Below, piece after piece: positions 1 through 64,000 of a DNA stretch of 64,000 bases. Under the pieces are notes generated by a model, which was given only the letters and a program-made list of their open reading frames with translations, was not told the origin of the DNA and did not search any database. The stretch is from positions 62,001 through 126,000 of the forward strand of contig JADZAN010000018.1 of NCBI GenBank assembly GCA_020852815.1, given 5' to 3'. Positions within the stretch are counted from its first letter, which is position 1. Every line of letters begins with the position of its first letter. The position numbers and the translations under genes were made by a program. Source of the DNA: Gemmatimonadaceae bacterium. GTDB taxonomy: Bacteria; Gemmatimonadota; Gemmatimonadetes; Gemmatimonadales; Gemmatimonadaceae.

Positions 1-1
1 C

Positions 2-1126
2 GACCTCGCCTCCGACGACGTGGCGCACGTGGGGACCTTCACCACGTTCGCCGACGTCGACCAGGCGGTGACGGCCGCCGACAACAGCACGCTGGAAGGG
101 ATCTGGGACGCCATCTACATCGCGATCGGGCGCGCCAACACGCTCATCGCCAAGATCCCCGCGGTCACGCAGCTCAGCGACGACGAACGCAAGGACATCG
201 TGGGGCAGGCGCACCTGATTCGCGCGCTGAGCTACCACAACCTCGTGAAGCTCTGGGGGCCGGTCCCGATTCGCCTCGCGCCGCCGGTGTCGCTCAACGA
301 ACTGGCCAACACCGAGCGTGCCACGGTTGCCCAGGTGTACACGCAGATCCTGGCCGACATCAACCAGGCGTCGCAGCTGCTGAGCAGCGACTTCCGCACC
401 ACCTCGGCGTCGTACGTGGCCGCCGAGGCGATCAAGTCGCGCGTGCTGCTGTACCAGGGGAACTGGGCGGCAACGGTCACCGCGGCCGACAAGGTGATCG
501 ACGAAGGGCTCGAACTGGCGCCGAGCTTCTCGTCGCTCTTCCAGCCGCAATCGGAAACGCCGGAAGACATCTGGCGCGTGGCGTTCACCGCCACCGAGTA
601 CAACCTGTCGGGGTACTACTACCTGTCCAAGGCACTCGGCGGTCGCTACGAGATTGCGCCGACAGCGTCGCTCAACAACGCCTACGAGAGCGGTGATGAG
701 CGCCTGTCGTGGAGCATCCAGCGCGACAGCCGCAACCGTCGTTTTGGCGCCAAGTGGCGCACGACGGAAGGGGCCGAGGACCTGCACGTCATCCGCTTTG
801 CCGAAGTGCTGCTCAACAAGGCCGAGGCGCAGGCCATGCTGGGCGATCTGGATGGCGCGGTGACGACGTACAACGAGTTGCGCGTCCGCGCGGGGCTGGC
901 TCCGCATCAGTTGGGAGTCGACGTCTCGTCGCAGACCGAGGTGCGCAACGCGGTGTGGCTGGAGCGCCGTCGCGAGCTGGCGTTCGAGGGCGATCGTTGG
1001 GCCGACCTCGTGCGCACGCAGCGTGCGGCGACCGTGCTCAACATCCCGTCGTTCAGGACGCTGTTCCCGATTCCGCAGAACGAGATCGACGTGGCGCCGA
1101 AGATCATTCAGAACTCGGGGTACTGA
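2..1126 (+). CDS. SusD/RagB-family outer-membrane glycan-binding lipoprotein, C-terminal part
   Basis: The frame is open from base 2, so the gene starts upstream of the window and only about 374 C-terminal residues are seen. The end carries the usual SusD/RagB C-terminal pattern: EVLLNKAEAQA, then YNELRVRAGL, then LERRRELAFEG and RWADLVRT. SusD proteins are outer-membrane lipoproteins that sit as a lid on a SusC-type TonB-dependent transporter and capture oligosaccharides or other oligomers at the cell surface. A susC partner would be expected immediately upstream, outside the window. The gene ends in TGA and is followed by a G-run block and a strong hairpin. The substrate cannot be read from this fragment. 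Confidence 0.93.
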   Translation, partial: DLASDDVAHVGTFTTFADVDQAVTAADNSTLEGIWDAIYIAIGRANTLIAKIPAVTQLSDDERKDIVGQAHLIRALSYHNLVKLWGPVPIRLAPPVSLNELANTERATVAQVYTQILADINQASQLLSSDFRTTSASYVAAEAIKSRVLLYQGNWAATVTAADKVIDEGLELAPSFSSLFQPQSETPEDIWRVAFTATEYNLSGYYYLSKALGGRYEIAPTASLNNAYESGDERLSWSIQRDSRNRRFGAKWRTTEGAEDLHVIRFAEVLLNKAEAQAMLGDLDGAVTTYNELRVRAGLAPHQLGVDVSSQTEVRNAVWLERRRELAFEGDRWADLVRTQRAATVLNIPSFRTLFPIPQNEIDVAPKIIQNSGY

Positions 1127-1169
1127 GGGGCGGACGGGGGACGGGGGGCGGGAGACGGGAGTTTGGGGG
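1127..1169 (+). other. G-run cluster, potential G-quadruplex
   Basis: Directly after the susD stop codon the + strand has G runs of 4, 5, 6, 3, 3 and 5 bases separated by short 1-5 base spacers (1127-1130, 1136-1140, 1143-1148, 1150-1152, 1157-1159, 1165-1169). This satisfies the common G3+N1-7 pattern for an intramolecular G-quadruplex. Folding has not been shown; it could equally be low-complexity intergenic drift. Confidence 0.45.
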
Positions 1170-1200
1170 TGCGCGGTTCACCACTTTCCACCGTCTGCCG

Positions 1201-1225
1201 TCCACTGTCCACTGTCCACTGTCCC
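1201..1225 (+). repeat. Tandem 7-bp repeat TCCACTG
   Basis: Three perfect head-to-tail copies of TCCACTG (1201-1207, 1208-1214, 1215-1221) and a partial fourth lie between the susD gene and the hairpin. They do not code for anything recognisable and are too few to suggest iterons. Confidence 0.8.
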
Positions 1226-1244
1226 CACTTAGTCCGATGAACGA

Positions 1245-1281
1245 AAGCGGGCGGCTTCCGAAGGTTGGGAGCCGCCCGCTT
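1245..1281. terminator. Strong hairpin between convergent genes, probable bidirectional terminator
   Basis: Bases 1245-1256 (AAGCGGGCGGCT) pair perfectly with 1270-1281 (AGCCGCCCGCTT), giving a 12-bp stem with a 13-base loop. It lies between a + gene ending at 1126 and a - gene ending at 1313. A short TTT follows on the + strand after CG (1284-1286). The location and stability suit a terminator serving both genes; the weak T tract leaves this short of certain. Confidence 0.65.
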
Positions 1282-1312
1282 CGTTTGCGCAGGGGAAGAG
1301 CGCCTAACGCGG

Positions 1313-1750
1313 TCAGTTCACGCGGACCCAGGCGACGTAGCGCGAGCGGTCGATCCGGGCGGTGTCGTGGGGATGGGGGGCGAGGGAGAGAAGCGTGACC
1401 TTGTGTCCCCAGCCGCTCCCGCTCTTGGGCTCCAGGGTGGTGTGGAGCGAGAGAACGTACGACGCGGCCTTGCACCCTTCCTTGTAGCACCCCGGGTGCA
1501 CGGCGATGGTCGCGACGGCGTCGCCAGCCCAGACGCATTGCACGTTGCTCGGGCAGCGCGAGTCGCTGGGGACGTCGGTGAGCGTCATCCACACGTCCTC
1601 GACGTGGACATCCCTCCCGATGAGGAGCGGAATGGAGTCGGCCGCCTGCTGCAACGTGAAGTCGAACTCCGGGGTCAGCGGGTTCGCGCCCTGCCTGCCG
1701 CAGGCGGACGCTGCCATCAGGGCGAGGAAGGTGATGAGACGTCTGGGCAT
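1313..1750 (-). CDS. Small secreted lipoprotein with CPSxVxCxWAG motif, function unknown
   Basis: A 145-residue protein. The start at 1750 is fixed by a good ribosome-binding site (AGGAGG, five bases before the ATG); the frame is open further upstream but without such a site. The N-terminus is a lipoprotein signal: two Arg, a hydrophobic stretch LITFLALMAAS, then a Cys (ASAC). The mature part contains SRCPSNVQCVWAGDA followed by HPGCYKEGC, a Cys-rich signature seen in small uncharacterised envelope proteins of Bacteroidota and related high-G+C bacteria. Four Cys in the mature part could form disulfides or bind metal, but no catalytic motif is evident. No functional neighbour: it is convergent with susD. 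Confidence 0.7.
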   Translation of the reverse strand: MPRRLITFLALMAASACGRQGANPLTPEFDFTLQQAADSIPLLIGRDVHVEDVWMTLTDVPSDSRCPSNVQCVWAGDAVATIAVHPGCYKEGCKAASYVLSLHTTLEPKSGSGWGHKVTLLSLAPHPHDTARIDRSRYVAWVRVN

Positions 1751-1985
1751 CGTTCCTCCTGAAAGTCGCCGGCGTCGGTGCATGTGGAGACATGTCGAAG
1801 CGCGCCATGAGCACGACGGGCGGCTCCCGTCAATTGTAGCACATTCGGGGCGCGAAACGGTTCGCCGGGAGGTCCTTCGCCATCAGGTTCGCCCGGACAG
1901 TGAGTGCCACCAGGTGGGCGTCGAATGCTCAGGCGCGTGCGCCGGGGGGCGAGCGTAGCGCCGCTGCAGGCGGTAGCTTCTGGCC

Positions 1986-2507
1986 ATGCCGACCGAGACG
2001 CCGTACTCCGACGCGACGCTCTGCGCGCTCCTGGACGCGCACCAGATTCCCTACCAGCGCGCCGACCACCCGCCGGTCTTCACCTGCGACGAGGCGAACC
2101 GCCTCGTCCCTGAATCGCTGGGGGGCGAGCAGACCAAGAATCTCTTCCTGCGCGACGGGAAGGGGAGGCGCCACTGGTTGGTCGTGACTTCGTGCGCCAA
2201 GGCGGTGGACTTGAAGGCGCTCGCCCCGCGCATCGGCGCCGATCACCTGAGTCTGGGCTCGCCGGAGCGGTTGATGAAGTACCTGGGGCTCACCCCCGGC
2301 GCCGTGACCCTCTTCGGGATCGCCAACGATCCCACGCACGACGTCACGCTCTTCATCGACCGCGACGTCTGGAACACCGAGCGGTGGCGCTGTCACCCGA
2401 TGGTGAACTCGGCGACGCTGGTGATCACGCGTGCCGATGCCCAGCGCTTTGCGCAGCTGACGGGGCACGACATGCACCTGGTCGACGTCCCGGTGCGGGG
2501 CGTGTGA
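1986..2507 (+). CDS. proX: Prolyl-tRNA deacylase, ProX/YbaK-type trans-editing protein
   Basis: A 173-residue stand-alone INS/YbaK domain. Family members hydrolyse mischarged aminoacyl-tRNA, typically Ala-tRNA(Pro) for the ProX (PrdX) branch, in the cytoplasm after release from prolyl-tRNA synthetase. Visible hallmarks are the N-terminal helix plus HPPVFTCDEA, the conserved Lys in TKNLFLRD (Lys51), the VVTSCAKAVDLK segment, LTPGAVTLFGI, and HPMVNSATL near the C-terminus, all in the order of the ProX subgroup. Length matches the family (about 160-180). Which misacylated tRNA is cleared is inferred from subgroup resemblance. It stands alone; the next gene begins 129 bases downstream. Confidence 0.88.
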   Translation: MPTETPYSDATLCALLDAHQIPYQRADHPPVFTCDEANRLVPESLGGEQTKNLFLRDGKGRRHWLVVTSCAKAVDLKALAPRIGADHLSLGSPERLMKYLGLTPGAVTLFGIANDPTHDVTLFIDRDVWNTERWRCHPMVNSATLVITRADAQRFAQLTGHDMHLVDVPVRGV

Positions 2508-2636
2508 GGAGTGGAAGGTGAAGCAGCGCGTGCACGACGCCGGCGCCTGCTCTCCCGTCGGCGTTTCCTCGCACGCGCTTGCCGACCGCGCGACTTCGTG
2601 AGAGGTTCTGCGCGCCTCCTCCAGGACGACCTGCCC

Positions 2637-4508
2637 ATGCGCCGTGCGTCGCTCGTGGCCCGCGTGCCGTTGCTCCTCTCGTTCGTCGCCGCCTTCGTCG
2701 TGTGCGTCACCGCGTTCGTCGCTGCGCTTGCGCCGACGGTTGCGGCGCAGGCGCCGGCGCAACCTGCCGCCGGCGCTCCTTATCCGCGACCGAAGGGAAC
2801 GCACGAGGTCGACGTCGAACGCAACGTCATGATTCCGATGCGCGATGGCGTGCGGCTGGCGACCGACATCTATCGCCCGAGAGGGGTGGCGGGGCAGCTC
2901 CCCACGATCCTGATCCGGCTCCCCTACAACAAGGCAGCGTATCGCGCGGCGACGGTTCCGGCCGACTTCTTTGCCTCGCACGGCTACGCGGTGGTGGTGC
3001 AGGATGTGCGCGGGAAGTTCGCCTCGGAGGGAACGTTCCGCGTATACGAGGGCGACGTCACCGACTGGCCCGACATGTTCGACTGGATCGGGGCGCAGCC
3101 GTGGTCGACGGGGAAGGTGGGGACGTATGGCTGTTCCTATCTGGGCGAGGGGCAGATCATCGCCGCGCAGTCGCGCCACCCGCGCCATGTTGCGGCCATC
3201 GCGCAGGCGGCGGGGGGGAACCTGGGGCGCGTGGGGCGGCGCCGACAGTTCTGGGGCTCGGTGGAAGGGGGGGCGTTCTCCATCTCGATCAACTTCGGCT
3301 GGATGCCGGTCTTTGCCTCGACGAAGAAGGGGGCCAAGCCGATGCCTAACGTCGACCTCGCCTCGTTCTTCCGTACGCTCCCGGTGATCGACATGACCGA
3401 TCGCGCCGGCTCGCCGTCGTGGGACTGGCGCAACTTCCTCGAGCGCTCGCCCGACGACCCGTGGTGGGACCGGCAGGGTTACCTCACCGCGAGCGACAGC
3501 GTGGGAGTGGCGACGCTGCACGTCTCCTCCTGGTACGACCTGGCCGCCGAGGCGCTCGAGACGGCCGGAATCTTCCGCCGGAACGCGATCAACGAGCGCG
3601 CGCGCAACGGGCAGTATGCGATCATCTCGCCCACGGTGCACTGCGCCTCGGAGGGGGCCAGCGCGCAGACGAAGGTCGGCGACCTGGACGTGGGCGATGC
3701 GCGCCTGCACTACTGGGAGACCTACCTCGCCTGGTACGACAAGTGGCTGCGCGGCAACGAACGGGCGCTGGATGCCCTGCCCAAGTTCCAGTACTACACG
3801 ATTGGCAGGGGTGCGTGGCAGTCGTCGGATCGCTGGCCGGTGGCGAGGATGCGCGCCACCGCGTGGTATCTCGACTCCGACGGCGGCGCGAACTCACGGC
3901 GCGGCAACGGCCGCCTGGTGGGCGCCGTACCTCGGCGCGCGGCGAGCGACACCTTCACGTATGACCCAAACAATCCCGTGCCGGCGCGCGGCGGGTCGAT
4001 CTGCTGCACGGGGAACCCGAAGGACGTCCCCGGGTCGTTCGACAACGCCGACATCGAAGAGCGTCCGGACGTGCTCGTCTACACGGGCGAAGCGCTGCGC
4101 GAGGGGCTCGAAATCACGGGGCCAATCACCGCCGAGCTTCACCTTTCGTCGGACGCGCCCGACACCGACGTCACCGTGAAACTCCTCGACGTCTTCCCCG
4201 ACGGTCGCGTGATGAACATCCAGGAAGGGATCACGCGCGTGCGCTACCGCGACGGCTTCGACAAGGCGCGCATGATGGAGGCCGGAAAGGTCTACAAGGT
4301 CCCCGTCGACCTGCATGCGACATCGTGGTTCCTCCCGGCGGGGCATCGCCTGCGCCTCGAGGTGTCGAGCTCGAACTTTCCGCGCTTCGACCGCAACCTC
4401 AACACCGGCGGCAACAATTACGACGAAGTGACGTGGAAGGTGGCGCGCAACGCGATACATCACGCGGTGGCGCATCCGTCGCGACTGGTCCTTCCCGTGG
4501 TGCGGTAG
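2637..4508 (+). CDS. Secreted CocE/NonD-family hydrolase (X-Pro dipeptidyl-peptidase-like, S15)
   Basis: A 623-residue exported serine hydrolase. The ATG at 2637 is preferred because it begins a clean signal peptide (MRRASLVARVPLLLSF, hydrophobic to about residue 38, then AQA); the frame is open further upstream but without a leader. The catalytic domain shows the family oxyanion/elbow region, with the nucleophile in GTYGCSYLGEG (Ser167). The C-terminal third is the jelly-roll PepX_C domain (LEITGPITAELHLSSDAP and DVTVKLLDVFPDG). Family members cleave peptides after Pro, or esters and beta-lactam acids, so the substrate is open. Probably periplasmic. Confidence 0.88.
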   Translation: MRRASLVARVPLLLSFVAAFVVCVTAFVAALAPTVAAQAPAQPAAGAPYPRPKGTHEVDVERNVMIPMRDGVRLATDIYRPRGVAGQLPTILIRLPYNKAAYRAATVPADFFASHGYAVVVQDVRGKFASEGTFRVYEGDVTDWPDMFDWIGAQPWSTGKVGTYGCSYLGEGQIIAAQSRHPRHVAAIAQAAGGNLGRVGRRRQFWGSVEGGAFSISINFGWMPVFASTKKGAKPMPNVDLASFFRTLPVIDMTDRAGSPSWDWRNFLERSPDDPWWDRQGYLTASDSVGVATLHVSSWYDLAAEALETAGIFRRNAINERARNGQYAIISPTVHCASEGASAQTKVGDLDVGDARLHYWETYLAWYDKWLRGNERALDALPKFQYYTIGRGAWQSSDRWPVARMRATAWYLDSDGGANSRRGNGRLVGAVPRRAASDTFTYDPNNPVPARGGSICCTGNPKDVPGSFDNADIEERPDVLVYTGEALREGLEITGPITAELHLSSDAPDTDVTVKLLDVFPDGRVMNIQEGITRVRYRDGFDKARMMEAGKVYKVPVDLHATSWFLPAGHRLRLEVSSSNFPRFDRNLNTGGNNYDEVTWKVARNAIHHAVAHPSRLVLPVVR

Positions 4509-4613
4509 GAAGCTTCCCGTAGCGCCCGGCAGGGGGGCGACATGGACGGTGCGAGCGGTGTTGCGGCGGGGAGGGCATGGCGCGGCGGCGCGGGGGCGGC
4601 GAAGTTGGAGGGG

Positions 4614-5063
4614 ATGATGCCCGCCCCCTCTCGCCCTCGCCCCGCCGCACGCGCGGCCACACTCGCCCTCCTCGCTGCCGTTGGCGTTGGCGCAGCGGGC
4701 GCCGTCGCGTGCAACAGCGACTCGGTGGTCTCGAACAACTCCGGGGGGATCTCGCTGGGGAATCCGAGCTACGTGCTGGGGATCCCGACGGCGGTGAGCG
4801 TGCGGCAGCGCGCCACGACGATCCTTCCGGTGACGATCGTGCGCACCGACTACACCGGCCCCGTCTTCGTCACCTTCACCGGGCTCCCGAAAGGGGTGAC
4901 GGCCCCCACGCTGAGTTCGACGTCGACCGACGCGATGTCCATCACGCTGTTCGCCGATTCGACCTCTGTGCCCGGTGTCACCGCGGTGACGGTCAACTCC
5001 TCGGGCGTCGATGTCGCGAGCCGTACGGCGACGTTTCAGCTCACGGTCGCTGCGAACCCATAG
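4614..5063 (+). CDS. Small lipoprotein with Ig-like beta-sandwich, function unknown
   Basis: A 149-residue protein. The start at 4614 follows a GGAGG at 4607; a second ATG is adjacent at 4617. The leader ends at a lipobox-like GAVAC, suggesting anchoring to a membrane. The mature part is rich in Thr, Ser and Val with alternating hydrophobics (VRTDYTGPVFVTFTGLPKG, then TFQLTV at the end), as in bacterial Ig-like or BACON-type sandwich domains. No catalytic residues stand out. It is followed after four bases by another lipoprotein gene, so the two are probably co-transcribed. Confidence 0.65.
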   Translation: MMPAPSRPRPAARAATLALLAAVGVGAAGAVACNSDSVVSNNSGGISLGNPSYVLGIPTAVSVRQRATTILPVTIVRTDYTGPVFVTFTGLPKGVTAPTLSSTSTDAMSITLFADSTSVPGVTAVTVNSSGVDVASRTATFQLTVAANP

Positions 5064-5067
5064 GCGG

Positions 5068-5673
5068 ATGGATGGGATGATGCGACACCTCGCACGCTGG
5101 CTCGTGTCACTGGCAGTGCTTGCGGCGCTTGCCCCAGCGGGCGGCTGCGCCAGCGGTGCAATGGGTGCGCGTGCGCACGCTGAGGCGGCACCGGCGACTC
5201 CTCTACTCGCGCCGCCGGCCGAGCCGTCGCTGACGGCATTGGCTGCCAACGCGCGACCGTCGGGGGGCCCCGCCAGCGATGGCGCGTCGCCGTGCGCGGG
5301 GTGCGCGGCGTCGTCGCTCTCTGCCGACGAGGAGAGCCTTCTCGCGCGCCGCATCGCCGAACTCAAGGAGAAGGGCGGGGTGTGCGCGACGTATGCGGGG
5401 GTGCTGGAGCGATCGTATCGCTCGGGGCAGATCACCGTTCGACCCTACATGTGGAGAGTGGGGTCGCAGTTGGCGTCGGGCGAGGCGCGCCCCGACGGGA
5501 TGATCTTCCTTGCCCGCGAGATCGACGCGCTCAACGTGGGGCGCCGCACCTTCGATGAGCTGCTGTGGACGCTGGAGCACGAGGCGGCGCACATTGCCTT
5601 CAACCTCGACGCCCCGTTCGACCGTGCCCCTGGCGATCGCGCCGACGCCATGGTCAAGAGCTGCCGCGGCTGA
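5068..5673 (+). CDS. Small lipoprotein with HExxH-type metal-binding motif
   Basis: About 201 residues if started at 5068; ATGs at 5077 and 5080 are equally plausible. The leader is RHLARWLVSLAVLAALAPAG followed by a Cys (GGC), a lipoprotein signal. After an Ala/Pro-rich linker with a CAGCAAS motif, the C-terminal half has RRTFDELLWTLEHEAAHIAFN. HEAAH is an HExxH zinc-protease-like signature in a helical setting. The downstream third ligand is not evident in the 30 residues that remain, so peptidase activity is uncertain. It lies four bases after the preceding lipoprotein gene. I do not recognise the family. Confidence 0.65.
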   Translation: MDGMMRHLARWLVSLAVLAALAPAGGCASGAMGARAHAEAAPATPLLAPPAEPSLTALAANARPSGGPASDGASPCAGCAASSLSADEESLLARRIAELKEKGGVCATYAGVLERSYRSGQITVRPYMWRVGSQLASGEARPDGMIFLAREIDALNVGRRTFDELLWTLEHEAAHIAFNLDAPFDRAPGDRADAMVKSCRG

Positions 5674-5747
5674 CCCGACTCGGCGGGCCGCTCGCGCGCC
5701 CTCGCGGCGACCGTCCTCCCCTACCTAACGACATCCCAACACGCCCG

Positions 5748-6905
5748 ATGCCTTCCGATCGTCGCACCTTCCTCCGGCAGTCGGCCCTGGCCACCGGTGC
5801 CCTCGCGTTGCATGGCCGTGGCGCCAGCGCGCTGGAGTTGCCGCTGACTCGCGCGGCGGCGCACGCGCTCCCCCGGCGCGCCGAGGCGCCGCTCCGCATC
5901 CTCATCCTTGGCGGCACCGGCTACATCGGCCCCGAGCAGGTGACCTATGCGCGCGCGCGGGGGCACACGCTCACGCTCTTCAACCGCGGCAAGACCAACC
6001 CGGCGCTCTTTCCCGACGTCGAGAAGCTGCAGGGGGATCGCAATGCAGCTGGCGGACTGGATGCGCTCAAGGGGCGCACGTGGGACGTGGTCATCGACAA
6101 TCCGGCGACAAAGCCGCAGTGGATCGTGGACGCGGCGGCGGTGCTCAAGGGAAGGGTGGGGCACTACGTCTACGTCTCCAGCACAGGGGTATACGCCAAC
6201 AGCGACACCGTGGCGCCTGACGAGCGTTCACCGCTCCTCCCGCCAGCTCCCATCAGCGGCCCGGAGGCCGACCAGGCGGGATTCGGCCAGCGCAAGGCGC
6301 GCTGCGAACAGTTGGTGCAGGAGGCCTTCCCGGGGCAGAGCACCATCGTCCGCCCCGGGCTCATCGTGGGCCCCGGCGACCTCACCGACCGCTTCACCTA
6401 CTGGCCTTGGCGCATCGAGAACGGGGGAGAGATCATTGCGCCCGGCAGCTTCGACGACCCGGTGCAATGGATCGACGTGCGCGACCTGTCGCAGTGGATG
6501 ATCCGCGTGGCCGAACAGCGCAGCTTCGGCACCTTCAACGCCGTCGGTCCGGCCACGCCCATCGGCATCGGCGGGATGCTCTGGGGGATCAAGGGGTGCT
6601 TTGCCAACGACGCGCGCTTTACCTGGATCCCGCAGCCATTCCTCACCGAGCAGAAGGTGAGATCGTGGGTGGAGATGCCGGTGTGGGCCTACAAGGGGGC
6701 GAGCACGTGGGCGTACTGCACCAGCAAGATGGATCGCGCGATTGCTGCCGGGCTCACCTTTCGCCCGCTCGCCGAGACGGTGCGCGACGGGATGGCCTGG
6801 TATCACTCGCGCCCCGCCGACCAGCAGGAGAAGTTGCGCGCCGGGATCACCATGGAGCGCGAGCGCGAGGTGCTGGCGCTCTGGACCCGCCGCGCGGGGG
6901 CGTGA
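5748..6905 (+). CDS. Tat-exported NAD(P)-dependent epimerase/dehydratase (extended SDR-like)
   Basis: A 385-residue protein. The start at 5748 begins SDRRTFLRQSALATGAL, a twin-arginine leader followed by a hydrophobic helix, so the folded cofactor-loaded enzyme is probably exported. The Rossmann dinucleotide-binding motif is ILILGGTGYIGPEQ (about residues 49-60), followed by TLFNRGKTNP. YVYVSSTGVYANSD carries the Ser/Tyr region typical of atypical SDRs. The C-terminal part resembles NAD-dependent epimerases acting on nucleotide sugars or flavonoid-type substrates. An ACCTAACG site lies upstream at 5723. Export of an SDR is uncommon; substrate unknown. Confidence 0.82.
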   Translation: MPSDRRTFLRQSALATGALALHGRGASALELPLTRAAAHALPRRAEAPLRILILGGTGYIGPEQVTYARARGHTLTLFNRGKTNPALFPDVEKLQGDRNAAGGLDALKGRTWDVVIDNPATKPQWIVDAAAVLKGRVGHYVYVSSTGVYANSDTVAPDERSPLLPPAPISGPEADQAGFGQRKARCEQLVQEAFPGQSTIVRPGLIVGPGDLTDRFTYWPWRIENGGEIIAPGSFDDPVQWIDVRDLSQWMIRVAEQRSFGTFNAVGPATPIGIGGMLWGIKGCFANDARFTWIPQPFLTEQKVRSWVEMPVWAYKGASTWAYCTSKMDRAIAAGLTFRPLAETVRDGMAWYHSRPADQQEKLRAGITMEREREVLALWTRRAGA

Positions 6906-7039
6906 TCGATACCGGTGAGCGTGCCGCTGCAGCGGACTCGACGATGTCAGTGGGTGCCGACGTGATGGGAACCTGTCGCGTTGGCGCCTGTACTTGTGAG
7001 GCGTTGCTGTCACGCGTTCGATAGCGCCCTGGAGGATCC

Positions 7040-7807
7040 ATGGACATCACCGACACGCACAACTGGAGCCCGACAACCGCAGCGCTGCATCGGGCATTTG
7101 GAGAGACGGTGCGTTCGCTGGGCGGGGCGGTGCTGGACGCGGAGGATGCCGGCGCGGTGATGTATGCGCGCGCTGTCCTCCCCGATGTGGCAGAGGTTCG
7201 CCGGGGCGACGGGGTGCAGGGTGGCGTGGCCGTGCGCGTGGTGGAGGGCGAGATCTTCGTGCACCCGTACATCCTGCGGCAGGTTTGCGCCAACGGGGCG
7301 GTGCGCACCTACGCCATCGGGACGCGCGTGGTCGAACGCGTGGAGGCGCCGGCGCGGGTCGCCGCGGCGCAACAGCCGGCGATTGCGTCGGCGCTCACCG
7401 CCTTCGAGGAGGCAGTGCGGCAGGCCGCGGCGCCGGAGCGCTTTGCCGATGGGGTGCGCGAGATGCGGTCGGCGATCGACATTCGCGCATCCGCGGCCAT
7501 CGAGCGCCTGCGCCTCCGTGCGCTCGTGCTGGCGCTCCCCGAGCAGGGGCTGGCCGGCGAATTGAGGCGGGCAATGATGCCGCTCCTGTCGCACGCGCTG
7601 ACCCCGGGGGTGGATGGCGACCGATCGGCCTACGCGTTCGCCAACGCGGTGACGGCGGCGGCGCGGGAGGTCGGGAACCCCGCCCTTCGCTGGGCGATGG
7701 AGGAGTACGGGGCGGCCGTCTTCGGGGCGACGATCCTCGAACATTCGCCGCCGCGCGCCGCGGCGTGGCACTCGCCCGCCCCGCCGCAGTCCACCGAGGG
7801 TCGTTAG
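7040..7807 (+). CDS. Uncharacterised 255-residue protein
   Basis: Start supported by a GGAGG six bases before the ATG. No signal peptide or membrane segment, so it is probably cytoplasmic. The stretch GEIFVHPYILRQVCANGAVR resembles the central part of DUF932 phage/plasmid-related proteins, whose usual core has a CTNG turn; the resemblance is short and I would not name the family on it. The C-terminal half is helical and Ala/Arg-rich. It ends with CGT TAG, the stop being part of a GCCTAACG motif on the opposite strand, and is convergent with an amidase gene only three bases away. Confidence 0.65.
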   Translation: MDITDTHNWSPTTAALHRAFGETVRSLGGAVLDAEDAGAVMYARAVLPDVAEVRRGDGVQGGVAVRVVEGEIFVHPYILRQVCANGAVRTYAIGTRVVERVEAPARVAAAQQPAIASALTAFEEAVRQAAAPERFADGVREMRSAIDIRASAAIERLRLRALVLALPEQGLAGELRRAMMPLLSHALTPGVDGDRSAYAFANAVTAAAREVGNPALRWAMEEYGAAVFGATILEHSPPRAAAWHSPAPPQSTEGR

Positions 7808-7810
7808 GCT

Positions 7811-9427
7811 TCACCCCGCGCGGCGGGGGGCGACGAACCGGCGTGACTGGCGCTCGTAGGCGTGCGCCATGGCCAGGAGCTGGGCGTCCTCTCCCGGCAG
7901 TCCAACGATGGAAAGGTTGAGTGCCGGCATCCCATCGCTCCCCATCCCGGCGGGAACGGAGATCTCGGGGAGGCCGAGGAAGTTCCCGTAGCCGAGTGGG
8001 GTGCGCACGTCGGGCCAGGGGTCGACCGCGCGCGGCGCATTGAACGGCATGGTGGGATACACCAGGGCGCGTATCCCGGCCACGCGCATCGACTCGGCGA
8101 GCAGGGCGACCACCTCGCGCCGCGAGCGGGCAAAGGAGCGCCCGGCGGGATCGTCGGCCATCGACTGCGTGAGCAGTGGAACGCAGGCCTCGAACGTCTC
8201 CGGGAGGACGTCGTAGAAGGCGCGATAGGCGGCGTAGCCGCGCCGCACGCCCTCCAGCGCCTCGTTGGTGCTGGCGGTGCGCCCGGCGAAGTAATGGAGC
8301 AGCGCGGCGGCGGTGGGCGCCGGAGACCGGGAGTCGGGGACGGCGTCGCCGCGTGCCGCGGCGCGCTGGGTAAACAGGTCGCGGACGTTGACGCGCGTGA
8401 CGGGGGCGTCGAAGGCATCGACCGTGGCGCCGGCGAGGCGCAGGTCGCCTAACGCGCGGTCCCACGCGGCGAGCGCCTCGGGGGTCATCTGGGCGCGCGG
8501 GGCGTGCACCTCCACGATCCCGAGCCTGGTGTTGGCCAGCGCCGTGTCGGACAGCCGGGGGAGCGCGCCCCCCGCCCACCGCTGGGCGAGCGCCAGCGGG
8601 TCCGAGCGGTCGGCGCCGGCGATGGCCGCCAGCAGCAACGCGGCGTCGGCCACCGTCCGCGCCAGCGGCCCGTGCGTGTCGAGGTACGGCCACGTGGGAA
8701 TCACGCCGGTGCGCGGCACCAGGCCGAAGGTCGGCTTCATCCCCACCACACCGGTGAATTGCGCCGGGATGCGGTTCGAGCCCCCGTCGTCGGTGCCTAA
8801 CGCGGCGAACGCCATCCCCATCGCCACCGCCACCGCCGAGCCAGCGCTCGACCCGCCCGGCGTCTTCGTCCCCGTGGCATCGTGCGGGTTGCGCACCTGC
8901 CCCGTGTGGCTGCTCGTCCCGTTGCCGCGATAGGCAAAATCGTCGGCGGCCGTCTTCCCCAGCACGATGGCGCCGGCGGCGCGCATCCGTTGCACCTCCA
9001 GCGCGTCGCGCCTCACCCCCTCCGGAAAGAGACGCGCCCACTCGGCGCTCGAGGCGGTCGTTGGGAGGGCGCGCATGTCATAGATCGACTTGGCGAAGAG
9101 CGGGACGCCGTCCAACGGGCCGTGCGTTCGCCCCGCGCGCAGGCGTGCGTCGGCCTCGCGCGCCTCGGCGAGCGCCGTGGCCGAGAGTGCGTCGATGGCG
9201 CGCATCGCCGCCCCATCGGAGCGGCAGCGGTCGAGTGCGCGCGCCGTTACCTCGGCCGACGTCCAGGCACGACGGCGACGCCCGGCTTGGAAGTCGGCGC
9301 TCGTGCCATCGAGCGGATCGTCCGCCGTGCGGAGCACAGGGAGGCCCGGCTCCATCGCCTGGCCGGCGATGGGGAGGGCGACGAGGGCGGCGAGCTGGGC
9401 GAGCGTTTCGCGGCGGGTGGGCGACAC
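7811..9427 (-). CDS. Amidase-signature family hydrolase, exported
   Basis: A 538-residue amidase of the GatA-like family, which cleaves amides by a Ser-cisSer-Lys triad. Visible elements: the Lys in GVPLFAKSIYD, the glycine-rich GGSSAGSAVAVAMGMA carrying the cis-Ser, and the nucleophile region GTDDGGSNRIPAQFTG (usual form GTDTGGSIRIPA), followed by GMKPTFGLV. The N-terminus (SPTRRETLAQLAALVALPIAG) looks like a twin-arginine or Sec leader, so it is likely periplasmic rather than the tRNA-dependent amidotransferase. The substrate may be an aryl or fatty amide or peptide amide. It follows the luciferase-like oxidoreductase gene on the same strand with an 88-base gap. Confidence 0.9.
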   Translation of the reverse strand: MSPTRRETLAQLAALVALPIAGQAMEPGLPVLRTADDPLDGTSADFQAGRRRRAWTSAEVTARALDRCRSDGAAMRAIDALSATALAEAREADARLRAGRTHGPLDGVPLFAKSIYDMRALPTTASSAEWARLFPEGVRRDALEVQRMRAAGAIVLGKTAADDFAYRGNGTSSHTGQVRNPHDATGTKTPGGSSAGSAVAVAMGMAFAALGTDDGGSNRIPAQFTGVVGMKPTFGLVPRTGVIPTWPYLDTHGPLARTVADAALLLAAIAGADRSDPLALAQRWAGGALPRLSDTALANTRLGIVEVHAPRAQMTPEALAAWDRALGDLRLAGATVDAFDAPVTRVNVRDLFTQRAAARGDAVPDSRSPAPTAAALLHYFAGRTASTNEALEGVRRGYAAYRAFYDVLPETFEACVPLLTQSMADDPAGRSFARSRREVVALLAESMRVAGIRALVYPTMPFNAPRAVDPWPDVRTPLGYGNFLGLPEISVPAGMGSDGMPALNLSIVGLPGEDAQLLAMAHAYERQSRRFVAPRRAG

Positions 9428-9515
9428 GAGGCGATGCGGAGAGCGTGGGTTGGGGGCGTGGCATGCGCGATCTCACACCCCCGGCCCACGAATCAACGGC
9501 CGCCGGGGACGACGG

Positions 9516-10589
9516 TCAATGCCGATCGTCGTTCCCCCGGGACGACTCGGCGACGATGGCCCGCACGCGAGGAGCGACTTCACGCCCGAACAGTTCGATG
9601 CAGCGCATCATCTTGTCGTGCGAGAGCGTGCCCGCGCTGTACTTCATGTCGAAGCGCGCGGCGCCCATCAGCTGCACCGTTGCCGCGATGCGGCGCGCGA
9701 CGGTCTCCGGCGAGCCGACGTACAGCGAGCCATGGTCGGCCTCGCGTTCGAAGTCGCTGCGGTTGGTTGGGGGCCAGCCGCGCTCGGCGCCAATCCGGTC
9801 GCGCATCTCGCGCCACGGTCCGTACATCTCGTCGCGCGCCTGCCGGTCGGAGTCGGCGACGTAGCCGTGCGAGTGGATCGCCACCGGGAGCGCCGGCGCG
9901 CCCCGCTGGGCCAGCGTGCCGCGGAACAGCTCCACATAGGGGAGGAAGCGCCGCGGGTCGCCGCCGATGATGGCGAGGATGAGCGGCATTCCGTAGTTGG
10001 CCGCGCGCACCACCGATTCCGGGCTCCCGCCCACGCCGATCCACGTCTTGATCGATCCGCCCTGCGTGGACGGGTAGACGCGCTTGTCGGCAATGGGTGC
10101 GCGCGTCTTGCCGCGCCAGGTGAGCGGCGTGCCGGTGCGATCGGACTCGAGCACCTTGGCGAACAGCTCCAGTCGCTCCTCGAAGAGAAGTTCGTACTGT
10201 TCGAGCGGGAAGCCGAAGAGGGGGAACGACTCGGTGAACGAGCCGCGCCCGAGGATGATCTCGGCGCGGCCGTTGGAGGCGGCATCGAGCGTCGAGAAGC
10301 GTTGGAAGACGCGCACCGGATCGTCGGACGAGAGCACCGTCACCGCCGAGCCAAGGCGAATGCGCGAGGTGCGACCGGCGATGGTGGCCAGGACCATCTC
10401 GGGCGACGAGATGGCGAAGTCGGCGCGATGGTGTTCGCCGATGCCGAAGAAGTCGACGCCCACCTGGTCGGCGAGCACCGCCTCCTCGATCACGTCGCGA
10501 ATGACCTGCGGGTGGCCGAGGAGCGTTCCCGACGAGTCGCGCGTGACATCGCCAAAGGTCTCGAGGCCGAGTTCCAGCGGGTGGGACAT
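9516..10589 (-). CDS. LLM-class flavin-dependent oxidoreductase (luciferase-like monooxygenase)
   Basis: A 357-residue TIM-barrel flavoenzyme of the bacterial luciferase-like family. Supporting segments: GVDFFGIGEHHRADFA at the first strands, RIRLGSAVTVLSSDDPVRV, EIILGRGSFTESFPLFG, then GSIKTWIGVGGSPESV and GSLYVGSPETVARRI, all typical of the family. Such enzymes use FMNH2 or F420 supplied by another reductase; no partner reductase is nearby and the substrate is unknown. It is cytoplasmic. It starts 31 bases after the kinase gene ends and precedes the amidase, so these may share a transcript. Confidence 0.92.
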   Translation of the reverse strand: MSHPLELGLETFGDVTRDSSGTLLGHPQVIRDVIEEAVLADQVGVDFFGIGEHHRADFAISSPEMVLATIAGRTSRIRLGSAVTVLSSDDPVRVFQRFSTLDAASNGRAEIILGRGSFTESFPLFGFPLEQYELLFEERLELFAKVLESDRTGTPLTWRGKTRAPIADKRVYPSTQGGSIKTWIGVGGSPESVVRAANYGMPLILAIIGGDPRRFLPYVELFRGTLAQRGAPALPVAIHSHGYVADSDRQARDEMYGPWREMRDRIGAERGWPPTNRSDFEREADHGSLYVGSPETVARRIAATVQLMGAARFDMKYSAGTLSHDKMMRCIELFGREVAPRVRAIVAESSRGNDDRH

Positions 10590-10620
10590 GGGAAGGATGG
10601 TGTGAAGGGGTCGGAGCGCT

Positions 10621-12546
10621 TCAGCGTGGCGTGGGGATGCGCGCCGGGCCTAACGAGCGGTGCGCCATGGCATCGTCGACCTCGCGTTGCGCCTCGGCCA
10701 GTCGTCGCACGTCGTCGCCCAGCAGGCGCGCCGCGTCGATGAGCGTGGTGAGCGGCGCCAGGTCGCTGGCGCCGGCGTGCAGGCGCAGGAGGTCGAGGCG
10801 AATCCCTTCCAGCGCAGCGACGCTCTCCGCGAGATGGCGCGCCGCCGCATCGCGCCGCGAGGAGAGTGCGGGGGCATTGCCGGGTCCCGAGGCGACCAGC
10901 GCGTCCACGACCTCCATCTCCGCGCGCGCCTCGCTGGCCCGCGCCTCGAGCGCGTCGACGATGGCAGGGAGGTCGGAGAGGCGTTCCCTGTACGCGTCGG
11001 GAAGTGCGGCAAAGAGGTCGCCAGCCGCAACGCCCAGCGCTGCTTCGGTGGCACGGAAGGCGGCGCCCCCCACCGCCCGCGACCGCTCGGGGGCGCCCAA
11101 CCGCTTCGCGAGCCAGTCGCCGAGACGGCCCGTCCACAGGCGGTCGCGAACGCCCGCCTGCCAGAGCGCGCGGACTTTCCGGGGAATGAAGCGTACGCCG
11201 AGGGCGTTGCTGACGGCCCCCAGCAGCATCGTCGACGCCACGGGACCAAAGATCAGCAGCAGAGAGGTCCGGTTCTCGTGGAAGACATCGGCGAGCATGA
11301 GGCCGGCGGTGACGGCGAGCCACGACGCCGATGCGACCGTGCCGATGCGCAGCAGTCGGTGCGCCTTCGGTTCCTCGTCGTCGCGCGTGAGCGCCTCGCG
11401 CTCCTCGCGTTCGCGGCGCGCCACGTCGAGGGCGCGGCGCAGGTCGGCCAGCGAGTGCCCGGCCTTGAACTGCCGCTGCGCCTGATTGATGTGGAATCCA
11501 ACGATCGGAAACAGGGGGAGCGAGGTGATCGCCCCGAGCAGCACGATATCGCCCGGTCCATCGGGACGGTTCCCCGTGACCCAGGCGATGAGATTGGCCA
11601 ACGTCAGCGTGCCGAAGACCGACATCCACCCCATGTACGGGACGAGGAGCGCGTTACGCGCTTCGAGCCAGGCGCGGAGCGACGTGGGGAGCGCGGGACG
11701 CGCATCCGGGGCGGGGGCGAGCGCCGCCGCCAGCGCCTCTCCATCCTGAAAGCGCATCGCGGGGTCGCGCGCCAGGCAACGGTCGATCGCTGCCGCGAAA
11801 GCGAGCGGGAGTCCTGGTGCGGCGCGACTCACACCAGGCGCCGCTTCGTTGGCCTGCCTTACGAGAAGCGCCGGGAGATTCGCCGCCTCGAAGGGCAGTC
11901 GCCCGCTGACACTCAGGTAGCCCACGACGCCGAGCGCGTAGAGATCGCTCCGCCCATCGATTGGTGCGCTCGCTCCCTGCTCGGGACTCATGAAGTGCGC
12001 CGTCCCCATGAGCTTTCCCGGATCGGTATCGGGCAACGACGCACCGCCGTGGGCAATCCCGAAGTCGGTGACCATCGCCCGTCCGGTCGCTCCCTCGAGC
12101 AGGATGTTGTCGGGCTTCACGTCGCGATGCACGATGCCGCGTCCGTGCGCGTAGGCGAGCGCCCACGCCACCTCGCGCATCACGCGCGCTGCCTCGGCGG
12201 CCGGGAGCGGACCGCGCGTGCGCAGCCGTTCACCCAGCGTCTCGCCCTCCACGTAACTCATCACGAAGAAGACGAAGCCGCCGGCCTCGCCCACGCGATG
12301 GATGGGGACGATGTGCGGGTGCGAGAGCCCGGCCGCGGTGCGCGCCTCGCGCAGGAAGCGCTCGCGGGCAGTGGCGTTCACCGCCAGCTGCGACGGGAGC
12401 ACCTTGATGGCAACGTCGCGGTCCAGCTGCACGTCGCGCGCGAGGTAGACGATGCCCATTCCGCCGCGCCCCAGCTCGCGCTGGAGCGAATACTCACCAG
12501 CGAGCGCGGATTGCAGCGCGAGAAACTCGGGACTAGGGGAGGTCAT
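10621..12546 (-). CDS. Membrane serine/threonine protein kinase with multi-pass C-terminal half
   Basis: A 641-residue PknB-type kinase. The catalytic domain occupies about residues 19-280 with the P loop GRGGMG (26-31), ATP Lys48 in VAIK, IVHRDVKPDN with catalytic Asp142, and DFG at 161-163. After it come paired hydrophobic segments (LLVPYMGWMSVFGTLTLANL, IVLLGAITSLPLFPIVGF, then ASWLAVTAGLMLADVF and LLLIFGPVASTMLLGAVSNA). A long charged helical region follows that may form a coiled coil. There is no PASTA or TPR sensor. The start at 12546 overlaps the queG stop by 14 bases, implying translational coupling. A TTA-GGC Leu-Gly pair from the GCCTAACG motif lies near the C-terminus. Confidence 0.93.
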   Translation of the reverse strand: MTSPSPEFLALQSALAGEYSLQRELGRGGMGIVYLARDVQLDRDVAIKVLPSQLAVNATARERFLREARTAAGLSHPHIVPIHRVGEAGGFVFFVMSYVEGETLGERLRTRGPLPAAEAARVMREVAWALAYAHGRGIVHRDVKPDNILLEGATGRAMVTDFGIAHGGASLPDTDPGKLMGTAHFMSPEQGASAPIDGRSDLYALGVVGYLSVSGRLPFEAANLPALLVRQANEAAPGVSRAAPGLPLAFAAAIDRCLARDPAMRFQDGEALAAALAPAPDARPALPTSLRAWLEARNALLVPYMGWMSVFGTLTLANLIAWVTGNRPDGPGDIVLLGAITSLPLFPIVGFHINQAQRQFKAGHSLADLRRALDVARREREEREALTRDDEEPKAHRLLRIGTVASASWLAVTAGLMLADVFHENRTSLLLIFGPVASTMLLGAVSNALGVRFIPRKVRALWQAGVRDRLWTGRLGDWLAKRLGAPERSRAVGGAAFRATEAALGVAAGDLFAALPDAYRERLSDLPAIVDALEARASEARAEMEVVDALVASGPGNAPALSSRRDAAARHLAESVAALEGIRLDLLRLHAGASDLAPLTTLIDAARLLGDDVRRLAEAQREVDDAMAHRSLGPARIPTPR

Positions 12547-13651
12547 GACGATGTGGCTGTGGTGTGCGGTCACCGATGCGCGCGATGGCCCAGGCCGCGT
12601 GCTCATGCACGACCGGTTCGGCGTCGTCGAGGGCGCGCGTCAACGCGTCCACGTCATCTGCCGTCCCGACGTTCCCCAGGACCACCGCTGCGTTCCGCTT
12701 GAGCCCCGCGAGCTTGGCGCGCTTCATGGGCGAGCGGCGGAACGACTCGGCGAAATCGCCCGGCGACATGGCGAGGAGGTCGCGCGCCAGCGCTCGTGCG
12801 TCCTTGTCGCCTAACGCTTCGCGCGGCATGTACGGCGAGTCGTGGGGGAGTGCCTTGGCGAACTTCACGTTCCACGGGCACACCTCCTGGCAGATGTCGC
12901 AGCCGTAGAGCCAGCTCCCCACCTGCTCGCGCAACGCCTCCGGGATGGCGCCGCGGTTCTCGATCGTGAGGTAGGAGATGCAGCGCGTGGCGTCGAGTTC
13001 ATGTGGCGCGACCAGCGCCTGCGTGGGGCATGCCGTGAGGCAACGCGTGCAACGGCCGCACTTGTCCCCGGCAAATGGGGCGCTGGGCACCAACTCGAGC
13101 GCCACGAAGAGCGAGCCGAGGAAGAAGTACGAACCGCGCGATGGGTTGATCAGGTTGGTGTTCTTCCCGAACCACCCGAGGCCGGCGCGCCGGGCCAGGT
13201 CCCGCTCGAGGATCGGCGCCGTGTCGACGTAGGCGCGGCCATTCACTGGCGCGCCGGCAGCCTCCGACAGCCAGGCGTGCAGCGCCTGCAGGCGCGACTT
13301 CATCACGTCGTGGTAGTCCTCGCCGCGCGCATAACGAGCGACGGGACCGGCGGGCTGCTTGCCACCGTAGTCCATCGCCACGACGATGGCGCTGACGGCG
13401 CCGGGGTGCGGGCGCGTGGTGTCGTGGCGCAGCCCCGGATCGCGCGCCATGTACCCCATGTCACCGTGGCGCCCGCCGGCAATCCAGGCATCGAAGTGGC
13501 GGGCAGTCTCCGCCGTGCCTAACTGTACGATGCCGACAAGGTCGAAGCCCAGCGCATAGGCCTGGCGCTCGATGCGCTGCTCGAGCGTTGCCGGCGCGGT
13601 GTCGAGGGGGGCGGCGTTGCCTGGCGCGGCGCGCCGCGCCGTCTGGCTCAC
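12533..13651 (-). CDS. queG: Epoxyqueuosine reductase
   Basis: A 372-residue enzyme that performs the last step of queuosine tRNA modification, reducing epoxyqueuosine in tRNA with a cobalamin cofactor and two [4Fe-4S] clusters. Both cluster motifs are present: CGRCTRCLTACPTQAL, and CDICQEVCPWN shared with the preceding Cys. GRAYVDTAPILERDLARRAG and GWFGKNTNLI are family signatures. The end carries a short HEAT-like repeat region. I take the GTG at 13651, which overlaps the preceding gene's TGA as GTGA and gives the usual family length (E. coli about 379). A longer upstream frame is only the shadow of the preceding gene. Confidence 0.95.
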   Translation of the reverse strand: MSQTARRAAPGNAAPLDTAPATLEQRIERQAYALGFDLVGIVQLGTAETARHFDAWIAGGRHGDMGYMARDPGLRHDTTRPHPGAVSAIVVAMDYGGKQPAGPVARYARGEDYHDVMKSRLQALHAWLSEAAGAPVNGRAYVDTAPILERDLARRAGLGWFGKNTNLINPSRGSYFFLGSLFVALELVPSAPFAGDKCGRCTRCLTACPTQALVAPHELDATRCISYLTIENRGAIPEALREQVGSWLYGCDICQEVCPWNVKFAKALPHDSPYMPREALGDKDARALARDLLAMSPGDFAESFRRSPMKRAKLAGLKRNAAVVLGNVGTADDVDALTRALDDAEPVVHEHAAWAIARIGDRTPQPHRHDLP

Positions 13652-13896
13652 GGCTGCTTTCCCACCCAGCGCGCGTACCGAATGATGTCGTCCGCGGGTG
13701 GCGTGACATCGGGATCGCCGTAGGCGGTGTGCATGCGCCAACGCACGTACTTGCGCGACGGGAGCGGAAGGAACGGGAAGCGCGCGTACCACCCGTTGGC
13801 GCGAAAACGCCAGGCAACGCGAATCAGGTCGGCGGCAAGCGCCGGACGACGGACGGCGGCAAGGGCGAGCTGGACGGTGAGGCGACCCCAGGACAT
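13648..13896 (-). CDS. Small conserved protein translationally coupled to queG
   Basis: An 82-residue basic protein, possibly starting upstream of 13896. It is rich in Arg and Trp with the phrase RWRMHTAYGDP followed by PPADDIIRYARW at the C-terminus. No signal or membrane segment is evident. Its TGA overlaps the GTG of queG by four bases, so the two are read from one message. The coupling is the main reason to accept it as real; I do not recognise a function, and a role in queuosine metabolism is only suggested by position. Confidence 0.65.
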   Translation of the reverse strand: MSWGRLTVQLALAAVRRPALAADLIRVAWRFRANGWYARFPFLPLPSRKYVRWRMHTAYGDPDVTPPADDIIRYARWVGKQP

Positions 13897-13925
13897 GGGT
13901 GAAATGTAGGGACACCCACCGCGCC

Positions 13926-14010
13926 AGCCATAGGGCCCGCGTCTCACGTCGCGCCCACCGCGCGCTCACCGCGCGCTCACCGCGCGCTCACCGCGCGCCG
14001 GGCTATGGCT
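13926..14010 (-). terminator. Inverted arms enclosing the tandem repeat, possible terminator
   Basis: AGCCATAG (13926-13933) is the exact reverse complement of CTATGGCT (14003-14010), and four more pairs form inside after a two-base bulge. The right arm contains the stop codon of the binding-protein gene. The large loop and absence of a T tract make a factor-independent terminator doubtful. Confidence 0.3.
13957..14000. repeat. Tandem 11-bp repeat ACCGCGCGCTC
   Basis: Three perfect copies of ACCGCGCGCTC (13957-13967, 13968-13978, 13979-13989) and a degenerate fourth lie just downstream of the binding-protein gene on the - strand. They fall inside the loop of the flanking inverted arms. The period is not that of a CRISPR array. 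Confidence 0.8.
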
Positions 14011-14998
14011 TGACGCTCCCCTCTCTCGTGATCTGCTGGGTGCCGAGCGTGATGCGATGCGGCGTTTGCTCCCCGCCGAGAATCTTGGCGGCAATCTCGA
14101 TGGCTTCCTTGCCCCCGGTGGGATAGACGAAGGTCGCGGCGAGCTTGCCGTCCTGCACGGCCTGCTTCCCGCCGTCCAGCCCGGGGAGGCCGTCGATCCC
14201 GACGAACTTCATCGCCGCGTCGCGCCCCTTGGCCTTCGCGGCGAGATAGGCCCCCATCGCCATGGGATCGTTATGCGCGTACACGAGGTCGATCTTCGCG
14301 TGCGCCGAGAGCGCCGCCTCCATCTGCGTCATCGCCTCCTCGCGCAGCCAGTTGGCGACCGGGTCGTGGATGATCCTGATGCCGGGGAAGCTGGCGATGG
14401 CCTCGCGGAACCCCTCGCTACGGTCGCGCGCCGGTGTCGAGCCGGGAAGCCCCTTGATCTCCACGATGTCGCCCTTGCCAGCGAGCACCTTGGCGACGAA
14501 CTCACCGGCCGCCTTCCCGATGTCGCGGTTGTTGGCGCCAATGAACGTGGTGTAGCTGTCGCCCTCGATCTCCCGGTCGAGGACGATCACGGGGATCTTC
14601 TCCTCGAAGGCGCGCTTCACGACCGGCGTGAGCGGCTTTGCCTCGTTTGGGGAGATGATGAGGAGGTCGATCTTCTGTCGCAGGAAGTTCTCGACGTCGG
14701 CGACCTGCTTGGCGTTGTCCTGCTGCGCGTCGGCATAGACGACCTCGAACTCCGGGTGCAGCTTGGCTGCCTCGGCCACCTCGGCGTTCATCGCCACGCG
14801 CCACGGTTCCCCGAGATTGGCCTGCGAGAAGCCGATGAGCTTCTTCGTCCCTTGTTCCTTCCCGCAGGCGGCGACGAGCAGGAGCGTCGCCGCACCAAGC
14901 GCGCGAACAAGGGCCCGCGCCTTACGACGAACGCCGGCGCTGGAGCCAGACCGCGGCAAGGATGATGACGCCCTTGAGGATGAGTTGGAGGTTCGCAT
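14003..14998 (-). CDS. Sugar ABC transporter substrate-binding lipoprotein (RbsB-type)
   Basis: About 331 residues from the ATG at 14998, overlapping the transporter gene by 77 bases; a TTG at 14959 is an alternative start. The leader ends in LLLVAAC, a lipobox, so the protein is membrane-tethered. The mature part is a periplasmic binding protein 4 fold like ribose/galactose binders: KKLIGFSQANLGEPWRVAMN, IDLLIISPNEAKPLTPVV, IPVIVLDREIEGDSYTTFIG, and VGIDGLPGLDGGKQAVQDG. It captures a monosaccharide for the fused ATPase-permease encoded just upstream. The sugar is not legible from sequence, but the neighbouring isomerase suggests a pentose or fucose. Confidence 0.93.
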   Translation of the reverse strand: MRTSNSSSRASSSLPRSGSSAGVRRKARALVRALGAATLLLVAACGKEQGTKKLIGFSQANLGEPWRVAMNAEVAEAAKLHPEFEVVYADAQQDNAKQVADVENFLRQKIDLLIISPNEAKPLTPVVKRAFEEKIPVIVLDREIEGDSYTTFIGANNRDIGKAAGEFVAKVLAGKGDIVEIKGLPGSTPARDRSEGFREAIASFPGIRIIHDPVANWLREEAMTQMEAALSAHAKIDLVYAHNDPMAMGAYLAAKAKGRDAAMKFVGIDGLPGLDGGKQAVQDGKLAATFVYPTGGKEAIEIAAKILGGEQTPHRITLGTQQITREGSVKP

Positions 14999-17531
14999 CG
15001 ACGTTGTTGAGCCCCATGCTGTTGTTGATGACGCCGATCGTCAGGATCCCGATCAGCGTGCCGGCCACGCTTCCCGTCCCGCCGCTGAGCGACGTTCCGC
15101 CAATCACCACCGCGGCAATCGCGTCCAGTTCGTAGGCGACGCCGTCGTTCGGGTTCCCCTGCTCCAACTGCGCGCAGTGGACGAGCCCCGCCAGGGCGGC
15201 CAGCGCGCCCGAGATGACGTAGACGGTCGCCGTGTGCCAGCCGACGCGCACCCCCGACAGGCGCGCCGCCGATTCGTTGTCGCCAATGGCGTAGAGGTAC
15301 CGCCCGCCGCGCGTCCGCGCGAGGTACAGGTGCATCAGCACCACCGCGAGCCCGAAGACGAGCGCCGGTGCCGGTACATAATGAAGGAGCGGCGCCGCGA
15401 GGGCACGGACCGATTCTGGCGCGCCGCCGTCGCCGAAGCCGAGCGGGATGGCCGTTCCGCCGCTGAGATAGCGCGCCGCACCACGCGCCGCGCTCATCGT
15501 TGCCAGCGTGGCGATGAAGGCGGGGAGCTTCCAGCGTGCGACGACGACGCCATTGAGCCACCCCCACAGCGCGCCGGCGCCGACTACGGCGATCGCCGTC
15601 GGCAGGAGTCCCACGTCCTGCTTCATGAGGAGCCAGGCGCTGAGCGTCGCACCAAACGCGAGAATGGATCCCACCGAGAGGTCGATCCCGCCGGCGATCA
15701 CTACCGCCGTCATCCCCACGGCAAGGATCCCCTTCTCGGCCACCTGTCGCAGGATGTCGGTGAGGTTGCCGAGGTCGAGGAAGACCGGGAGCCCGCCGCG
15801 CGTGGGGGAGAAGACGATGGAGAGGAGGATGACGGCGACGAGTCCCAGCGCGCCGCGATAGCGAGCGATGGCTCGGGCGGCGGGGCTCGCCGGCGGAGTG
15901 GCGGGTGGGCGGCGAGTGCCTGACGAGGGGGTGCCTGACGAGTGTGTGCCTGACGAGTCGGCTCCGCCACCTGCCGTCGGCGCGCCGCCGTCCTCGCTCG
16001 AGGTCCCGGCAGCGGCGGCGAGCACCTTCTCCTCCGTCGCCTCGTCCCCTTCGAACTCCGCCACGATGCGCCCGTGGCGGAAGACGAGGATGCGATGGCA
16101 CTGGGTGAGCACCTCGGACATGTCGGACGATGCGATAAGGATGCCGAAGCCCTCGGCGGCCAGTGCGTGCAGCTCGCGGTACACGTCGGCGCGCGCGGCG
16201 AGGTCGATCCCGCGCGTCGGTTCGTCGAGGAGGAGGACCTTGGGCGACGAGAAGAGGCAGCGCGCGAGGAGCGCCTTCTGCTGGTTCCCGCCGCTCAGCG
16301 TCCCCATGGCCACGTGCGGTGACGCCGCGCGCACTCCCGTCCGCCGCATGAGGGTCGACGATTCGCGCGCGTCGCCCTCGCGGTCAATCCATCCCCAGCG
16401 CGAGACGCGTTCGAGCGCCGACATCGTGATGTTCCGGTCGACGCCGAGCTGCGGGAAGATCCCGTCGCTCTTGCGCTCCTCGGGGAGGAGGACGAGCCCG
16501 GCGTCGCGCGCCGTGGTTGGCGTGCGCGGCTGGTATTCCTTCCCGTCGAGCCAGATGCGCCCACGCACGTTGCCGCTGTGCGCACCAACCAGGGAGAGCA
16601 GGAGGTCGGTGCGGCCGGCCCCGACGAGCCCCGCCAGCCCCACCACCTCGCCCGCGCGCACGCGAAGCGAGATGTCGTGCAGCGTGGCGACACCAGCAGC
16701 GGCGCCCCCCTCCCCAGGTGCAACGGAGAGCCCCTCGATTCGCAGCACGTCGCGCGCGAGCGGCGATACGGGGGGCAGGGCGGCGGGGGCGATGTCACGC
16801 CCCACCATGAGTCGCACGAGCTCGGGGGCGCTGAGCCCGGCCGCGGCTCGCGTGGTGACGCGCTCTCCGTCGCGCATCACGGTCACGCGGTCCGCCAGGC
16901 GCAAGATCTCGTCCAGCTTGTGCGACACGTACACCACCCCCGTCCCCCGGGCCACGAGCGCGCGGATCACCTGCTCCAGCCGCGCCTCCTCGCCGGCGCC
17001 GAGCGAGGCGGTCGGTTCGTCCATGATGAGGCAGCGCGCGTCCCAGGCCAGCGCGCGCGCGATGGCGACCAGCTGACGGTCGCCGGGCGACAGCTCGCGG
17101 ACCTTCGTATCGGCCGCAATGTGCGCCGCACCAACGGCGTCGAGCTGCGCGCGGGCCCGCGCCTTCAATCGTTCGCGGTCGACCAGACCGTTCGCCGAGC
17201 GCTCTTCCATCCCCAGCGAGATGTTCTCGGCCACGTCCAGCGACGTCACCAGCTGCAACTCCTGCGGGATGACGGCGATCCCCGCCGCCAGCGCCTCGCG
17301 CGGCGACGGGAAGCGACGTACCACGCCATCGACGGCAATCTCGCCCTCGTCACCCTGCAGCGCCCCAGTGAGGAGCTTGCCGAGCGTCGACTTGCCGGCG
17401 CCGTTCTCCCCAACCAGCGCGTGCACCTCGCCGGGACGCACGTCGAAGTCCACGCGCGACACGGCGCGCACCCCGGGAAAGCCGATCCCCAGCCCCCGTG
17501 CCTCGATGAGCGAACGCTCGCCGCCCGTCAT
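14922..17531 (-). CDS. Fused sugar ABC transporter: tandem RbsA-type ATPases plus RbsC-type permease in one chain
   Basis: An 869-residue protein, with GAGG just before the ATG at 17531. Residues about 8-500 are the double ATPase of the ribose class: first Walker A GENGAGKST, signature LSPGDRQLVAIARAL, Walker B CLIMDEPTASLG; then a second half with a degenerate P loop (GLVGAGRTDLL), signature LSGGNQQKALLARCL and LLLDEPTRGIDL. A low-complexity linker with (SSGTx)3 follows. The rest is an RbsC-like multi-pass permease (GMTAVVIAGGIDLSVGSILAFG, INNSMGLNNVDANLQLILKG). These are normally separate subunits; the frame is open throughout with no internal stop. It follows the isomerase gene by 29 bases. 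Confidence 0.93.
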   Translation of the reverse strand: MTGGERSLIEARGLGIGFPGVRAVSRVDFDVRPGEVHALVGENGAGKSTLGKLLTGALQGDEGEIAVDGVVRRFPSPREALAAGIAVIPQELQLVTSLDVAENISLGMEERSANGLVDRERLKARARAQLDAVGAAHIAADTKVRELSPGDRQLVAIARALAWDARCLIMDEPTASLGAGEEARLEQVIRALVARGTGVVYVSHKLDEILRLADRVTVMRDGERVTTRAAAGLSAPELVRLMVGRDIAPAALPPVSPLARDVLRIEGLSVAPGEGGAAAGVATLHDISLRVRAGEVVGLAGLVGAGRTDLLLSLVGAHSGNVRGRIWLDGKEYQPRTPTTARDAGLVLLPEERKSDGIFPQLGVDRNITMSALERVSRWGWIDREGDARESSTLMRRTGVRAASPHVAMGTLSGGNQQKALLARCLFSSPKVLLLDEPTRGIDLAARADVYRELHALAAEGFGILIASSDMSEVLTQCHRILVFRHGRIVAEFEGDEATEEKVLAAAAGTSSEDGGAPTAGGGADSSGTHSSGTPSSGTRRPPATPPASPAARAIARYRGALGLVAVILLSIVFSPTRGGLPVFLDLGNLTDILRQVAEKGILAVGMTAVVIAGGIDLSVGSILAFGATLSAWLLMKQDVGLLPTAIAVVGAGALWGWLNGVVVARWKLPAFIATLATMSAARGAARYLSGGTAIPLGFGDGGAPESVRALAAPLLHYVPAPALVFGLAVVLMHLYLARTRGGRYLYAIGDNESAARLSGVRVGWHTATVYVISGALAALAGLVHCAQLEQGNPNDGVAYELDAIAAVVIGGTSLSGGTGSVAGTLIGILTIGVINNSMGLNNVDANLQLILKGVIILAAVWLQRRRSS
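15916..15960 (-). repeat. Three 15-bp direct repeats encoding a pentapeptide linker
   Basis: GTGCCTGACGAG recurs at 15916, 15931 and 15946 with an exact 15-base period. Read on the - strand the repeat gives SSGTH, SSGTP, SSGTR, a flexible hydrophilic linker between the ATPase and permease parts of the fused transporter. Copy-number variation would change linker length without breaking frame. Confidence 0.85.
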
Positions 17532-17560
17532 GCGCGCCTCGCGCGAGTCGCGTTCGGCAC

Positions 17561-19213
17561 TCAGCGGTGGAACTCCGGTGGCTGATGGTTGTCGAGCGTG
17601 TCGTGCAGGTCGCCGCACAGGTTGACCTGGATCCCCATGCCCTGCGCCATCCCCGCCTTGCGCACCAGCGCGCGCAGCGCCAGTTCGGCACTCGGTGCGT
17701 AGGCCACCTGGATGTGGTTGGCCTGGTGCTTGGCCATGAGGGCATCGCGCGACACGCCGTAGAGCACGGCGTGCATGATGGGCCACTGCGACGTGGTGGC
17801 GGCCCAGCGGCGTTGCGTCTCTCCCTCCGACAGGCGCACCACCCCACCGCGCCCGATGTCCATGTGCAGCGCATCGCCTTGCACGTAGATGCGCGACCAG
17901 ACGATCTCGCCCGGGCGGCTCACCCCCTTGAGCGTCGAGCCCCCCTTGGGGAAGTACATCGGCGGTTGCCGCTCGCCGGTGGCGCCGGCGTAGCCGCCAA
18001 TGAAGTGCGATGCCGGGGCGGCGCCCGAGATCTCGAAGACCCAGACAAACTCGTCGATGCCGCGTTCGCGCACCGGCGCCCCCCAGCGCACGTCGTGCAG
18101 CGTATTGGACGGGTCGATGTCCAGCGAGCGCCAGGTGATGTCGGTGATGAGCGCGTCCACGCCGGCGCACTCGTCGACCTCGTTGAAGTGCGGCACCGCG
18201 CGCCCCTCGAAAAGTGCCGCACCTTCGTCATCGACCACCGGCGGGCGATCGGGATTATTGAGCAACCCCTCGGCCAGGTCGGACGCGACGCACGTGTCCT
18301 TGAGCCCCTGCTGGTACTGGATCCCGATCGCCGCGCAGCCGAAGTCGTGCGCGAGCCGCACGGCGGCGTCGTACATCTTGAGCCCCTCCAGCACCTGGCG
18401 GAGCGTGAGCTCGGTGGCCTCGTCGGCACCGAGGGCGAAGCGCATCCCGCGCCCCTGCAACCACGCGTAGTGCCGCTGCGCCACGCGATCGGGGACGCGC
18501 TGCATCGCGGCATGGAGTGCGCTCTGGCTCAGCCGCTCCTTGAACAGCCCCGTCGCGTGCAACAGATGGTCGGGGATGATGGCGTTGTACATCCCCATGC
18601 ATCCCTCGTCGAAGACGCCGAGGATGGCCTGCTGTGTACGCAGTTCCTCGCCAAGCTGGGCCCCCACGTCGCGATCCTCGTCGAAGGCGTGCGCGAAGCT
18701 CCCCGCCGACATCGCCTGCGCGTGCGACGTGTCGTGCACGACCTTGCCGTGCTCCAGCCACTCGCGAAGCGCGTGACGCGCAAAGTCGTCGGTGAAATCC
18801 TCGCTCCAGATGGAGGAGTACGGGACGCCCGCCTTGGTGAGCGAGCCGTTGAGGTTGAGCAATCCCACCAGCCCCGGCCACTCCCCGCTCCAGTTGGCGA
18901 GCGTGAGGATGGGGCCGCGGTGCTTGGTGAGCCCGGCCAGCACGTGCGAGGTGTACTGCCACACCGCCTCGGCGACGATGAGCGGCGCGTGTGGGTCGAT
19001 GGTGCGGAACACCTCCATCCCTCGCGCCTGAGCGTCGATGAAGCCGTGCCGCCGCGCCTCGTCGTAGCGATGTCCCCGCACCACGCGACGATGCAGCTGC
19101 TCGAAGGTGCGGGTGACGGTGGTCTCGAGCTGCGCCTGCGCGGGCCAGCACACCTGGTTGGCGCTCAGGCGCGAGTCGCCGCTGGCGACCAGCACGATAT
19201 CGCGATCGATCAT
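17561..19213 (-). CDS. L-fucose/D-arabinose isomerase-family protein
   Basis: A 550-residue cytoplasmic protein without a leader, resembling the L-fucose isomerase family. These Mn-dependent aldose-ketose isomerases convert L-fucose to L-fuculose and commonly also D-arabinose to D-ribulose. Supporting segments are [36 protein letters not shown] (acidic metal-site region) and [12 protein letters not shown] with [10 protein letters not shown] near the C-terminus, where the family has its catalytic His. It starts two bases after the GH3 stop and ends 29 bases before the transporter ATG, so it belongs to this operon. Assignment to fucose rather than arabinose is not possible from sequence alone. 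Confidence 0.78.
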
Positions 19214-19215
19214 GG

Positions 19216-20997
19216 TCACGGGTAGGAGAGGCCGCTGCCGATCGGGTACGTGTCGCTCACCAGCACCGGCAGCCGCCCTTTGGGGTTGAGGTCGCCCTTG
19301 AGCGCGCGAATGAACGACGAGAAGTAGACCTCCTGGTTGCCGAACCAGCCGCGTTCGCCGTAGCCGGCCAGGTAGGCGGCGACGGAGGGGAGCTTCCGGA
19401 TGTGGTGCACGTTGCCGTAGCTCATCGCGACGACGGCTCCCGGCTTGGCGGCGATGATGCGTTCGATGAAGGCGAGGTCGCCACCGCGAATGGGGGTGGC
19501 GTCGCCAAGTCGGTCGCGGGCAACGAAGAGGGAGACGATGACGAGGTCGGCGTTGCGTGCGGCGCTCCACGCGTCCGCGTACGCCGCCGAGTCCATGCGC
19601 GGGGTAAAGGTGAACGAGCGCGCACCGGGGAAGGCGGCCGCTAGTTTCGTCGCGAGGATGGCAGGCGATGGATCGGTCTCCAGCTTCTGCACGCTGATGT
19701 TGACGACCCTTGGTGTGGCGCCGGGCTTGAGCGGAACGACGCCGTCGTTGCGAAGCATCGTCAGCGAGCGGTCGGCGACTTCCTGCGCCACCGCCAGGTG
19801 CTCGGCGGTCCCGACGCGCGCCGCAACCCTTGATTCGTCGACGTAGCGTTGCACCTGCAGGTTGAGCCGGGCCTTGAGCGTCAACAGGCGCCGCACCGTG
19901 CTGTCGATGCGCGCGGCGCTGATGCGCCCGCTGCGCACCGCGGCGACCATCGCGTCGATCGTCTTCCCGGTGTCCCTCGGCTTGAGGACCAGGTCGTGCC
20001 CCGCCTCGAAGGCGCGAATCGCGACCTCCTCCGCCCCGAAGCGCGCGATCACGTGATCGTACCAGAGGTCGTCAGAGGTGAGCATCCCCTTGAAGCCGAG
20101 CGAGTCGCGCAGCCACTGGCGCGCAAGCTTCGGTTCAACCGAGGCCGGGAGGTCCGAGCCGCCGGTGATCGACGGCACGGCGATGTGCTCCGTCATCACG
20201 TAGTCCACGCCGGCATCGATGGCGTGGCGGAACGCGACAAACTCCTGGGAGCGCACGGCGTCGGTGCCCTTGGCGTTCCAGGTGAAGTCCGGGCGCGACG
20301 GCATTACCTCCACGTCGCCGCGCCCCGGGAAGTGCTTGGCCCCGGAAAGCATCCCGTTGTCGTGATAGCCATGCACATAGGCGCGCACCATGCGGCCCAG
20401 CAGCGCCAGGTCGCCGCCGAACGAGCGCACGCCTTCGGCCGGGTTGGTCGGGCGCCAGGCGATGTCGACGGCGGGAGAATAGGTAAGGTGGATCCCCATC
20501 GCGCGCCCCTCGCGCGCGGCGAGCGAGGTGGCGCGGTACATCAGCGCGGTGTCGCCGATGGCGGCAAAGGCCATGTTGGCGGGGAACTCCGTCGCGCCGG
20601 TCACCTGCTGCCCCGGCCCTCCTTCAAAGTCCGCGGTGATGAGGAGCGGCACGCGGGCGGCGCGCTGCAGCGTATTGGTCAGTGCCGCTACGTCACGCGG
20701 TGTTCCGCCGTACAGCACGAAGGCGCCCACGCCGCGGTCGCGGGCCAGCGCAACCCATCGTTGCAGCCGCGGGTCTGTGGCGCTGGCATACGTTCCGCTG
20801 ATCTCGCTCACAACCAACTGCGCGACCTTCTGCTCCAGCGTGAGCGACGCAAGCGTGCGCTCGACCCAGGCGCGTCCGGCGGCGGTCGGGGCAGGGAGGA
20901 GCGCTTGTCCCCGCAACGCTCCTGTTCCGGCAACCGGCGAGCTCACGCAGAGCGCGGCGACAAGCGTCAGGAAGACGACGACACGGCGTGGCCGCAT
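19216..20997 (-). CDS. Secreted two-domain glycoside hydrolase family 3 protein
   Basis: A 593-residue exported enzyme; the start at 20997 begins the signal peptide ([19 protein letters not shown], cleavage near GTGA). The N-terminal barrel has [26 protein letters not shown] and the nucleophile region [14 protein letters not shown], which is the NagZ-like layout. The C-terminal half ([14 protein letters not shown] to [10 protein letters not shown]) is the second GH3 domain. Oddly, the D-S/T-H catalytic dyad that normally follows KHFPGxGD in beta-N-acetylglucosaminidases is replaced by a VMPSR stretch, so the enzyme is probably not a canonical NagZ. It heads the sugar operon and is divergent from the GH172 gene. 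Confidence 0.9.
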
Positions 20998-21194
20998 TCG
21001 AATAGGGGGTGAGGGCCGCGCGAATGTACCGGCGCTCCTCGGGGCTGGCAATCGGCGGGCGGCGTGCGCCGCGGCATCATGCACCACCGCCAGCCCAGCG
21101 GACTCGCACACACCTTGCGCCCCCACCCCTAGCCAGCGCGCCCCGAGTGCGGGATGTTCCGGCGTCCTCGACGTCGGCCTAACGAACTGCACCC

Positions 21195-23393
21195 ATGCCA
21201 CTCATGTCGCGCCCCCGCCGCCCCGTCGTCCTCCCGCTGCGTCGGAGCACCAGCGTGTCCCGCGCCGGTGCACGCCGCGCTGCCGCGCTGGCCGCCCTTG
21301 CTGTTCTCGCCATCGGTACGCCGAGCGCCGCGGCGGCGCAGGTGCCGACGTCGCTCGATCCGTTCCGCCTCACGCAGTTGCGCGATTTCGAGGCGTATCG
21401 ATCGTCGAGCAACAACGCGGACCTCGACAGCAACGACGACAGCAAGCGCCCCCTTCCCGGCGAGACGATCATCCTCGCCGACCTCAAGGGCCCCGGCGTC
21501 ATCACGCACATGTGGATCACCGTGGCGGCCAGCGAGTATGCGTGGCCCAAGCTGCTGCGGCTTCGCATCTACTACGACGGCAGCAGCACGCCCAGCGTCG
21601 ATGCGCCCATCGGCGACTTCTTCGGCGTGGGGCACGGGATGGAGCGTCCGCTCAACTCGGCCATCGTGCGCAACAGCTCGGCCGGCCGCTCGCGCAACGA
21701 GTACTGGCCCATGCCGTTCCAGCGCTCGGCGAAGGTGACGCTCACCAACGAAGGGCGCCGGCGCATGAGCAATGTGTACTACCAGGTCGACTGGTCGAAG
21801 TACAGGTCGCTCCCCGCTGGCACGCCATACTTCCACGCGCGCTATCGTCAGGCGCTCCCCACGAAGCTCGGCGCGCCGTACACCGTGCTCCACACCAAGG
21901 GGCGCGGTCACTACGTGGGAACGGTGCTCAGCGTCATCCAGAACCAACCCGGTTGGTTCGGCGAGGGCGACGACTTCTTCTACATCGATGGGAAGCGGCG
22001 CGCCAACATCGAGGGGACGGGAACCGAGGACTACTTCAACGATGCCTGGTCGCTACGCGTCGACAACGGCCCCAACTTCGGAGTGACGGTGGCCGACGGC
22101 ACCGATCTCGGCTCGCGCATGACCGCCTATCGCTGGCACCTTGCCGATCCCATCCCCTTCACCCGCGAACTGACGTTCGACATCGAGCACGCCGGGTGGA
22201 CCTACAACAACGACGGCTCCGTACGGAGCGCCTTCGAGGAACGCGAGGACCTCTTCAGCACTGTCGCCTTCTGGTACCAGCAGGGGATCGCGCAGGGGCA
22301 ACCGGAACCCGGCTACGGCGCGGCGCGCCTCCCGCACGGCAACGCGCTGCAGCTCGAGGTGGAGCAGCGCGCCAACGAAGCGGTCGGGACGCGCGGCAAG
22401 GTCTCGGTGCAGAAGGAAGTGTTCTGGGGAAAGGACATCCTCCTCTTCGAAGGCGAGGGGGAAGGCGCGCGCCTCGATGTTCCGTTCGATGTCGCCGAGG
22501 ATGGGCGCTATGAGCTGATTGCACAGGTGGCTGGTGCGCCGGACTACGGGAAGTACACCGTCCTCATCGACGGGAAGGTGCCGGGGACGGGGACGGAGCT
22601 CGAGCACGAACCGGGCGCCAACATGGGGACGGGACTCTCCATCGACGCCTACTACACCGAACTGTTTGTCGGCGAGGATCGCGTCCTGGGGTGGCCACGA
22701 CTCACGAAGGGGCGGCACACCGTGTCGTTCATCTGCACCGGGAAGAACGCGGCTTCCACCAACTACTTTCTCGGACTCGATGGACTGGTGCTGCAGCGCG
22801 TGGCGAGCGAACGGCGCGGCGTGCAGTCCGACACGACGCTCTCGTCCAACGCCGCCGACCGCTTGCGGGCCATCGGGGCTCTCGGGGCGCGCGGCGCGGT
22901 GCAGCTGCCGGCACTGCGCGCAGGGCTCACCGCGTCGCCTGACGAGCGCGTTGCCGCGGCGTGGGCCTTCACGCAGATGGGGAGCGCGGCGAGGCCGGCG
23001 GTTGCCGACCTCACCAGGGCGCTGGGCGACAACGACTACGTCGTCCGCGGACTCGCGGCGCTCGCGCTGCGTGATGCCGGAGGCGTGGACGATGCGGCCA
23101 TCGACGCGCTCGCGGCGCGACTCACCGATCCCGACGATGGCGTGCGCATGGCGAGCGCCTGGGCGATTGCGGCGCAGGGACCGCGCGCCTATCGCGTCTT
23201 CGACCAGCTCATGGCCGCTGGGAGAGCGCAGCCGCAACATCCGCACGTCCAGCGCGCCGTGGCCGACGCCTTTGGCGCCATCGGTCCGCGGGCACAGGAG
23301 GCGATGCCGGTCCTCGAGGAGCTGGCCAAGGTCATGCGCGTGCGATGGAACGCGGTGGCGGCGATGAAGAAGATCAGGGGGCAGGCTCGGTAA
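21195..23393 (+). CDS. Secreted GH172 (DUF2961) glycoside hydrolase with C-terminal HEAT repeats
   Basis: A 732-residue protein with a signal peptide ending in SAAAAQV. Residues about 50-390 match DUF2961, now family GH172: LADLKGPGVITHMWIT, IYYDGSSTPSVDAPIGDFF, RNEYWPMPFQRSAKV, and NIEGTGTEDYFNDAW. Characterised GH172 members act on difructose dianhydride I or as exo-alpha-D-arabinofuranosidases. A beta-sandwich (LDVPFDVAEDGRYELIAQV, about 445-540) and then HEAT-like repeats (AAWAFTQMGSAARPAV, GLAALALRDAG, ASAWAIAAQGPRAY) follow, which is an unusual addition. It is divergent from the GH3-isomerase-ABC operon; a GCCTAACG site lies 11 bases before the start. Confidence 0.88.
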   Translation: MPLMSRPRRPVVLPLRRSTSVSRAGARRAAALAALAVLAIGTPSAAAAQVPTSLDPFRLTQLRDFEAYRSSSNNADLDSNDDSKRPLPGETIILADLKGPGVITHMWITVAASEYAWPKLLRLRIYYDGSSTPSVDAPIGDFFGVGHGMERPLNSAIVRNSSAGRSRNEYWPMPFQRSAKVTLTNEGRRRMSNVYYQVDWSKYRSLPAGTPYFHARYRQALPTKLGAPYTVLHTKGRGHYVGTVLSVIQNQPGWFGEGDDFFYIDGKRRANIEGTGTEDYFNDAWSLRVDNGPNFGVTVADGTDLGSRMTAYRWHLADPIPFTRELTFDIEHAGWTYNNDGSVRSAFEEREDLFSTVAFWYQQGIAQGQPEPGYGAARLPHGNALQLEVEQRANEAVGTRGKVSVQKEVFWGKDILLFEGEGEGARLDVPFDVAEDGRYELIAQVAGAPDYGKYTVLIDGKVPGTGTELEHEPGANMGTGLSIDAYYTELFVGEDRVLGWPRLTKGRHTVSFICTGKNAASTNYFLGLDGLVLQRVASERRGVQSDTTLSSNAADRLRAIGALGARGAVQLPALRAGLTASPDERVAAAWAFTQMGSAARPAVADLTRALGDNDYVVRGLAALALRDAGGVDDAAIDALAARLTDPDDGVRMASAWAIAAQGPRAYRVFDQLMAAGRAQPQHPHVQRAVADAFGAIGPRAQEAMPVLEELAKVMRVRWNAVAAMKKIRGQAR

Positions 23394-23472
23394 GGGCGCC
23401 GCGTCAGCTCCGCGGCACAAACGCTCTTGCTGGCGCTCTCGGAGCCCGCGAAACGGTGGGAGCGACCTGGGA

Positions 23473-23739
23473 TCACGAACGCCGCGGGACCGAGCGCGGC
23501 CAGAAGGAGAATTCCTGCTGTCCGCATGCCCCCTCGAGGTCGCTCACTCGCTCGCGCATGTACGTCTGCGCGTCGGCAATCGCCCCGTTGTAGATCGTCG
23601 GGGCGATCTCCTTGAGGATGAACTCCAGCATCATGCGCGCCTTGAGTTCGCCGATCTCCTGGTCGAGATGCTCGTCGAAGTAGCGACGGAGCGAGGCTAT
23701 GGCACGCGTGGTCGTTTCGGGGGTGAGTTCGATTGGCAC
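23473..23739 (-). CDS. DUF2164 family protein
   Basis: An 88-residue cytoplasmic protein read from a GTG. It matches the small DUF2164 family: SLRRYFDEHLDQEIGELKA, then LKEIAPTIYNGAIADAQTY and an ERVSDLEGA helix. Function of the family is unknown. It stands between the GH172 gene (convergent) and the GMC oxidoreductase gene (divergent). No clear ribosome-binding site precedes the GTG, so the exact start is uncertain. Confidence 0.8.
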   Translation of the reverse strand: MPIELTPETTTRAIASLRRYFDEHLDQEIGELKARMMLEFILKEIAPTIYNGAIADAQTYMRERVSDLEGACGQQEFSFWPRSVPRRS

Positions 23740-23914
23740 GGGCGTTGGAGCGCGAGTGAGTCGTGGGGCAGGCGTGGGTCACACCTGCGTGCCCCCGTGC
23801 CGTTGCATGAGTCTACCGCTCGCCGCCGGCGCGAGGCTATCCCTCCGCGGCGCCTGCGCTCAACTTCCGGGACGCCATCGCACGCCCGATCACCCGGTTC
23901 GCTCGTCACCCATC

Positions 23915-25606
23915 GTGCCCGCTCCCGAGACTTCATTCGACGCGATCGTCATCGGTTCCGGCATCTCCGGCGGCTGGGCCGCCAAGGAGCTGTGCGAACA
24001 GGGGCTGACCACCCTCGTCCTCGAGCGCGGACGCAGCGTGGAGCACATCAAGGACTATCCCACTGCCACACTCGCGCCGTGGCAGCTCCCGCATCGCGGC
24101 GCCCTCACGACGCAGGCGCGACAGGCCAATCCCCTCATCAGCAAGGCGGCCGGCTACGGCGAGGACACGGCGCACTTCTTCATCGAGGACGCCGATCATC
24201 CCTACGTGCAGGAGAAGCCGTTTGATTGGATACGCGGCTATCAGGTGGGGGGGAAGTCGCTCACGTGGGGGCGCGCCTGTCAGCGATGGAGCAAGCATGA
24301 GTTTGTCGCGCCGGAGAAGCTCGGCTACGGGATGAACTGGCCCATCGGCTACGACGATGTGGCACCGTGGTACTCGCACGTGGAGCGCTTCATCGGTGTG
24401 TGCGGGGCACGGGACGGCGTCGAGGCGATGCCCGATGGCGAGTTCCTCCCGCCCTTCGACTTCAACTGCGGGGAGTTGCACCTGCGCAATGCCTGGCGAA
24501 CCTCGTTCCGCGACCGGAAGCTCGTGCAGGGGCGCTGGGCACACCTGTCGCAGCCGCAACCGATTCACCTGCAGCAGGGGCGCGGGACGTGCCAGGCGCG
24601 CAACATGTGCATGCGCGGCTGCCCCTATGGCGGCTACTTCTCGTCCAACTCGTCCACGCTCCCGTGGGCGCAGCGCACCGGGAAGCTGACCATCCGCCCC
24701 CACGCCGTCGTACACTCCATCCGCTTCGACGAACGAAAGGGGCGCGCCACCGGCGTTCAAGTGATCGATGCACGCACGAAGGAGGTCACCGACTACACGG
24801 CGCGCATCATCTTCGTCAACGCGTCGGCGCTCAACTCGGTCCTCATCCTCCTCAACTCGACGTCGTCGCGCTTTCCGCATGGCTTGGGGAACGACCACGG
24901 ATTGCTCGGACGCTACGTCGCGCACCACAACTACCAGTGGCGTGCCGACGCCACGCTTCCCGGGAACGAGGAACGCTACTACTACGGGCGCAATCCCACG
25001 GAGGCGATCCTCGTCAACTTCCGCAACCTGGGAAAGCAGGACACCGACTTCGTGGGCGGATATACGACCTTTGTCGGCGCCTGGCGCGAGCGCGGCGACG
25101 GCGTCACGACCCGGCTCGGCGCCGAGCACAAGGCGCGTGCGCGACGCCCCGGACCGTGGAAGGCGTACATGTACGTCCAGGGGGAGACCATCCCGAAGAA
25201 GACAAACCACGTGCGCCTGCACCCCACGCAGCGTGACCAGTGGGGGATCCCGCTGCTCGTGACCTCGGTCGACTACGACGAGAACGACCGCAAGCTGGGG
25301 AGAGACTGGCAGGAGCAAGCGCAGCGCCTCCTCGAGGCCGCCGGGTGCAAGGACATCCAGATCGCGCGGAACCTCGAGACCCCCGGGCTCGACATCCATG
25401 AGATGGGCGGGTGCCGCATGGGGCGCGACCCCAGGTCGTCGATGCTCAATGCGTGGAACCAGTTACACGCCGCCCCGAACGTCTTCGTGACCGATGGGGC
25501 GTGCATGACGTCGACCGGCAACCAGTCGCCCTCCATCCTCTACATGGCGCTCACGGCGCGCGCGGCGCATCATGCCGTGGAAGAACTCAAGCGGAGGAAC
25601 CTGTGA
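23915..25606 (+). CDS. GMC-family FAD-dependent oxidoreductase
   Basis: A 563-residue flavoprotein started at GTG 23915, which puts the FAD-binding motif FDAIVIGSGISGGWAAKEL right at the N-terminus as usual. The C-terminal GMC domain has DIHEMGGCRMG and TSTGNQSPSILYMALTARAA, containing the active-site His and Asn. A CxxxxCMRGCPYGG stretch lies mid-protein. Members paired with a gluconate 2-dehydrogenase subunit-3 protein oxidise sugars or polyols and pass electrons to a cytochrome. The next gene is that partner, overlapping by four bases (GTGA). This chain has no leader and is probably exported with its partner. No cytochrome gene is adjacent. Confidence 0.92.
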   Translation: MPAPETSFDAIVIGSGISGGWAAKELCEQGLTTLVLERGRSVEHIKDYPTATLAPWQLPHRGALTTQARQANPLISKAAGYGEDTAHFFIEDADHPYVQEKPFDWIRGYQVGGKSLTWGRACQRWSKHEFVAPEKLGYGMNWPIGYDDVAPWYSHVERFIGVCGARDGVEAMPDGEFLPPFDFNCGELHLRNAWRTSFRDRKLVQGRWAHLSQPQPIHLQQGRGTCQARNMCMRGCPYGGYFSSNSSTLPWAQRTGKLTIRPHAVVHSIRFDERKGRATGVQVIDARTKEVTDYTARIIFVNASALNSVLILLNSTSSRFPHGLGNDHGLLGRYVAHHNYQWRADATLPGNEERYYYGRNPTEAILVNFRNLGKQDTDFVGGYTTFVGAWRERGDGVTTRLGAEHKARARRPGPWKAYMYVQGETIPKKTNHVRLHPTQRDQWGIPLLVTSVDYDENDRKLGRDWQEQAQRLLEAAGCKDIQIARNLETPGLDIHEMGGCRMGRDPRSSMLNAWNQLHAAPNVFVTDGACMTSTGNQSPSILYMALTARAAHHAVEELKRRNL

Positions 25607-26247
25607 GCGACGACGCGCCCCTGCGACCCGGCGATGCGGACGCCACGCCATTGCGCGATGCACATCGACGCGCCCTCCTCAAGGCGGGCGGCCTCCTCCT
25701 CGGCGCGTCGTTGCTGCCGGCGGGGCTCGCTGCCTGCGTCGAGCGCGGGGCCCGCGATGACCAACCGTCCGCAGCCGCGACTGCCGCGGGGCCCGGAGCG
25801 ACCGCGACGCGCAAGGCCACGCCCGCGGACGAGGCGGTGCTCGCCGTCGTCGCCGAGGCGATCTTTCCCACCACCCCCGACTCGCCAGGCGCAATCGAGG
25901 CCGGCGTTCCCCCGGTGGTGACGCGTATCTTGAACGACTGCTGGAGCGACGAGGACCGGGGACTGCTGCTGGATGGGCTCGATAGCTTCCTCGTGCGCTG
26001 CCAGTCACGGCATGGCACGCCGTTCCTCGCGCTGGCGCCGGAGCAGCGCCTCACGCTCCTGGCCGAGGAGGACGCCGCCGCCACGCCGCACAACCGGGCA
26101 CACTGGTTTTCCCCGGCGTATGCCGTCATTGCCCAGGCGTATTGGAGCTCCGAGGTGGGTGCGACGCAGGCGTTGCGCTGGGTCGCCGTTCCCGGGCGGT
26201 GGATCGGTTGCACCACACTGGAGCCTGGCCAGAGCGCGTGGGGCTGA
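25603..26247 (+). CDS. Gluconate 2-dehydrogenase subunit 3-family protein with Tat/lipoprotein leader
   Basis: A 214-residue small subunit starting at GTG 25603, four bases inside the GMC gene's end. The leader has HRRALLKAGGLLLGASLL then LAAC, a twin-arginine motif followed by a lipobox. The mature part ADEAVLAVVAEAIFPTTPDSPGA and QRLTLLAEEDA matches the gluconate_2-dh3 family. Its role is to accompany the flavoprotein subunit through the Tat pathway and hold it at the membrane. The overlap implies stoichiometric production. Confidence 0.9.
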   Translation: MSDDAPLRPGDADATPLRDAHRRALLKAGGLLLGASLLPAGLAACVERGARDDQPSAAATAAGPGATATRKATPADEAVLAVVAEAIFPTTPDSPGAIEAGVPPVVTRILNDCWSDEDRGLLLDGLDSFLVRCQSRHGTPFLALAPEQRLTLLAEEDAAATPHNRAHWFSPAYAVIAQAYWSSEVGATQALRWVAVPGRWIGCTTLEPGQSAWG

Positions 26248-26293
26248 TGCGCGCGCGATGAAGTGACTTCGAACGTTGGAGCTGAGGTACGGT

Positions 26294-27652
26294 ATGGGAG
26301 TCCTGCTGCAGGCGTTCTATTGGGATTGTCCGGGGCGTGAACAGCGCGAACGGGCGTGGTGGCCGCATCTCGAGCGCGAACTCCCCAAACTCGCGAAAGC
26401 AGGCTTCACCGCCCTTTGGCTCCCGCCGCCAGGCAAGGGGATGAACGCCGGCGGGATGGGGTACGACCCCTACGACTACTTCGACCTCGGCGAGTTCGAC
26501 CAGAAGGGTTCGGTCGAGACGTGGTTCGGCTCGCGCGACGCGCTCCAGTCGCTGATCGCCACGGCGCGTACGCACGGCATCGACGTCTACGCCGACCTCG
26601 TGCTCAACCACTGCAGCGGCGCCGACGCGCAGGAGCTCAATCCCATCACCGGCCAGATGGGGTGGACCAGGTTCACGCCGAAGAGCGGGCGCTTCCCGCG
26701 CGACTGGAACTGCTTCCATCCCTCGGAGTACGAGTCGATGGATGACAGCGCCTTTGCCGGCTTTCCCGACCTGTGTCACCGCAACCCGCGCGTCTACTCG
26801 GCCATCATGGAGTACGCGGAGTGGCTGGTCGAGACGATCGGTTTCGACGGCTTCCGCTACGACTTCGTGAAGGGGTTCGGCGAGACGGGGCGCGGCGCCT
26901 GGCTCATCACCGCCATCCAGGAATACCGCTATCGCGCTGTAGGGCCCCAGTACTACAAGCCGTTCGGCGTCGTCGAGTTCTGGGATGAGGACGATCTCGA
27001 CAAGATCGAGACCTACCTCGACGGTGCGAACTTCTGGAACGACAATCCGGTCGCCGCCTTCGACTTCCCGCTGCGCCGCCGCCTGTCGCGCCTGTGCGGC
27101 GATGACATGTTCTCCATGCGTGACCTCACCCTGGGCGGAACGGTGCTGGCCTGGAACCCGGCGCGCGCGGTGACCTTCGTCGAGAACCACGACATCATTC
27201 GCGAGAACCCGATCGTACGCGACAAGATGCTCGCCTACGCCTACATCCTCACGCATGAGGGCTATCCCTGCGTCTTCTGGGAGGACTACTTCAACTTCGA
27301 GCTCGAGCGACCGGGGCGCAGCGACGGGATCGAGGCGCTGGTGCGCATACACGAGGCAAGTGCCAAGGGCGCCAGCGACGTGTTGCACGTGGAGGATGGC
27401 CTGTACGTCATGCAGCGGCGCGGGCTGGAGGGCGACGGGGGGCTGGTGCTCGTGATGAACAACGGCACCGGTGCCTGGCGTGGCGCCACGGTGGCGACGG
27501 CGTTTGCGGAAACGCGCATGGTGCCGAAGGCCTGGGGTTCGACGGCCGATCCCGGCGTGCCTAACGTCAAGACGACCGACGTGGCCGGGACTGCCGACTT
27601 CTGGGCGCCGCCGCGCGGTTACGCCGTCTACGTGCCGGCGCCGATCGGCTAG
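26294..27652 (+). CDS. Alpha-amylase family glycoside hydrolase (GH13)
   Basis: A 452-residue enzyme. The ATG at 26294 follows GAGG at a good spacing; an in-frame TTG at 26276 is less likely. No signal peptide, so it is intracellular and probably handles maltodextrin or glycogen. The GH13 regions are complete: region I DVYADLVLNHC, nucleophile in GFDGFRYDFVKG (Asp190), acid/base in GVVEFWDED (Glu228), and region IV FVENHD (Asp300). MGYDPYDYFDLGEF is typical of bacterial GH13_5-type cytoplasmic amylases. It ends four bases from a convergent DUF1801 gene. Confidence 0.93.
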   Translation: MGVLLQAFYWDCPGREQRERAWWPHLERELPKLAKAGFTALWLPPPGKGMNAGGMGYDPYDYFDLGEFDQKGSVETWFGSRDALQSLIATARTHGIDVYADLVLNHCSGADAQELNPITGQMGWTRFTPKSGRFPRDWNCFHPSEYESMDDSAFAGFPDLCHRNPRVYSAIMEYAEWLVETIGFDGFRYDFVKGFGETGRGAWLITAIQEYRYRAVGPQYYKPFGVVEFWDEDDLDKIETYLDGANFWNDNPVAAFDFPLRRRLSRLCGDDMFSMRDLTLGGTVLAWNPARAVTFVENHDIIRENPIVRDKMLAYAYILTHEGYPCVFWEDYFNFELERPGRSDGIEALVRIHEASAKGASDVLHVEDGLYVMQRRGLEGDGGLVLVMNNGTGAWRGATVATAFAETRMVPKAWGSTADPGVPNVKTTDVAGTADFWAPPRGYAVYVPAPIG

Positions 27653-27655
27653 CGG

Positions 27656-28093
27656 TCAGCCGACGTGCGCGATCCACGCCCGCACCAGCCGCTGGAGCGC
27701 CTCGCGCTTCTCCTCCAGCTCGGCCATGCTCGCGAAGACGATCGTTGCCCGGTCCTTCGCGAGCCACTGCAGCAGCGTATGGGGGTCGTCGATGACGAGG
27801 CCTTCGGTGCTCGACGACTTTGGCCGTGCGCCGAGATGCAGGATGAGCTGCACGCCCTCTTTGGAGCGCATGTGGATGGTGGCGAACCACTCGCTCGTGC
27901 GAAAGCTCGGGGCGTTCCACTTCACGCCCTCGCGAATGTCAGGATGTGCCGCCAGAATCGCGGCGCGCAGGGCGAGGATCTCCGACTTGTGCGGGTGTAC
28001 GAGCATTGCGAGGAGCGCGTCGACGGTTTCCTCCTCGACGCGCGGTCGGGGAGCGGCTTTCGTCGTGCGCGCGACCGATCGTCTGGCGGGCAT
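27656..28093 (-). CDS. DUF1801 (YdhG-like) family protein
   Basis: A 145-residue cytoplasmic protein. The core EILALRAAILAAHPDIREGVKWNAPSF followed by FATIHMRSKEGVQLILHLG is the DUF1801/YjbR-CyaY-like fold pattern. Function is unknown across the family. GGAGG lies seven bases before the ATG but is immediately followed by CCTCC (28094-28105), so the ribosome site could fold on itself. It is convergent with the GH13 gene and lies downstream of the HD-domain gene. Confidence 0.85.
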   Translation of the reverse strand: MPARRSVARTTKAAPRPRVEEETVDALLAMLVHPHKSEILALRAAILAAHPDIREGVKWNAPSFRTSEWFATIHMRSKEGVQLILHLGARPKSSSTEGLVIDDPHTLLQWLAKDRATIVFASMAELEEKREALQRLVRAWIAHVG

Positions 28094-28130
28094 GGAGGTG
28101 CCTCCGTGGAAGGGACGTGACGGCGACGGT

Positions 28131-28724
28131 TCAACCGACGGGCGACGCGCTGCCGAACCACCCGGCCTCGCGCGCCGCCTCGAGCCGACGCTCCAGGTAG
28201 CGCCAGAGCGCCGGGCATCCCGCGTTCACCTGCGGTCCCACCCGCGCCACCACGCGCTCGTGCGTGATCCCGTTCTCGCGCCAGCTCTGCCCATCGTTGG
28301 CCAGGTTGAGGAGTACCGGCATCGCGCGATCGACGGCGTTGGCAAAGCGCGACTCCGCCGTCTCGCCCAGCTCGAATTCGCGCCACAGCTGCAACAGCTC
28401 TTCGCCGCGCCCGTCGGGGAGCAGGGCGAAGATTCGCGTTACCGCACGCAGCTCGGCGGCCTTGCGCTCCTCCCACCCGCCCTCGGCGTACACCAGCGTA
28501 TCGCCGGTCTCGATCTCTCCCACGTCGTGCACCAGGAGCATGAAGACCACGCGGTGGATGTCCACCGGCGCATCGGCGTGGTGCGCGAGCGAGATGGCCA
28601 GCAGCGCGAGCTGCCAACTGTGCTCGGCCGAGTTCTCGTAGCGATCGAGTCCCAGCGGGCGCGTCTTGCGCGTGACCCCCTTGAGGCGGTCCAGTTCGAG
28701 GATGAAGTCGACGATCTCCTGCAT
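28131..28724 (-). CDS. HD-domain 5'-deoxynucleotidase-like protein (YfbR/HDDC2 family)
   Basis: A 197-residue metal-dependent phosphohydrolase; the family dephosphorylates deoxynucleoside 5'-monophosphates in the cytoplasm. The metal ligands are visible: ENSAEHSWQLAL (His35) and MLLVHDVGEIETGDT (His66, Asp67), with a later AVDRAMP supplying another Asp. The length is close to E. coli YfbR (199). It is divergent from yigZ with about 97 bases between starts. Substrate preference is inferred from family. Confidence 0.9.
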   Translation of the reverse strand: MQEIVDFILELDRLKGVTRKTRPLGLDRYENSAEHSWQLALLAISLAHHADAPVDIHRVVFMLLVHDVGEIETGDTLVYAEGGWEERKAAELRAVTRIFALLPDGRGEELLQLWREFELGETAESRFANAVDRAMPVLLNLANDGQSWRENGITHERVVARVGPQVNAGCPALWRYLERRLEAAREAGWFGSASPVG

Positions 28725-28821
28725 GCGTCTACGGCGTGGTACGGGTAAGTCGAACGTCGGACGAGCTTAGCACGCCGCGCGCCAGCCGGCGAGGGGACGT
28801 CATGCCATATTGCATCGCGAG

Positions 28822-29439
28822 ATGACCGCCGCCGATCGCTACCCCATTCCCGCCGCGCGCGCGCGCGCCGAACTCGTCATCGAGCGCAGCCGCTTTGTGT
28901 GCACCGTCTCGCGCGCCGAGTCGCCCGAGGCGGCGCACGCCTTCATCAGGGAGATGCAGCGCGAGTTCGAGGATGCGACGCACAACTGCTGGGCCTTTGT
29001 TGCCGGCCCGCCGGGCAGCTCGGCGCGCATCGGGATGAGCGACGACGGCGAGCCGCACGGGACCGCCGGGCGTCCCATGCTCACCGTTCTCATGCATTCG
29101 GGAGTTGGAGAGATCGTCGCCGTCGTCACGCGCCATTATGGCGGGACCAAGCTGGGGACCGGCGGGCTCGTGCGCGCCTACTCCGCCGCGGTGCAGGAAG
29201 CGTTGGCGCGACTCGAGCGGCGCGAGCGCGTCGAGACCGTCGACGTGAAGCTGCGCGTGGGCTACGCGGCCTTTGCCGCCGTGCGCAACCTTCTCCCCGG
29301 CCACGAAGGGGAGCTGCTGGACGAACGGTTCGGCGATAACGTCGAGCTTCTCGTGCGCGTTCCCGCGTCCAACGTGGACGCGCTACGCGTCGCTGTGGGC
29401 AACGCCACGAGCGGGCAGGGGACGTTTGGCCTCGAGTGA
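28822..29439 (+). CDS. YigZ/IMPACT-family protein
   Basis: A 205-residue protein, same length as E. coli YigZ (204). ATG 28822 is preferred over the TTG 12 bases upstream. Typical segments are ELVIERSRFVCTV, DATHNCWAF, SDDGEPHGTAGRPML and VVTRHYGGTKLGTGGLVRAY. Eukaryotic IMPACT inhibits the kinase GCN2 by contacting its activator; the bacterial role is poorly defined, with links to ribosome or translation stress. The C-terminal third is the DUF1949 ferredoxin-like domain. Confidence 0.93.
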   Translation: MTAADRYPIPAARARAELVIERSRFVCTVSRAESPEAAHAFIREMQREFEDATHNCWAFVAGPPGSSARIGMSDDGEPHGTAGRPMLTVLMHSGVGEIVAVVTRHYGGTKLGTGGLVRAYSAAVQEALARLERRERVETVDVKLRVGYAAFAAVRNLLPGHEGELLDERFGDNVELLVRVPASNVDALRVAVGNATSGQGTFGLE

Positions 29440-29454
29440 CGGCGGTGGGGGCGA

Positions 29455-32400
29455 TCAGTCCTGCAGCGCCCCGACCTTCGCCTCCAGCTCTGCCAGTTGC
29501 ACCTGCAGCCGGGTAATGATTGCCTTCATGATCGCGAACTGTTCGCGATGCGTCTTGGTTGGCGGATGGAGCGATCCCTGCAGCGCCCCCTGTCCGTTGA
29601 ACTCCCCGGCGAGACCGTACACGCGCCCGCGCACGGCGCCCGGCCCCGCGCGCAGCGTTCGCTCCAGCGCGGTGAGGCGCGTGAGCGCGCTGTCGGCGCC
29701 GACGCGCGCCCCGCTCCCTTCCGCCGCGGCGGTGCGCCTGTCGGTGAGCTGCTGGCGGAGCGCCGTCATCCGCTGCCCCACCTCGGCCACCGTCAGCTGC
29801 GCCCCGCTGACCTCGAGCAGGAACGACTCGCGCACCTTCTGCTGCGCCACGCTCACCGGGAGGAGCGGATCGGGCTTCACGACGACCGACTGCGTCGACT
29901 TCTCGCCATCGGCGTCGATCGTCACCACGTACGTCCCCGGCGATACGAACGGCCCGCGATCGTCGATGGCGCGCGGCGGGCGCGGAAGCGCACCGGCGCT
30001 CCCTCCTTCTTCATCGCCGCCGAATCCGCTCGGCGGAGGTGGCGCGTGGCGCAGGTCCCAGTTGATGCGATGGATCATGCCGGCGGTCGCCGGTCCCTTG
30101 AGCGTACGAATCACCTTGCCGGCCGGCGTCGCGATCGTGACCGTGACGGCATTCGCGGCGCTGCCTAGCGAGTACGAGATGAGTGCGCCGTCCTTCGGGT
30201 TCTCCCCGGCAAACGCCCCCTGCGCGCGATAGGAGAAGTCCTCCCAGAACTGGAAGAGCGTCGCCGGGCGCACCGGGAAGAGGTGCACGCGCTTTGCCGC
30301 GATGGCCCGCGACCACGCCGCGATTGGCGACGCGTCGTCAAGGACCCAGATCGAGCGTCCGTGCGTCCCCACGATCACATCCTTCGTTCGTGGATGCACA
30401 AGGATGTCGTCATAGCGTGTGGTGGGGAGCGAGGCGACGCGCGACCAGGTGCGCGCCGTGTCGACCGAGAGATAGAGGCCGAACTCCATCCCCGCGAAGA
30501 CGACGCCGGGCTTCCCATCGTACTCGTGCACGGTGCGCACCGGCATGTCGCCGGGAAGGTTCCCCGATACGCGCGTCCACGTGGCGCCGAAGTCGAGCGT
30601 GCGGTAGAGGTACGGAACGTAGTCGCCGCCGCGATGCCCGTCGAACGAGACATAGGCGGCACCGCGCCCTAACGAGGAGGCGTGCACGCGACTCACGAAC
30701 GTCCCCGCGGGGACGCCGGGGATGCGCGACGTGACGTCGTTCCACGTGAGGCCGCCATCGCGCGACAGCTGCACCACGCCGTCGTCGGTCCCGATCCAGA
30801 GCACCTTGGCGTCGAGCGGCGACTCGGAGATGGTGGAGAGCTCGGAGAACGACGATTCGCCGTCGTATCGCGAGAGCGTGATGTTGCGCCCCATCACCCC
30901 CATGATGGGGAGCGTGTCGCGGTTCACCTGCCGCGTGAGGTCCTTCGTGCGCGTCCACGAGTTGCCGTAGTCGCGCGTGATGAAGAGGCGGTTGCCGCCC
31001 ACGTAGAGCGTGCCCGGCATGTGACGCGAGACGATGATCGGGGCCGTCCAGTCGAAGCGGTACGCGGTGTCGCCTTCCGCGGGAGGGAAGGGCTTGAGCC
31101 CGAGGCGATCCCCTGTCTCGATATCGAAACGCTGGATTCCCAGGTTCTGCGACGCCGTGTAGACCCATCGCTTGTTGAACGGGTCGGGGCGTTGGTACAT
31201 CCCGTCGCCGAAGCCGATCTGGCGCCAGTCCTCGTTCACGATGCCTAACCAGTGTCGCGTCGCGCTGGGTCCCATCCACGAGTGGTTGTCCTGCATCCCG
31301 CCGTAGATCCAGTACGGGTCGCGGTCGTCGGCGGCGACCGAGTAGAACTGCCCGATGGGGAGGTTGTTCATGCGCACCCACGTCTCCCCCAGGTCCCAGG
31401 TCTCGTGCAACCCGCCGTCGCCGCCCAGGAAGGCGTGGCGCGAGTTGGAAGGATCGATCCAGAAGGCGTGGTGGTCCCCCTTGAGCCCCACGTCGTAGGT
31501 GGGCCCTGTGGGGAGCGTGCGGAAGGTGCGCGCGCCGTCGTCGCTGCGGTACACCGTGACGCCGGGAATCCAGACGCGGTCGGCGTTGGTGGGATCGATG
31601 GCCGGTGACGAGTAGTACATCGGGCGCGGGTTGAGCGTGTTGACCTTGCGCCACGAGTCACCGCCATCTTCGGATCGGTAGGTACCGCCTTCGGTGCGGT
31701 GCTCGATGGTCGCGATCACGACGCGCGGGTCGGTGCGGGCAATGGCCAGCCCGATGCGCCCCTTGTCACCAGCCGGGATCCCGTCGGTGATCGCGCGCCA
31801 GCTCACGCCGCCGTCCACCGACTTGTAGAGCGCGCTCCCGGGGCCGCCACCGTTGTAGCCCCACGGCGTGCGCAGGCGCTGGTAGGTGGCCGCGAGCACG
31901 ATGTCGGGGTTCACCGGGTTCACGACGACGTCGGTGGCCCCGGTGAGCGAGTCGATGAAGAGCGTCCTGGTCCAGCTGCGACCGCCATCGGTGGTGCGAT
32001 AGATGCCGCGCTCGACGTTAGGCGCGAACAGGTCGCCAGCCGCCGCCACCCAGGCGATGTCGGGGTTGGCGGGGTGGATCGCCACGCGCGCGATGTGCCG
32101 CGTGCGCTCCAGCCCCAGGTGCGTCCACGTGGCGCCGGCATCTGTGGACTTGTAGACCCCGTTCCCCCACGAGCTGCTCTGCCGGTTGTTCTGCTCCCCC
32201 GTCCCGACGTAGAGGATGCGCGCGTCGCCCTCGAAGATCGCCACGTCGCCGAAGGTCGCGACCTTCTGGTCGTCGAAAATGGACGTCCACGTCGTCCCCT
32301 TGTTGGTCGTCTTCCACAAACCACCCGATGCGGTGGCGACGTAGAGCGTGAGGGGATCGCCGTTCACCCCTTCCACATCGTGGATGCGTCCGCCCAGGGC

Positions 32401-32526
32401 GGCGGGGCCAATCTGGCGAAAGCGCAGCGAGTCGAACGGGGACTGCGCGCAGAGCGCGAAGGGCGTCAGCGACACACACAGCGCAGCCGTTGCGCCGAGT
32501 CGGGAGAAAGACGTGGGACGGGACAT
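29455..32526 (-). CDS. Secreted BNR/sortilin-type beta-propeller protein (VPS10-like)
   Basis: A 1023-residue exported protein with signal peptide (FSRLGATAALCVSLTPFALCAQ). The body is a series of Asp-box/BNR repeats of the S-x-D-x-G-x-T-W type: KTTNKGTTWTSIF, KSTDAGATWTHLG, RTTDGGRSWTRT, KSVDGGVSWRAI, RSEDGGDSWRKV and others to about residue 700. It lacks the sialidase active-site Arg/Asp pattern, so annotation as glycosyl hydrolase would be misleading. It is followed by a beta domain and a Gln/Arg-rich helical tail (QLQVQ-like, ending VGALQD). Likely a periplasmic or surface binding scaffold. It is divergent from the asparaginase gene. Confidence 0.88.
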   Translation of the reverse strand: MSRPTSFSRLGATAALCVSLTPFALCAQSPFDSLRFRQIGPAALGGRIHDVEGVNGDPLTLYVATASGGLWKTTNKGTTWTSIFDDQKVATFGDVAIFEGDARILYVGTGEQNNRQSSSWGNGVYKSTDAGATWTHLGLERTRHIARVAIHPANPDIAWVAAAGDLFAPNVERGIYRTTDGGRSWTRTLFIDSLTGATDVVVNPVNPDIVLAATYQRLRTPWGYNGGGPGSALYKSVDGGVSWRAITDGIPAGDKGRIGLAIARTDPRVVIATIEHRTEGGTYRSEDGGDSWRKVNTLNPRPMYYSSPAIDPTNADRVWIPGVTVYRSDDGARTFRTLPTGPTYDVGLKGDHHAFWIDPSNSRHAFLGGDGGLHETWDLGETWVRMNNLPIGQFYSVAADDRDPYWIYGGMQDNHSWMGPSATRHWLGIVNEDWRQIGFGDGMYQRPDPFNKRWVYTASQNLGIQRFDIETGDRLGLKPFPPAEGDTAYRFDWTAPIIVSRHMPGTLYVGGNRLFITRDYGNSWTRTKDLTRQVNRDTLPIMGVMGRNITLSRYDGESSFSELSTISESPLDAKVLWIGTDDGVVQLSRDGGLTWNDVTSRIPGVPAGTFVSRVHASSLGRGAAYVSFDGHRGGDYVPYLYRTLDFGATWTRVSGNLPGDMPVRTVHEYDGKPGVVFAGMEFGLYLSVDTARTWSRVASLPTTRYDDILVHPRTKDVIVGTHGRSIWVLDDASPIAAWSRAIAAKRVHLFPVRPATLFQFWEDFSYRAQGAFAGENPKDGALISYSLGSAANAVTVTIATPAGKVIRTLKGPATAGMIHRINWDLRHAPPPPSGFGGDEEGGSAGALPRPPRAIDDRGPFVSPGTYVVTIDADGEKSTQSVVVKPDPLLPVSVAQQKVRESFLLEVSGAQLTVAEVGQRMTALRQQLTDRRTAAAEGSGARVGADSALTRLTALERTLRAGPGAVRGRVYGLAGEFNGQGALQGSLHPPTKTHREQFAIMKAIITRLQVQLAELEAKVGALQD

Positions 32527-32692
32527 CGGTCGTGGGGGGAGGAAGGTCGCGCGAATCTACCTCCACCGCACGTCGCGCGACACCAATCCCGCCGCTCGAT
32601 GCCGCGCACCTCGGTTCTCCCTCGCCCGCCCTTCCCCCCGCCCGCACCCTCAGGGAGAATTGTCGTACCTCGCCACCTCTTCCCACGCCGCC

Positions 32693-33928
32693 ATGCTCTC
32701 CCGCCGCGACTTCGTGAAGCGCACCTCGACCACGCTCGCCGCCACCCCGCTCGCCGGGCTGGCGCTCCCCACGACCGCTGCGGCGGGTGCATCGCCGGCG
32801 CGAGCCCCGGAGCTGTGGCTCAAGCGCGCGGTGCGCCCGGTGGTCATCTCCGACTATTCCGGCTGGGAGTTTCGCAACGGCGGCGCCGAGAACGCGGTGC
32901 AACGCGCCTTCCGCCTCATCACTGAGGGGAAGGACGTCCTCGATGCCCTCATCGCCGGCGTGAACATTCCCGAGCTCGACCCGCTGGAGACGGGGATCGG
33001 CTACGGCGCACTGCCTAACGCCGACGGCGTGGTGCAACTCGATGCGTCGTGCATGCACGGCCCGCGCCGGCGCGCCGGCGCCGTGGCCTGCATCGAAGGG
33101 GTGCGCACCCCCTCGCTGGTGGCGCAGGCAGTGATGGACTACACCGACCACCACCTGCTGAGCGGGACCGGGGCCCGCGAGTTCGCCCGGCAGATGGGCT
33201 TCACCATCGAGGACGATCTCAACACCGAGAACTCGCGCCGCCTGTGGCGCGAATGGAAGCGCCGCGTAGACCCTGAGCACTGGCTCGACCCCAGGGGAAA
33301 GGGGCGCGCCCCGAAGGACAAGCACGAGAAGGACCCGGGCGATGCGGCGTTCGCGTCGAGCCCGCACCGCGTGCCTAACGCCGACTGGGAATCGCGCGCC
33401 CTGGCCGCCGGCCGCTCGATGGTGCGCGACGGGCTGCTGCGCGAGGGATCCTTCTGGGGGACGATCAACTGCGATGCGATCGGTCCCAACGGCGACATCT
33501 GCGGCGTGACCACCACCAGCGGGCTGGCGTGGAAGATCCCGGGGCGCACCGGCGATTCGCCCATCCTTGGCGCGGGACTCTACGTCGACAACGACGTCGG
33601 GGCCGCCGGCTCAACCGGACGCGGCGAGGCCAACCTCTACAACCTGTCGTCGTTCCTCATCGTGGAGTCGATGCGACGCGGGATGAGCCCAAAGGACGCC
33701 GGAATGGAGGCGCTCAAGCGCATCAAGGGCAACACGGTCGAGAGCCGGCTCCTCAACACGAAAGGGAATCCCAACTTCAACATCCGCTTCTTCGTCCTCA
33801 ACAAGCGCGGCGAATGGGCAGGAGTCGCGATGTACCATGCCGGCGAGACCAAGCACGCAGTGTGCACCGAGAACGGGGCGCAGGCGGTGGAACTCGAGCC
33901 GCTGCTCCCTGGCACCCCCGAGGACTGA
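32693..33928 (+). CDS. Tat-exported N4-(beta-N-acetylglucosaminyl)-L-asparaginase-like Ntn hydrolase
   Basis: A 411-residue protein; ATG 32693 starts LSRRDFVKRTSTTLAATPL, a clear twin-arginine leader. The mature part matches glycosylasparaginases, which cut the GlcNAc-Asn bond of N-glycopeptides after autocleavage at a Thr. The probable new N-terminal nucleophile is Thr257 in FWGTINCDAIG (aligned with the family's D/G-T-I), followed by GDICGVTTTSGLAWKIPGR and TGDSPILGAGLYVDNDVG, and GRGEANL. Autoprocessing is inferred. The gene sits among hexosaminidase and peptidase genes, which suits glycoprotein turnover. PN pairs at 33013 and 33373 are encoded by GCCTAACG. Confidence 0.9.
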   Translation: MLSRRDFVKRTSTTLAATPLAGLALPTTAAAGASPARAPELWLKRAVRPVVISDYSGWEFRNGGAENAVQRAFRLITEGKDVLDALIAGVNIPELDPLETGIGYGALPNADGVVQLDASCMHGPRRRAGAVACIEGVRTPSLVAQAVMDYTDHHLLSGTGAREFARQMGFTIEDDLNTENSRRLWREWKRRVDPEHWLDPRGKGRAPKDKHEKDPGDAAFASSPHRVPNADWESRALAAGRSMVRDGLLREGSFWGTINCDAIGPNGDICGVTTTSGLAWKIPGRTGDSPILGAGLYVDNDVGAAGSTGRGEANLYNLSSFLIVESMRRGMSPKDAGMEALKRIKGNTVESRLLNTKGNPNFNIRFFVLNKRGEWAGVAMYHAGETKHAVCTENGAQAVELEPLLPGTPED

Positions 33929-34019
33929 AGCTCGTGCGCGTCGCGGCCGTCAGCTCGCCGGCCTGTCGTTGGCCGAAATCCTGCCGCCTGCCATCCGCAC
34001 GTCTTAGACTTCCCCACCC

Positions 34020-34589
34020 ATGCCAGCACGCGCCGAGATCCTCGTCATCGCCGCCACCCCGCGCGAGCTCGCGACCAGCGCGGGGTGGCGCACCCTGCTG
34101 TGCGGTGTGGGACCGGTGGAGGCGGCAGCGAGCACCGCGGCTGCAATCGAGGCGTCACGCCCCGCCGCGATCCTCCACGTGGGAATTGCCGGCGGCCGGC
34201 GCCGCGCTGCCTTCCCGCCGGCGTCGCTGGTGATTGGACGCGAGGCGCGCTACGACGACCTCGTGATCCCGGAGCCTTGGTCGCCGGACACGGTGCAGGC
34301 GTCTCGCGAACTGCTGGGCGCGGTGCAGCGCGCCTTCCCGGGCGTGCCAACATGCGTGATCGGAACGAGTGGCCGCGTTGGCGGGAGCGCCGACTGCGAC
34401 GTCGAGGCGATGGAAGGGTTCGCGGTGCTCCGCGCCGCGGAGCGCGCGGGCGTTCCGGCCATCGAGGTGCGCGCCATTGCCAACGAGATCGAGGAGGAGG
34501 ATCGCGCGCGCTGGCACTTCGCCGCTGCCTTCGCCGCCATCTCGGCCGCCACGCCGCAACTGGTGGCCGCCATCGAGTCCGCCTCCTGA
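34020..34589 (+). CDS. mqnB: Futalosine hydrolase
   Basis: A 189-residue member of the nucleoside phosphorylase fold. In the futalosine route to menaquinone it removes the purine base from futalosine in the cytoplasm. Visible: ILVIAATPREL at the N-terminus, GVGPVEAAASTAAAI, LHVGIAGGRRRAAFPP, YDDLVIPEPW, and EAMEGFAVLRAAERAG followed by EVRAIANEIEEEDRARWHF, where Glu and Asp contact the nucleoside. Somewhat shorter than many homologues (about 220). mqnD follows after 11 bases, which strongly supports the function. Confidence 0.92.
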   Translation: MPARAEILVIAATPRELATSAGWRTLLCGVGPVEAAASTAAAIEASRPAAILHVGIAGGRRRAAFPPASLVIGREARYDDLVIPEPWSPDTVQASRELLGAVQRAFPGVPTCVIGTSGRVGGSADCDVEAMEGFAVLRAAERAGVPAIEVRAIANEIEEEDRARWHFAAAFAAISAATPQLVAAIESAS

Positions 34590-34600
34590 CTGCCGCTGCC

Positions 34601-35407
34601 GTGCCTAACGCGCTCCCGGAACTGACCTTCGGCTTCTCCCCCTGCCCTAACGACACCTTCGCCTTCCACGCGCTGGCGCACGGGGTGGTGGAGGCGCCGT
34701 TCCGCATACGGCCGGTCCTCCTCGACATCGAGGAGCTGAACCGCCGCGCGCACGAGGGAGCGTTCGACCTCACGAAGTTGAGCGTGGGGGCCTTCGCCGC
34801 GGTGGGTGAGCGCTATCGCCTGCTGCGGAGCGGTGGCGCCCTGGGCAAGGGGGTGGGGCCGCTGGTCGTGACTCGCACGCCGCAGACGCTGGGCCAGGCG
34901 GTGCGTGGGCGCGTGGCGATTCCGGGAAAGGAGACGACCGCGTACCGCCTGTTGCGGCTGGCGGCACCGTCGCTGGCCGACGTCACCGAGGTGCGCTACG
35001 ACCGCATCCTGCGCGCCGTGGCTTCGGGCGAGTTCGACGCGGGGCTCATCATCCACGAGTCGCGCTTCACGTATCACGAGCACGGGCTGCACAAGGCGAT
35101 GGACCTTGGCGACTGGTGGGAGCACGAGACGGGGCTCCCCGTCCCGCTCGCCGGCATCTGCATCCGCGCCTCGCTCGCGCCCACGTTCGCCGACGCCGCC
35201 GAGCGCGCCATTCGCGAGTCGGTGCAGTATGCCTTCGACCACCCCGAGGCCAGCCGCGACTACGTGCGCGCGCACGCGCAGGAGCTATCGGCCGAGGTGT
35301 GCGCCCAGCACATCGCCCTGTACGTGAACGACTTCTCGCTCGACGTGGGTGACGACGGGCGGCGCGCCATCCAGCGACTGGTCGGAGCGGCGCCGGAGGC
35401 GCGTTAG
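34601..35407 (+). CDS. mqnD: 1,4-dihydroxy-6-naphthoate synthase
   Basis: A 268-residue enzyme that converts cyclic dehypoxanthinyl futalosine to 1,4-dihydroxy-6-naphthoate. Family marks: FGFSPCPNDTFAFHAL at the N-terminus, DIEELNRRAHEGAFDLTKLS, IPGKETTAYRLLRL, and GLIIHESRFTYHEHGL, then DLGDWWEHETGLPVPLAGI. It starts with GTG 34601 inside a GTGCCTAACG sequence, so a polar octamer lies at the start, and another at 34645. The stop TAG at 35405-35407 is in CGTTAGGC, shared with the convergent gene's TAA. Paired with mqnB in one operon. Confidence 0.94.
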   Translation: MPNALPELTFGFSPCPNDTFAFHALAHGVVEAPFRIRPVLLDIEELNRRAHEGAFDLTKLSVGAFAAVGERYRLLRSGGALGKGVGPLVVTRTPQTLGQAVRGRVAIPGKETTAYRLLRLAAPSLADVTEVRYDRILRAVASGEFDAGLIIHESRFTYHEHGLHKAMDLGDWWEHETGLPVPLAGICIRASLAPTFADAAERAIRESVQYAFDHPEASRDYVRAHAQELSAEVCAQHIALYVNDFSLDVGDDGRRAIQRLVGAAPEAR

Positions 35408-35409
35408 GC
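35402..35409. repeat. GCCTAACG octamer providing stop codons for both convergent genes
   Basis: CGTTAGGC here supplies TAG (35405-35407) to mqnD on the + strand and TAA (35404-35406) to the membrane-protein gene on the - strand, so the two genes overlap by three bases. It is one of 22 exact copies of GCCTAACG in the window. Confidence 0.9.
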
Positions 35410-36033
35410 GATGCGGGACGTTGCCGGCGGGGTGCGCAGCAGCCGCGGGTCGCGCACGTCGAGCGCGTGGGGCGAATGCGCGGCCGCCACCTCGCGCAGC
35501 GCCGCATCGCCCTCGGCCCCCAGGTCCTCGCGCGAGATATAGAACGACTCGGCGCTCGCCCCTTCACCGATGATCACTTCGTGGTGCGCGGGCGAACGCC
35601 GGCGTGCGCCCTGGCGCGCGGGGTGTACCGTCCACGACGAGATGCGTGCCCACGGCAGGCGCACCGTCCTGGCCGCGGCATCGTCCTGCAGCACGTTGTG
35701 CGAGAGGAGGAGCGTGACCGGGACCACCAGCCCTGCGGCGTCGACGCGCAGGATGGCGCCGTCGGGGGTTTCCGTCAGCCGCAAGCGGGCCAGCGACACG
35801 CGCATCAGTCGCAGCGCCACCGCGCTGGTCACGAGGACGATCGCGGCGGGGATGAGCGGCTGGAGGAGGGTGTAGCCGCGCAACCCGAGCGCCATGACGG
35901 TCGCGGCCAGCGCCCCCGACGCCACGAGGCCCCCCTCGAGGAGGAGTTCCAGGCGGAACTTTGCCCGCAGGGCAGGGAGCGGGATGACGGTGCTGCTGGC
36001 GGTCTGGCGCTGGGCGTCGTCGATGGGCGGCAT
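35404..36033 (-). CDS. Membrane protein with two hydrophobic segments, function unknown
   Basis: A 209-residue protein from ATG 36033. After a polar N-terminus there are two adjacent hydrophobic stretches (LLLEGGLVASGALAATVMAL and LLQPLIPAAIVLVTSAVAL), so residues about 30-80 form a hairpin in the membrane. The rest is a soluble domain with alternating beta-like segments (GAILRVDAAGLVVPVTLLL, ISSWTVHPARQ, HHEVIIGEG), reminiscent of bacterial PH-like domains, though I would not assign it. It is convergent with mqnD and overlaps it by three bases at a GCCTAACG motif. Confidence 0.65.
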   Translation of the reverse strand: MPPIDDAQRQTASSTVIPLPALRAKFRLELLLEGGLVASGALAATVMALGLRGYTLLQPLIPAAIVLVTSAVALRLMRVSLARLRLTETPDGAILRVDAAGLVVPVTLLLSHNVLQDDAAARTVRLPWARISSWTVHPARQGARRRSPAHHEVIIGEGASAESFYISREDLGAEGDAALREVAAAHSPHALDVRDPRLLRTPPATSRIA

Positions 36034-36045
36034 TGCGGCTGGCCT

Positions 36046-36068
36046 GGGCGGTGCACCGCGCACCGCCC
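36046..36068 (-). promoter_or_regulatory. 9-bp hairpin immediately upstream of the 36033 start
   Basis: GGGCGGTGC (36046-36054) pairs perfectly with GCACCGCCC (36060-36068) around a five-base loop. It ends 12 bases before the ATG of the membrane-protein gene on the - strand, where a ribosome site would lie, and no Shine-Dalgarno is evident. It could be a leader structure or a terminator for the upstream GH20 gene, but no T tract follows. Confidence 0.35.
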
Positions 36069-36140
36069 GCACTTGGGGGACGCCTCACCATACGTTGCGT
36101 CACCCGATCGGTCAGAATGTCCGAATGCAACCCATCGTTG

Positions 36141-37829
36141 TTACCAGGCGACTTGCGGCGACGGGTAGTAGTTGATCCCCAGCAGGCGCCAGCGCGGGGC
36201 ATGCGCGGCGATGCGCGTCCGGAACGACTCCCAGTCGCGCCGCCCCTGGGCGCTCCACGCCACCTCGGCGAGCGCCGGGAGGCGAGGCACCGCCAGGTAC
36301 AAAGCGCCGGTGATGTTCGAGATCGTCTCCGACCAGAGTGGCGCCTCGACCCCGGCAATCGACGACTCACCCACGCCGGGATAGAAGGTGGCCGGATCCC
36401 AGTCGTACGACGCTTGCAGCTCCACGAAGCCGGCCCAGCGCAGCCCCAGCTCGGTGGTGGGCGTGTACTTCATGTCGATGTACGTGCGCGCCGCCGGCGA
36501 GAGGATGATCTTCGCCCCCTGCCGCACGGCGCGGAGCGCGGTGTCGCTGCGCCATTGCTGCGCGAGTGTCGTCGGGTGCAACCGCGCCTTGGCGATCTCT
36601 TCCCACCCCACCACCATCTTGCCGTGGCGTCGCACGATGTCCTGCGTGCGTTCGACGAAGCGCGTGTACTGCTCGTCGGTGAGCACCTCGACCTCGTCGC
36701 CGCCAATGTGGAGGTACGGTCCCGGGGTGATGGCGGCGAGTTCACGCACCACGTCGTCGATGAAGCGGTACGTCAGCGCGCTGTCGGAGCAGAAGGTGCT
36801 CCATCCCACGCGGATGTTGGTGTACGGCGCCGGGGGGCCGCCGGCGGTGGGGCCGTCGGGGGCGGGGCGACTGCAGCCAAGCTCGGGATACGCGGCGATC
36901 GCCGCGTTGGTGTGGCTCGGCATGTCGATCTCGGGGACCACGGTGATGAAGCGGTCCTGTGCATGGCGCACGATTGCCGCCCACTCTCCCTTGGTATAGA
37001 AGCCTCCTGGCCCGCCGCCCACCTCCGTGCTCCCGCCGATCGTCGTCAGGCGCGGCCACGCGTCGATCTGGATGCGCCACCCCTGGTCGTCCGACAGGTG
37101 CACGTGGAGTGTGTTGAGCTTGTACAGGGCGAGGAGGTCGATGAACTGCTTCACCTCGTCGACCGTGAAGAAGTGGCGCGCCACGTCGAGCATGGCGCCA
37201 CGCCAGCCAAAACGCGGCGTGTCGCTCACGCGCCCGGCCGGTGCGCTCCACGCCGTCGCCATCTGCATCTCTCCCTGCTCCGCCTCGATCCCGGCGGGGA
37301 AGAGCTGTCGCAGCGACTGCATTCCGTGAAAGAGCCCGGCGGGCGTCCCCGCCACGATGCGCACCGAGTCGGCGGTGACGAGGAGTTCATACCCCTCGCT
37401 CCCTAACGCGGGTGTGCCGGCAAGGCGGAAGCCGATCGCCCCAACGGGGAGCGCCCCGTCGGCGGCGCGCGTCGGCACCGGTTGCGCCGTGGACGGGCGC
37501 AGGAGTGCGGCCAGCATCTCGCCCAGGCGCGCCGCTTCGCCATTCCCCGTGGGGACCACCACCGAGGTTGTCTTCCCGATCACGAAGGGGGGGCCATCAG
37601 ATGGCACGACCTCCGTTGGCTGCGGAACGATAGGGTGTACCGCCATCGACGCCACGGCGGGCGGTGGCTGGATCACGCGCGGCCCGGGGCGCGGTGCTGG
37701 TGCCGCGGCGGGGACTTGAGTCTGCACGGGCGCCGGGTGCATTGCGGCCGACGAGCGACAGGCGAGCAGGGCAAGGGCGAGCACCACCGGGGCGCCGGCC
37801 CGCACGAAGCGAATGGGAGTCGGGGTCAT
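36141..37829 (-). CDS. GH20 beta-N-acetylhexosaminidase, lipoprotein
   Basis: A 562-residue exported enzyme. The leader ends in LALALLACRSS, a lipobox, followed by a Pro/Ala-rich linker. A GH20b-like N-domain (about 60-190) precedes the barrel, which carries FGWRGAMLDVARHFF, NTLHVHLSDDQGWRIQI, VVPEIDMPSHTNAAI and the catalytic Asp-Glu in YLHIGGDEVE. Family members remove terminal GlcNAc or GalNAc from chitin fragments and glycoproteins, using the substrate acetamido group. It lies between unrelated genes but close to the glycosylasparaginase-like gene, which suggests complementary roles in glycoprotein or chitin breakdown. Confidence 0.95.
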   Translation of the reverse strand: MTPTPIRFVRAGAPVVLALALLACRSSAAMHPAPVQTQVPAAAPAPRPGPRVIQPPPAVASMAVHPIVPQPTEVVPSDGPPFVIGKTTSVVVPTGNGEAARLGEMLAALLRPSTAQPVPTRAADGALPVGAIGFRLAGTPALGSEGYELLVTADSVRIVAGTPAGLFHGMQSLRQLFPAGIEAEQGEMQMATAWSAPAGRVSDTPRFGWRGAMLDVARHFFTVDEVKQFIDLLALYKLNTLHVHLSDDQGWRIQIDAWPRLTTIGGSTEVGGGPGGFYTKGEWAAIVRHAQDRFITVVPEIDMPSHTNAAIAAYPELGCSRPAPDGPTAGGPPAPYTNIRVGWSTFCSDSALTYRFIDDVVRELAAITPGPYLHIGGDEVEVLTDEQYTRFVERTQDIVRRHGKMVVGWEEIAKARLHPTTLAQQWRSDTALRAVRQGAKIILSPAARTYIDMKYTPTTELGLRWAGFVELQASYDWDPATFYPGVGESSIAGVEAPLWSETISNITGALYLAVPRLPALAEVAWSAQGRRDWESFRTRIAAHAPRWRLLGINYYPSPQVAW

Positions 37830-37927
37830 GCGGCACGATGATGCCGGGACGGTGCCGAACGCCAGTGCCTCCGCTTCCGGAACCGGTCGATCTGGACAAC
37901 GCGCTCGCCGCGCCCCCCATTCCCTTC

Positions 37928-39229
37928 ATGCCTACCGACCCCAACTCGCGCCGCCGCTTCCTCGCCTTCCTCGCGGGGAGTCCACTCCTTGCCGCGGCAG
38001 GACTCGACCCTCGGACCTTCGCCGCGCTCACCGGTGACAAGCGTGTCGGCGACCGCACCGTCCTCGACCTCGTTGACCAGGTCGACCGGGCGGCCGCGTC
38101 GCAGGAGCCGGTGATCGCCAAGGCGTCGGAGGCGCTCAACGTCTTCGACTTCGAACCGGTCGCGCGGCGGAACATCCCCATCGCGCATTGGGGCTACATC
38201 ATGGGCGGGACCGATGACGACGCGACGATTGCCGCGAATCGTGCCGGCTTCGATCGCTGGGTGTTGCGCCCGCGCCGTCTCATCGACGTGAGTCGCATCG
38301 ATGCCGGCGTGGACTGGTTCGGCCGCCGCTATCCCTCCCCGATCGTCGTCAACCCCGTGGGGAGCCAGAAGGGCTTCCACAAGGAGGGTGAGGTCGCGGT
38401 CGCGCGCGCGGCGCGGGCGAGGGATCACCTCATGGTGTTGTCGACCGTCTCCACCACCTCGATCGAGGAGGCGATGGAGGCGCGGGGCGGCGGCGTCTGG
38501 TTCCAGCTCTACCCGCAGGGCGACTGGTCGATGACTAAGCAGATGGTGCAGCGCGCCGAACGTGCCGGCGCCCCCGCCATTGTCTTCACGGTCGACCTGC
38601 TCGCCGGGAGCAATCGCGAGACGCTGGTGCGCGAGGCGCGCAAGGACGCGCGCGAGTGCATCAAGTGCCACCTGGGGGGGCCACCGCTCCCGGGCGTGAG
38701 CGGGCGCGTGGACGATCGCGACAACCGCCGCAAGCCCAACCTCGTCGGCTACCAGGCGCTCCCGCCGCAACTGGAGAAGGGGACCTTCACCTGGGAGTTT
38801 GTCGACCGGCTCAAGCAGTCGACGCGCATGAAGGTGCTCCTCAAGGGGATCGTCACCGAGGAGGATGCCGCGCTCGCCGTGGAGCACGGGGTCGATGGCT
38901 TGTTCTGCTCCAACCACGGCGGCCGCGCCGAGAATTCGCGCCGCGCCACCGTGACGTCGCTTCCCGAGGTGGTGAAGGGGACGGGCGGGAAGATCCCCGT
39001 GATCTGCGACGGTGGCTTCCGCCGCGGCACCGACATCTTCAAGGCGATGGCGTTAGGCGCCGCCTCCACGGGGATCGGGCGCCCCTACATCTGGGGGCTG
39101 GGCGCCTTTGGCCAGGAGGGCGTCGAGGCGGTGCTGACCATCCTGCGCCGCGAGTTCGAGCTGGTGATGAAACAGAGCGGAACGACAAGCCTGTCGCAGA
39201 TCTCGATGCGCCACATTGCGCCGGCGTGA
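37928..39229 (+). CDS. FMN-dependent alpha-hydroxy-acid oxidase, Tat-exported
   Basis: A 433-residue flavoenzyme. The start at 37928 begins DPNSRRRFLAFLAGSPLLAAAG, a twin-arginine signal. The barrel follows the glycolate oxidase/lactate 2-monooxygenase family: IAHWGYIMGGTDDDATIAANRAG, SPIVVNPVGSQKGFHKEG, VWFQLYPQGDW, VLLKGIVTEEDA with the flavin Lys, then the catalytic SNHGGR and DGGFRRGTDIFKAMALG. Export suggests oxidation of an extracellular 2-hydroxy acid coupled to the respiratory chain or oxygen. A TTA codon in MALG comes from a CGTTAGGC site. Confidence 0.92.
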   Translation: MPTDPNSRRRFLAFLAGSPLLAAAGLDPRTFAALTGDKRVGDRTVLDLVDQVDRAAASQEPVIAKASEALNVFDFEPVARRNIPIAHWGYIMGGTDDDATIAANRAGFDRWVLRPRRLIDVSRIDAGVDWFGRRYPSPIVVNPVGSQKGFHKEGEVAVARAARARDHLMVLSTVSTTSIEEAMEARGGGVWFQLYPQGDWSMTKQMVQRAERAGAPAIVFTVDLLAGSNRETLVREARKDARECIKCHLGGPPLPGVSGRVDDRDNRRKPNLVGYQALPPQLEKGTFTWEFVDRLKQSTRMKVLLKGIVTEEDAALAVEHGVDGLFCSNHGGRAENSRRATVTSLPEVVKGTGGKIPVICDGGFRRGTDIFKAMALGAASTGIGRPYIWGLGAFGQEGVEAVLTILRREFELVMKQSGTTSLSQISMRHIAPA

Positions 39230-39287
39230 GGCTTTGGCGCGCGAGGCGGGTGGTGGTGCGCGGTGCGTTGTTGTTGTTCAAGACCTG

Positions 39288-39308
39288 AAAAGCTCTTCTG
39301 AGAAGAGC
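39288..39308 (-). terminator. Factor-independent terminator of trmL
   Basis: On the - strand GCTCTTC (39308-39302), loop TCA, GAAGAGC (39298-39292) is followed by TTTT (39291-39288). It lies about 50 bases after the trmL stop. A seven-bp stem plus a T tract is the classic layout. Similar GCTCTTC/GAAGAGC arms occur in the element at 49.5 kb. Confidence 0.75.
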
Positions 39309-39357
39309 GCCCCCACGAGTGACAGATTCGCGCGCCCCACCAGCCACGAAGCCGAAG

Positions 39358-39837
39358 TCAGCCAGGAACTCCGCCGACCCGCCGCTGCCGCAACACCTCG
39401 TAGACGCCCAGCGCCACGCTCGTCGACAGGTTGAGCGATCGCACCAGCGGCGACGCCATCGGCATCCCCACCAAGCGGTCCGCGTACCGCGTGTGCAGCT
39501 CAGCGGGCAAGCCGCCCGTCTCGCGCCCGAATACCAGGACGACGTCGTGCGCCGCGCCTAACGGGGCGTCCCAGTACAGGCGCGCCGCCTTGGTGGAGAA
39601 GAAGAACGGCTCGCCGATCGTCGGCAGCGCAGCCTCGAACTCCGCCCACGACGGCCACGTGCGCAGGTCCACGTGCTCCCAGTAGTCGAGCCCTGCGCGC
39701 TTCACCTCGCGCTCGTCGAGCGAGAAGCCCAGCGGCTCTACCAGGTGCAACGTGGCCCCGGTCGCCAGGCAGGTACGCCCGGCGTTGCCGGTGTTCCAGT
39801 GGATCTCGGGGTGAACGAGGACGACGTGGATCGACAC
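39358..39837 (-). CDS. trmL: tRNA (cytidine/uridine-2'-O-)-methyltransferase TrmL
   Basis: A 159-residue SPOUT-class methyltransferase, nearly the length of E. coli TrmL (157). It 2'-O-methylates the wobble base of certain tRNA(Leu) with S-adenosylmethionine. Family segments are HPEIHWNTGNAGRTCLATGA, HLVEPLGFSLDE, RAGLDYWEHVDL, LVFGRETGGLP and the knot region GMPMASPLVRSLNLSTSVALG. It has its own downstream terminator. The gene upstream (39910-40404) is on the same strand with a 72-base gap. Confidence 0.95.
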   Translation of the reverse strand: MSIHVVLVHPEIHWNTGNAGRTCLATGATLHLVEPLGFSLDEREVKRAGLDYWEHVDLRTWPSWAEFEAALPTIGEPFFFSTKAARLYWDAPLGAAHDVVLVFGRETGGLPAELHTRYADRLVGMPMASPLVRSLNLSTSVALGVYEVLRQRRVGGVPG

Positions 39838-39909
39838 GGTGCGGGGCGGGGGGAATGGTCGCGCCGCAACCTAGGACGTCGCCTCCCCGCGCACCAGCCG
39901 CGGCGCGCG

Positions 39910-40404
39910 CTACAGGTGGTCGCGCAGCACGCTCCCCGATACGTCGTAGATGGACCAGTCGTGCACGTAGATCCCGACGGTATGCTCGAAGTCCCAGGCC
40001 ACCTCGAAGGCGAAGCGCACGTCGAAGCCGTCGCCCGCGTCGGCCACCCGCACCAGCGGCTTCCGGACGAATCGCCACACGTCGGCGGCGCTGGCGATGT
40101 TCGGCACGGCGTCACTCACGTCGTCCAGCTCGATCTCCGCGCCGGCGTCGCGATATGGCTCGTAGTGCGCGAACAGCGCGCCGGCGATCGCCAGCTGCAG
40201 CGCCGGCCAGTGCCGTGGCAGCCCGTCGACGACGATCGCGCGCGCGGGCTCCGAGGGGGCCCGGTCGCTCCCCGGGAGCTGCAGCTCCGCCTCGCCCAGC
40301 GCCGGGAGCTTGATGCGCCCGCGCCACCACCCGCCCCGGTATTCGAGCGTGCCTAACGCCACGTCGGCGATCTGCCGGGTGCGGAAGCGATCGAAGAGGC
40401 CCAC
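39910..40404 (-). CDS. Uncharacterised 164-residue cytoplasmic protein
   Basis: No leader or membrane segment. The protein begins GLFDRFRTRQIADVALGTLEY and has a central HWPALQLAIAGALFAHYEPY and a C-terminal VAWDFEHTVGIYVHDWSIYD, a W-D-x-E-H turn reminiscent of DUF6985-type proteins; that resemblance is from memory and weak. Composition and codon use are like the neighbours. The ALG at residue 16-18 is encoded with TTA through a GCCTAACG site (40351). Confidence 0.6.
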   Translation of the reverse strand: MGLFDRFRTRQIADVALGTLEYRGGWWRGRIKLPALGEAELQLPGSDRAPSEPARAIVVDGLPRHWPALQLAIAGALFAHYEPYRDAGAEIELDDVSDAVPNIASAADVWRFVRKPLVRVADAGDGFDVRFAFEVAWDFEHTVGIYVHDWSIYDVSGSVLRDHL

Positions 40405-40443
40405 GACAAGACGGGTGCTGGCGCGCGCGCCGCCTGGCGGCGG

Positions 40444-40803
40444 TCAGCTCGCTGCGCGTTGGTAGGTCACCAGAAATTGCTGCGTCCCAGCGGCGCTGGC
40501 AAACGCCGACGGGCGACCTTGGCACGATAGGTCATAGCAGACGCGAAGGGTATCCCCGCCCAGGTCATAGATGGCCGGGATGATCTTCCCCGCGTTGGGC
40601 CCCTCCACCCCGGCAATGTCCATCGCACGCGGCGTCTGCGTGTCGTCGACCGTCGTCGTCCCCACATCGAGCTGCGGCCCCACTTGCACGCGGTACGCCG
40701 TCCCACCCCCGCTGATGGTCAGCGTCATCATCGCGAGGACCGGCGGCGGAAACGGCTGCCCCCCCATCGTCGCCTCGGTCGCCTTCCAGGTCCCATCGAG
40801 CAT
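40444..40803 (-). CDS. TIGR03067-domain protein
   Basis: A 119-residue protein; ATG 40803 follows GGAGAGG at a good distance. It begins LDGTWKATEATMGGQPFPPP and continues with MTLTISGGGTAYRVQVG, PRAMDIAGVEGPNAGK, PAIYDLGGDTLRVCYDLSCQGRPSAF, the classic layout of the TIGR03067 lipocalin-like domain common in Planctomycetes and Gemmatimonadota. The function is unknown. It follows the DUF4199 gene after a 47-base gap and probably shares its transcript. Confidence 0.85.
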   Translation of the reverse strand: MLDGTWKATEATMGGQPFPPPVLAMMTLTISGGGTAYRVQVGPQLDVGTTTVDDTQTPRAMDIAGVEGPNAGKIIPAIYDLGGDTLRVCYDLSCQGRPSAFASAAGTQQFLVTYQRAAS

Positions 40804-40850
40804 CGTGCCTCTCCAGTGTGAGTTGTGGCTGACGGAATCAACGACGAACG

Positions 40851-41387
40851 TCAGGCGGTGGCGATCGCGGCGACCTTCCGCCTGCGACTCAGCATCCACG
40901 CCGAGAGAAGCGAGGCGAGCAGTCCCACCGGGAGCGGCTCCAGCATCGTGAAGGCGATGTTGATCAGCGGATTCCGGTACATGACCTTGAACTCCTCCAT
41001 CTCCTTCACCTTGGCCGCCACCTGCGCCGCCGGTGCACCCGCCTGGCGCAACTTGTCGATCGCGTGCGCCGCATAGGCGTCCGCGTAGTCCGGCGTCACG
41101 AAGAAGAAGATGACCTCCCACGTGGCGACGTAGCACACCGTCGCCACCCCGACAATCGCCATCGACACCGCGAAGGCGCGACCGAAACCGATGCTCCCCC
41201 CGGCCACCGTGTCGCGGTACTGCCGCGTCCCGAAGTAGACCATCAGGAAGGCGAGCACCATCGTCGTGTAGCCGATGACCATCCCGCGGTCGAGCCCGAT
41301 CTGCTCGCGGAACGGGAGCCCGATGATCATCGACGACGCCATGATCACGCCGGCGATGAGCCCGAACGTGAGGACGATCTTCTTCAT
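40851..41387 (-). CDS. DUF4199 family membrane protein
   Basis: A 178-residue integral membrane protein with four hydrophobic segments: KKIVLTFGLIAGVIMASSMI, IGYTTMVLAFLMVYFGTR, FAVSMAIVGVATVCYVATW, and the C-terminal PLPVGLLASLLSAWML. The segment RDTVAGGSIGFGRAF is conserved in DUF4199. AAGG precedes the ATG. A LuxR-type regulator gene with its own membrane part lies directly upstream on the same strand. Function of the family is unknown. Confidence 0.85.
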   Translation of the reverse strand: MKKIVLTFGLIAGVIMASSMIIGLPFREQIGLDRGMVIGYTTMVLAFLMVYFGTRQYRDTVAGGSIGFGRAFAVSMAIVGVATVCYVATWEVIFFFVTPDYADAYAAHAIDKLRQAGAPAAQVAAKVKEMEEFKVMYRNPLINIAFTMLEPLPVGLLASLLSAWMLSRRRKVAAIATA

Positions 41388-41578
41388 GGAACACCTTGCC
41401 GGTTGAGGATGGGGCGATCCTGTGGTGGAAGCCGGTCGTTCCGCGTCACCCGAAAGGATGATCTTCGTCGTCGAGGGCGAAAATCATTCGAAAGTCGAGT
41501 GCCAGGTGCGCGGCCGCGAGCCCTCGCCCGACTTCATCGCAACAAACTCGCACACGGTCGTCACCGGTTGAAACCGGT

Positions 41579-42040
41579 TCACGGAATCAGGCGGGAGTCC
41601 TTTCCCAGCTGCACCGCCTGCGTTCGGCGCTTGGCCCCGAGCTTGTCGAACACCCGGCTCGTGTGCGTCTTCACGGTGTTCTCGCTCACGTGCACACGCT
41701 CGGCGATCTCCCGGTTGCTGAGCCCCTCGGCGATGAGTTCGAGGACCTCCAGCTCGCGCGGCGTGATCCCGAGCCGCGCCACCTCCGCTTCATTGCGCTC
41801 GAAGGTTGCCGGCGCCGGGACAACGACCTCCACCTCGCGTACCACCACCGTCTCCACCGCCACGGCAGGGCGGGTGAGTCGCCTGCCGAGCCAGATCCCC
41901 ACCGTCGCGAAGATCGTCGCCACGATCGCGCCGTAGATCTCGACCGAATGCGCCACGATGAGCCAGCGGTACTCTACCAGCTGCAACGCGGCGATGAGCG
42001 CCCCACCGAGGAGGCCGTAGAGGAGGATGAGCCGGCGCAT
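41579..42040 (-). CDS. Membrane-anchored LuxR-type transcriptional regulator
   Basis: A 153-residue protein from ATG 42040. Residues about 2-55 form two hydrophobic segments (RRLILLYGLLGGALIAALQL, EIYGAIVATIFATVGIWL); then a short Val-rich linker; then a GerE/LuxR helix-turn-helix, TPRELEVLELIAEGLSNREI followed by HVSENTVKTHTSRVFDKLGA. There is no receiver or ligand domain, so this is a one-component regulator that would act from the membrane. The DUF4199 gene follows on the same strand after 191 bases. A small inverted repeat, ACCGGT-TGAA-ACCGGT, lies at its stop (41563-41578). Confidence 0.9.
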   Translation of the reverse strand: MRRLILLYGLLGGALIAALQLVEYRWLIVAHSVEIYGAIVATIFATVGIWLGRRLTRPAVAVETVVVREVEVVVPAPATFERNEAEVARLGITPRELEVLELIAEGLSNREIAERVHVSENTVKTHTSRVFDKLGAKRRTQAVQLGKDSRLIP

Positions 42041-42102
42041 GAGACGAGCGCCTGTCACGCCGCGTGGTTGCCCGTGTCGGGCGCGGGTCCTGGCATCGCC
42101 GC

Positions 42103-43686
42103 CTAACGTTCCAGTTTGAATCCGCTGTCCACCGCCGGGCGCGCGGGTGCGTTGGCCGCGTACCATCCGGTGAGGTACATCCACTGCGTCATGCGCAGGA
42201 GCTTCGCGTAGTCGATGCGCTCGGGGATGTCGAAGGCTGTGTGATAGTCGGGGTGCAGGTTCGTCGTGTACATCAGCGCCGGCACGCCAAGCCTCGCGTA
42301 TGGCAGATGGTCGCTGCGGAAGTACCATCCCTCTGGATGCGTGGGGCGATCCCAGAGCGTATCGATCACGAACTTCCCCGTCTTCGCATTGGCAGCGAGC
42401 GCCCAGTTCACCAGGTCATTCGACCCGCGATGCGGCGGCTGCGCGCCAAGCAGTGCGGCGGTGTCGGGGTGATTGCGCCCGATCATGTCGCCATTGAGCA
42501 CGGCGACGATCTGCGAGATCGGCACGACGGGATGCGCCGAGTGATAGCGCGACCCCAGCAGCCCCCGTTCCTCGGAGCCGTGGTGAACCCAAAGCACGGA
42601 ACGTCTGGGGCGCTGGGCGACCATCGCCCGCGCCGCCGCGAACTCGGCCACCGACACCGAGGCGTTGTCGTCGGCGCCGGCGAGCACCGAGTCCTGCCCC
42701 TCGAGCAGTCGCACGCCGTTGGCGTCCTGGTGCGAGCTGTAGAGCACCCACTCGTCGCGCAACGTGGGGTCGGTCCCGCGCAGCCCGCCGATCACGTTTA
42801 CGGACGGGACCTCGAAGCGCTCGAGACGGATGGAGAGCGCAACCGTGGGCTGCTGGCGGAGCATGTCACCCATTGCCGCGCGTACGAGGAACGATGGCGT
42901 GGGTCCAACTCCCGGCTGGGGGAGTGGTGCGATGCGATCCGAAGCGCCAGCGGCGCGCGGCGTCGCATGATCGACGTCGTAGCTCCCTCGTGCCCGCTGC
43001 ACCGAGATCGCATCGAAGGCGGCGTCCACCGAGTCGCCCGCCACGATGAGGATCGCCGCTGCCCCGCGACGCGCCAGCGTGCGCGTCGTTGCCTGCACCG
43101 CCGCCTCGGCGTAGCGCACGCGTGTGGGGTAACTCGTCGAGCGCACCGATGCTGGAGGCGGCGTCACGACGGGGGTCGCCACGATGCGCCCGCGTACGTC
43201 GACGGTGGTGTCGGCGGCGTCGGCCAGCCAGAGCACGGTGCCCGCAGCTTCGAGCGGGGCGACCGTGTTGGCCACGATCTCCCCAAAGACCGGCAGCGAC
43301 CGCCCGCCGATCGTCGCCGTGCTTGCCGTGGGGGACACGCGCGTACGCACGATGTTGAACCACTGGAACCAGCTCCCGTTCTCTCCCATCGGCTTGAGTC
43401 CGATGCGGGCGTACTGTTCGGCGACCCATATCGAGGCGCGCATCTCGTCGAGCGATCCGCCTTCGCGCCCGCGCATCTCCGGCGAGGCCATGGCGAAGAG
43501 GTCGCGCTTGAGGTCGGCTTCGCGGAGCGCGTTCCACGCGCGCGGGCGTGGCGCCGGCACCGGCGGCGCGGTCGGCGCTTGCGCCTGAAGCGCGGAGGCG
43601 AGGGAGCCAGACAGCGTGCCGGCGCACGCGGCGAGGATGAATGCCGCGCGGCGGGCACGGCGCGAGGTCGGAGAGTGGCGAGTCAT
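42103..43686 (-). CDS. Secreted M28-family zinc peptidase
   Basis: A 527-residue exported peptidase with a signal peptide ending near LASALQAQA. It carries the M28 zinc-ligand order: His in YSSHQDANGV, bridging Asp in AGADDNASVS, Glu pair in HHGSEERGLLGS, Asp in VLNGDMIG, and final His in DYHTAFDIPER. A PA-like insert (residues about 120-250) precedes the metal domain. Members are aminopeptidases or related amide hydrolases acting outside the cytoplasm. The stop codon TAG is supplied by the GCCTAACG at 42101. It is divergent from the glycosidase-like lipoprotein gene; 278 non-coding bases between them show no other feature. Confidence 0.93.
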   Translation of the reverse strand: MTRHSPTSRRARRAAFILAACAGTLSGSLASALQAQAPTAPPVPAPRPRAWNALREADLKRDLFAMASPEMRGREGGSLDEMRASIWVAEQYARIGLKPMGENGSWFQWFNIVRTRVSPTASTATIGGRSLPVFGEIVANTVAPLEAAGTVLWLADAADTTVDVRGRIVATPVVTPPPASVRSTSYPTRVRYAEAAVQATTRTLARRGAAAILIVAGDSVDAAFDAISVQRARGSYDVDHATPRAAGASDRIAPLPQPGVGPTPSFLVRAAMGDMLRQQPTVALSIRLERFEVPSVNVIGGLRGTDPTLRDEWVLYSSHQDANGVRLLEGQDSVLAGADDNASVSVAEFAAARAMVAQRPRRSVLWVHHGSEERGLLGSRYHSAHPVVPISQIVAVLNGDMIGRNHPDTAALLGAQPPHRGSNDLVNWALAANAKTGKFVIDTLWDRPTHPEGWYFRSDHLPYARLGVPALMYTTNLHPDYHTAFDIPERIDYAKLLRMTQWMYLTGWYAANAPARPAVDSGFKLER

Positions 43687-43964
43687 GAGGGGTAATCAAT
43701 GCCGTCGACCGAATGGCGCCAGAGGAGCGCGGAAATCGCCAGGCGCCCGGTGCGCGCCCGCAGCTCCGGTTGGTCGAGAAGCCGCCCCGACGGCTCGCGC
43801 CGAGCCATGGCACGTGTAGCTTCCCGGCGGCCATGCACAGGCGGTCCGCCAGGACAGCGAGTGTCCTGGACCAATGCGCGGTTGGGGAGGGTGGTAGGCA
43901 CTGTGGTCAACGTGGTGTTCGCGAAGGGCGCTCACGCGCGTGACGAGTTTCAGCTCCATGCTCA

Positions 43965-45467
43965 ATGCTGGTGCGCCGGTTCATGCGCGTCTCGCTCAGG
44001 TTGCCGCTGGCGGCGGCACTTGCTGTGTTGCAGGCCTGCCGCCCGTCGCACGAGACGTCGCGCGCCGGGAGTGACGCGGCGCGCGACGCCTCGCCGCAGC
44101 GCACCGGTACCACGCTCACCACCTCCGACACCGCGCTCGCCACCATCTGGGAGTGGGCGCGCGACAAGTCGAACGGATACGTGGGCGACGACGCCGATCC
44201 TGTCGGTCCGTGGTACGAGGCGGCGCTCCCCGGGCGCGAGGCCTTCTGCGTGCGCGACGTGTCGCACCAGAGCATTGGCGCGGAGATCCTCGGACACTCG
44301 CGGCAGAACCTCAACATGCTCCGCCGTTTTGTCGAGAACATCGCCGAGTCGAGGGACTACTGCACCTACTGGGAGATTGACCGAAGGAACAGGCCCGCCC
44401 CGGTGGACTACGCCTCGGATGACGACTTCTGGTACAACCTCAATGCCAACTTCGACATCATCGACGCGAGCTACAGGCTCTACCAGTGGACCGGGAACCG
44501 GACGTACCTCGAGGACCCGGCCTTCGACCGCTTCTTTCGGCTGACGTTGAAGGAGTACATCGAGCGTTGGCAGCTGCAACCCGACCGCATCATGCATCGC
44601 CCCGCCTTTCCCAATCTGCGGCCGGGAACGGTGAAGTACCGCAAGGCGCGCGGCATTCCCTCCTATGACGAGCAGCAGGACAGCCTCGTGTTGGGGAGCG
44701 ACCTGCTGGGGATGATCCTGAATGGCTTCACGACCTATGCGCGCATCCTGGCCGCGAGAGGCGACAGCGCGGCGGGCACCCCCTACCTCGCGGAAGCTGC
44801 GCACTACAAGCAGCTCCTCGACGAACGCTGGTGGGACGAGCGCACGCAACTGTATCACGACTTTCTCCGCGCCAATGGCACCTTCACCCCTGGCGCCGCC
44901 AGCGGGAGCGACTTCCTCCTCTGGTACGGCGTCGTCGACGACCCCGCGCGCATTCGGCGCGCGCTGGCCGCGCTGCGCAATGCGCAGGTGGAAGTGCTCT
45001 CCTATCTCCCGATGCTCTTCTACCGTTACGGTGAGGACTCGGCGGCCTACTACTTCCTGCGTCGCCTTCACGCCGACCCGCGCCGCGACTATCCCGAGGC
45101 GTCGAGCGGGGCGGTGGAGGGGATCGTGCGCGGCCTGCTCGGGGTGGAGCCGTCGGCGCGCGATAACCGGATCGTGACTCTTCCGCACCTCACGCCGGCG
45201 ACGGCGTGGGCGGCGGCGACCGGCGTGCCGACCTTCGCCGGCCCGGTCTCCGTCCGGCACGACGGCCTAACGAGCACCACCTTCATGCACAACGGGGCGC
45301 GCGCCGTGACGTGGCGCGCGGCCTTTCCGGGCACGGCGCGCGCGATCGTCGTCGACGGACGTCGCGTGACGGCAACCGCGGGGAGCGACGCCGTCGGTCA
45401 TCCGTTCGTGTGGGTGGATGTGGAGGTGGCGCCAGGGCGTGAGATTCGCGCCACCGCCGTTTCCTAA
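43965..45467 (+). CDS. Lipoprotein with predicted (alpha/alpha)6 six-hairpin glycosidase-like fold
   Basis: A 500-residue protein; ATG 43965 or 43983 both give a leader ending in LAVLQAC. The body is helical with aromatic-rich loops: IWEWARDKSNGYVGDD, PWYEAALPGREAFCVRD, HQSIGAEILGHSRQN, NLNANFDIIDASYRLYQWTG, SGSDFLLWYGVVDD, FYRYGEDSAAYYFLRRL, RDYPEASSGAVEGIVRGLLG. This pattern suits clan GH-G/L-like six-hairpin glycosidases, and Asp/Glu residues in the first loops could be catalytic, but I cannot name the family. A short beta domain ends the protein. The TAA stop lies in TCCTAACG shared with the convergent gene. Confidence 0.72.
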   Translation: MLVRRFMRVSLRLPLAAALAVLQACRPSHETSRAGSDAARDASPQRTGTTLTTSDTALATIWEWARDKSNGYVGDDADPVGPWYEAALPGREAFCVRDVSHQSIGAEILGHSRQNLNMLRRFVENIAESRDYCTYWEIDRRNRPAPVDYASDDDFWYNLNANFDIIDASYRLYQWTGNRTYLEDPAFDRFFRLTLKEYIERWQLQPDRIMHRPAFPNLRPGTVKYRKARGIPSYDEQQDSLVLGSDLLGMILNGFTTYARILAARGDSAAGTPYLAEAAHYKQLLDERWWDERTQLYHDFLRANGTFTPGAASGSDFLLWYGVVDDPARIRRALAALRNAQVEVLSYLPMLFYRYGEDSAAYYFLRRLHADPRRDYPEASSGAVEGIVRGLLGVEPSARDNRIVTLPHLTPATAWAAATGVPTFAGPVSVRHDGLTSTTFMHNGARAVTWRAAFPGTARAIVVDGRRVTATAGSDAVGHPFVWVDVEVAPGREIRATAVS

Positions 45468-45469
45468 CG
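45462..45469. repeat. TCCTAACG near-octamer providing stops of both convergent genes
   Basis: TAA at 45465-45467 ends the + strand lipoprotein gene and TAG at 45466-45464 on the - strand ends the plug-protein gene. The genes overlap here by four bases. This mirrors the site at 35402-35409 with the motif inverted. Confidence 0.88.
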
Positions 45470-47959
45470 CCGACGCGTCCAGATCACCACGGTGCCGCAC
45501 GCGGCGCTGGGGCCGTTGAACTCGTTGGGCGTCTCCGAGGCGCCGCGATACACCTCGATTGCCGCGATGTCGAGCGTGCCAAGCTGCTCGAAGTCGAAGG
45601 CCTCGCCCTGCATCCCGCTCGCGCGGCTCCCGTCGATGAAGACTTGCGCGAAGCACGGTTGCATCTGGCCTTTCCCTAGCGAACGGAAGCGTCGCGTGGC
45701 AATGCCATAACCGGCGCTCATCGTCCCGCGATAGAGCGGGACCACCTCCAGCCCCGGGACCTTGGCCACGATCACGTTCGTCAGCGACCCCTGTCCGCGC
45801 CGGGCGTTCATCTCCTCAGGGCCGAGGAAGACGCCAAAGCCCGCCGTGCGCCTGGCGGCGAACGCGCCTCCCGCAATCTCCATCGCCTCGGACTGTCCTT
45901 CCACCACCACGGCGGAGAGTCGCTGCGCCGCGCGCGTGAGCCGGATGTCGAGCGGCGGTGGAGCGGCGCTCCCCACCACCACGACTGTGCGCCGCGGCGC
46001 GAAGCCCAGTCGGCGCGCCGTGATCACGTGCACCCCGCGCGCGACGCCATCGAGGACGAAGCTCCCTTCGGCAGTCGTGCGAACCGTCGTCGACGAGTCG
46101 GCGTCGAGCTGCAACTCCACCTCGGCGAGCGGCACGGCGCTCGAGTCGCCCAGGCGCACCGTCCCCGTCAGGCGCACCGCTGCGGCGCGCTCCACCTGCT
46201 GCTGTGCCATCGTCACGCTTGCCGGCGCCGCACCCGCAACCGCAGCGATGCGCCCCGCGCTGTCGGCCGTCAGTTGCAAGACGGACAGCGTGGCACCCAG
46301 GGTCACCGGCCACGACCAGTCGTCCCCCCCGGCCCCGGCGCGGCGAAACGACACCGAGGCACGCGGCGGGACGGCGCAGATGCGGAAGACACCCAGGCTG
46401 TCGGTCGTGAAGTCGGCCACGAGCGTGCGGCCGCGCAACACACCGTTGGCTCCCTCGGTCGAGTACTCCATCCACCGGGCCTCGAGGGCGCGGAGGGCGG
46501 CGGCTCGTCCTCCCTCGACCACGAGCCCAACCAGCGACAGCGACTCGGCGTCGCGCCCGCGCCGAGCGGCGCACACGGCGGCACCCTGCGTGCGCGCGTC
46601 GGGGATAGCGAGTCGCAGCGGCGCGCCCGGCAGCTCGGCGACGCGGACCTCGACCTGGTGAAAGGCTGCCGTGGCCGTATCGGTCCCCGGCGACGTCACG
46701 CGCAGGCGATAGCGCCCTGGAATCACGGGCGCGATGGCGAAGGCGCCGTTGGCGTCGGTACGTGTGCGCAGCGACGTCCCGAGCAGCGATACCTCGGCCG
46801 AGGGAATCGCGCGCCCATCGGCGGCGATCACCTCGCCGAGCAGGCGCGCGAGTGGGGTGCCTGACGAGTCCTCGAACACCACCCCTCCCTCCTCCGACAC
46901 GGCGACCAGCGAGTCGTGCGTCTCCCCCGCCATCGGGCGCCCGCGCCAATCGGTCGTGCGCCCCGACTGGAGCATCACCGGCACGCGCAAGCGCCACTGC
47001 GACACGTACCAGGTGCCGTCGGAAGCGTGCGCGAAGCGGACGCTCCCGCCGAGCGAGTCCGACGCGGTTCCCACGGCTGTCAGTCGCGGATAGCCGAACG
47101 TGATGTCGCGCAGCTCGCGCGACGCGGCGTCGAGCCAGAAGACGCCAGCGATGCCGCGCGCCGTGAAGTCGCGCCGTGGCCAGAAGCGGAGCCCCAGGTG
47201 CGGCGCGCTTGCGGTCGAATCGCTGGTGGTGATCGCGAAGCAGTGCTGCCGGATGAAATCGCTGGCCATGACCGTCGCGGCGTCAGGGGCGAACAGCTCC
47301 AGCCCGCCGTCGTCGGTCTCGCGCACGAACCCCTCGCGAGCGAGCGTGGCTGCGGTGGCCGCGACGAATGGTGCGACCTGCCCACCGCGTTGCACCTGGC
47401 GCGATTCCGTGCGCAGCAGTCCACTCCCCGGCGCAAGCTCGCGACGGAAGCGCATGATCCCCGCGGCGCTCACCGCGGCCTCCGACAGTTGCGTCGCGCT
47501 CAATGCCGTCCATACGTCGCTCCACAGCGCCGCCCCGCCAGCTGCCAGCGCGTCCGGTGCGGTGCAATCACTTCGCTCGGCCACGCGCACCGCCGCCACC
47601 CGCACCACGTTGCGTGCCAGCTGAAAGTCGGTGCGTACTGTCTCACCGGCGTTGAGCATGACGGTGCGCTGCTGTCGCGCGAATCCGATCGCGCGCGCCG
47701 TCACCACGTACGCGCCGGGGCGCGGAGCCGCGAGTTCGTAGCGTCCGCTGACGTCTACGCGCGCTCGTCGGAAAGGATCGCCGCTGTCGCCGACTTGCAG
47801 CGATACCACGGCGCCGGCCAGCGGTCCGCCAGAGGCAGAGTCGGTCACCGTCCCGCGCGCCACCTGCGCCGCGAGGTCGGTGCGCGGCGCGAGCGTGAGC
47901 AGCGCCAACGCCGCCAGCGACGCCTGCGCCGCCAGCGACGCCAGCGCGCGCCTCGTCAT
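45464..47959 (-). CDS. Large carboxypeptidase-regulatory/TonB-plug-like secreted protein without barrel
   Basis: An 831-residue protein started at ATG 47959 (overlapping the preceding gene's TGA as ATGA) with a signal peptide ending in DLAAQ. Three carboxypeptidase-D regulatory-like beta domains are evident: near the N-terminus (ARGTVTDSASGGPLAGAVVS), mid-protein (LGEVIAADGRAIPSAEVSLLG) and late (LTGTVRLGDSSAVPLAEVEL). The end resembles a TonB-receptor plug (SLTNVIVAKVPGLEVVP, FIDGSRASGMQGEAF, IEVYRGASETPNEFN), but there is no room for the 22-strand barrel: it stops at VVIWTRRR. The family is common in Gemmatimonadota and its role is unknown, perhaps protein-protein contact at the outer membrane. 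Confidence 0.83.
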   Translation of the reverse strand: MTRRALASLAAQASLAALALLTLAPRTDLAAQVARGTVTDSASGGPLAGAVVSLQVGDSGDPFRRARVDVSGRYELAAPRPGAYVVTARAIGFARQQRTVMLNAGETVRTDFQLARNVVRVAAVRVAERSDCTAPDALAAGGAALWSDVWTALSATQLSEAAVSAAGIMRFRRELAPGSGLLRTESRQVQRGGQVAPFVAATAATLAREGFVRETDDGGLELFAPDAATVMASDFIRQHCFAITTSDSTASAPHLGLRFWPRRDFTARGIAGVFWLDAASRELRDITFGYPRLTAVGTASDSLGGSVRFAHASDGTWYVSQWRLRVPVMLQSGRTTDWRGRPMAGETHDSLVAVSEEGGVVFEDSSGTPLARLLGEVIAADGRAIPSAEVSLLGTSLRTRTDANGAFAIAPVIPGRYRLRVTSPGTDTATAAFHQVEVRVAELPGAPLRLAIPDARTQGAAVCAARRGRDAESLSLVGLVVEGGRAAALRALEARWMEYSTEGANGVLRGRTLVADFTTDSLGVFRICAVPPRASVSFRRAGAGGDDWSWPVTLGATLSVLQLTADSAGRIAAVAGAAPASVTMAQQQVERAAAVRLTGTVRLGDSSAVPLAEVELQLDADSSTTVRTTAEGSFVLDGVARGVHVITARRLGFAPRRTVVVVGSAAPPPLDIRLTRAAQRLSAVVVEGQSEAMEIAGGAFAARRTAGFGVFLGPEEMNARRGQGSLTNVIVAKVPGLEVVPLYRGTMSAGYGIATRRFRSLGKGQMQPCFAQVFIDGSRASGMQGEAFDFEQLGTLDIAAIEVYRGASETPNEFNGPSAACGTVVIWTRRR

Positions 47960-48471
47960 GCCACGGCGCACTTCTTCACGGTATCCCATGTGCGCGTCGT
48001 GACGTCGGTCCCGAACGTCTGTTCGATGAGCGCCATGAACACCGGCCCCCTGGGGTGCGCGACATACGCCGTGAACACTTCGCGATCCTGCATGCCGAGA
48101 ATGCTTGCCCCGTCGCGCTCGATCGGGAAGCGGAGCCGGCCAGTGAACGGCTCCCGCAGGAAGGTCACCACGCGCTTTGCACCTGGCGGTACGTCGAGCG
48201 TGGCGTAGGGATCGGCGTCGAGCAGCGCGCCGAGGAACTCCGACGGACGCAGGATGACCCGGAAGGAGCGACCGACGGTGGACTCCAGCGCCGACTCGAC
48301 CTTGCGCACGAGCGTTGCCTCGAGCGCCGCGCGCGTGCTGAAGGCGACGTTGCCGCTGGCCAGGACGGTGCGAACGTCACCGAAACCCGCGTGGTCCATC
48401 GCGGCGCGCAGCTGTGACATCGACAGGTTCTGCGGGCTCACCCCGCGGAGAAAGGCGACGTAGCGCGGCAT
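47956..48471 (-). CDS. DUF1697 family protein
   Basis: A 171-residue cytoplasmic protein: RYVAFLRGVSPQNLSMSQLRAA, then FGDVRTVLASGNVAFST, and RTWDTVKKCA at the end, which is the DUF1697 pattern. No activity is established for the family. Its TGA overlaps the ATG of the plug-like protein gene by four bases, an odd pairing of a cytoplasmic and an exported protein. Confidence 0.9.
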   Translation of the reverse strand: MPRYVAFLRGVSPQNLSMSQLRAAMDHAGFGDVRTVLASGNVAFSTRAALEATLVRKVESALESTVGRSFRVILRPSEFLGALLDADPYATLDVPPGAKRVVTFLREPFTGRLRFPIERDGASILGMQDREVFTAYVAHPRGPVFMALIEQTFGTDVTTRTWDTVKKCAVA

Positions 48472-48504
48472 GCCGGAGAAATGACAGCGTGGACGCGTGG
48501 TTCG

Positions 48505-49332
48505 CTACGGCGAGCGCGCGGGTGGGACGGGACGTGACGCGTCGCAGGTGAAGCACTCGAAGGCCAGGAAACGGATCGTCATCGCGATCGCCGCCGCGTC
48601 GTTCATCAGGAACGGGTGTGCGGCGCTGACCACCGCAAAGTCGCGCATCCCATCGAGACGCGCGTTGCGCACGGCGACCTTGCCGTCGTCCTCACCGGGG
48701 ATGATGAGCGACAGGATCCAGTTCACCGAGCGCGTTCCGGCAATCACGCCCACCGGAAAGCTCGCCGCTCCGAGCCGCCGTGGCGTGGCCGTGTCGGCGG
48801 TCCCCAACTCGCGCCCGGCCGGTCCATTGAGCATGCGAAACAGGCGCCAATCCCCCAGCGCGTCGACCACTTCGCTGCCGCGATTTGGGGGGCCGAGCAT
48901 CACCACGCGCCCGATGCGTGGCATCGCGCCGCTCGCCGCGAGCTGCCGCACGACGATTCCGCCCAGCGAGTGCGTGACGAAGTGCACGCGCGCGTCGGCC
49001 GGTGCGCACGCCGCGATGCGCGGGGCCACGTAGTCGCGGGCGAGCGTCGCGATGTCGTGTTCGCGCGATGGATAATCGATGTTGCATACGTGGTAGCCGG
49101 CGTTCGCCAGCGAGCGCGCCATGTGCTCCATTGACCCCGAGCTGCGCGCCAGTCCATGCAACAGCACGACGGTCTCGCCCGAGGCCGGCGCCTGCTCGGC
49201 CACGTGCACCGGGGCGCAGCCGGCGAGCGCCGCCGTCACCGCCAGTTGCAACACCGCCAGCGCACGCCGCGACCGCCGCCTGGATCTCGAGGCGATGAGC
49301 GGGTGCAGGGCGGCACTTGGGGTATGGCGCAT
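48505..49332 (-). CDS. Lipase-like alpha/beta hydrolase lipoprotein
   Basis: About 275 residues from ATG 49332; upstream frame extension lacks a leader. The signal ends in AVTAALAGC, a lipobox. The hydrolase core has ETVVLLHGLARSSGSMEHMA with the oxyanion HG, VHFVTHSLGGIVVRQLA carrying the nucleophile Ser in GxSxG form (HSLGG), and GPPNRGSEVVDAL. A late His in SAAHPFLMND could complete the triad. Resembles triacylglycerol-lipase/PGAP1-like esterases of the envelope. The downstream DUF1697 gene is 33 bases away on the same strand. Confidence 0.85.
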   Translation of the reverse strand: MRHTPSAALHPLIASRSRRRSRRALAVLQLAVTAALAGCAPVHVAEQAPASGETVVLLHGLARSSGSMEHMARSLANAGYHVCNIDYPSREHDIATLARDYVAPRIAACAPADARVHFVTHSLGGIVVRQLAASGAMPRIGRVVMLGPPNRGSEVVDALGDWRLFRMLNGPAGRELGTADTATPRRLGAASFPVGVIAGTRSVNWILSLIIPGEDDGKVAVRNARLDGMRDFAVVSAAHPFLMNDAAAIAMTIRFLAFECFTCDASRPVPPARSP

Positions 49333-49659
49333 GGGTATGTGGCGGGGTGTCACTCGATCACGATGCGAATGCCGGCGGGCGGGCGCAGGCACCCCGGAAA
49401 GCTAGCGTGGGGTGCGGGCTTGCACCTCCCCTGCGTGATTCCCGGGAGGGGTGCGCGCTGCGAGCAATCGTGGGCGCGCTCTTTTCGGAAGAGCTTTCAA
49501 CACGGAGGACACGGGGGGAAGTGCCACGGAGAGGTCCACCCCGAATCGGGGTGGGCTTCGGCGCCGAGCACTTCCCCTCCGTGCTCTCTACGGTGAATGA
49601 GCTCTTCAGTGTCTACCATCGCGCGCCCCAACACGGACGTGGGCGATAGACAGTCGCAG
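49333..49659. other. 327-base intergenic region with nested inverted repeats
   Basis: Between the lipase-like gene (starts 49332, - strand) and the end of the symporter operon (49660). No coding frame is convincing. The right half holds a palindromic element (49478-49607, listed separately). The left half shows no promoter I can defend. Confidence 0.7.
49478..49607. repeat. Palindromic element with GCTCTTC/GAAGAGC outer arms, possible REP or MITE remnant
   Basis: Outer arms GAAGAGC (49488-49494) and GCTCTTC (49601-49607) enclose middle arms CACGGGGGGAAGTG (49510-49523) and CACTTCCCCTCCGTG (49569-49583), and a core stem CCACCCCG-AAT-CGGGGTGG (49536-49554). At the left edge GCTCTT-TTCGG-AAGAGC (49478-49494) is a separate hairpin followed by TTT. 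The overall fold resembles intergenic repeat elements of the ACACGGAGGACACGG type found in many environmental genomes. No transposase or target duplication was found. Confidence 0.55.
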
Positions 49660-49944
49660 TCACCGCAGCTCATCGAGGTCCGCGACAGCGCTCACCCGCC
49701 ACGTTCTCTCCGCGAGCTGGGCCCTCGCCCACGATGCAATCGTGTCGCGGTCCTGATCCGTAAGCTGCGCCGACTCGGACATCAGGACATAACGGGGAAT
49801 GTCGCCGCCGCCGCTGCAGACGAGACCTGACTCTCCTGAGAAACGCCACAACGCCACCTCGAACTGTTGCCTGGACGCGTCGGGCGTCCCGGGTGGCCAC
49901 TCGATGGAGAGGATGATGCCGAGTGAGGGACAGGCGCCGCTCAT
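49660..49944 (-). CDS. 94-residue protein coupled to a sodium symporter
   Basis: ATG 49944 overlaps the symporter's TGA (ATGA). The sequence SGACPSLGIILSIEWPPGTP leads to QQFEVALWRFSGESGLVCSGG, RYVLMSESAQLTDQDRDTIA, and ends SWARAQLAERTWRVSAVADL. No leader or membrane segment; probably cytoplasmic. I do not recognise it. The coupling to the transporter suggests a dedicated role, possibly modulating it, but this is inference. Confidence 0.65.
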   Translation of the reverse strand: MSGACPSLGIILSIEWPPGTPDASRQQFEVALWRFSGESGLVCSGGGDIPRYVLMSESAQLTDQDRDTIASWARAQLAERTWRVSAVADLDELR

Positions 49945-51380
49945 CCCCCTGCGCCCCCGAAGAATCGTTCCGTCACCTCTGGCGACGGCGGGGGCGTCCA
50001 CAGGCTCACTCCAAACATCAACAGCGCACTCACCAACACCCCCGCTTCGGCCGGGTCGAGCCCCAGCCAGTACGGCGTGCCGAAGCGCGACCAGACCAGG
50101 CACGCCACCATCCCGCCCAGCATCGACGCGATCGCCCCGGCGCGCGTGGCACGGCGCCAGTTGAGTCCCACGACGACCGGGATGAAGAGGAACGACACCA
50201 TCAGCTTCGCCGCCCAGATGACGATGAAGTTCACCAGGGAGAGCTGCCGGAAGGCGAGCAGCACGGGGATTGCGCTGAACGTGACCACGGCCACGCGGCT
50301 CGCCAGCACCTTCGCCCGTTCGCTCGCGCTGGGGACGAGCAGCTCGGCGTAGATGTCGTGCGAGACCGCGGATGCCACCGTGAGGAGGATCGCGCCGCCG
50401 GTGCGCGTGAATGTCACGACCGCCGCCAGCAGCACGAGCTGCCCGATGGCCGACGGCAGGACGCTCATCCCCAGCACCGGCGTCGCCAGGTCGGCTTGCG
50501 GCAGGAAGGGCATCGTCACTCGCATCGACAGCCCGAACAGGAGGACGCCGATCCCCACGCACGCCTGGAAGAAGAACGAGTAACCGATCGCCAGCCGCGT
50601 CGCGCGCCGGCTCTGCATGGAGTAGATGGCCGAGATCTCGTACGGCGATGCGGCAAGCCCGAGCCCGATCGCCATGGAGATCGCCAGGAGCTGCCGCCAC
50701 CCGAACCAGTTGCCGCTCAGTCGCGGATCGATCGACGTGATGGCCTCACCAACGGCGTGCAGGCCACCCAGATGCGACAGGAGGAAGGGGACCGCGAGCA
50801 CGTACCCGCCCAGCAGCAACACTGCTTTGAGCAACCCTACATACGCATTGCTGTACATCCCGCCCAGCACGGTGTAGACCGTCGTGATCCCGGCCACGAG
50901 GAGGACGGCGCGCTGGTACGGCATTCCGCCAACGAGCCCGAACAGGAGTCCGCCGGCCTGGTACTGCGCCGAGAGCATCATCGCGTACACGACGAGGATG
51001 AAGACCGCCGAGATCGCGCGCGCCGCCTTGCTCTCGAAGCGCTCGGCGAAGTAGTCGGGCAGGGTAAGCCCCGCGATGCGCCGGATGCGCGGGGCGACGA
51101 ACAGCGCGGCCACCACCCACCCGATCCAGGTCAGCGGCCACGTCCACGCGTAGCTGATCCCCGAGAAGTAGTGGAACCCCACCATCCCGATCGTGGCGCC
51201 CGCGCTCACCTGGTTGGCCATCAACGTGGCACCGCCCAGCAGCGGCCCTAACGAGCGGCCCGCCGCGAGGAACCCCTCCTCGGTCGAGGCGCGGCGGTAG
51301 TTGTACAACCCGATCCCGCACACCAGGGCGAGGTACGCCCCGACGACGAGATAGAACGTGGTGAGGTGCGCGCCGGTCAT
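49941..51380 (-). CDS. Sodium:solute symporter (SSF family)
   Basis: A 479-residue, roughly 13-segment membrane transporter of the PutP/PanF type. Start ATG 51380, overlapping the preceding TGA. SSF marks: YLALVCGIGLYNYRRASTEE, AAGRSLGPLLGGATLMANQV with the sodium-binding region, SAGATIGMVGFHYFSG, YAWTWPLTWIGWVVAALFVA, and LTLPDYFAERFESKAARA. Typically imports amino acids, organic acids, sugars or vitamins with sodium. The operon context (deacylase first) suggests an amino-acid-like product. A TTA-GGG Leu-Gly pair at 51246 comes from CCCTAACG. Confidence 0.93.
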   Translation of the reverse strand: MTGAHLTTFYLVVGAYLALVCGIGLYNYRRASTEEGFLAAGRSLGPLLGGATLMANQVSAGATIGMVGFHYFSGISYAWTWPLTWIGWVVAALFVAPRIRRIAGLTLPDYFAERFESKAARAISAVFILVVYAMMLSAQYQAGGLLFGLVGGMPYQRAVLLVAGITTVYTVLGGMYSNAYVGLLKAVLLLGGYVLAVPFLLSHLGGLHAVGEAITSIDPRLSGNWFGWRQLLAISMAIGLGLAASPYEISAIYSMQSRRATRLAIGYSFFFQACVGIGVLLFGLSMRVTMPFLPQADLATPVLGMSVLPSAIGQLVLLAAVVTFTRTGGAILLTVASAVSHDIYAELLVPSASERAKVLASRVAVVTFSAIPVLLAFRQLSLVNFIVIWAAKLMVSFLFIPVVVGLNWRRATRAGAIASMLGGMVACLVWSRFGTPYWLGLDPAEAGVLVSALLMFGVSLWTPPPSPEVTERFFGGAGG

Positions 51381-52159
51381 GTGTCCGACTCCGACTGGCG
51401 CAGCGCCCACCACTGGTACACGGGAACCCACACCACGAGGATCGCCACGAGGAGCCAGAAGCGCCACGAAAGCCCGCCGTCGTCGCCACGAGGCACCGTC
51501 TCGCCACAACGCGCCGCATCGTCCGTCAGGCGCACATGCACGAACGACGGCAGCGCGACCAGGCGAGCGCTCCACGTGCGCGAACCCTCGTGCTCGAATC
51601 GCGGGAAGGTCACGGAGGCGCGGTCATCCGGGACGCGCACCGTCACCTGCACGTTTCCCAACCGGGCGTTGGCGCCGCGCGGAATGGGAAAGGTGGGGAT
51701 CACGATCGGAACATCGACGGCGCCCGCCGTACGCGTCACGGTGTAACGCAGCGCGAAGCCGGTGCGCGTCCCGCGCGCTGAGGTGAGCGTATCCGCGAGC
51801 GCGCGCCAGGCACCGTCTGCGCGCGCGGCGAGCGAGACAACGGTCGCGCCATCGTCGAGGAGCACGTCGCCCACGCTGGCGCAGGGGCGCGCCAGGTACT
51901 GGAACGCGGCGCGCCGGCTGGTGTCGCCGCTATCGGCCGCCAGCCGCACGCGCGTCACCACCTGCCATCGATCGCTGGTATCGGCGTCGATGGTGACGAG
52001 AACGGCCACGCTGTCGCTCCCCGGCGCAGCGGTGGCGGGCTGCTGTGCAAAGCTCGCGCGCGCGATGAAGGTCGACAGCAGCAATGCGGTCGAGCCGGCG
52101 ATACTGCGCGCGTATCGGCGCGCCACGCCCTGCGAATACCTCTCACGCGTCAGTCGCAC
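51377..52159 (-). CDS. Secreted beta-rich protein with C-terminal membrane anchor, function unknown
   Basis: A 260-residue protein with a leader (SIAGSTALLLSTFIARASFA then QQPA), a beta-rich body (SVAVLVTIDADTSDRWQVVTRV, GNVQVTVRVPDD) with two Cys (ARPCASV, DDAARCGE) that could pair, and a C-terminal transmembrane helix (SWRFWLLVAILVVWVPVYQW) with a short polar tail. It would face the periplasm. It begins six bases after the AstE-like gene and overlaps the symporter gene by four bases. Not recognised. Confidence 0.75.
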   Translation of the reverse strand: MRLTRERYSQGVARRYARSIAGSTALLLSTFIARASFAQQPATAAPGSDSVAVLVTIDADTSDRWQVVTRVRLAADSGDTSRRAAFQYLARPCASVGDVLLDDGATVVSLAARADGAWRALADTLTSARGTRTGFALRYTVTRTAGAVDVPIVIPTFPIPRGANARLGNVQVTVRVPDDRASVTFPRFEHEGSRTWSARLVALPSFVHVRLTDDAARCGETVPRGDDGGLSWRFWLLVAILVVWVPVYQWWALRQSESDT

Positions 52160-52165
52160 GCGCCG

Positions 52166-53137
52166 TCAGTCGTCGTACGTCGTGGCCTGCGACGCGTCGC
52201 CCATCATGAAGGCGTAGTCGCCGGGATGGATACGCGTGCGATAGTTGCGGCACAGCACGACGATGTTGCGCGCGAATGGCGTCACCATCGTCTCCAGCGT
52301 CTCGAAGGTGTACGGCGAGACGATGTCGGCCAGCGGCTCCCCCTCGCCCAGCTCCTCGCCCGGCGTGAGCACGCGTCGCGGGACGCAGATTCCCCCCTGG
52401 CGCGGGCGCATTACCTTCATCACTCGCATCAGGCGCTGCCCGGCGCGACGCTCCACCGCCCCCTCCAGCACGCCAGCATAGCGCAGTTGGTTGAGCACTC
52501 CGTTCACCCCGTTCTCCACGTGTAGCGCCTGCGACTGGTACCCTCCCCCGATCTCCACCACCATGCAGCGCACCCCTTGCTTCTCCGCATACGTCGCGGT
52601 CGTTCCCGAGTACATCTCGGCGGGCTTGTACAGGAGCGCAGAGCTGAAGGCGCGCGACAGTCCTTCATCGTTCACCACGTAGCAGTAGTCGACCCACGGA
52701 AAGGTGCCGCCGCAATGGATGTCGACGAGGTAGTCGAGGTGGTCGATGAAACCATGGGCGATCGCGTGCGCCTGCTGCTCGCCCAGCCAACCATCCGGCG
52801 CACCGGGAAAGAGGCGGTTCATGTCGAGCATGTCGATCGGCGTATTGCGCGAGATCGCTTCCATCGCCAGCGGGTTCGCCACGCCAAGGATCCAGAGCTG
52901 TCCCGCCAGCTGCGCCGGATCGAGCCGTTCCCATAGCTCGCGGGCGATGAGCAGCCCTTCGAACTCGTCGCCGTGAATCATCGCCGAGACGCCGACCGTG
53001 GGCCCGGGGCGCCCTCCCTCGATGATGTGAATCGTGAGCGCGAGCGCATGACCGCTGGCGAGCGTCGTGATCGGGACGTTGAGGCGCGAACGCCCGGGAG
53101 AGAGCCGGGTGCTCACGATGGACGAGTCGTTGGGCAT
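52166..53137 (-). CDS. Succinylglutamate desuccinylase/aspartoacylase-family zinc hydrolase
   Basis: A 323-residue enzyme from ATG 53137, without a leader. The fold and motifs follow the AstE/AspA branch of M14-like hydrolases: GPTVGVSAMIHGDEFEG with His and Glu ligands, NPLAMEAISRNTP, DMNRLFPG, DYLVDIHCGGT with the third His, and VVEIGGGYQ with the catalytic Glu. Such enzymes release an acid from an N-acylated amino acid or, in the agmatine-like subgroup, from acyl-diamines. It is first in a run of four coupled genes ending with a sodium symporter. The substrate is unknown. Confidence 0.9.
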   Translation of the reverse strand: MPNDSSIVSTRLSPGRSRLNVPITTLASGHALALTIHIIEGGRPGPTVGVSAMIHGDEFEGLLIARELWERLDPAQLAGQLWILGVANPLAMEAISRNTPIDMLDMNRLFPGAPDGWLGEQQAHAIAHGFIDHLDYLVDIHCGGTFPWVDYCYVVNDEGLSRAFSSALLYKPAEMYSGTTATYAEKQGVRCMVVEIGGGYQSQALHVENGVNGVLNQLRYAGVLEGAVERRAGQRLMRVMKVMRPRQGGICVPRRVLTPGEELGEGEPLADIVSPYTFETLETMVTPFARNIVVLCRNYRTRIHPGDYAFMMGDASQATTYDD

Positions 53138-53390
53138 GCGAGGGAACGCTGGAGGATCGGTGCGACGTCGGTCGCCTATTCTACTCCGCGGGTGCGCCGG
53201 GCGTGAGCGGCGGCACGTGCGCCGCGACACGAGGGCGGGAGCTGGACAAGCGCAAGCGAACTCCTTGCGCTGGGGACGCGAATCGTCATCGTCATGACGA
53301 CGTCGATGGAGCAGCCGGACCGCAGGGACCGACTTCGACCGCCACTGCGATCGCCTTCGCCCAGCACCTCACTATCATCGTTCGAGCCCA

Positions 53391-54560
53391 ATGACCAATC
53401 ATCGTCAACGGCACTTGCTGCGCAGCATCCTTGCGGCGCTCGCCCTCGCCGGGACCATTGCGCGGGCACAGTCCGCCGCCGCGCAGGCCAGCGAGGCCGC
53501 TCCGATAATCGCGCGCGAGCGCGCCGCCGACATCGTCCGTCGTGTGCAACGCATTGCCACGCCCGAGGGGATCGATACACTCTTTCCCGTGCAAGTGGGG
53601 GACAACAGGCAGTGGATCTCCATCCGCGGGCTCAACCGGCACAACCCCGTCCTCGTCTTCATCCACGGAGGGCCGGCGTCGCCCACCATGCCCGAGGCCT
53701 GGGGCTTCCAGAAACCATGGGAGGACTTCTTCACCGTGGTGCAGTGGGACCAGCGCGGGGCCGGGCTGAGCTTCGCCGGGATCGACACCGCGCGCGCGGC
53801 GAAGGCGTGGACCGTCGATGACATCGTGTCCGACGCCGTGGTTGTGATCGACTCGGTGCGACACCTGTTAGGCAAGCGCAAGGTCGTGGTGATGGGGCAC
53901 AGCTGGGGGAGTATCGTTGGCGTGACCCTGGCCGCGCGACGTCCTGACCTGATGCATGCCTACGTCGGCGTGGGGCAGGTCATGGCGTGGAGCCAGGAGA
54001 AGGCGCTCTATGATCGCGTGATGGAACTCTCGCGGGCGCATCACCTCGACAGCGCCATTGCCGATCTCCAGCGCATCGCTCCCTATCCGCGCCCCGACGG
54101 AAGCAACGCCTTCCAGGGGGCCATGGTGCTGCGCCGGTGGGCAAATGGCTTCAACGGCGGGTGGTACGGGCAGCCCTCGCTCGACATCACCGAGGAGATG
54201 GCGTTGCTGTCGCCGTCGTACGACAACGCGGGACTCCTGGTCGCGCGAAAGGCGCCGGCCTTTGCCTCGCCGCGGCTCTTCGGCGCCCTCCTCACCGTCG
54301 ACCTGCGACAGTACAAGCGCTTCAAGGTTCCCGTCATCGTCCTGCAGGGGCGCTACGATCTCTACACGCCGTATGCCGTTGCCCGCGACTGGGTCCCCAT
54401 GCTGCAGGCTCCGGTGCGCCGGTTCATCACCTTCGAGCGCAGCGCGCACTACCCCATGCTCGAGGAGCCGGGGCGCTTCCTCATGACGCTCGTGCAGCAT
54501 GTATTGCCGCTGACGGGCGAGGCGAGGACATTCCCGCTGGGGCCGGACGCGCCACGATAG
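53391..54560 (+). CDS. Secreted alpha/beta hydrolase, prolyl-iminopeptidase-like (S33)
   Basis: A 389-residue protein with a signal peptide (RSILAALALAGTIARAQSAA). HGGP in LVFIHGGPASPTM is the S33 oxyanion motif; VVQWDQRGAGLS follows; the nucleophile elbow is VMGHSWGSIVG. Asp (GRYDLYTP) and His (RSAHYPMLEEP) close the triad. Likely cleaves N-terminal residues from peptides in the periplasm, or an ester. A TTA in HLLGKR derives from TGTTAGGC at 53866. It stands alone, divergent from the AstE-like operon. Confidence 0.9.
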   Translation: MTNHRQRHLLRSILAALALAGTIARAQSAAAQASEAAPIIARERAADIVRRVQRIATPEGIDTLFPVQVGDNRQWISIRGLNRHNPVLVFIHGGPASPTMPEAWGFQKPWEDFFTVVQWDQRGAGLSFAGIDTARAAKAWTVDDIVSDAVVVIDSVRHLLGKRKVVVMGHSWGSIVGVTLAARRPDLMHAYVGVGQVMAWSQEKALYDRVMELSRAHHLDSAIADLQRIAPYPRPDGSNAFQGAMVLRRWANGFNGGWYGQPSLDITEEMALLSPSYDNAGLLVARKAPAFASPRLFGALLTVDLRQYKRFKVPVIVLQGRYDLYTPYAVARDWVPMLQAPVRRFITFERSAHYPMLEEPGRFLMTLVQHVLPLTGEARTFPLGPDAPR

Positions 54561-54614
54561 GCGGTACGCGCCTCACAACCCGAGTGCAGGAATCGGTTCT
54601 GCACACGCCGTGCG

Positions 54615-54875
54615 TCAGCGCGAGACGACCGTCACCACCAGGCCAGGGAACGGGGTCGGGTCGCCATTGCCCAACCGCACATACGCCACCACATCCGTCT
54701 TTCCCACGGCACGGGCGGTGATGCGGTCGGTGGCCGAATCGACGTGCAGTACCAGAGTATCGACGGCGCGCCAGAAGGTGGCCGGGTTCCAGCGCTTGCG
54801 CCCGCCGCAGCTTTGCAGCTGTATCGAGCGGTAGAAGGAATCGCCGGGATGCACGACCGGATTGACCGGGCGCAC
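54615..54875 (-). pseudogene. Probable gene fragment with Ig-like C-terminal domain
   Basis: An 86-residue frame from GTG 54875, preceded in frame by a TGA at 54894. Codon use is as GC-biased as neighbouring genes. The C-terminal part TDRITARAVGKTDVVAYVRLG resembles the end of a bacterial Ig-like (BIG2-type) domain, but there is no leader and too little sequence for a full domain, so it looks like the remnant of a larger secreted protein. It could be a short intact gene; a frame in other strains would decide. Confidence 0.4.
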
Positions 54876-54964
54876 CCGCCACAGGTGCGCCGGTCACAGC
54901 ACGGCGGTGCGCGAACGCAGTAGACTGTTGCGCTGACAACTCCGCGACTCACGCCCTCGCTTCG

Positions 54965-55714
54965 ATGCGCCCAACGCTCGCCGGCCTCTCCCTCGCACTC
55001 CTGGTCCTGCTCGGCTGCAAGGTCGAGAACGCGCTCGACTTTCACACCACACCGCCGCCGCCGCCGCGTGGCTATGCCGTCCTCGTCGATGTCTCGGCGC
55101 TGCGAAGCAGGGCCGCGTCCGCGACTCCCAACAGCAACTTTGCCGACGCGCTGAGCATCGTGCGCCTGGTCGACTCACTCATGACGCCGCACCTCGAGCT
55201 GGCCGCACTCGCCCTCGATAACGCGGCGACGCACACCGTCACCCAGCCCTACGACTACTGGACCTGGCCGTTCGACGTCACGCGGGGCGGCGTTCACTAC
55301 ACCGGCAAACTCCTGGGCGGGCGGCAAGGGACGTTCAACGCGTTCCGCCTTGCCATTTCGTCGACGAACGCCTCGCCGCCCTTTGCCAACTTCACCCTGC
55401 TCAACGGCCAGCTCGACTACCTCAGCACGCAGGGCAGGTGGTACGTCTACGACCTCAAGAGCAGCGCGACCGATCCCGTACTGGGGATCGCATGGGTGAA
55501 GACAAACACCGGGGTGCAGATCGCCATCGAGCGTCCGCAGGAGCTGTACGGCTACGAGATCAACGGCGGCGTCCATGCCCTCAGGCGCATGGGCAATCTC
55601 CCGGCCGACGCCTTCAGCCTCATCTGGACGCCGGCCGATGGCGCAGGGAAGGTCTCGTTGGGCAGTGCCGACTACCGGTGCTGGGACGCGCAGCAACGCA
55701 ACGTCGCCTGCTAG
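54965..55714 (+). CDS. Lipoprotein of unknown function
   Basis: A 249-residue protein with a lipoprotein leader (RPTLAGLSLALLVLLGC). A Pro-rich spacer follows (TTPPPPPRGYAVL). The body is beta-rich with aromatic turns: QPYDYWTWPFDVTRG, VHYTGKLLGGRQGTFNAFRL, LTLLNGQ-like FTLLNGQLDY, RWYVYDLKSSAT, and SADYRCWDAQQRNVAC at the end with two Cys. Not recognised. It is convergent with peptidase E, 21 bases apart. Confidence 0.75.
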   Translation: MRPTLAGLSLALLVLLGCKVENALDFHTTPPPPPRGYAVLVDVSALRSRAASATPNSNFADALSIVRLVDSLMTPHLELAALALDNAATHTVTQPYDYWTWPFDVTRGGVHYTGKLLGGRQGTFNAFRLAISSTNASPPFANFTLLNGQLDYLSTQGRWYVYDLKSSATDPVLGIAWVKTNTGVQIAIERPQELYGYEINGGVHALRRMGNLPADAFSLIWTPADGAGKVSLGSADYRCWDAQQRNVAC

Positions 55715-55735
55715 GCGCAATGGCGACGTGCGCCC

Positions 55736-56434
55736 TCACGCCCGCACGCCAAGTGGTGCGGGCAATAATCCGGCGGACAGCGTCACCACCTCCTGCCCGG
55801 CGCGAAACCAGTGAGCCGGCCTTGGCCCCGCCAGCTGCACGTCGCTCCCGCGCACCCGCAACCAATCCCCCTCCGGGACCCCCAGCACATGCACCGCCGA
55901 GTTTGCCACGAGAAACTCGGCCAACCGCTGGGCCCGCGTCTCCCCCTGGTGACCGGCCGGAAGCTCGTTGGTGAAGTGCGGGTTGACCTGAAAGTCGAGG
56001 AAACCCAGCGCATCGAAGCCGCGGGGATCGACGATGGGCATGTCGTTCGTCGTGCGGATGGTGGGGCAGGCGAGGTTGGAGCCCGCGCTCCAGCCGATGT
56101 ACGGAGCGCCCGCGCGCACCTGTCGCTGGATGCGTGGCAGCAATCCCGCGTCGCGGCACTCCTTGAGCAGGTGAAAGGTGTTCCCGCCACCTACCATCAC
56201 CACCTCGCACTCCTCGAGCACCGCTCCCTCATGCGCCGACCGGATGTCGAGCCGCAACGGCTCGAGCGCCGAGCGCACGTTGTTCGCATAGTCGTCCCAC
56301 GACACCGTCACGCCGGCAAACGGGACGAAGAAGATACGTCGCCGCTCGCCGACGATCTCGGCGATCGCGTCGAGTGCGTGCGCGAGATAGGGCGCGCCGG
56401 TGTTGCGCGAGTTGCTCAGCAGCAGGAGTTCCAC
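55736..56434 (-). CDS. pepE: Peptidase E (alpha-aspartyl dipeptidase, S51)
   Basis: A 232-residue cytoplasmic dipeptidase that cuts Asp-X dipeptides. Started at GTG 56434, which overlaps the aroM-like stop by one base (TAGTG) and gives a length close to E. coli PepE (229). All three catalytic residues are placed as in E. coli with a uniform shift of four: Ser116 in YIGWSAGSN, Asp131 in TTNDMP, His153 in NPHFTNELP. It closes the OPT-DUF1177-AroM run and would process imported aspartyl peptides. Confidence 0.95.
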   Translation of the reverse strand: MELLLLSNSRNTGAPYLAHALDAIAEIVGERRRIFFVPFAGVTVSWDDYANNVRSALEPLRLDIRSAHEGAVLEECEVVMVGGGNTFHLLKECRDAGLLPRIQRQVRAGAPYIGWSAGSNLACPTIRTTNDMPIVDPRGFDALGFLDFQVNPHFTNELPAGHQGETRAQRLAEFLVANSAVHVLGVPEGDWLRVRGSDVQLAGPRPAHWFRAGQEVVTLSAGLLPAPLGVRA

Positions 56435-57129
56435 TACGCCCCCCACGAGGACACGAGTTCCGCCGTCACGCGCGCCGCGATGGCGTTCGAGAGCAACACC
56501 GGGAGTCCCGACGCCTCGACCGCTACCTGCCGATGGAACTCGGTGTAGCCAATGCAGTCGAGGACGATCGCCGCCGTGCCGCGTTCGCGTAGCGTCGCGG
56601 CGCCCACGCGCAACGCAGCCACGTCGTGTGCGTACGGCGACGCGGCCGCGTAGATCGGCGGCTGCACCATCGCCCCCCACTTCCCCGCCTCCGACGTCAC
56701 CTGCGCCGCATCCGGGACCATCACGCCTAACGCTCGCCCACCCACGATGGCCTTGAGCAGGGGAGGGATCACCCGGTCAGGCTCGACCAGCCACGCCGCG
56801 CGCGTCTCCAACCCGTGGAAGACGCCCGTGCACAGCACGACGATCACGCCGCACCCCTGCGATTCGAGCGTCTGCACCAGCGTGCGCACCGCCCCCTCGA
56901 CGCGCGCGCCGTCGAGCCGCACGCTCGTCCCGTCGAGGAGTCGTGTCACCAGCAGGCGATTGCCCGCGCGGTATCCGAAGCGTCCGGCGATCTCGTCAGG
57001 CGCAAGTCCGTCCAGTACTCCCACGTGCAGGCACGACGTCGCCGCCGGGAGGTGGCTCTCGAGAATCGGCGTCACGTCGCTTCGCGGCGCCTGCCCGATG
57101 GTGATCGTGCCGACGAGCGGGCGCGGCAT
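56434..57129 (-). CDS. AroM family protein
   Basis: A 231-residue protein. The pattern VGTITIGQAPRSDVTPILE at the start, GVLDGLAPDEIAGRF, and VIVVLCTGVFHGLE with a Cys is the AroM family, whose members include E. coli AroM of unknown activity. The C-terminal half (AAIVLDCIGYTEFHR) has a second conserved Cys, as in Asp/Glu racemase-like folds. It starts two bases after the DUF1177 stop and its TAG overlaps the pepE GTG. A TTA in RALGVMV comes from GCCTAACG at 56725. Confidence 0.88.
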   Translation of the reverse strand: MPRPLVGTITIGQAPRSDVTPILESHLPAATSCLHVGVLDGLAPDEIAGRFGYRAGNRLLVTRLLDGTSVRLDGARVEGAVRTLVQTLESQGCGVIVVLCTGVFHGLETRAAWLVEPDRVIPPLLKAIVGGRALGVMVPDAAQVTSEAGKWGAMVQPPIYAAASPYAHDVAALRVGAATLRERGTAAIVLDCIGYTEFHRQVAVEASGLPVLLSNAIAARVTAELVSSWGA

Positions 57130-57131
57130 CG

Positions 57132-58073
57132 TCAGGCGCTCCGCGCCGCGTGCCCCTGCAGCCGGCGCATGTCGCCGTACAGCGACACCAGCCGGTCGAA
57201 CTCCGCCGTGTCGTGCAGCTGGCACGTCCCGGCACCCACCTCCTTCGCCACTTCGATCGCGAAGCGCACGGCCTCGGCGATGTCCACTTCGTGGCTCGCC
57301 CCCGTTCCGCACCCCGGCACCACCGTCTCCGCGCCAATCGCGATCCCGACCACCGGCGCAGCAGTCGCTGTCGCCGGCTGCAAGATGCTGTTGATGTGGT
57401 CCACCCCGTTTCCGTACGGCGTGATGTCCTGCATCGTGACGGGGAAGGTCACCGGCGCGCGCCCAGTCGTCATCTCCATCACGCGCAGCAGGTCGGGCGA
57501 CACGCGCAGGATCCACCCCTCCTTCACCGTGGGCGAGATGGCGATGCCGCGATGGTTGAGGACGCGGTTCCCCTTCGTCGTGTCGATCGAGAGCACCGCG
57601 TCCATCTCCGGCGTCACTTCGCGCGCATTCATGATCTCGATCGACACCGGCGAATCCATGAAGTCCACCGGGGAGTGCGGCTTGGTGGGGGCGTTGGGGC
57701 AGATGTGGGTGCAGACGATCACGTCACCGGCAAGCACGTCACCGGCGCGACGCATCGCCGCGAGCTTGCGCGCGATGGCCACCGCCGCCACCGCGCCATC
57801 TGCGTCGGACACCAACCCGATGCGTTGCGGCCGTGCTCCCACTCCGCCCAGTCGCCCAACGATCCCCAGCGTGGGGGCGCTGCCACCGGCCGCGCGTCCC
57901 CGCGCTCCCCGGATGTCGATGCGGACGAAGTCAGTCGAGCCCTTCTCCCCGCGCACCGTCTCCGTCGTGACCGTGATGCCATCGCCGTCGCCCACCAGGT
58001 CGATGACGGTGCCGGCGCTGGCCGTCGGCGAGTCGAGCGCTTCGAAGGCGGCGAGTGTGTGGGCGAGGCTCAT
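57132..58073 (-). CDS. DUF1177 family protein
   Basis: A 313-residue cytoplasmic protein matching DUF1177: VRIDIRGARGRAAGG, DVIVCTHICPNAPTKPHSP, DFMDSPVSIEIMN, HRGIAISPTVKEGWIL, TMQDITPYGNGVDHINSIL, and GCGTGASHEVDIAEAVRFA. Conserved His, Asp and Cys residues suggest metal-dependent chemistry, but none is established. Its company, an OPT transporter, AroM and peptidase E, recurs in other genomes as far as I recall and points to peptide or D-amino-acid use. Confidence 0.9.
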   Translation of the reverse strand: MSLAHTLAAFEALDSPTASAGTVIDLVGDGDGITVTTETVRGEKGSTDFVRIDIRGARGRAAGGSAPTLGIVGRLGGVGARPQRIGLVSDADGAVAAVAIARKLAAMRRAGDVLAGDVIVCTHICPNAPTKPHSPVDFMDSPVSIEIMNAREVTPEMDAVLSIDTTKGNRVLNHRGIAISPTVKEGWILRVSPDLLRVMEMTTGRAPVTFPVTMQDITPYGNGVDHINSILQPATATAAPVVGIAIGAETVVPGCGTGASHEVDIAEAVRFAIEVAKEVGAGTCQLHDTAEFDRLVSLYGDMRRLQGHAARSA

Positions 58074-58153
58074 GACGTGGAACGACGTGTGAAGGTTGGA
58101 CGCATAACGAGCGCGGCGGCTCCGCGTGCACTCGGCAGGGACTCAGCGGGGGC

Positions 58154-59782
58154 TCAGCGTCCCCGAGACGCGCTTCCGCCCTGGCGCACCATGGCGTCGC
58201 CGAAGGCAAAGAGCGCGTCGCCGGCAATGAAACCTGCCGCCATCGCCTCCAGTGCGCGAGGGTCGGTCCGGGGGCGCAGCCTCGGCACGGCAAGGCGGAC
58301 CACGAGCCCGGCCAGCACCGCCCACCCCGCCGCCGGGTTGGCGATGAGCAATCCCGTGGCCAGCAGCACGCCGAGCTGTCGCGCCGATCCACCCGCCAGT
58401 TGCAACACGGCCCCGGGAATGGCCCACAGCAGGAGCGCGCGCGCCACCCCCGGCTCCACCCCCGACTGGATCGTCGCCACGTACACGCGCGCCACCGGCG
58501 GCACGAGGTCGCGCGCGAAGTAGCCGCGCCAGGCGAGGAGCACCACGACCCCCGCCGTGAGGAAGGCGGCCATCGCCGCGATGAACTGTTCGCGACGTCC
58601 CACGCGCTCGAACGCCGCATCGCGCCCCTCGTCGCGCAGGAGGAAACCAGCCTTGAGGTCGTACCCCATGTCGGCGAAAGCCGGCCCGGTGCTCACCGAA
58701 AAGCCCGCCAGCAGCGCCAGCGGGACCGGTGGGAAGCCGAGCAGCATGCCGACGATCAGCGTGATGAGCGCGACGGCGAACGCCGGGAACCAGCCGGAGT
58801 GCATTGCCGCCAACCCCACCAGGATCTCGTGGACCAGCGCCGCCAGCGCCGCATACACGATGAAGGCCGCCAGTTGCAATGGCTGCAGCTCCGCCCATGC
58901 GCCACCCGCCAGCGCAATGATCGCCGCGATCGTCACGAAGCCGGCGAAGCCGAACGCCATCGTGCGCCCCACGCCGCCGTCGTGGGGTCGAGATGTCTCC
59001 TGCCCATCGACCGCGTTAGGTGCGCCGCCCGGGTTCCCACCCCGGCTCCCGCCGCGCATCGACGCCACCACCTGCCCCAGCGCCACCAGCCCCGCACCGA
59101 TCATCATCCCGTGCGGGATGCGCAGCGCCAGCAGGTCCACCCCCGCCACGCGCCCTCCGTATCCACTCGCCAGCAGTCCGCACCCGAACATCGCCAGCGC
59201 CCATGCGTTGCCGATGAACGCCGTCCCGAACGCCGCCATCGGGACGTGCAGCCACGACCCAAGCATCCCCAGCGCCACGCTCCCGCCTAACAACGCGCCG
59301 CGCTTTCCCCCCTCATCGCCGGCGCGAATCGCCTCCGCTGCCGCGCGCCCCGGCGGCCACGCCCCAGTCGCGGGAAAGGCCGGCGTGTCGAACATCCGAT
59401 ACAGCAGCGTGGCGTCCAGCAGCATCGCCAACGCCACGCCGACAAACATTGGCAGCACGAGGTCCGGGCGCCCCAGCACCCACGGCACTCCCATTGGAAG
59501 GAGGAGCGAGTTCGCCGCCCCGAACGTCGCCGCCGAGATCGCGCTCTGCGCCAGGTTCTGCGCGTGCACCGAGCGGAAGACGCGCAGCGGCGCCAGCGGC
59601 AGCCGCCCGATCACCATCGCCAGCAACGCCCCGATCAGCGACGTGTTCGGCGTGACGCCAAGCGTGGTGAGCAGCTGCATCCCCACCACCGCACCGAGCA
59701 CGCTGATGAGGAGGATGGGGACGAGGACCGCGGGCGCGAGCGTGCGCGGGTGGGTCACGCTCGGCATGCCACGGAGCGTCAT
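58154..59782 (-). CDS. OPT/YSL-family oligopeptide transporter
   Basis: A 542-residue polytopic protein with at least 12 hydrophobic segments and short loops, e.g. PAVLVPILLISVLGAVVGMQL, NTSLIGALLAMVIGRLPLAP, LVLPMFVGVALAMLLDATLL, and AALITLIVGMLLGFPPVPL-like segments in the middle. Members import small peptides or metal chelates with protons. An insert near the middle (GGSRGGNPGGAPNAVDGQE) is a soluble loop. It is the first gene of the run with DUF1177, AroM and pepE (gap of 80 bases to DUF1177). Two ATGs, 59782 and 59767, are possible. Confidence 0.82.
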   Translation of the reverse strand: MTLRGMPSVTHPRTLAPAVLVPILLISVLGAVVGMQLLTTLGVTPNTSLIGALLAMVIGRLPLAPLRVFRSVHAQNLAQSAISAATFGAANSLLLPMGVPWVLGRPDLVLPMFVGVALAMLLDATLLYRMFDTPAFPATGAWPPGRAAAEAIRAGDEGGKRGALLGGSVALGMLGSWLHVPMAAFGTAFIGNAWALAMFGCGLLASGYGGRVAGVDLLALRIPHGMMIGAGLVALGQVVASMRGGSRGGNPGGAPNAVDGQETSRPHDGGVGRTMAFGFAGFVTIAAIIALAGGAWAELQPLQLAAFIVYAALAALVHEILVGLAAMHSGWFPAFAVALITLIVGMLLGFPPVPLALLAGFSVSTGPAFADMGYDLKAGFLLRDEGRDAAFERVGRREQFIAAMAAFLTAGVVVLLAWRGYFARDLVPPVARVYVATIQSGVEPGVARALLLWAIPGAVLQLAGGSARQLGVLLATGLLIANPAAGWAVLAGLVVRLAVPRLRPRTDPRALEAMAAGFIAGDALFAFGDAMVRQGGSASRGR

Positions 59783-59815
59783 CGGCAGGTTGAAGACACT
59801 TGCACCTCGAAACGC

Positions 59816-61561
59816 CTAACGCACCCGCACAAACCGCAGGTGCCGCACCCGCCCCGATTCCACCAGGTAGCCGGTAATGCGCCCCCTGGCGTCGCGCTGC
59901 ACGTCGAACACCGCGCCCCCGCGCACGAAGCCGTCCTTGTACGCCGGCTCCATCACGCCCAGCCGGCGGTTGTTGGCGTACGCCACCAGCTCCCCCTTCT
60001 CGACACGCCACGACTGCGTCGTCTCGATCTCGTCGTTGCGGTACTCCCCCGCGTACTCGGCCAGCGCCGCCGCCGTCAGCGACACGGTGTCGGCACGCGT
60101 CCACGTCACCGTCTCGGCCGCCGTGCGCGTCACCATCCGCGACGGTGCGCCAGCGTTTCCCTCGAAGCGCAGCTCGGTCGCGTTGCCGGCGCGATAGCGC
60201 CCACCGCCCAGTGCCACGACGCGCGCGCGCTCGCCGTCCAGCGAGACCAGCGTGTCGCCCGCCAGTCGCAGCCTGCGCACCTCGCCACGCTCCACGTTGC
60301 GCCACACCCCGGTCAGCGTGCGCAGCGCCGATGCTGGTTCCTCGACTTTCGGCGCCGCCGAGAGCGCTGCTCCCCACTCAACCGCGCTGTCTCGCTGCAT
60401 CCGGTCGCCCAGGTAGATGCCTGCGACCTTTCGGGCCAGCGAGTCCGGCCCCGACGTCGACAGGTTGCAGAACGTCGAGATCGCCATGCGCTGGTCGGGA
60501 AAGCGGAGGAAGTGCCCGCGATACCCCGCCCAGCTCCCGCCATGCGAGACGACGCGCAACCCGCGCATGGTCCCAACGGAGAGCCCGACCGCGTACGCCT
60601 GCGTCGCGCCGGAGGTGGCCGGCGTCCCATCGTTGAGCGTCGTCGCCGTCGTCATCGTGGTGATGATGTCGCGACTGCCCACGGTGGCGGCGTCGTAGTT
60701 GTCCAGCCAGCGCCCGAAGTCCTCCACCGTGGTGTGCACAGCGCCGGCTCCCATGATTGCCCCGTCATACGGCGAGCGCGCAACGCGGAAGCCGCCACCG
60801 GCACGCGGTGCGTAGGCTGTTGCCAGGTTGGGAATGACCAGCGATGCATCCGACAGGTAGCGCGTGTCGAGCATGCCTAACGGCTTGAAGATCCGCTCGT
60901 CGGCAAACTGCGCCAGCGTCTTCCCCGTGAGGCGGTAGACGATCTGCGCCGCGAGGATCCACCCCGAGTTGGTGTAGAGGTAACGCGCCCCCGGCTCGTA
61001 GTTGGGCTCCGCCGAGCGCGTGATCACGCGCAACGCATCCACCGTGTCGCCGGCGAAGGCGCGCCCGGTCTGGCTCCACATCACGTAGAGGTCGCGCAGC
61101 CCGCTCGTCTGCGACAGCGCACGGCGCAGCGTCACGCGGTCGGCATAGGCAGGCATCTCCGGGATGTACTTACGGATCGGGTCGTCGAGCGAAAGCTTCC
61201 CCTCCTGCTGCAGCAGCAGGATCGCCATCGCCGTGAACTGCTTCGAGATCGACCCCACGTCGAGCACGGAGCGCGGCGAGAGGGCGACGCCGAGCTCCAG
61301 GCTCGCCATCCCGTAGCCACGCGCGTAGAGCACCTTCCCGTCATGGTACACGCCGAGCGCGCATCCCGGCGAGTCGGTGCGATCGAAGCGCTGGAAGACC
61401 GAGTCGGCGCGCAGCGCTCGGGCGTCGCGTGTGCCGATGATGTGCTGCGCAGGCGCAACGGCTGGCGTGGCGAGCGTCGCGAGCTGCAACGCTCCAACGA
61501 ACGCCCAACGCGAGAGACGCTTCGCGTGGGCGGGGGACGAAAGACGGAAATGGCGTCGCAT
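59816..61561 (-). CDS. Secreted class C beta-lactamase-like serine hydrolase with DUF3471 tail
   Basis: A 581-residue protein with a signal peptide ending TPAVAPAQ. Catalytic SxxK is SISK (Ser104-Lys107) in LDVGSISKQFT, YxN is in ARYLYTNSGW, and the third motif is VSHGGSWAGYRGHF. The C-terminal part (about 400-581) is a beta-barrel-like DUF3471 region (LTGVWRNVERGEVRRL, YAGEYRNDEIETTQSW). Such proteins are D-aminopeptidases, esterases or peptidoglycan carboxypeptidases rather than resistance lactamases. The stop TAG is supplied by GCCTAACG (59814). It lies upstream of the OPT gene on the same strand (33 bases). Confidence 0.93.
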   Translation of the reverse strand: MRRHFRLSSPAHAKRLSRWAFVGALQLATLATPAVAPAQHIIGTRDARALRADSVFQRFDRTDSPGCALGVYHDGKVLYARGYGMASLELGVALSPRSVLDVGSISKQFTAMAILLLQQEGKLSLDDPIRKYIPEMPAYADRVTLRRALSQTSGLRDLYVMWSQTGRAFAGDTVDALRVITRSAEPNYEPGARYLYTNSGWILAAQIVYRLTGKTLAQFADERIFKPLGMLDTRYLSDASLVIPNLATAYAPRAGGGFRVARSPYDGAIMGAGAVHTTVEDFGRWLDNYDAATVGSRDIITTMTTATTLNDGTPATSGATQAYAVGLSVGTMRGLRVVSHGGSWAGYRGHFLRFPDQRMAISTFCNLSTSGPDSLARKVAGIYLGDRMQRDSAVEWGAALSAAPKVEEPASALRTLTGVWRNVERGEVRRLRLAGDTLVSLDGERARVVALGGGRYRAGNATELRFEGNAGAPSRMVTRTAAETVTWTRADTVSLTAAALAEYAGEYRNDEIETTQSWRVEKGELVAYANNRRLGVMEPAYKDGFVRGGAVFDVQRDARGRITGYLVESGRVRHLRFVRVR

Positions 61562-61645
61562 TGGGGGCTCCGGGGGGAGTGGTGCCGTGGTGCGGGTGCG
61601 CAGTGGTGCACGTGCGCAGAAGATGTCCCCGAATCGCCTCGCGCG

Positions 61646-62560
61646 TCAGCGGCGACTTGCGTCGTCTCCTTGTCGACGCAGCGCGCGCGACGCCGAGCCG
61701 CCGCCGGCGCTCACGAATGCCGCGGTGCCAACCAGCAACCCGAAGCCAAGCATCGGCCCCGCCCCGAACCCGATGAGCGGCGCCGGCGTGCGCCCCGCCA
61801 CCGATCCGGCGTACAGCACCGCGTAGTACGCGGCCACCCCGCCCAGCCAGTAGCCGTCGTGGCGCGACCACCAGGCGAGCCCGGTCGCGAAGACGACGGC
61901 GCTTGCCGCGACCGCGAGCCCCGCCACGAACGAATGCGCGAACGCCAAGGCGAAGACCCCCTCGACATGCGGCACGGGAAGCAGCGGGTCGGGGCGCGTC
62001 GTACTCCACGCCGCGATCAGGGCAATGAGTACCAGCGCCGCGACAGCCGGCGCGCGCGTTGGGCGATGCGTCAATGCAATCGTCGCCGCCCCCGCGAGCA
62101 GCGCGAGTCCCTGCGACGCGTCCGGCTGCAACGCGAGCGCGAGCGCTGCGGCAATCATCGGAATCCAGCATCGCGATACCGTTGCACGGTCCCTCCGCGC
62201 GAGCGCCCCACCCGAAGCGAGGAACATGGGAAGCACGAGCGGCGCCATGTAGAGATGTACGCCACCCACAGACAACCATCGCGTGGGGCCGTCGGCGTCG
62301 GCGAGGAGCGGCAACGCCAGCGCGGCCAGCGTCATCGCTGCGATGACGAACTCCGGAACGGCGCGTCGCGCGCGCAGGGAGAGCCTATGCCCCGCGATGG
62401 CGAGGATGCCAGCAAGCGCGATCGAGACGAGGTGGGCCGTCCAGGTGCCGCGCCCCACCTCGCCGTACCGCAATACCATCGCACTCGCCGCCACCGGCGG
62501 CAGCGCGAGCAGGAGGAGCCGCAACGGGTCAGAAGTAGAGCGTGACGCGCAGCGCAACAT
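61646..62560 (-). CDS. Polytopic membrane protein with SEDS-like central motif, function unknown
   Basis: About 304 residues with eight or nine hydrophobic segments. The stretch PTRWLSVGGVHLYMAPLVLPMFLAS and later ALQPDASQGLALLAGAATIAL echoes FtsW/RodA proteins (R-W, G..., LQPDLG-x-A), but the protein is shorter and lacks other SEDS landmarks I could check. It starts 32 bases inside the preceding outer-membrane protein gene, so a later start is possible. Function is unknown. Confidence 0.7.
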   Translation of the reverse strand: MLRCASRSTSDPLRLLLLALPPVAASAMVLRYGEVGRGTWTAHLVSIALAGILAIAGHRLSLRARRAVPEFVIAAMTLAALALPLLADADGPTRWLSVGGVHLYMAPLVLPMFLASGGALARRDRATVSRCWIPMIAAALALALQPDASQGLALLAGAATIALTHRPTRAPAVAALVLIALIAAWSTTRPDPLLPVPHVEGVFALAFAHSFVAGLAVAASAVVFATGLAWWSRHDGYWLGGVAAYYAVLYAGSVAGRTPAPLIGFGAGPMLGFGLLVGTAAFVSAGGGSASRALRRQGDDASRR

Positions 62561-63146
62561 TACCGAAACTAAACTGCACCTGGTTCAGGTCCTCCGTGCG
62601 GTCGTTCGATTGCGACCCTCGGATCTCGAGGTGCGTCCTCGCATAGTCCACGCGCCCCTCGTACGCCGCGCCGAGCGACAGTTGAGGGGTGACCATCCAC
62701 CCCGCGCCCACTCCGCCAAAGATCCCCGCGGCCGACATGCGCTCCTTCTGCTCGGCCGTCCCGCCGAGCCATGTCACCGACGTCGTATTGTTGCTATGCC
62801 TGGCTCCCACGCCGATTGTCGCGAACTGCACCACACGACGCGTGATGGGACGGTAGAAGCGCTCGCCTACCCGCAGGTCGAGTCCCGACGAGTTGGTGGT
62901 CGTCGACTCCGCACTCCTCGACCCGTGAGAGGCCGAGCCGCCGATGTCCAGCACGAGCGCGCGGCGCGCCGAATGGAAGCGCAGCAACCCCGCGCTCCCG
63001 AAGCCGTTGCCCGCGGAGAACTCCGCCCCCCATTGCCGGGCGCGGAAGGGAAGGGAATCGGTCGACTGCGCCGCCATGGGACGCGCACAGATGACCAACA
63101 GCGAGCAGACAGACAAACGTGCGACAAAACAGCTGATGCGCGACAT
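62529..63146 (-). CDS. Outer-membrane beta-barrel protein
   Basis: A 205-residue exported protein with signal SRISCFVARLSVCSLL then RPMAAQ. The body consists of amphipathic strands with alternating hydrophobics (AEFSAGNGFGSAGLLRFH, GERFYRPITRRVVQFATI, GAGWMVTPQLSLGAAYEG) and it ends NVALRVTLYF with a C-terminal Phe, the recognition signal for outer-membrane assembly. Roughly eight strands. The 250 bases to the divergent GH27 gene carry three 17-nt dyads. Confidence 0.85.
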   Translation of the reverse strand: MSRISCFVARLSVCSLLVICARPMAAQSTDSLPFRARQWGAEFSAGNGFGSAGLLRFHSARRALVLDIGGSASHGSRSAESTTTNSSGLDLRVGERFYRPITRRVVQFATIGVGARHSNNTTSVTWLGGTAEQKERMSAAGIFGGVGAGWMVTPQLSLGAAYEGRVDYARTHLEIRGSQSNDRTEDLNQVQFSFGNVALRVTLYF

Positions 63147-63235
63147 GTGGTTCAATCCTCGGCAGCGGGAAGCACCATCGACGCTCCGCCGTTGGAGCGT
63201 CCGCCCCACTCTGCCGGCACGCTCGGGATTGCGCA

Positions 63236-63282
63236 ATCGGGAGTCGCCCGATCGGGAGTCGCCCGATCGGGCGACTCCCGAT
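63236..63282. promoter_or_regulatory. Three 17-nt dyads in the divergent intergenic region, candidate operator cluster
   Basis: ATCGGG-N5-CCCGAT occurs three times: 63236-63252, 63251-63267 and 63266-63282, sharing AT at the joints, so the dyads repeat every 15 bases. The third has its centre inverted (CGACT against AGTCG), and bases 63249-63284 form a perfect 36-bp palindrome. It lies between an outer-membrane protein gene and the GH27 gene, 115 bases before the latter's ATG. A dimeric repressor array or an alternative-hairpin switch are both possible. Confidence 0.6.
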
Positions 63283-63396
63283 CGAATCGCGGGGCGCGTC
63301 CATGCTGGCGCGACGGCACCGCTGCTCCATATTGCGCTCGCGGCTCGCTACTGGCGCAAACTCCCGTTGTCCATCCTCCCGCACGTTGTGCCGATC

Positions 63397-64000
63397 ATGC
63401 TTCGTTCCCTCCTCGTGTGCGCTGCCTGCACGGCGCTCGTTGTCGCATCGGCCGCTGCCCAGCCGGGCGTCCCGCGCCGCCCCGGCAACCTCGCCCTCAC
63501 CCCGCCCATGGGGTGGAACAGCTGGAACCGCTTCGGCTGCAACGTGAGCGACAAACTCATTCGCGAGACCGCCGACGCCATCGCCGCCAACGGGATGCGC
63601 GACGCCGGCTACACGTACGTCACGATCGATGACTGCTGGCAGGTGGCGCGCAGCGCCGCGGGGACTATTGTCATCGACATGGTGCGCTTCCCCGCGGGGA
63701 TGAAGGCGCTGGCCGACTACGTGCACGGCAAGGGGCTCAAGTTCGGCATCTATACCGACGCCGGCCGCAAGACGTGCGAGGGGCGCCCCGGTTCCCATGG
63801 TTACGAAGCGATCGACGCGAGGACCTACGCCGCCTGGGGTGTCGACTATGTCAAGGTCGACTGGTGCAATAGCGAGGGGCTCGACGCTCCCACGCAGTAC
63901 CGCATCGTGCGCGAGGCATTTGCGGCTGCCGGACGCCCGATGGTGCTCAGCATCTGCGAGTGGGGGCTCAACCGCCCATGGGAATGGGCCCCCGGCGTGG
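63397..64000 (+). CDS. Alpha-galactosidase, GH27, N-terminal part
   Basis: The gene runs off the window; 201 residues are seen. A signal peptide (LRSLLVCAACTALVVASAAA then QPG) leads directly into the GH27 barrel: LALTPPMGWNSWNRFGC, TYVTIDDCWQ, FGIYTDAGRKTCEGRPGS, and the nucleophile in YVKVDWCNS (Asp155). GH27 enzymes release terminal alpha-galactose from oligosaccharides and galactomannan or glycolipids. It is preceded by three 17-nt dyads that may control it. The ATG at 63397 is the only one that retains the leader. Confidence 0.93.
   Translation, partial: MLRSLLVCAACTALVVASAAAQPGVPRRPGNLALTPPMGWNSWNRFGCNVSDKLIRETADAIAANGMRDAGYTYVTIDDCWQVARSAAGTIVIDMVRFPAGMKALADYVHGKGLKFGIYTDAGRKTCEGRPGSHGYEAIDARTYAAWGVDYVKVDWCNSEGLDAPTQYRIVREAFAAAGRPMVLSICEWGLNRPWEWAPGV

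Follow-up and report, generated by a model that had tools for sequence, protein, structure and literature searches.

Co-encoded small membrane partners of SSS (SLC5) proteins, such as DUF485 with ActP and DUF4212 with the VC_2705 type, are counterparts of p260, a protein encoded beside an SSS transporter in a Gemmatimonadaceae bacterium. These small partners are not known to have a large periplasmic beta-domain of the kind predicted for p260. The Pseudomonas SSS transceptor CbrA was reported to be H+-driven, with Lys196 of TM6 sitting in the Na2 site, and the small protein CbrX is translationally coupled to CbrA and packs on it (PMC13022988). According to the same report, growth on histidine does not require CbrX (PMC13022988), so coupling of this kind does not imply an essential role. 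The CbrX–CbrA pair resembles the p260–SSS pair in having a small membrane protein coupled upstream and a basic residue at Na2 (PMC13022988). The pairs differ in that CbrA carries a fused histidine kinase, unlike our transporter; CbrX, a helical hairpin of 58 aa, lacks an ectodomain such as the one predicted for p260; and the basic residue of CbrA lies in TM6, whereas Arg326 of our transporter replaces a Ser of cTM8. In the BCCT antiporter CaiT, Arg262 was proposed as a Na2 replacement (PMC6472337); CaiT is like our transporter in its LeuT fold and in having an Arg proposed for Na2, and it is Na+-independent (PMC6472337, PMC11708041). However, CaiT belongs to another family, and its Arg262 lies in TM5. 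CaiT is not known to have an amidase partner, unlike the transporter studied here.

In the 64,000-nucleotide stretch of DNA analysed (the window), the cassette consists of four ORFs, all on the minus strand and joined by one 6-nt gap and two ATGA overlaps. A 323-aa ORF (52166..53137) encodes a zinc deacylase with an AstE/AspA catalytic domain, predicted to be cytosolic as no signal peptide is visible. The 260-aa ORF of p260, a putative membrane-anchored periplasmic protein (51377..52159), has a GTG start 6 nt past the deacylase stop, and the 479-aa ORF of an SSS-family (LeuT-fold) transporter with replaced Na+-site side chains (49941..51380) overlaps p260 through ATGA. The last ORF (49660..49944) encodes p94, a 94-aa diverged YggL-like protein, with an ATGA overlap with the SSS stop. 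These coordinates confirmed the gene layout of the original prediction.

The deacylase–p260–SSS order was kept in 6/6 loci with enough contig (the window, G013, G030, G029, G376, and ES-bin-29), with a seventh locus (L057) outside this count because a contig end cuts the cassette. The 4-nt p260–SSS overlap was kept in all six AstE-lineage loci, and the deacylase–p260 spacing was not fixed, ranging from a 13-nt overlap to ~100 nt among the trio loci. AstE homologues at L041–L048 and L059 (24–43% identity) were left out of the operon count; they have other neighbours, namely amino-acid ABC transporters, peptide ABC permeases, and oxidases. By these comparisons, the deacylase, p260, and the SSS transporter are a real conserved unit, beyond chance. 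A Pfam scan downstream of two cassettes found M24 and one amidohydrolase at G013 and PP2C and several amidohydrolases at G030, with no clear common downstream pathway seen in these two loci.

p94 was not found at the cassette loci G013, G029, and G030, and among 59 relatives besides its own genome it had only one match, at an unrelated locus of G017. Although p94 itself scored 15.2 bits against PF04320 (YggL_50S_bp), under the cut-off of 27, the G017 homologue passed this model (51 bits, 3e-13). A role as a fourth subunit was rejected, since p94 is missing from other cassettes and is YggL-like; judged by this homology, p94 is a diverged YggL-like passenger outside the conserved unit. The original prediction was partly supported as a whole. 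Its view that the four genes serve one function holds for the deacylase, p260, and the transporter, which stay together in relatives and are not scattered, but not for p94, whose only match lies elsewhere. Likewise, in the neighbourhood check that it proposed with both small proteins, p260 stayed beside the SSS gene and p94 did not appear in the cassettes of relatives. The 94-residue protein, which it called unrecognised, indeed has no family over cut-off, but can be recognised as YggL-like through the G017 homologue.

The deacylase passed PF24827 (E = 1.1e-23, 84.3 bits vs. a cut-off of 25), which is now the catalytic-domain model; PF04952, now a hybrid-domain model, had no match in the genome of the window. 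Alignment with relatives in the PDB (3cdx, 2qj8, and 6twl [DoeB]) showed that the motif positions IHGDE (H54/E57), DIH (H141), N107-R108, and E195 are kept. These residues would have zinc-binding or catalytic roles. The family match and the kept HxxE, His, Asn-Arg, and Glu positions bear out the assignment as an AstE/AspA-type deacylase. The narrower assignment to DoeB and the ectoine pathway was rejected because of its low score (TIGR02994, 93.7 vs. a cut-off of 402.7 bits), and the enzyme also scored under the cut-off of the AstE equivalog (TIGR03242, 12.3 vs. 305.65 bits). DoeB (N-acetyl-L-2,4-diaminobutyrate deacetylase, 6twl/6twm) shares the fold family, the zinc/catalytic motif positions, and the deacylase class, but the residues past the third zinc ligand are not alike (FPWVDYCYV).

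The slot directly upstream of p260–SSS holds AstE in 6/6 loci of the window's group. At the 14 wider loci of sister groups, it holds M28 in eight (six from one genus and two from another family) and M19 in two, and at 4/20 wide loci (L094, L097, L102, and L103) a metallohydrolase directly upstream is missing. Across these loci, the upstream enzyme is swapped between lineages, as AstE, M28, or M19, all of which are amide/peptide hydrolases. Because the slot beside related SSS proteins holds other amide hydrolases, uptake and intracellular cleavage of an amide-linked compound would fit, as was originally suggested for uptake and deacylation inside the cell.

A p260-like ORF lies upstream at 28/28 SSS-orthologue loci, 26 found by the automatic filter and two by eye; the filter missed p260 of the window itself and the ORF at L088, where no signal peptide is visible. 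The p260 profile matched at 0/19 other SSS loci used as a control, all six p260 matches among 390 phylum genomes adjoin an SSS gene, and the p260-bearing SSS proteins form one clade in the tree (support 1.0). Within the Gemmatimonadota genomes examined, this co-occurrence shows that one SSS clade regularly has a p260-like gene as its partner upstream. A literature search, which left most subscription journals outside its reach, found nothing on a p260-type SSS partner. We infer that p260 binds the transporter. It is possible, though on the unlikely side, that p260 is no subunit and is instead a separate periplasmic protein that has only the operon in common with the transporter (an envelope factor, for instance, or a peptide binder); the fast evolution of p260 (26–41% identity beside 70–83% for the adjoining SSS) would agree with this, but the pairing survives enzyme exchange, runs through one SSS clade, and was seen at none of the 19 control loci, and the constant 4-nt overlap with the SSS gene in the AstE lineage also argues against it.

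p260 is predicted to consist of an N-terminal hydrophobic segment, a periplasmic beta-domain (residues 49–214), and a C-terminal TM helix, and Cys 93 and Cys 218 are invariant in the A4 alignment. No Pfam or NCBIfam family scored over cut-off, a PDB profile search gave no match, and a PHROGs search gave nothing useful. The AlphaFold model, built on six sequences, is of middling confidence (pLDDT 73), and the ectodomain of this model matched the M1 family in Foldseek/VIA (Z 10.2, rmsd 3.6, 142 aligned, 6% identity). This likeness is one of fold only, with 4–11% identity among the matches listed; in the model, the ectodomain resembles domain I, the beta-domain at the N-terminus of M1 aminopeptidases. 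The predicted ectodomain fold is similar to the N-terminal beta-domain of M1 aminopeptidases and of ribophorin I (Z 9–10); unlike the aminopeptidases, p260 is without a catalytic domain and would be a membrane-anchored partner of a transporter. An M1 aminopeptidase was rejected, as the beta-domain of the model is followed by a terminal TM helix and no peptidase family scored over cut-off. Homology between the ectodomains of groups A and B has a direct match of only E 0.09; the link runs via group C, and that of group D is weak. The anchored beta-protein, described earlier as unrecognised, is still without a family over cut-off, but has a regular position beside one SSS clade and a model of M1 type.

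The transporter passed PF00474 (SSS/SLC5; E = 7.4e-49, 167.1 bits vs. a cut-off of 22.8), its solved relatives are vSGLT, SGLT2, and CHT1, and it stops after the TM core. The structure of CbrA did not come up among the PDB matches. In an ungapped HMMER alignment, Arg326 (codon 50403..50405, minus strand) is aligned with vSGLT S364, the first Na2 Ser of cTM8. Gly182 (50835..50837, minus strand) is aligned with a conserved cTM5 Asp/Glu (76/84 other SSS), and Lys185 (50826..50828, minus strand) occupies a position with Gln in 77/84 other SSS and Lys in four. All three residues occur in 6/6 AstE-coupled SSS, and Arg326 occurs in none of the 84 others, which come from a single phylum and include many close relatives. 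Asp/Asn329, near the S364 equivalent, was also replaced in all six. The two Ser/Thr required for Na2 in cTM8 are not both present (R326-T327 vs. S364-S365 of vSGLT); AstE-coupled SSS still have the second Na2 hydroxyl (Thr327) and the ‘SAG’ region of cTM1, and the closest sister groups retain the Na2 Ser-Thr. According to these alignments, side chains of the sodium site are gone from the AstE-coupled transporters, with positive charges in their place. Because these side chains became Arg (from Ser), Lys (from Gln), and Gly (from Asp), the earlier name ‘sodium symporter’ is probably wrong. Na2 loss alone is not rare, since, according to the SiaT study, just 54.2% of 39,612 SSS sequences conserve the Na2 site (PMC5931594). 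We consider it unlikely that the transporter has remained a normal Na+ symporter that takes up an N-acyl amino acid, with Arg326 in the substrate site binding the substrate carboxylate. Membership of PF00474 and the retained Thr327 and ‘SAG’ region are consistent with such a symporter, and SiaT was reported to have an Arg for its acidic substrate, but in Tm3 (PMC5931594). On the other hand, the S364 equivalent, the cTM5 Asp, and Asp/Asn329 are all replaced in 6/6, and in the same study transport was lost in each SiaT Na2 Ser-to-Ala mutant (Ser342Ala and Ser343Ala) and uptake was abolished by Asp182Ala (PMC5931594).

Taken as a whole, the reading of the trio as a Gemmatimonadota uptake and cleavage operon, with a Na+-independent SSS transporter and p260 as accessory subunit, stands for us at an even balance of belief and doubt. 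The substrate would be a small amide-linked compound, either an N-acyl amino acid or a conjugate resembling a dipeptide; the SSS-fold transporter would carry it across the inner membrane, and the cytosolic AstE/AspA-fold zinc enzyme would cut its amide bond. p260 would be made just ahead of the transporter and anchored through a single TM helix at its C-terminus, and its M1-domain-I-like ectodomain, on the periplasmic face, may help with folding, with the capture of substrate, or with gating. The AstE-coupled transporters would no longer use Na+, and at the Na2 region Arg326 and Lys185 would take its place; with the acidic cTM5 residue lost as well, transport would therefore be H+-coupled or a substrate/product exchange. 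A more specific form, which we regard as rather improbable, is a precursor/product exchanger in which Arg326 and Lys185 fill the role of the missing sodium ions, as Arg262 is proposed to do in CaiT, and the amide-linked substrate is swapped for the cleavage product of its own AstE-type enzyme; p260, an orphan M1-type beta-domain, would be the periplasmic gate, and in other lineages the same p260–SSS chassis would be paired with an M28 or M19 hydrolase. It is very unlikely, in our judgement, that the SSS protein acts as a transceptor, sensing the compound while p260 relays or gates the signal, and is not a bulk importer. SSS domains do serve in sensors such as CbrA (PMC7918813, PMC13022988), and loss of the Na+ site would be tolerated there, but the protein ends past the TM core, no kinase or regulator gene was found within the cassettes, and the hydrolase, as a constant neighbour, fits catabolism.

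The uptake and cleavage operon would give a name to a conserved SSS clade that has a periplasmic partner of its own and cytosolic amidases that can be exchanged, and substrate-class predictions follow for transporters annotated merely as ‘sodium:solute symporter’. The AstE branch may serve as a natural experiment in the departure of a LeuT-fold transporter from sodium, which is directly testable by residue swaps because the closest sister groups keep the Ser-Thr pair, and it warns that family membership is no basis for assuming Na+ coupling. The carrier of the trio is a soil-type bacterium.

The cassette on the minus strand (49660-53137) is built as described in the original prediction, with four ORFs, a six-base gap, and two ATGA overlaps. 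The assembly that holds it is 5.38 Mb. Among 60 relatives, own genome included, close homologues of the AstE/AspA-fold deacylase (AstE) were found in the own genome, G013, G030, and G029, and the same four genomes matched the 260-residue anchored protein (p260). A phylum draw, in which AstE matched at E ≤ 1e-50 in 5 of 395 genomes, added G376 and included the distant G281, and a contig scan with the deacylase gave two new loci, in ES-bin-29 (L055) and the truncated L057, the remaining three being repeats of G376, G013, and G029. Those named loci that share the cassette come from Gemmatimonadaceae/Gemmatimonadetes MAGs. The gene order AstE, p260, SSS transporter was retained in all six loci with sufficient contig, each with a 4-nt overlap between p260 and SSS, and identity to the window was 60-75% for AstE (L057 included), 28-41% for p260, and 70-83% for SSS. 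What the sequence shows is firm, and we propose that the conserved gene set constitutes a three-gene uptake and cleavage operon.

The fourth gene, encoding a 94-residue protein (p94), had been predicted to belong to the same unit, but it matched nothing in any other cassette searched. The neighborhood search proposed earlier with both small proteins placed p260 beside AstE and SSS, whereas the only relative of p94 besides itself in the 60 genomes was a G017 protein of the YggL family (PF04320, 3e-13) amid unrelated genes. YggL genes occurred in 4 of the 60 relatives. Thus, p94 is judged to be a passenger beside the three-gene operon.

The predicted AstE/AspA-type assignment of the deacylase was borne out by its match to PF24827 and to solved DoeB-like structures, although it scored far under both the DoeB and the AstE equivalog cut-offs. 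Since the motif positions are retained, the enzyme is probably active. The G281 homologue (L059, 42% identity), with a TAA stop reported within the match, is next to peptide ABC permease, DAO oxidase, and Amidohydro_3 genes and has neither p260 nor SSS adjoining.

SSS orthologues (E ≤ 1e-80) were present in 28 of 390 phylum genomes, and by reading, an upstream p260-type ORF with a C-terminal hydrophobic segment was found at all 28 loci. An automatic filter that checked for a signal peptide, a single C-terminal TM, and ORF length, and whose automatically chosen start codons were partly wrong, passed 26 of the 28 but neither the window's own p260 nor L088; the ORFs at L082, L086, and L090 passed, yet scored negative on the window's codon model. 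The p260 profile matched in 6 of 390 genomes, every time adjoining an SSS gene. Among the matches listed, p260-like profiles matched 11 of 30 SSS loci from 12 genomes, namely ten clade members and L124 (via the profile of sister group D), and none of the other 19. A tree was built from 45 distinct SSS sequences, five loci having yielded no ORF. In it, the 25 p260-bearing transporters all grouped with L124 in one clade with support 1.0, suggesting that p260 goes with a single SSS clade. Ectodomain profiles linked the window-type group A to sister group C (E 2.7e-10) and group B to C (9.3e-10), with a weak A-D link (2.7e-4) and no convincing A-B, B-D, or C-D link. In the p260 model (pLDDT 72.9, built from 6 sequences), a helix at the N terminus is followed by a beta-domain and then by a C-terminal TM helix. 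With Foldseek (E 1.5e-5), M1/M61 peptidases and ribophorin I made up most of the top matches, and the displayed VIA-align rows were M1 family or ribophorin I, with Z 10.2 and rmsd 3.6 over 142 residues against LTA4 hydrolase. Because models without a clear match typically reach a best Z of 7-8, the ectodomain is judged to resemble the M1-family beta-domain only moderately and in fold only, a likeness that does not indicate a function. p260 may act beside the transporter.

Several group B and D loci carry a further gene for a 52-125-residue single-TM protein overlapping SSS, as between the p260-like and SSS genes at L098 (6618-6995) and L092/L093 (1319-1477, SSS strand), with a 4-nt SSS overlap; one such protein scanned had no Pfam family. 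CbrX, described as translationally coupled to CbrA, binding it, and dispensable for growth on histidine (PMC13022988), was suggested as a comparison.

The original prediction of a sodium symporter was upheld for the SSS family, but is probably wrong on sodium coupling. The HMMER alignment of the SSS profile to vSGLT was gap-free across core helix cTM8, where Arg326 lies opposite S364 and Thr327 opposite S365; in cTM5, Asp and Gln of vSGLT lie opposite Gly182 and Lys185. Across 90 distinct loci, all six group A transporters carry Arg326, Gly182, and Lys185 in place of sodium-site side chains, together with Gly329. The other 84 have Ser (76), Ala (4), Thr (2), Gly (1), or Asn (1) at position 326, Asp (64), Glu (12), Gln (4), or Asn (4) at 182, and Gln (77), Lys (4), Asn (2), or Leu (1) at 185, and never Gly at 329; sister groups B, C, and D retain Ser-Thr. 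Transport by SiaT, which lies outside the present alignment, is described as requiring both Na2 serines and Asp182 (PMC5931594). The SSS-domain protein CbrA, listed in a review as without Na2 residues (PMC7918813), is described as proton-driven, its TM6 residue Lys196 being positioned in the Na2 site (PMC13022988), and Arg262 is a proposed Na2 replacement in CaiT (PMC6472337), an H+/Na+-independent antiporter (PMC11708041). From these replacements and precedents, we predict with reasonable confidence that group A transport is Na+-independent. Against this prediction, Thr327 remains in group A, and the SiaT survey counts the conserved Na2 site as missing in 45.8% of SSS proteins, many with unknown coupling (PMC5931594). 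The mechanism of transport and the part played by p260 are inferred.

Another SSS group (L108-L111, from G000, G013, G030, and G131) has Ala for the Na2 Ser in 4/4. Lys185 was observed in L108 and, as the totals of 4 Lys and 4 Ala suggest, would recur in L109-L111. This group, presumably ActP-like, may be a second line that left Na+. Among the 19 loci without a p260-like match, two, L108 and L110, have upstream ORFs of 130-137 residues with a C-terminal hydrophobic stretch, unmatched by any p260 profile.

The slot directly upstream of p260 holds AstE in all six group A loci. In 14 wider loci of other groups, it holds an M28 peptidase in eight (six of them in a single genus and two in another family; by Pfam at L095, L096, L098, and L101, the others by 90-92% identity to L098) and an M19 dipeptidase in two. 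An S9 peptidase lies upstream at L097, with M19 farther up; L102 has a 211-residue unknown protein upstream and M19 downstream; L103 has an S9 prolyl oligopeptidase upstream whose linkage is not tight; and L094 has no enzyme on the same strand, with an M55 D-aminopeptidase in the vicinity. None of the M28, M19, and AstE proteins checked, some with uncertain starts, had a leader as hydrophobic as that of the p260 group, although the G376 AstE leader reached 1.75. The trait shared by the slot enzymes is intracellular amide or peptide hydrolysis, from which we infer an amide-linked transporter substrate. At L104 (7127-8182) and L105, a proline-racemase-family gene directly downstream of the group D SSS, with an M20 peptidase near, hints at hydroxyproline or proline peptides as the substrate at these loci.

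In the window, 2.6 kb upstream of the cassette and likewise on the minus strand, tightly packed Peptidase_S51, AroM, DUF1177, OPT-transporter, and beta-lactamase-fold genes (55736-61561) look like a second, peptide-scavenging operon.
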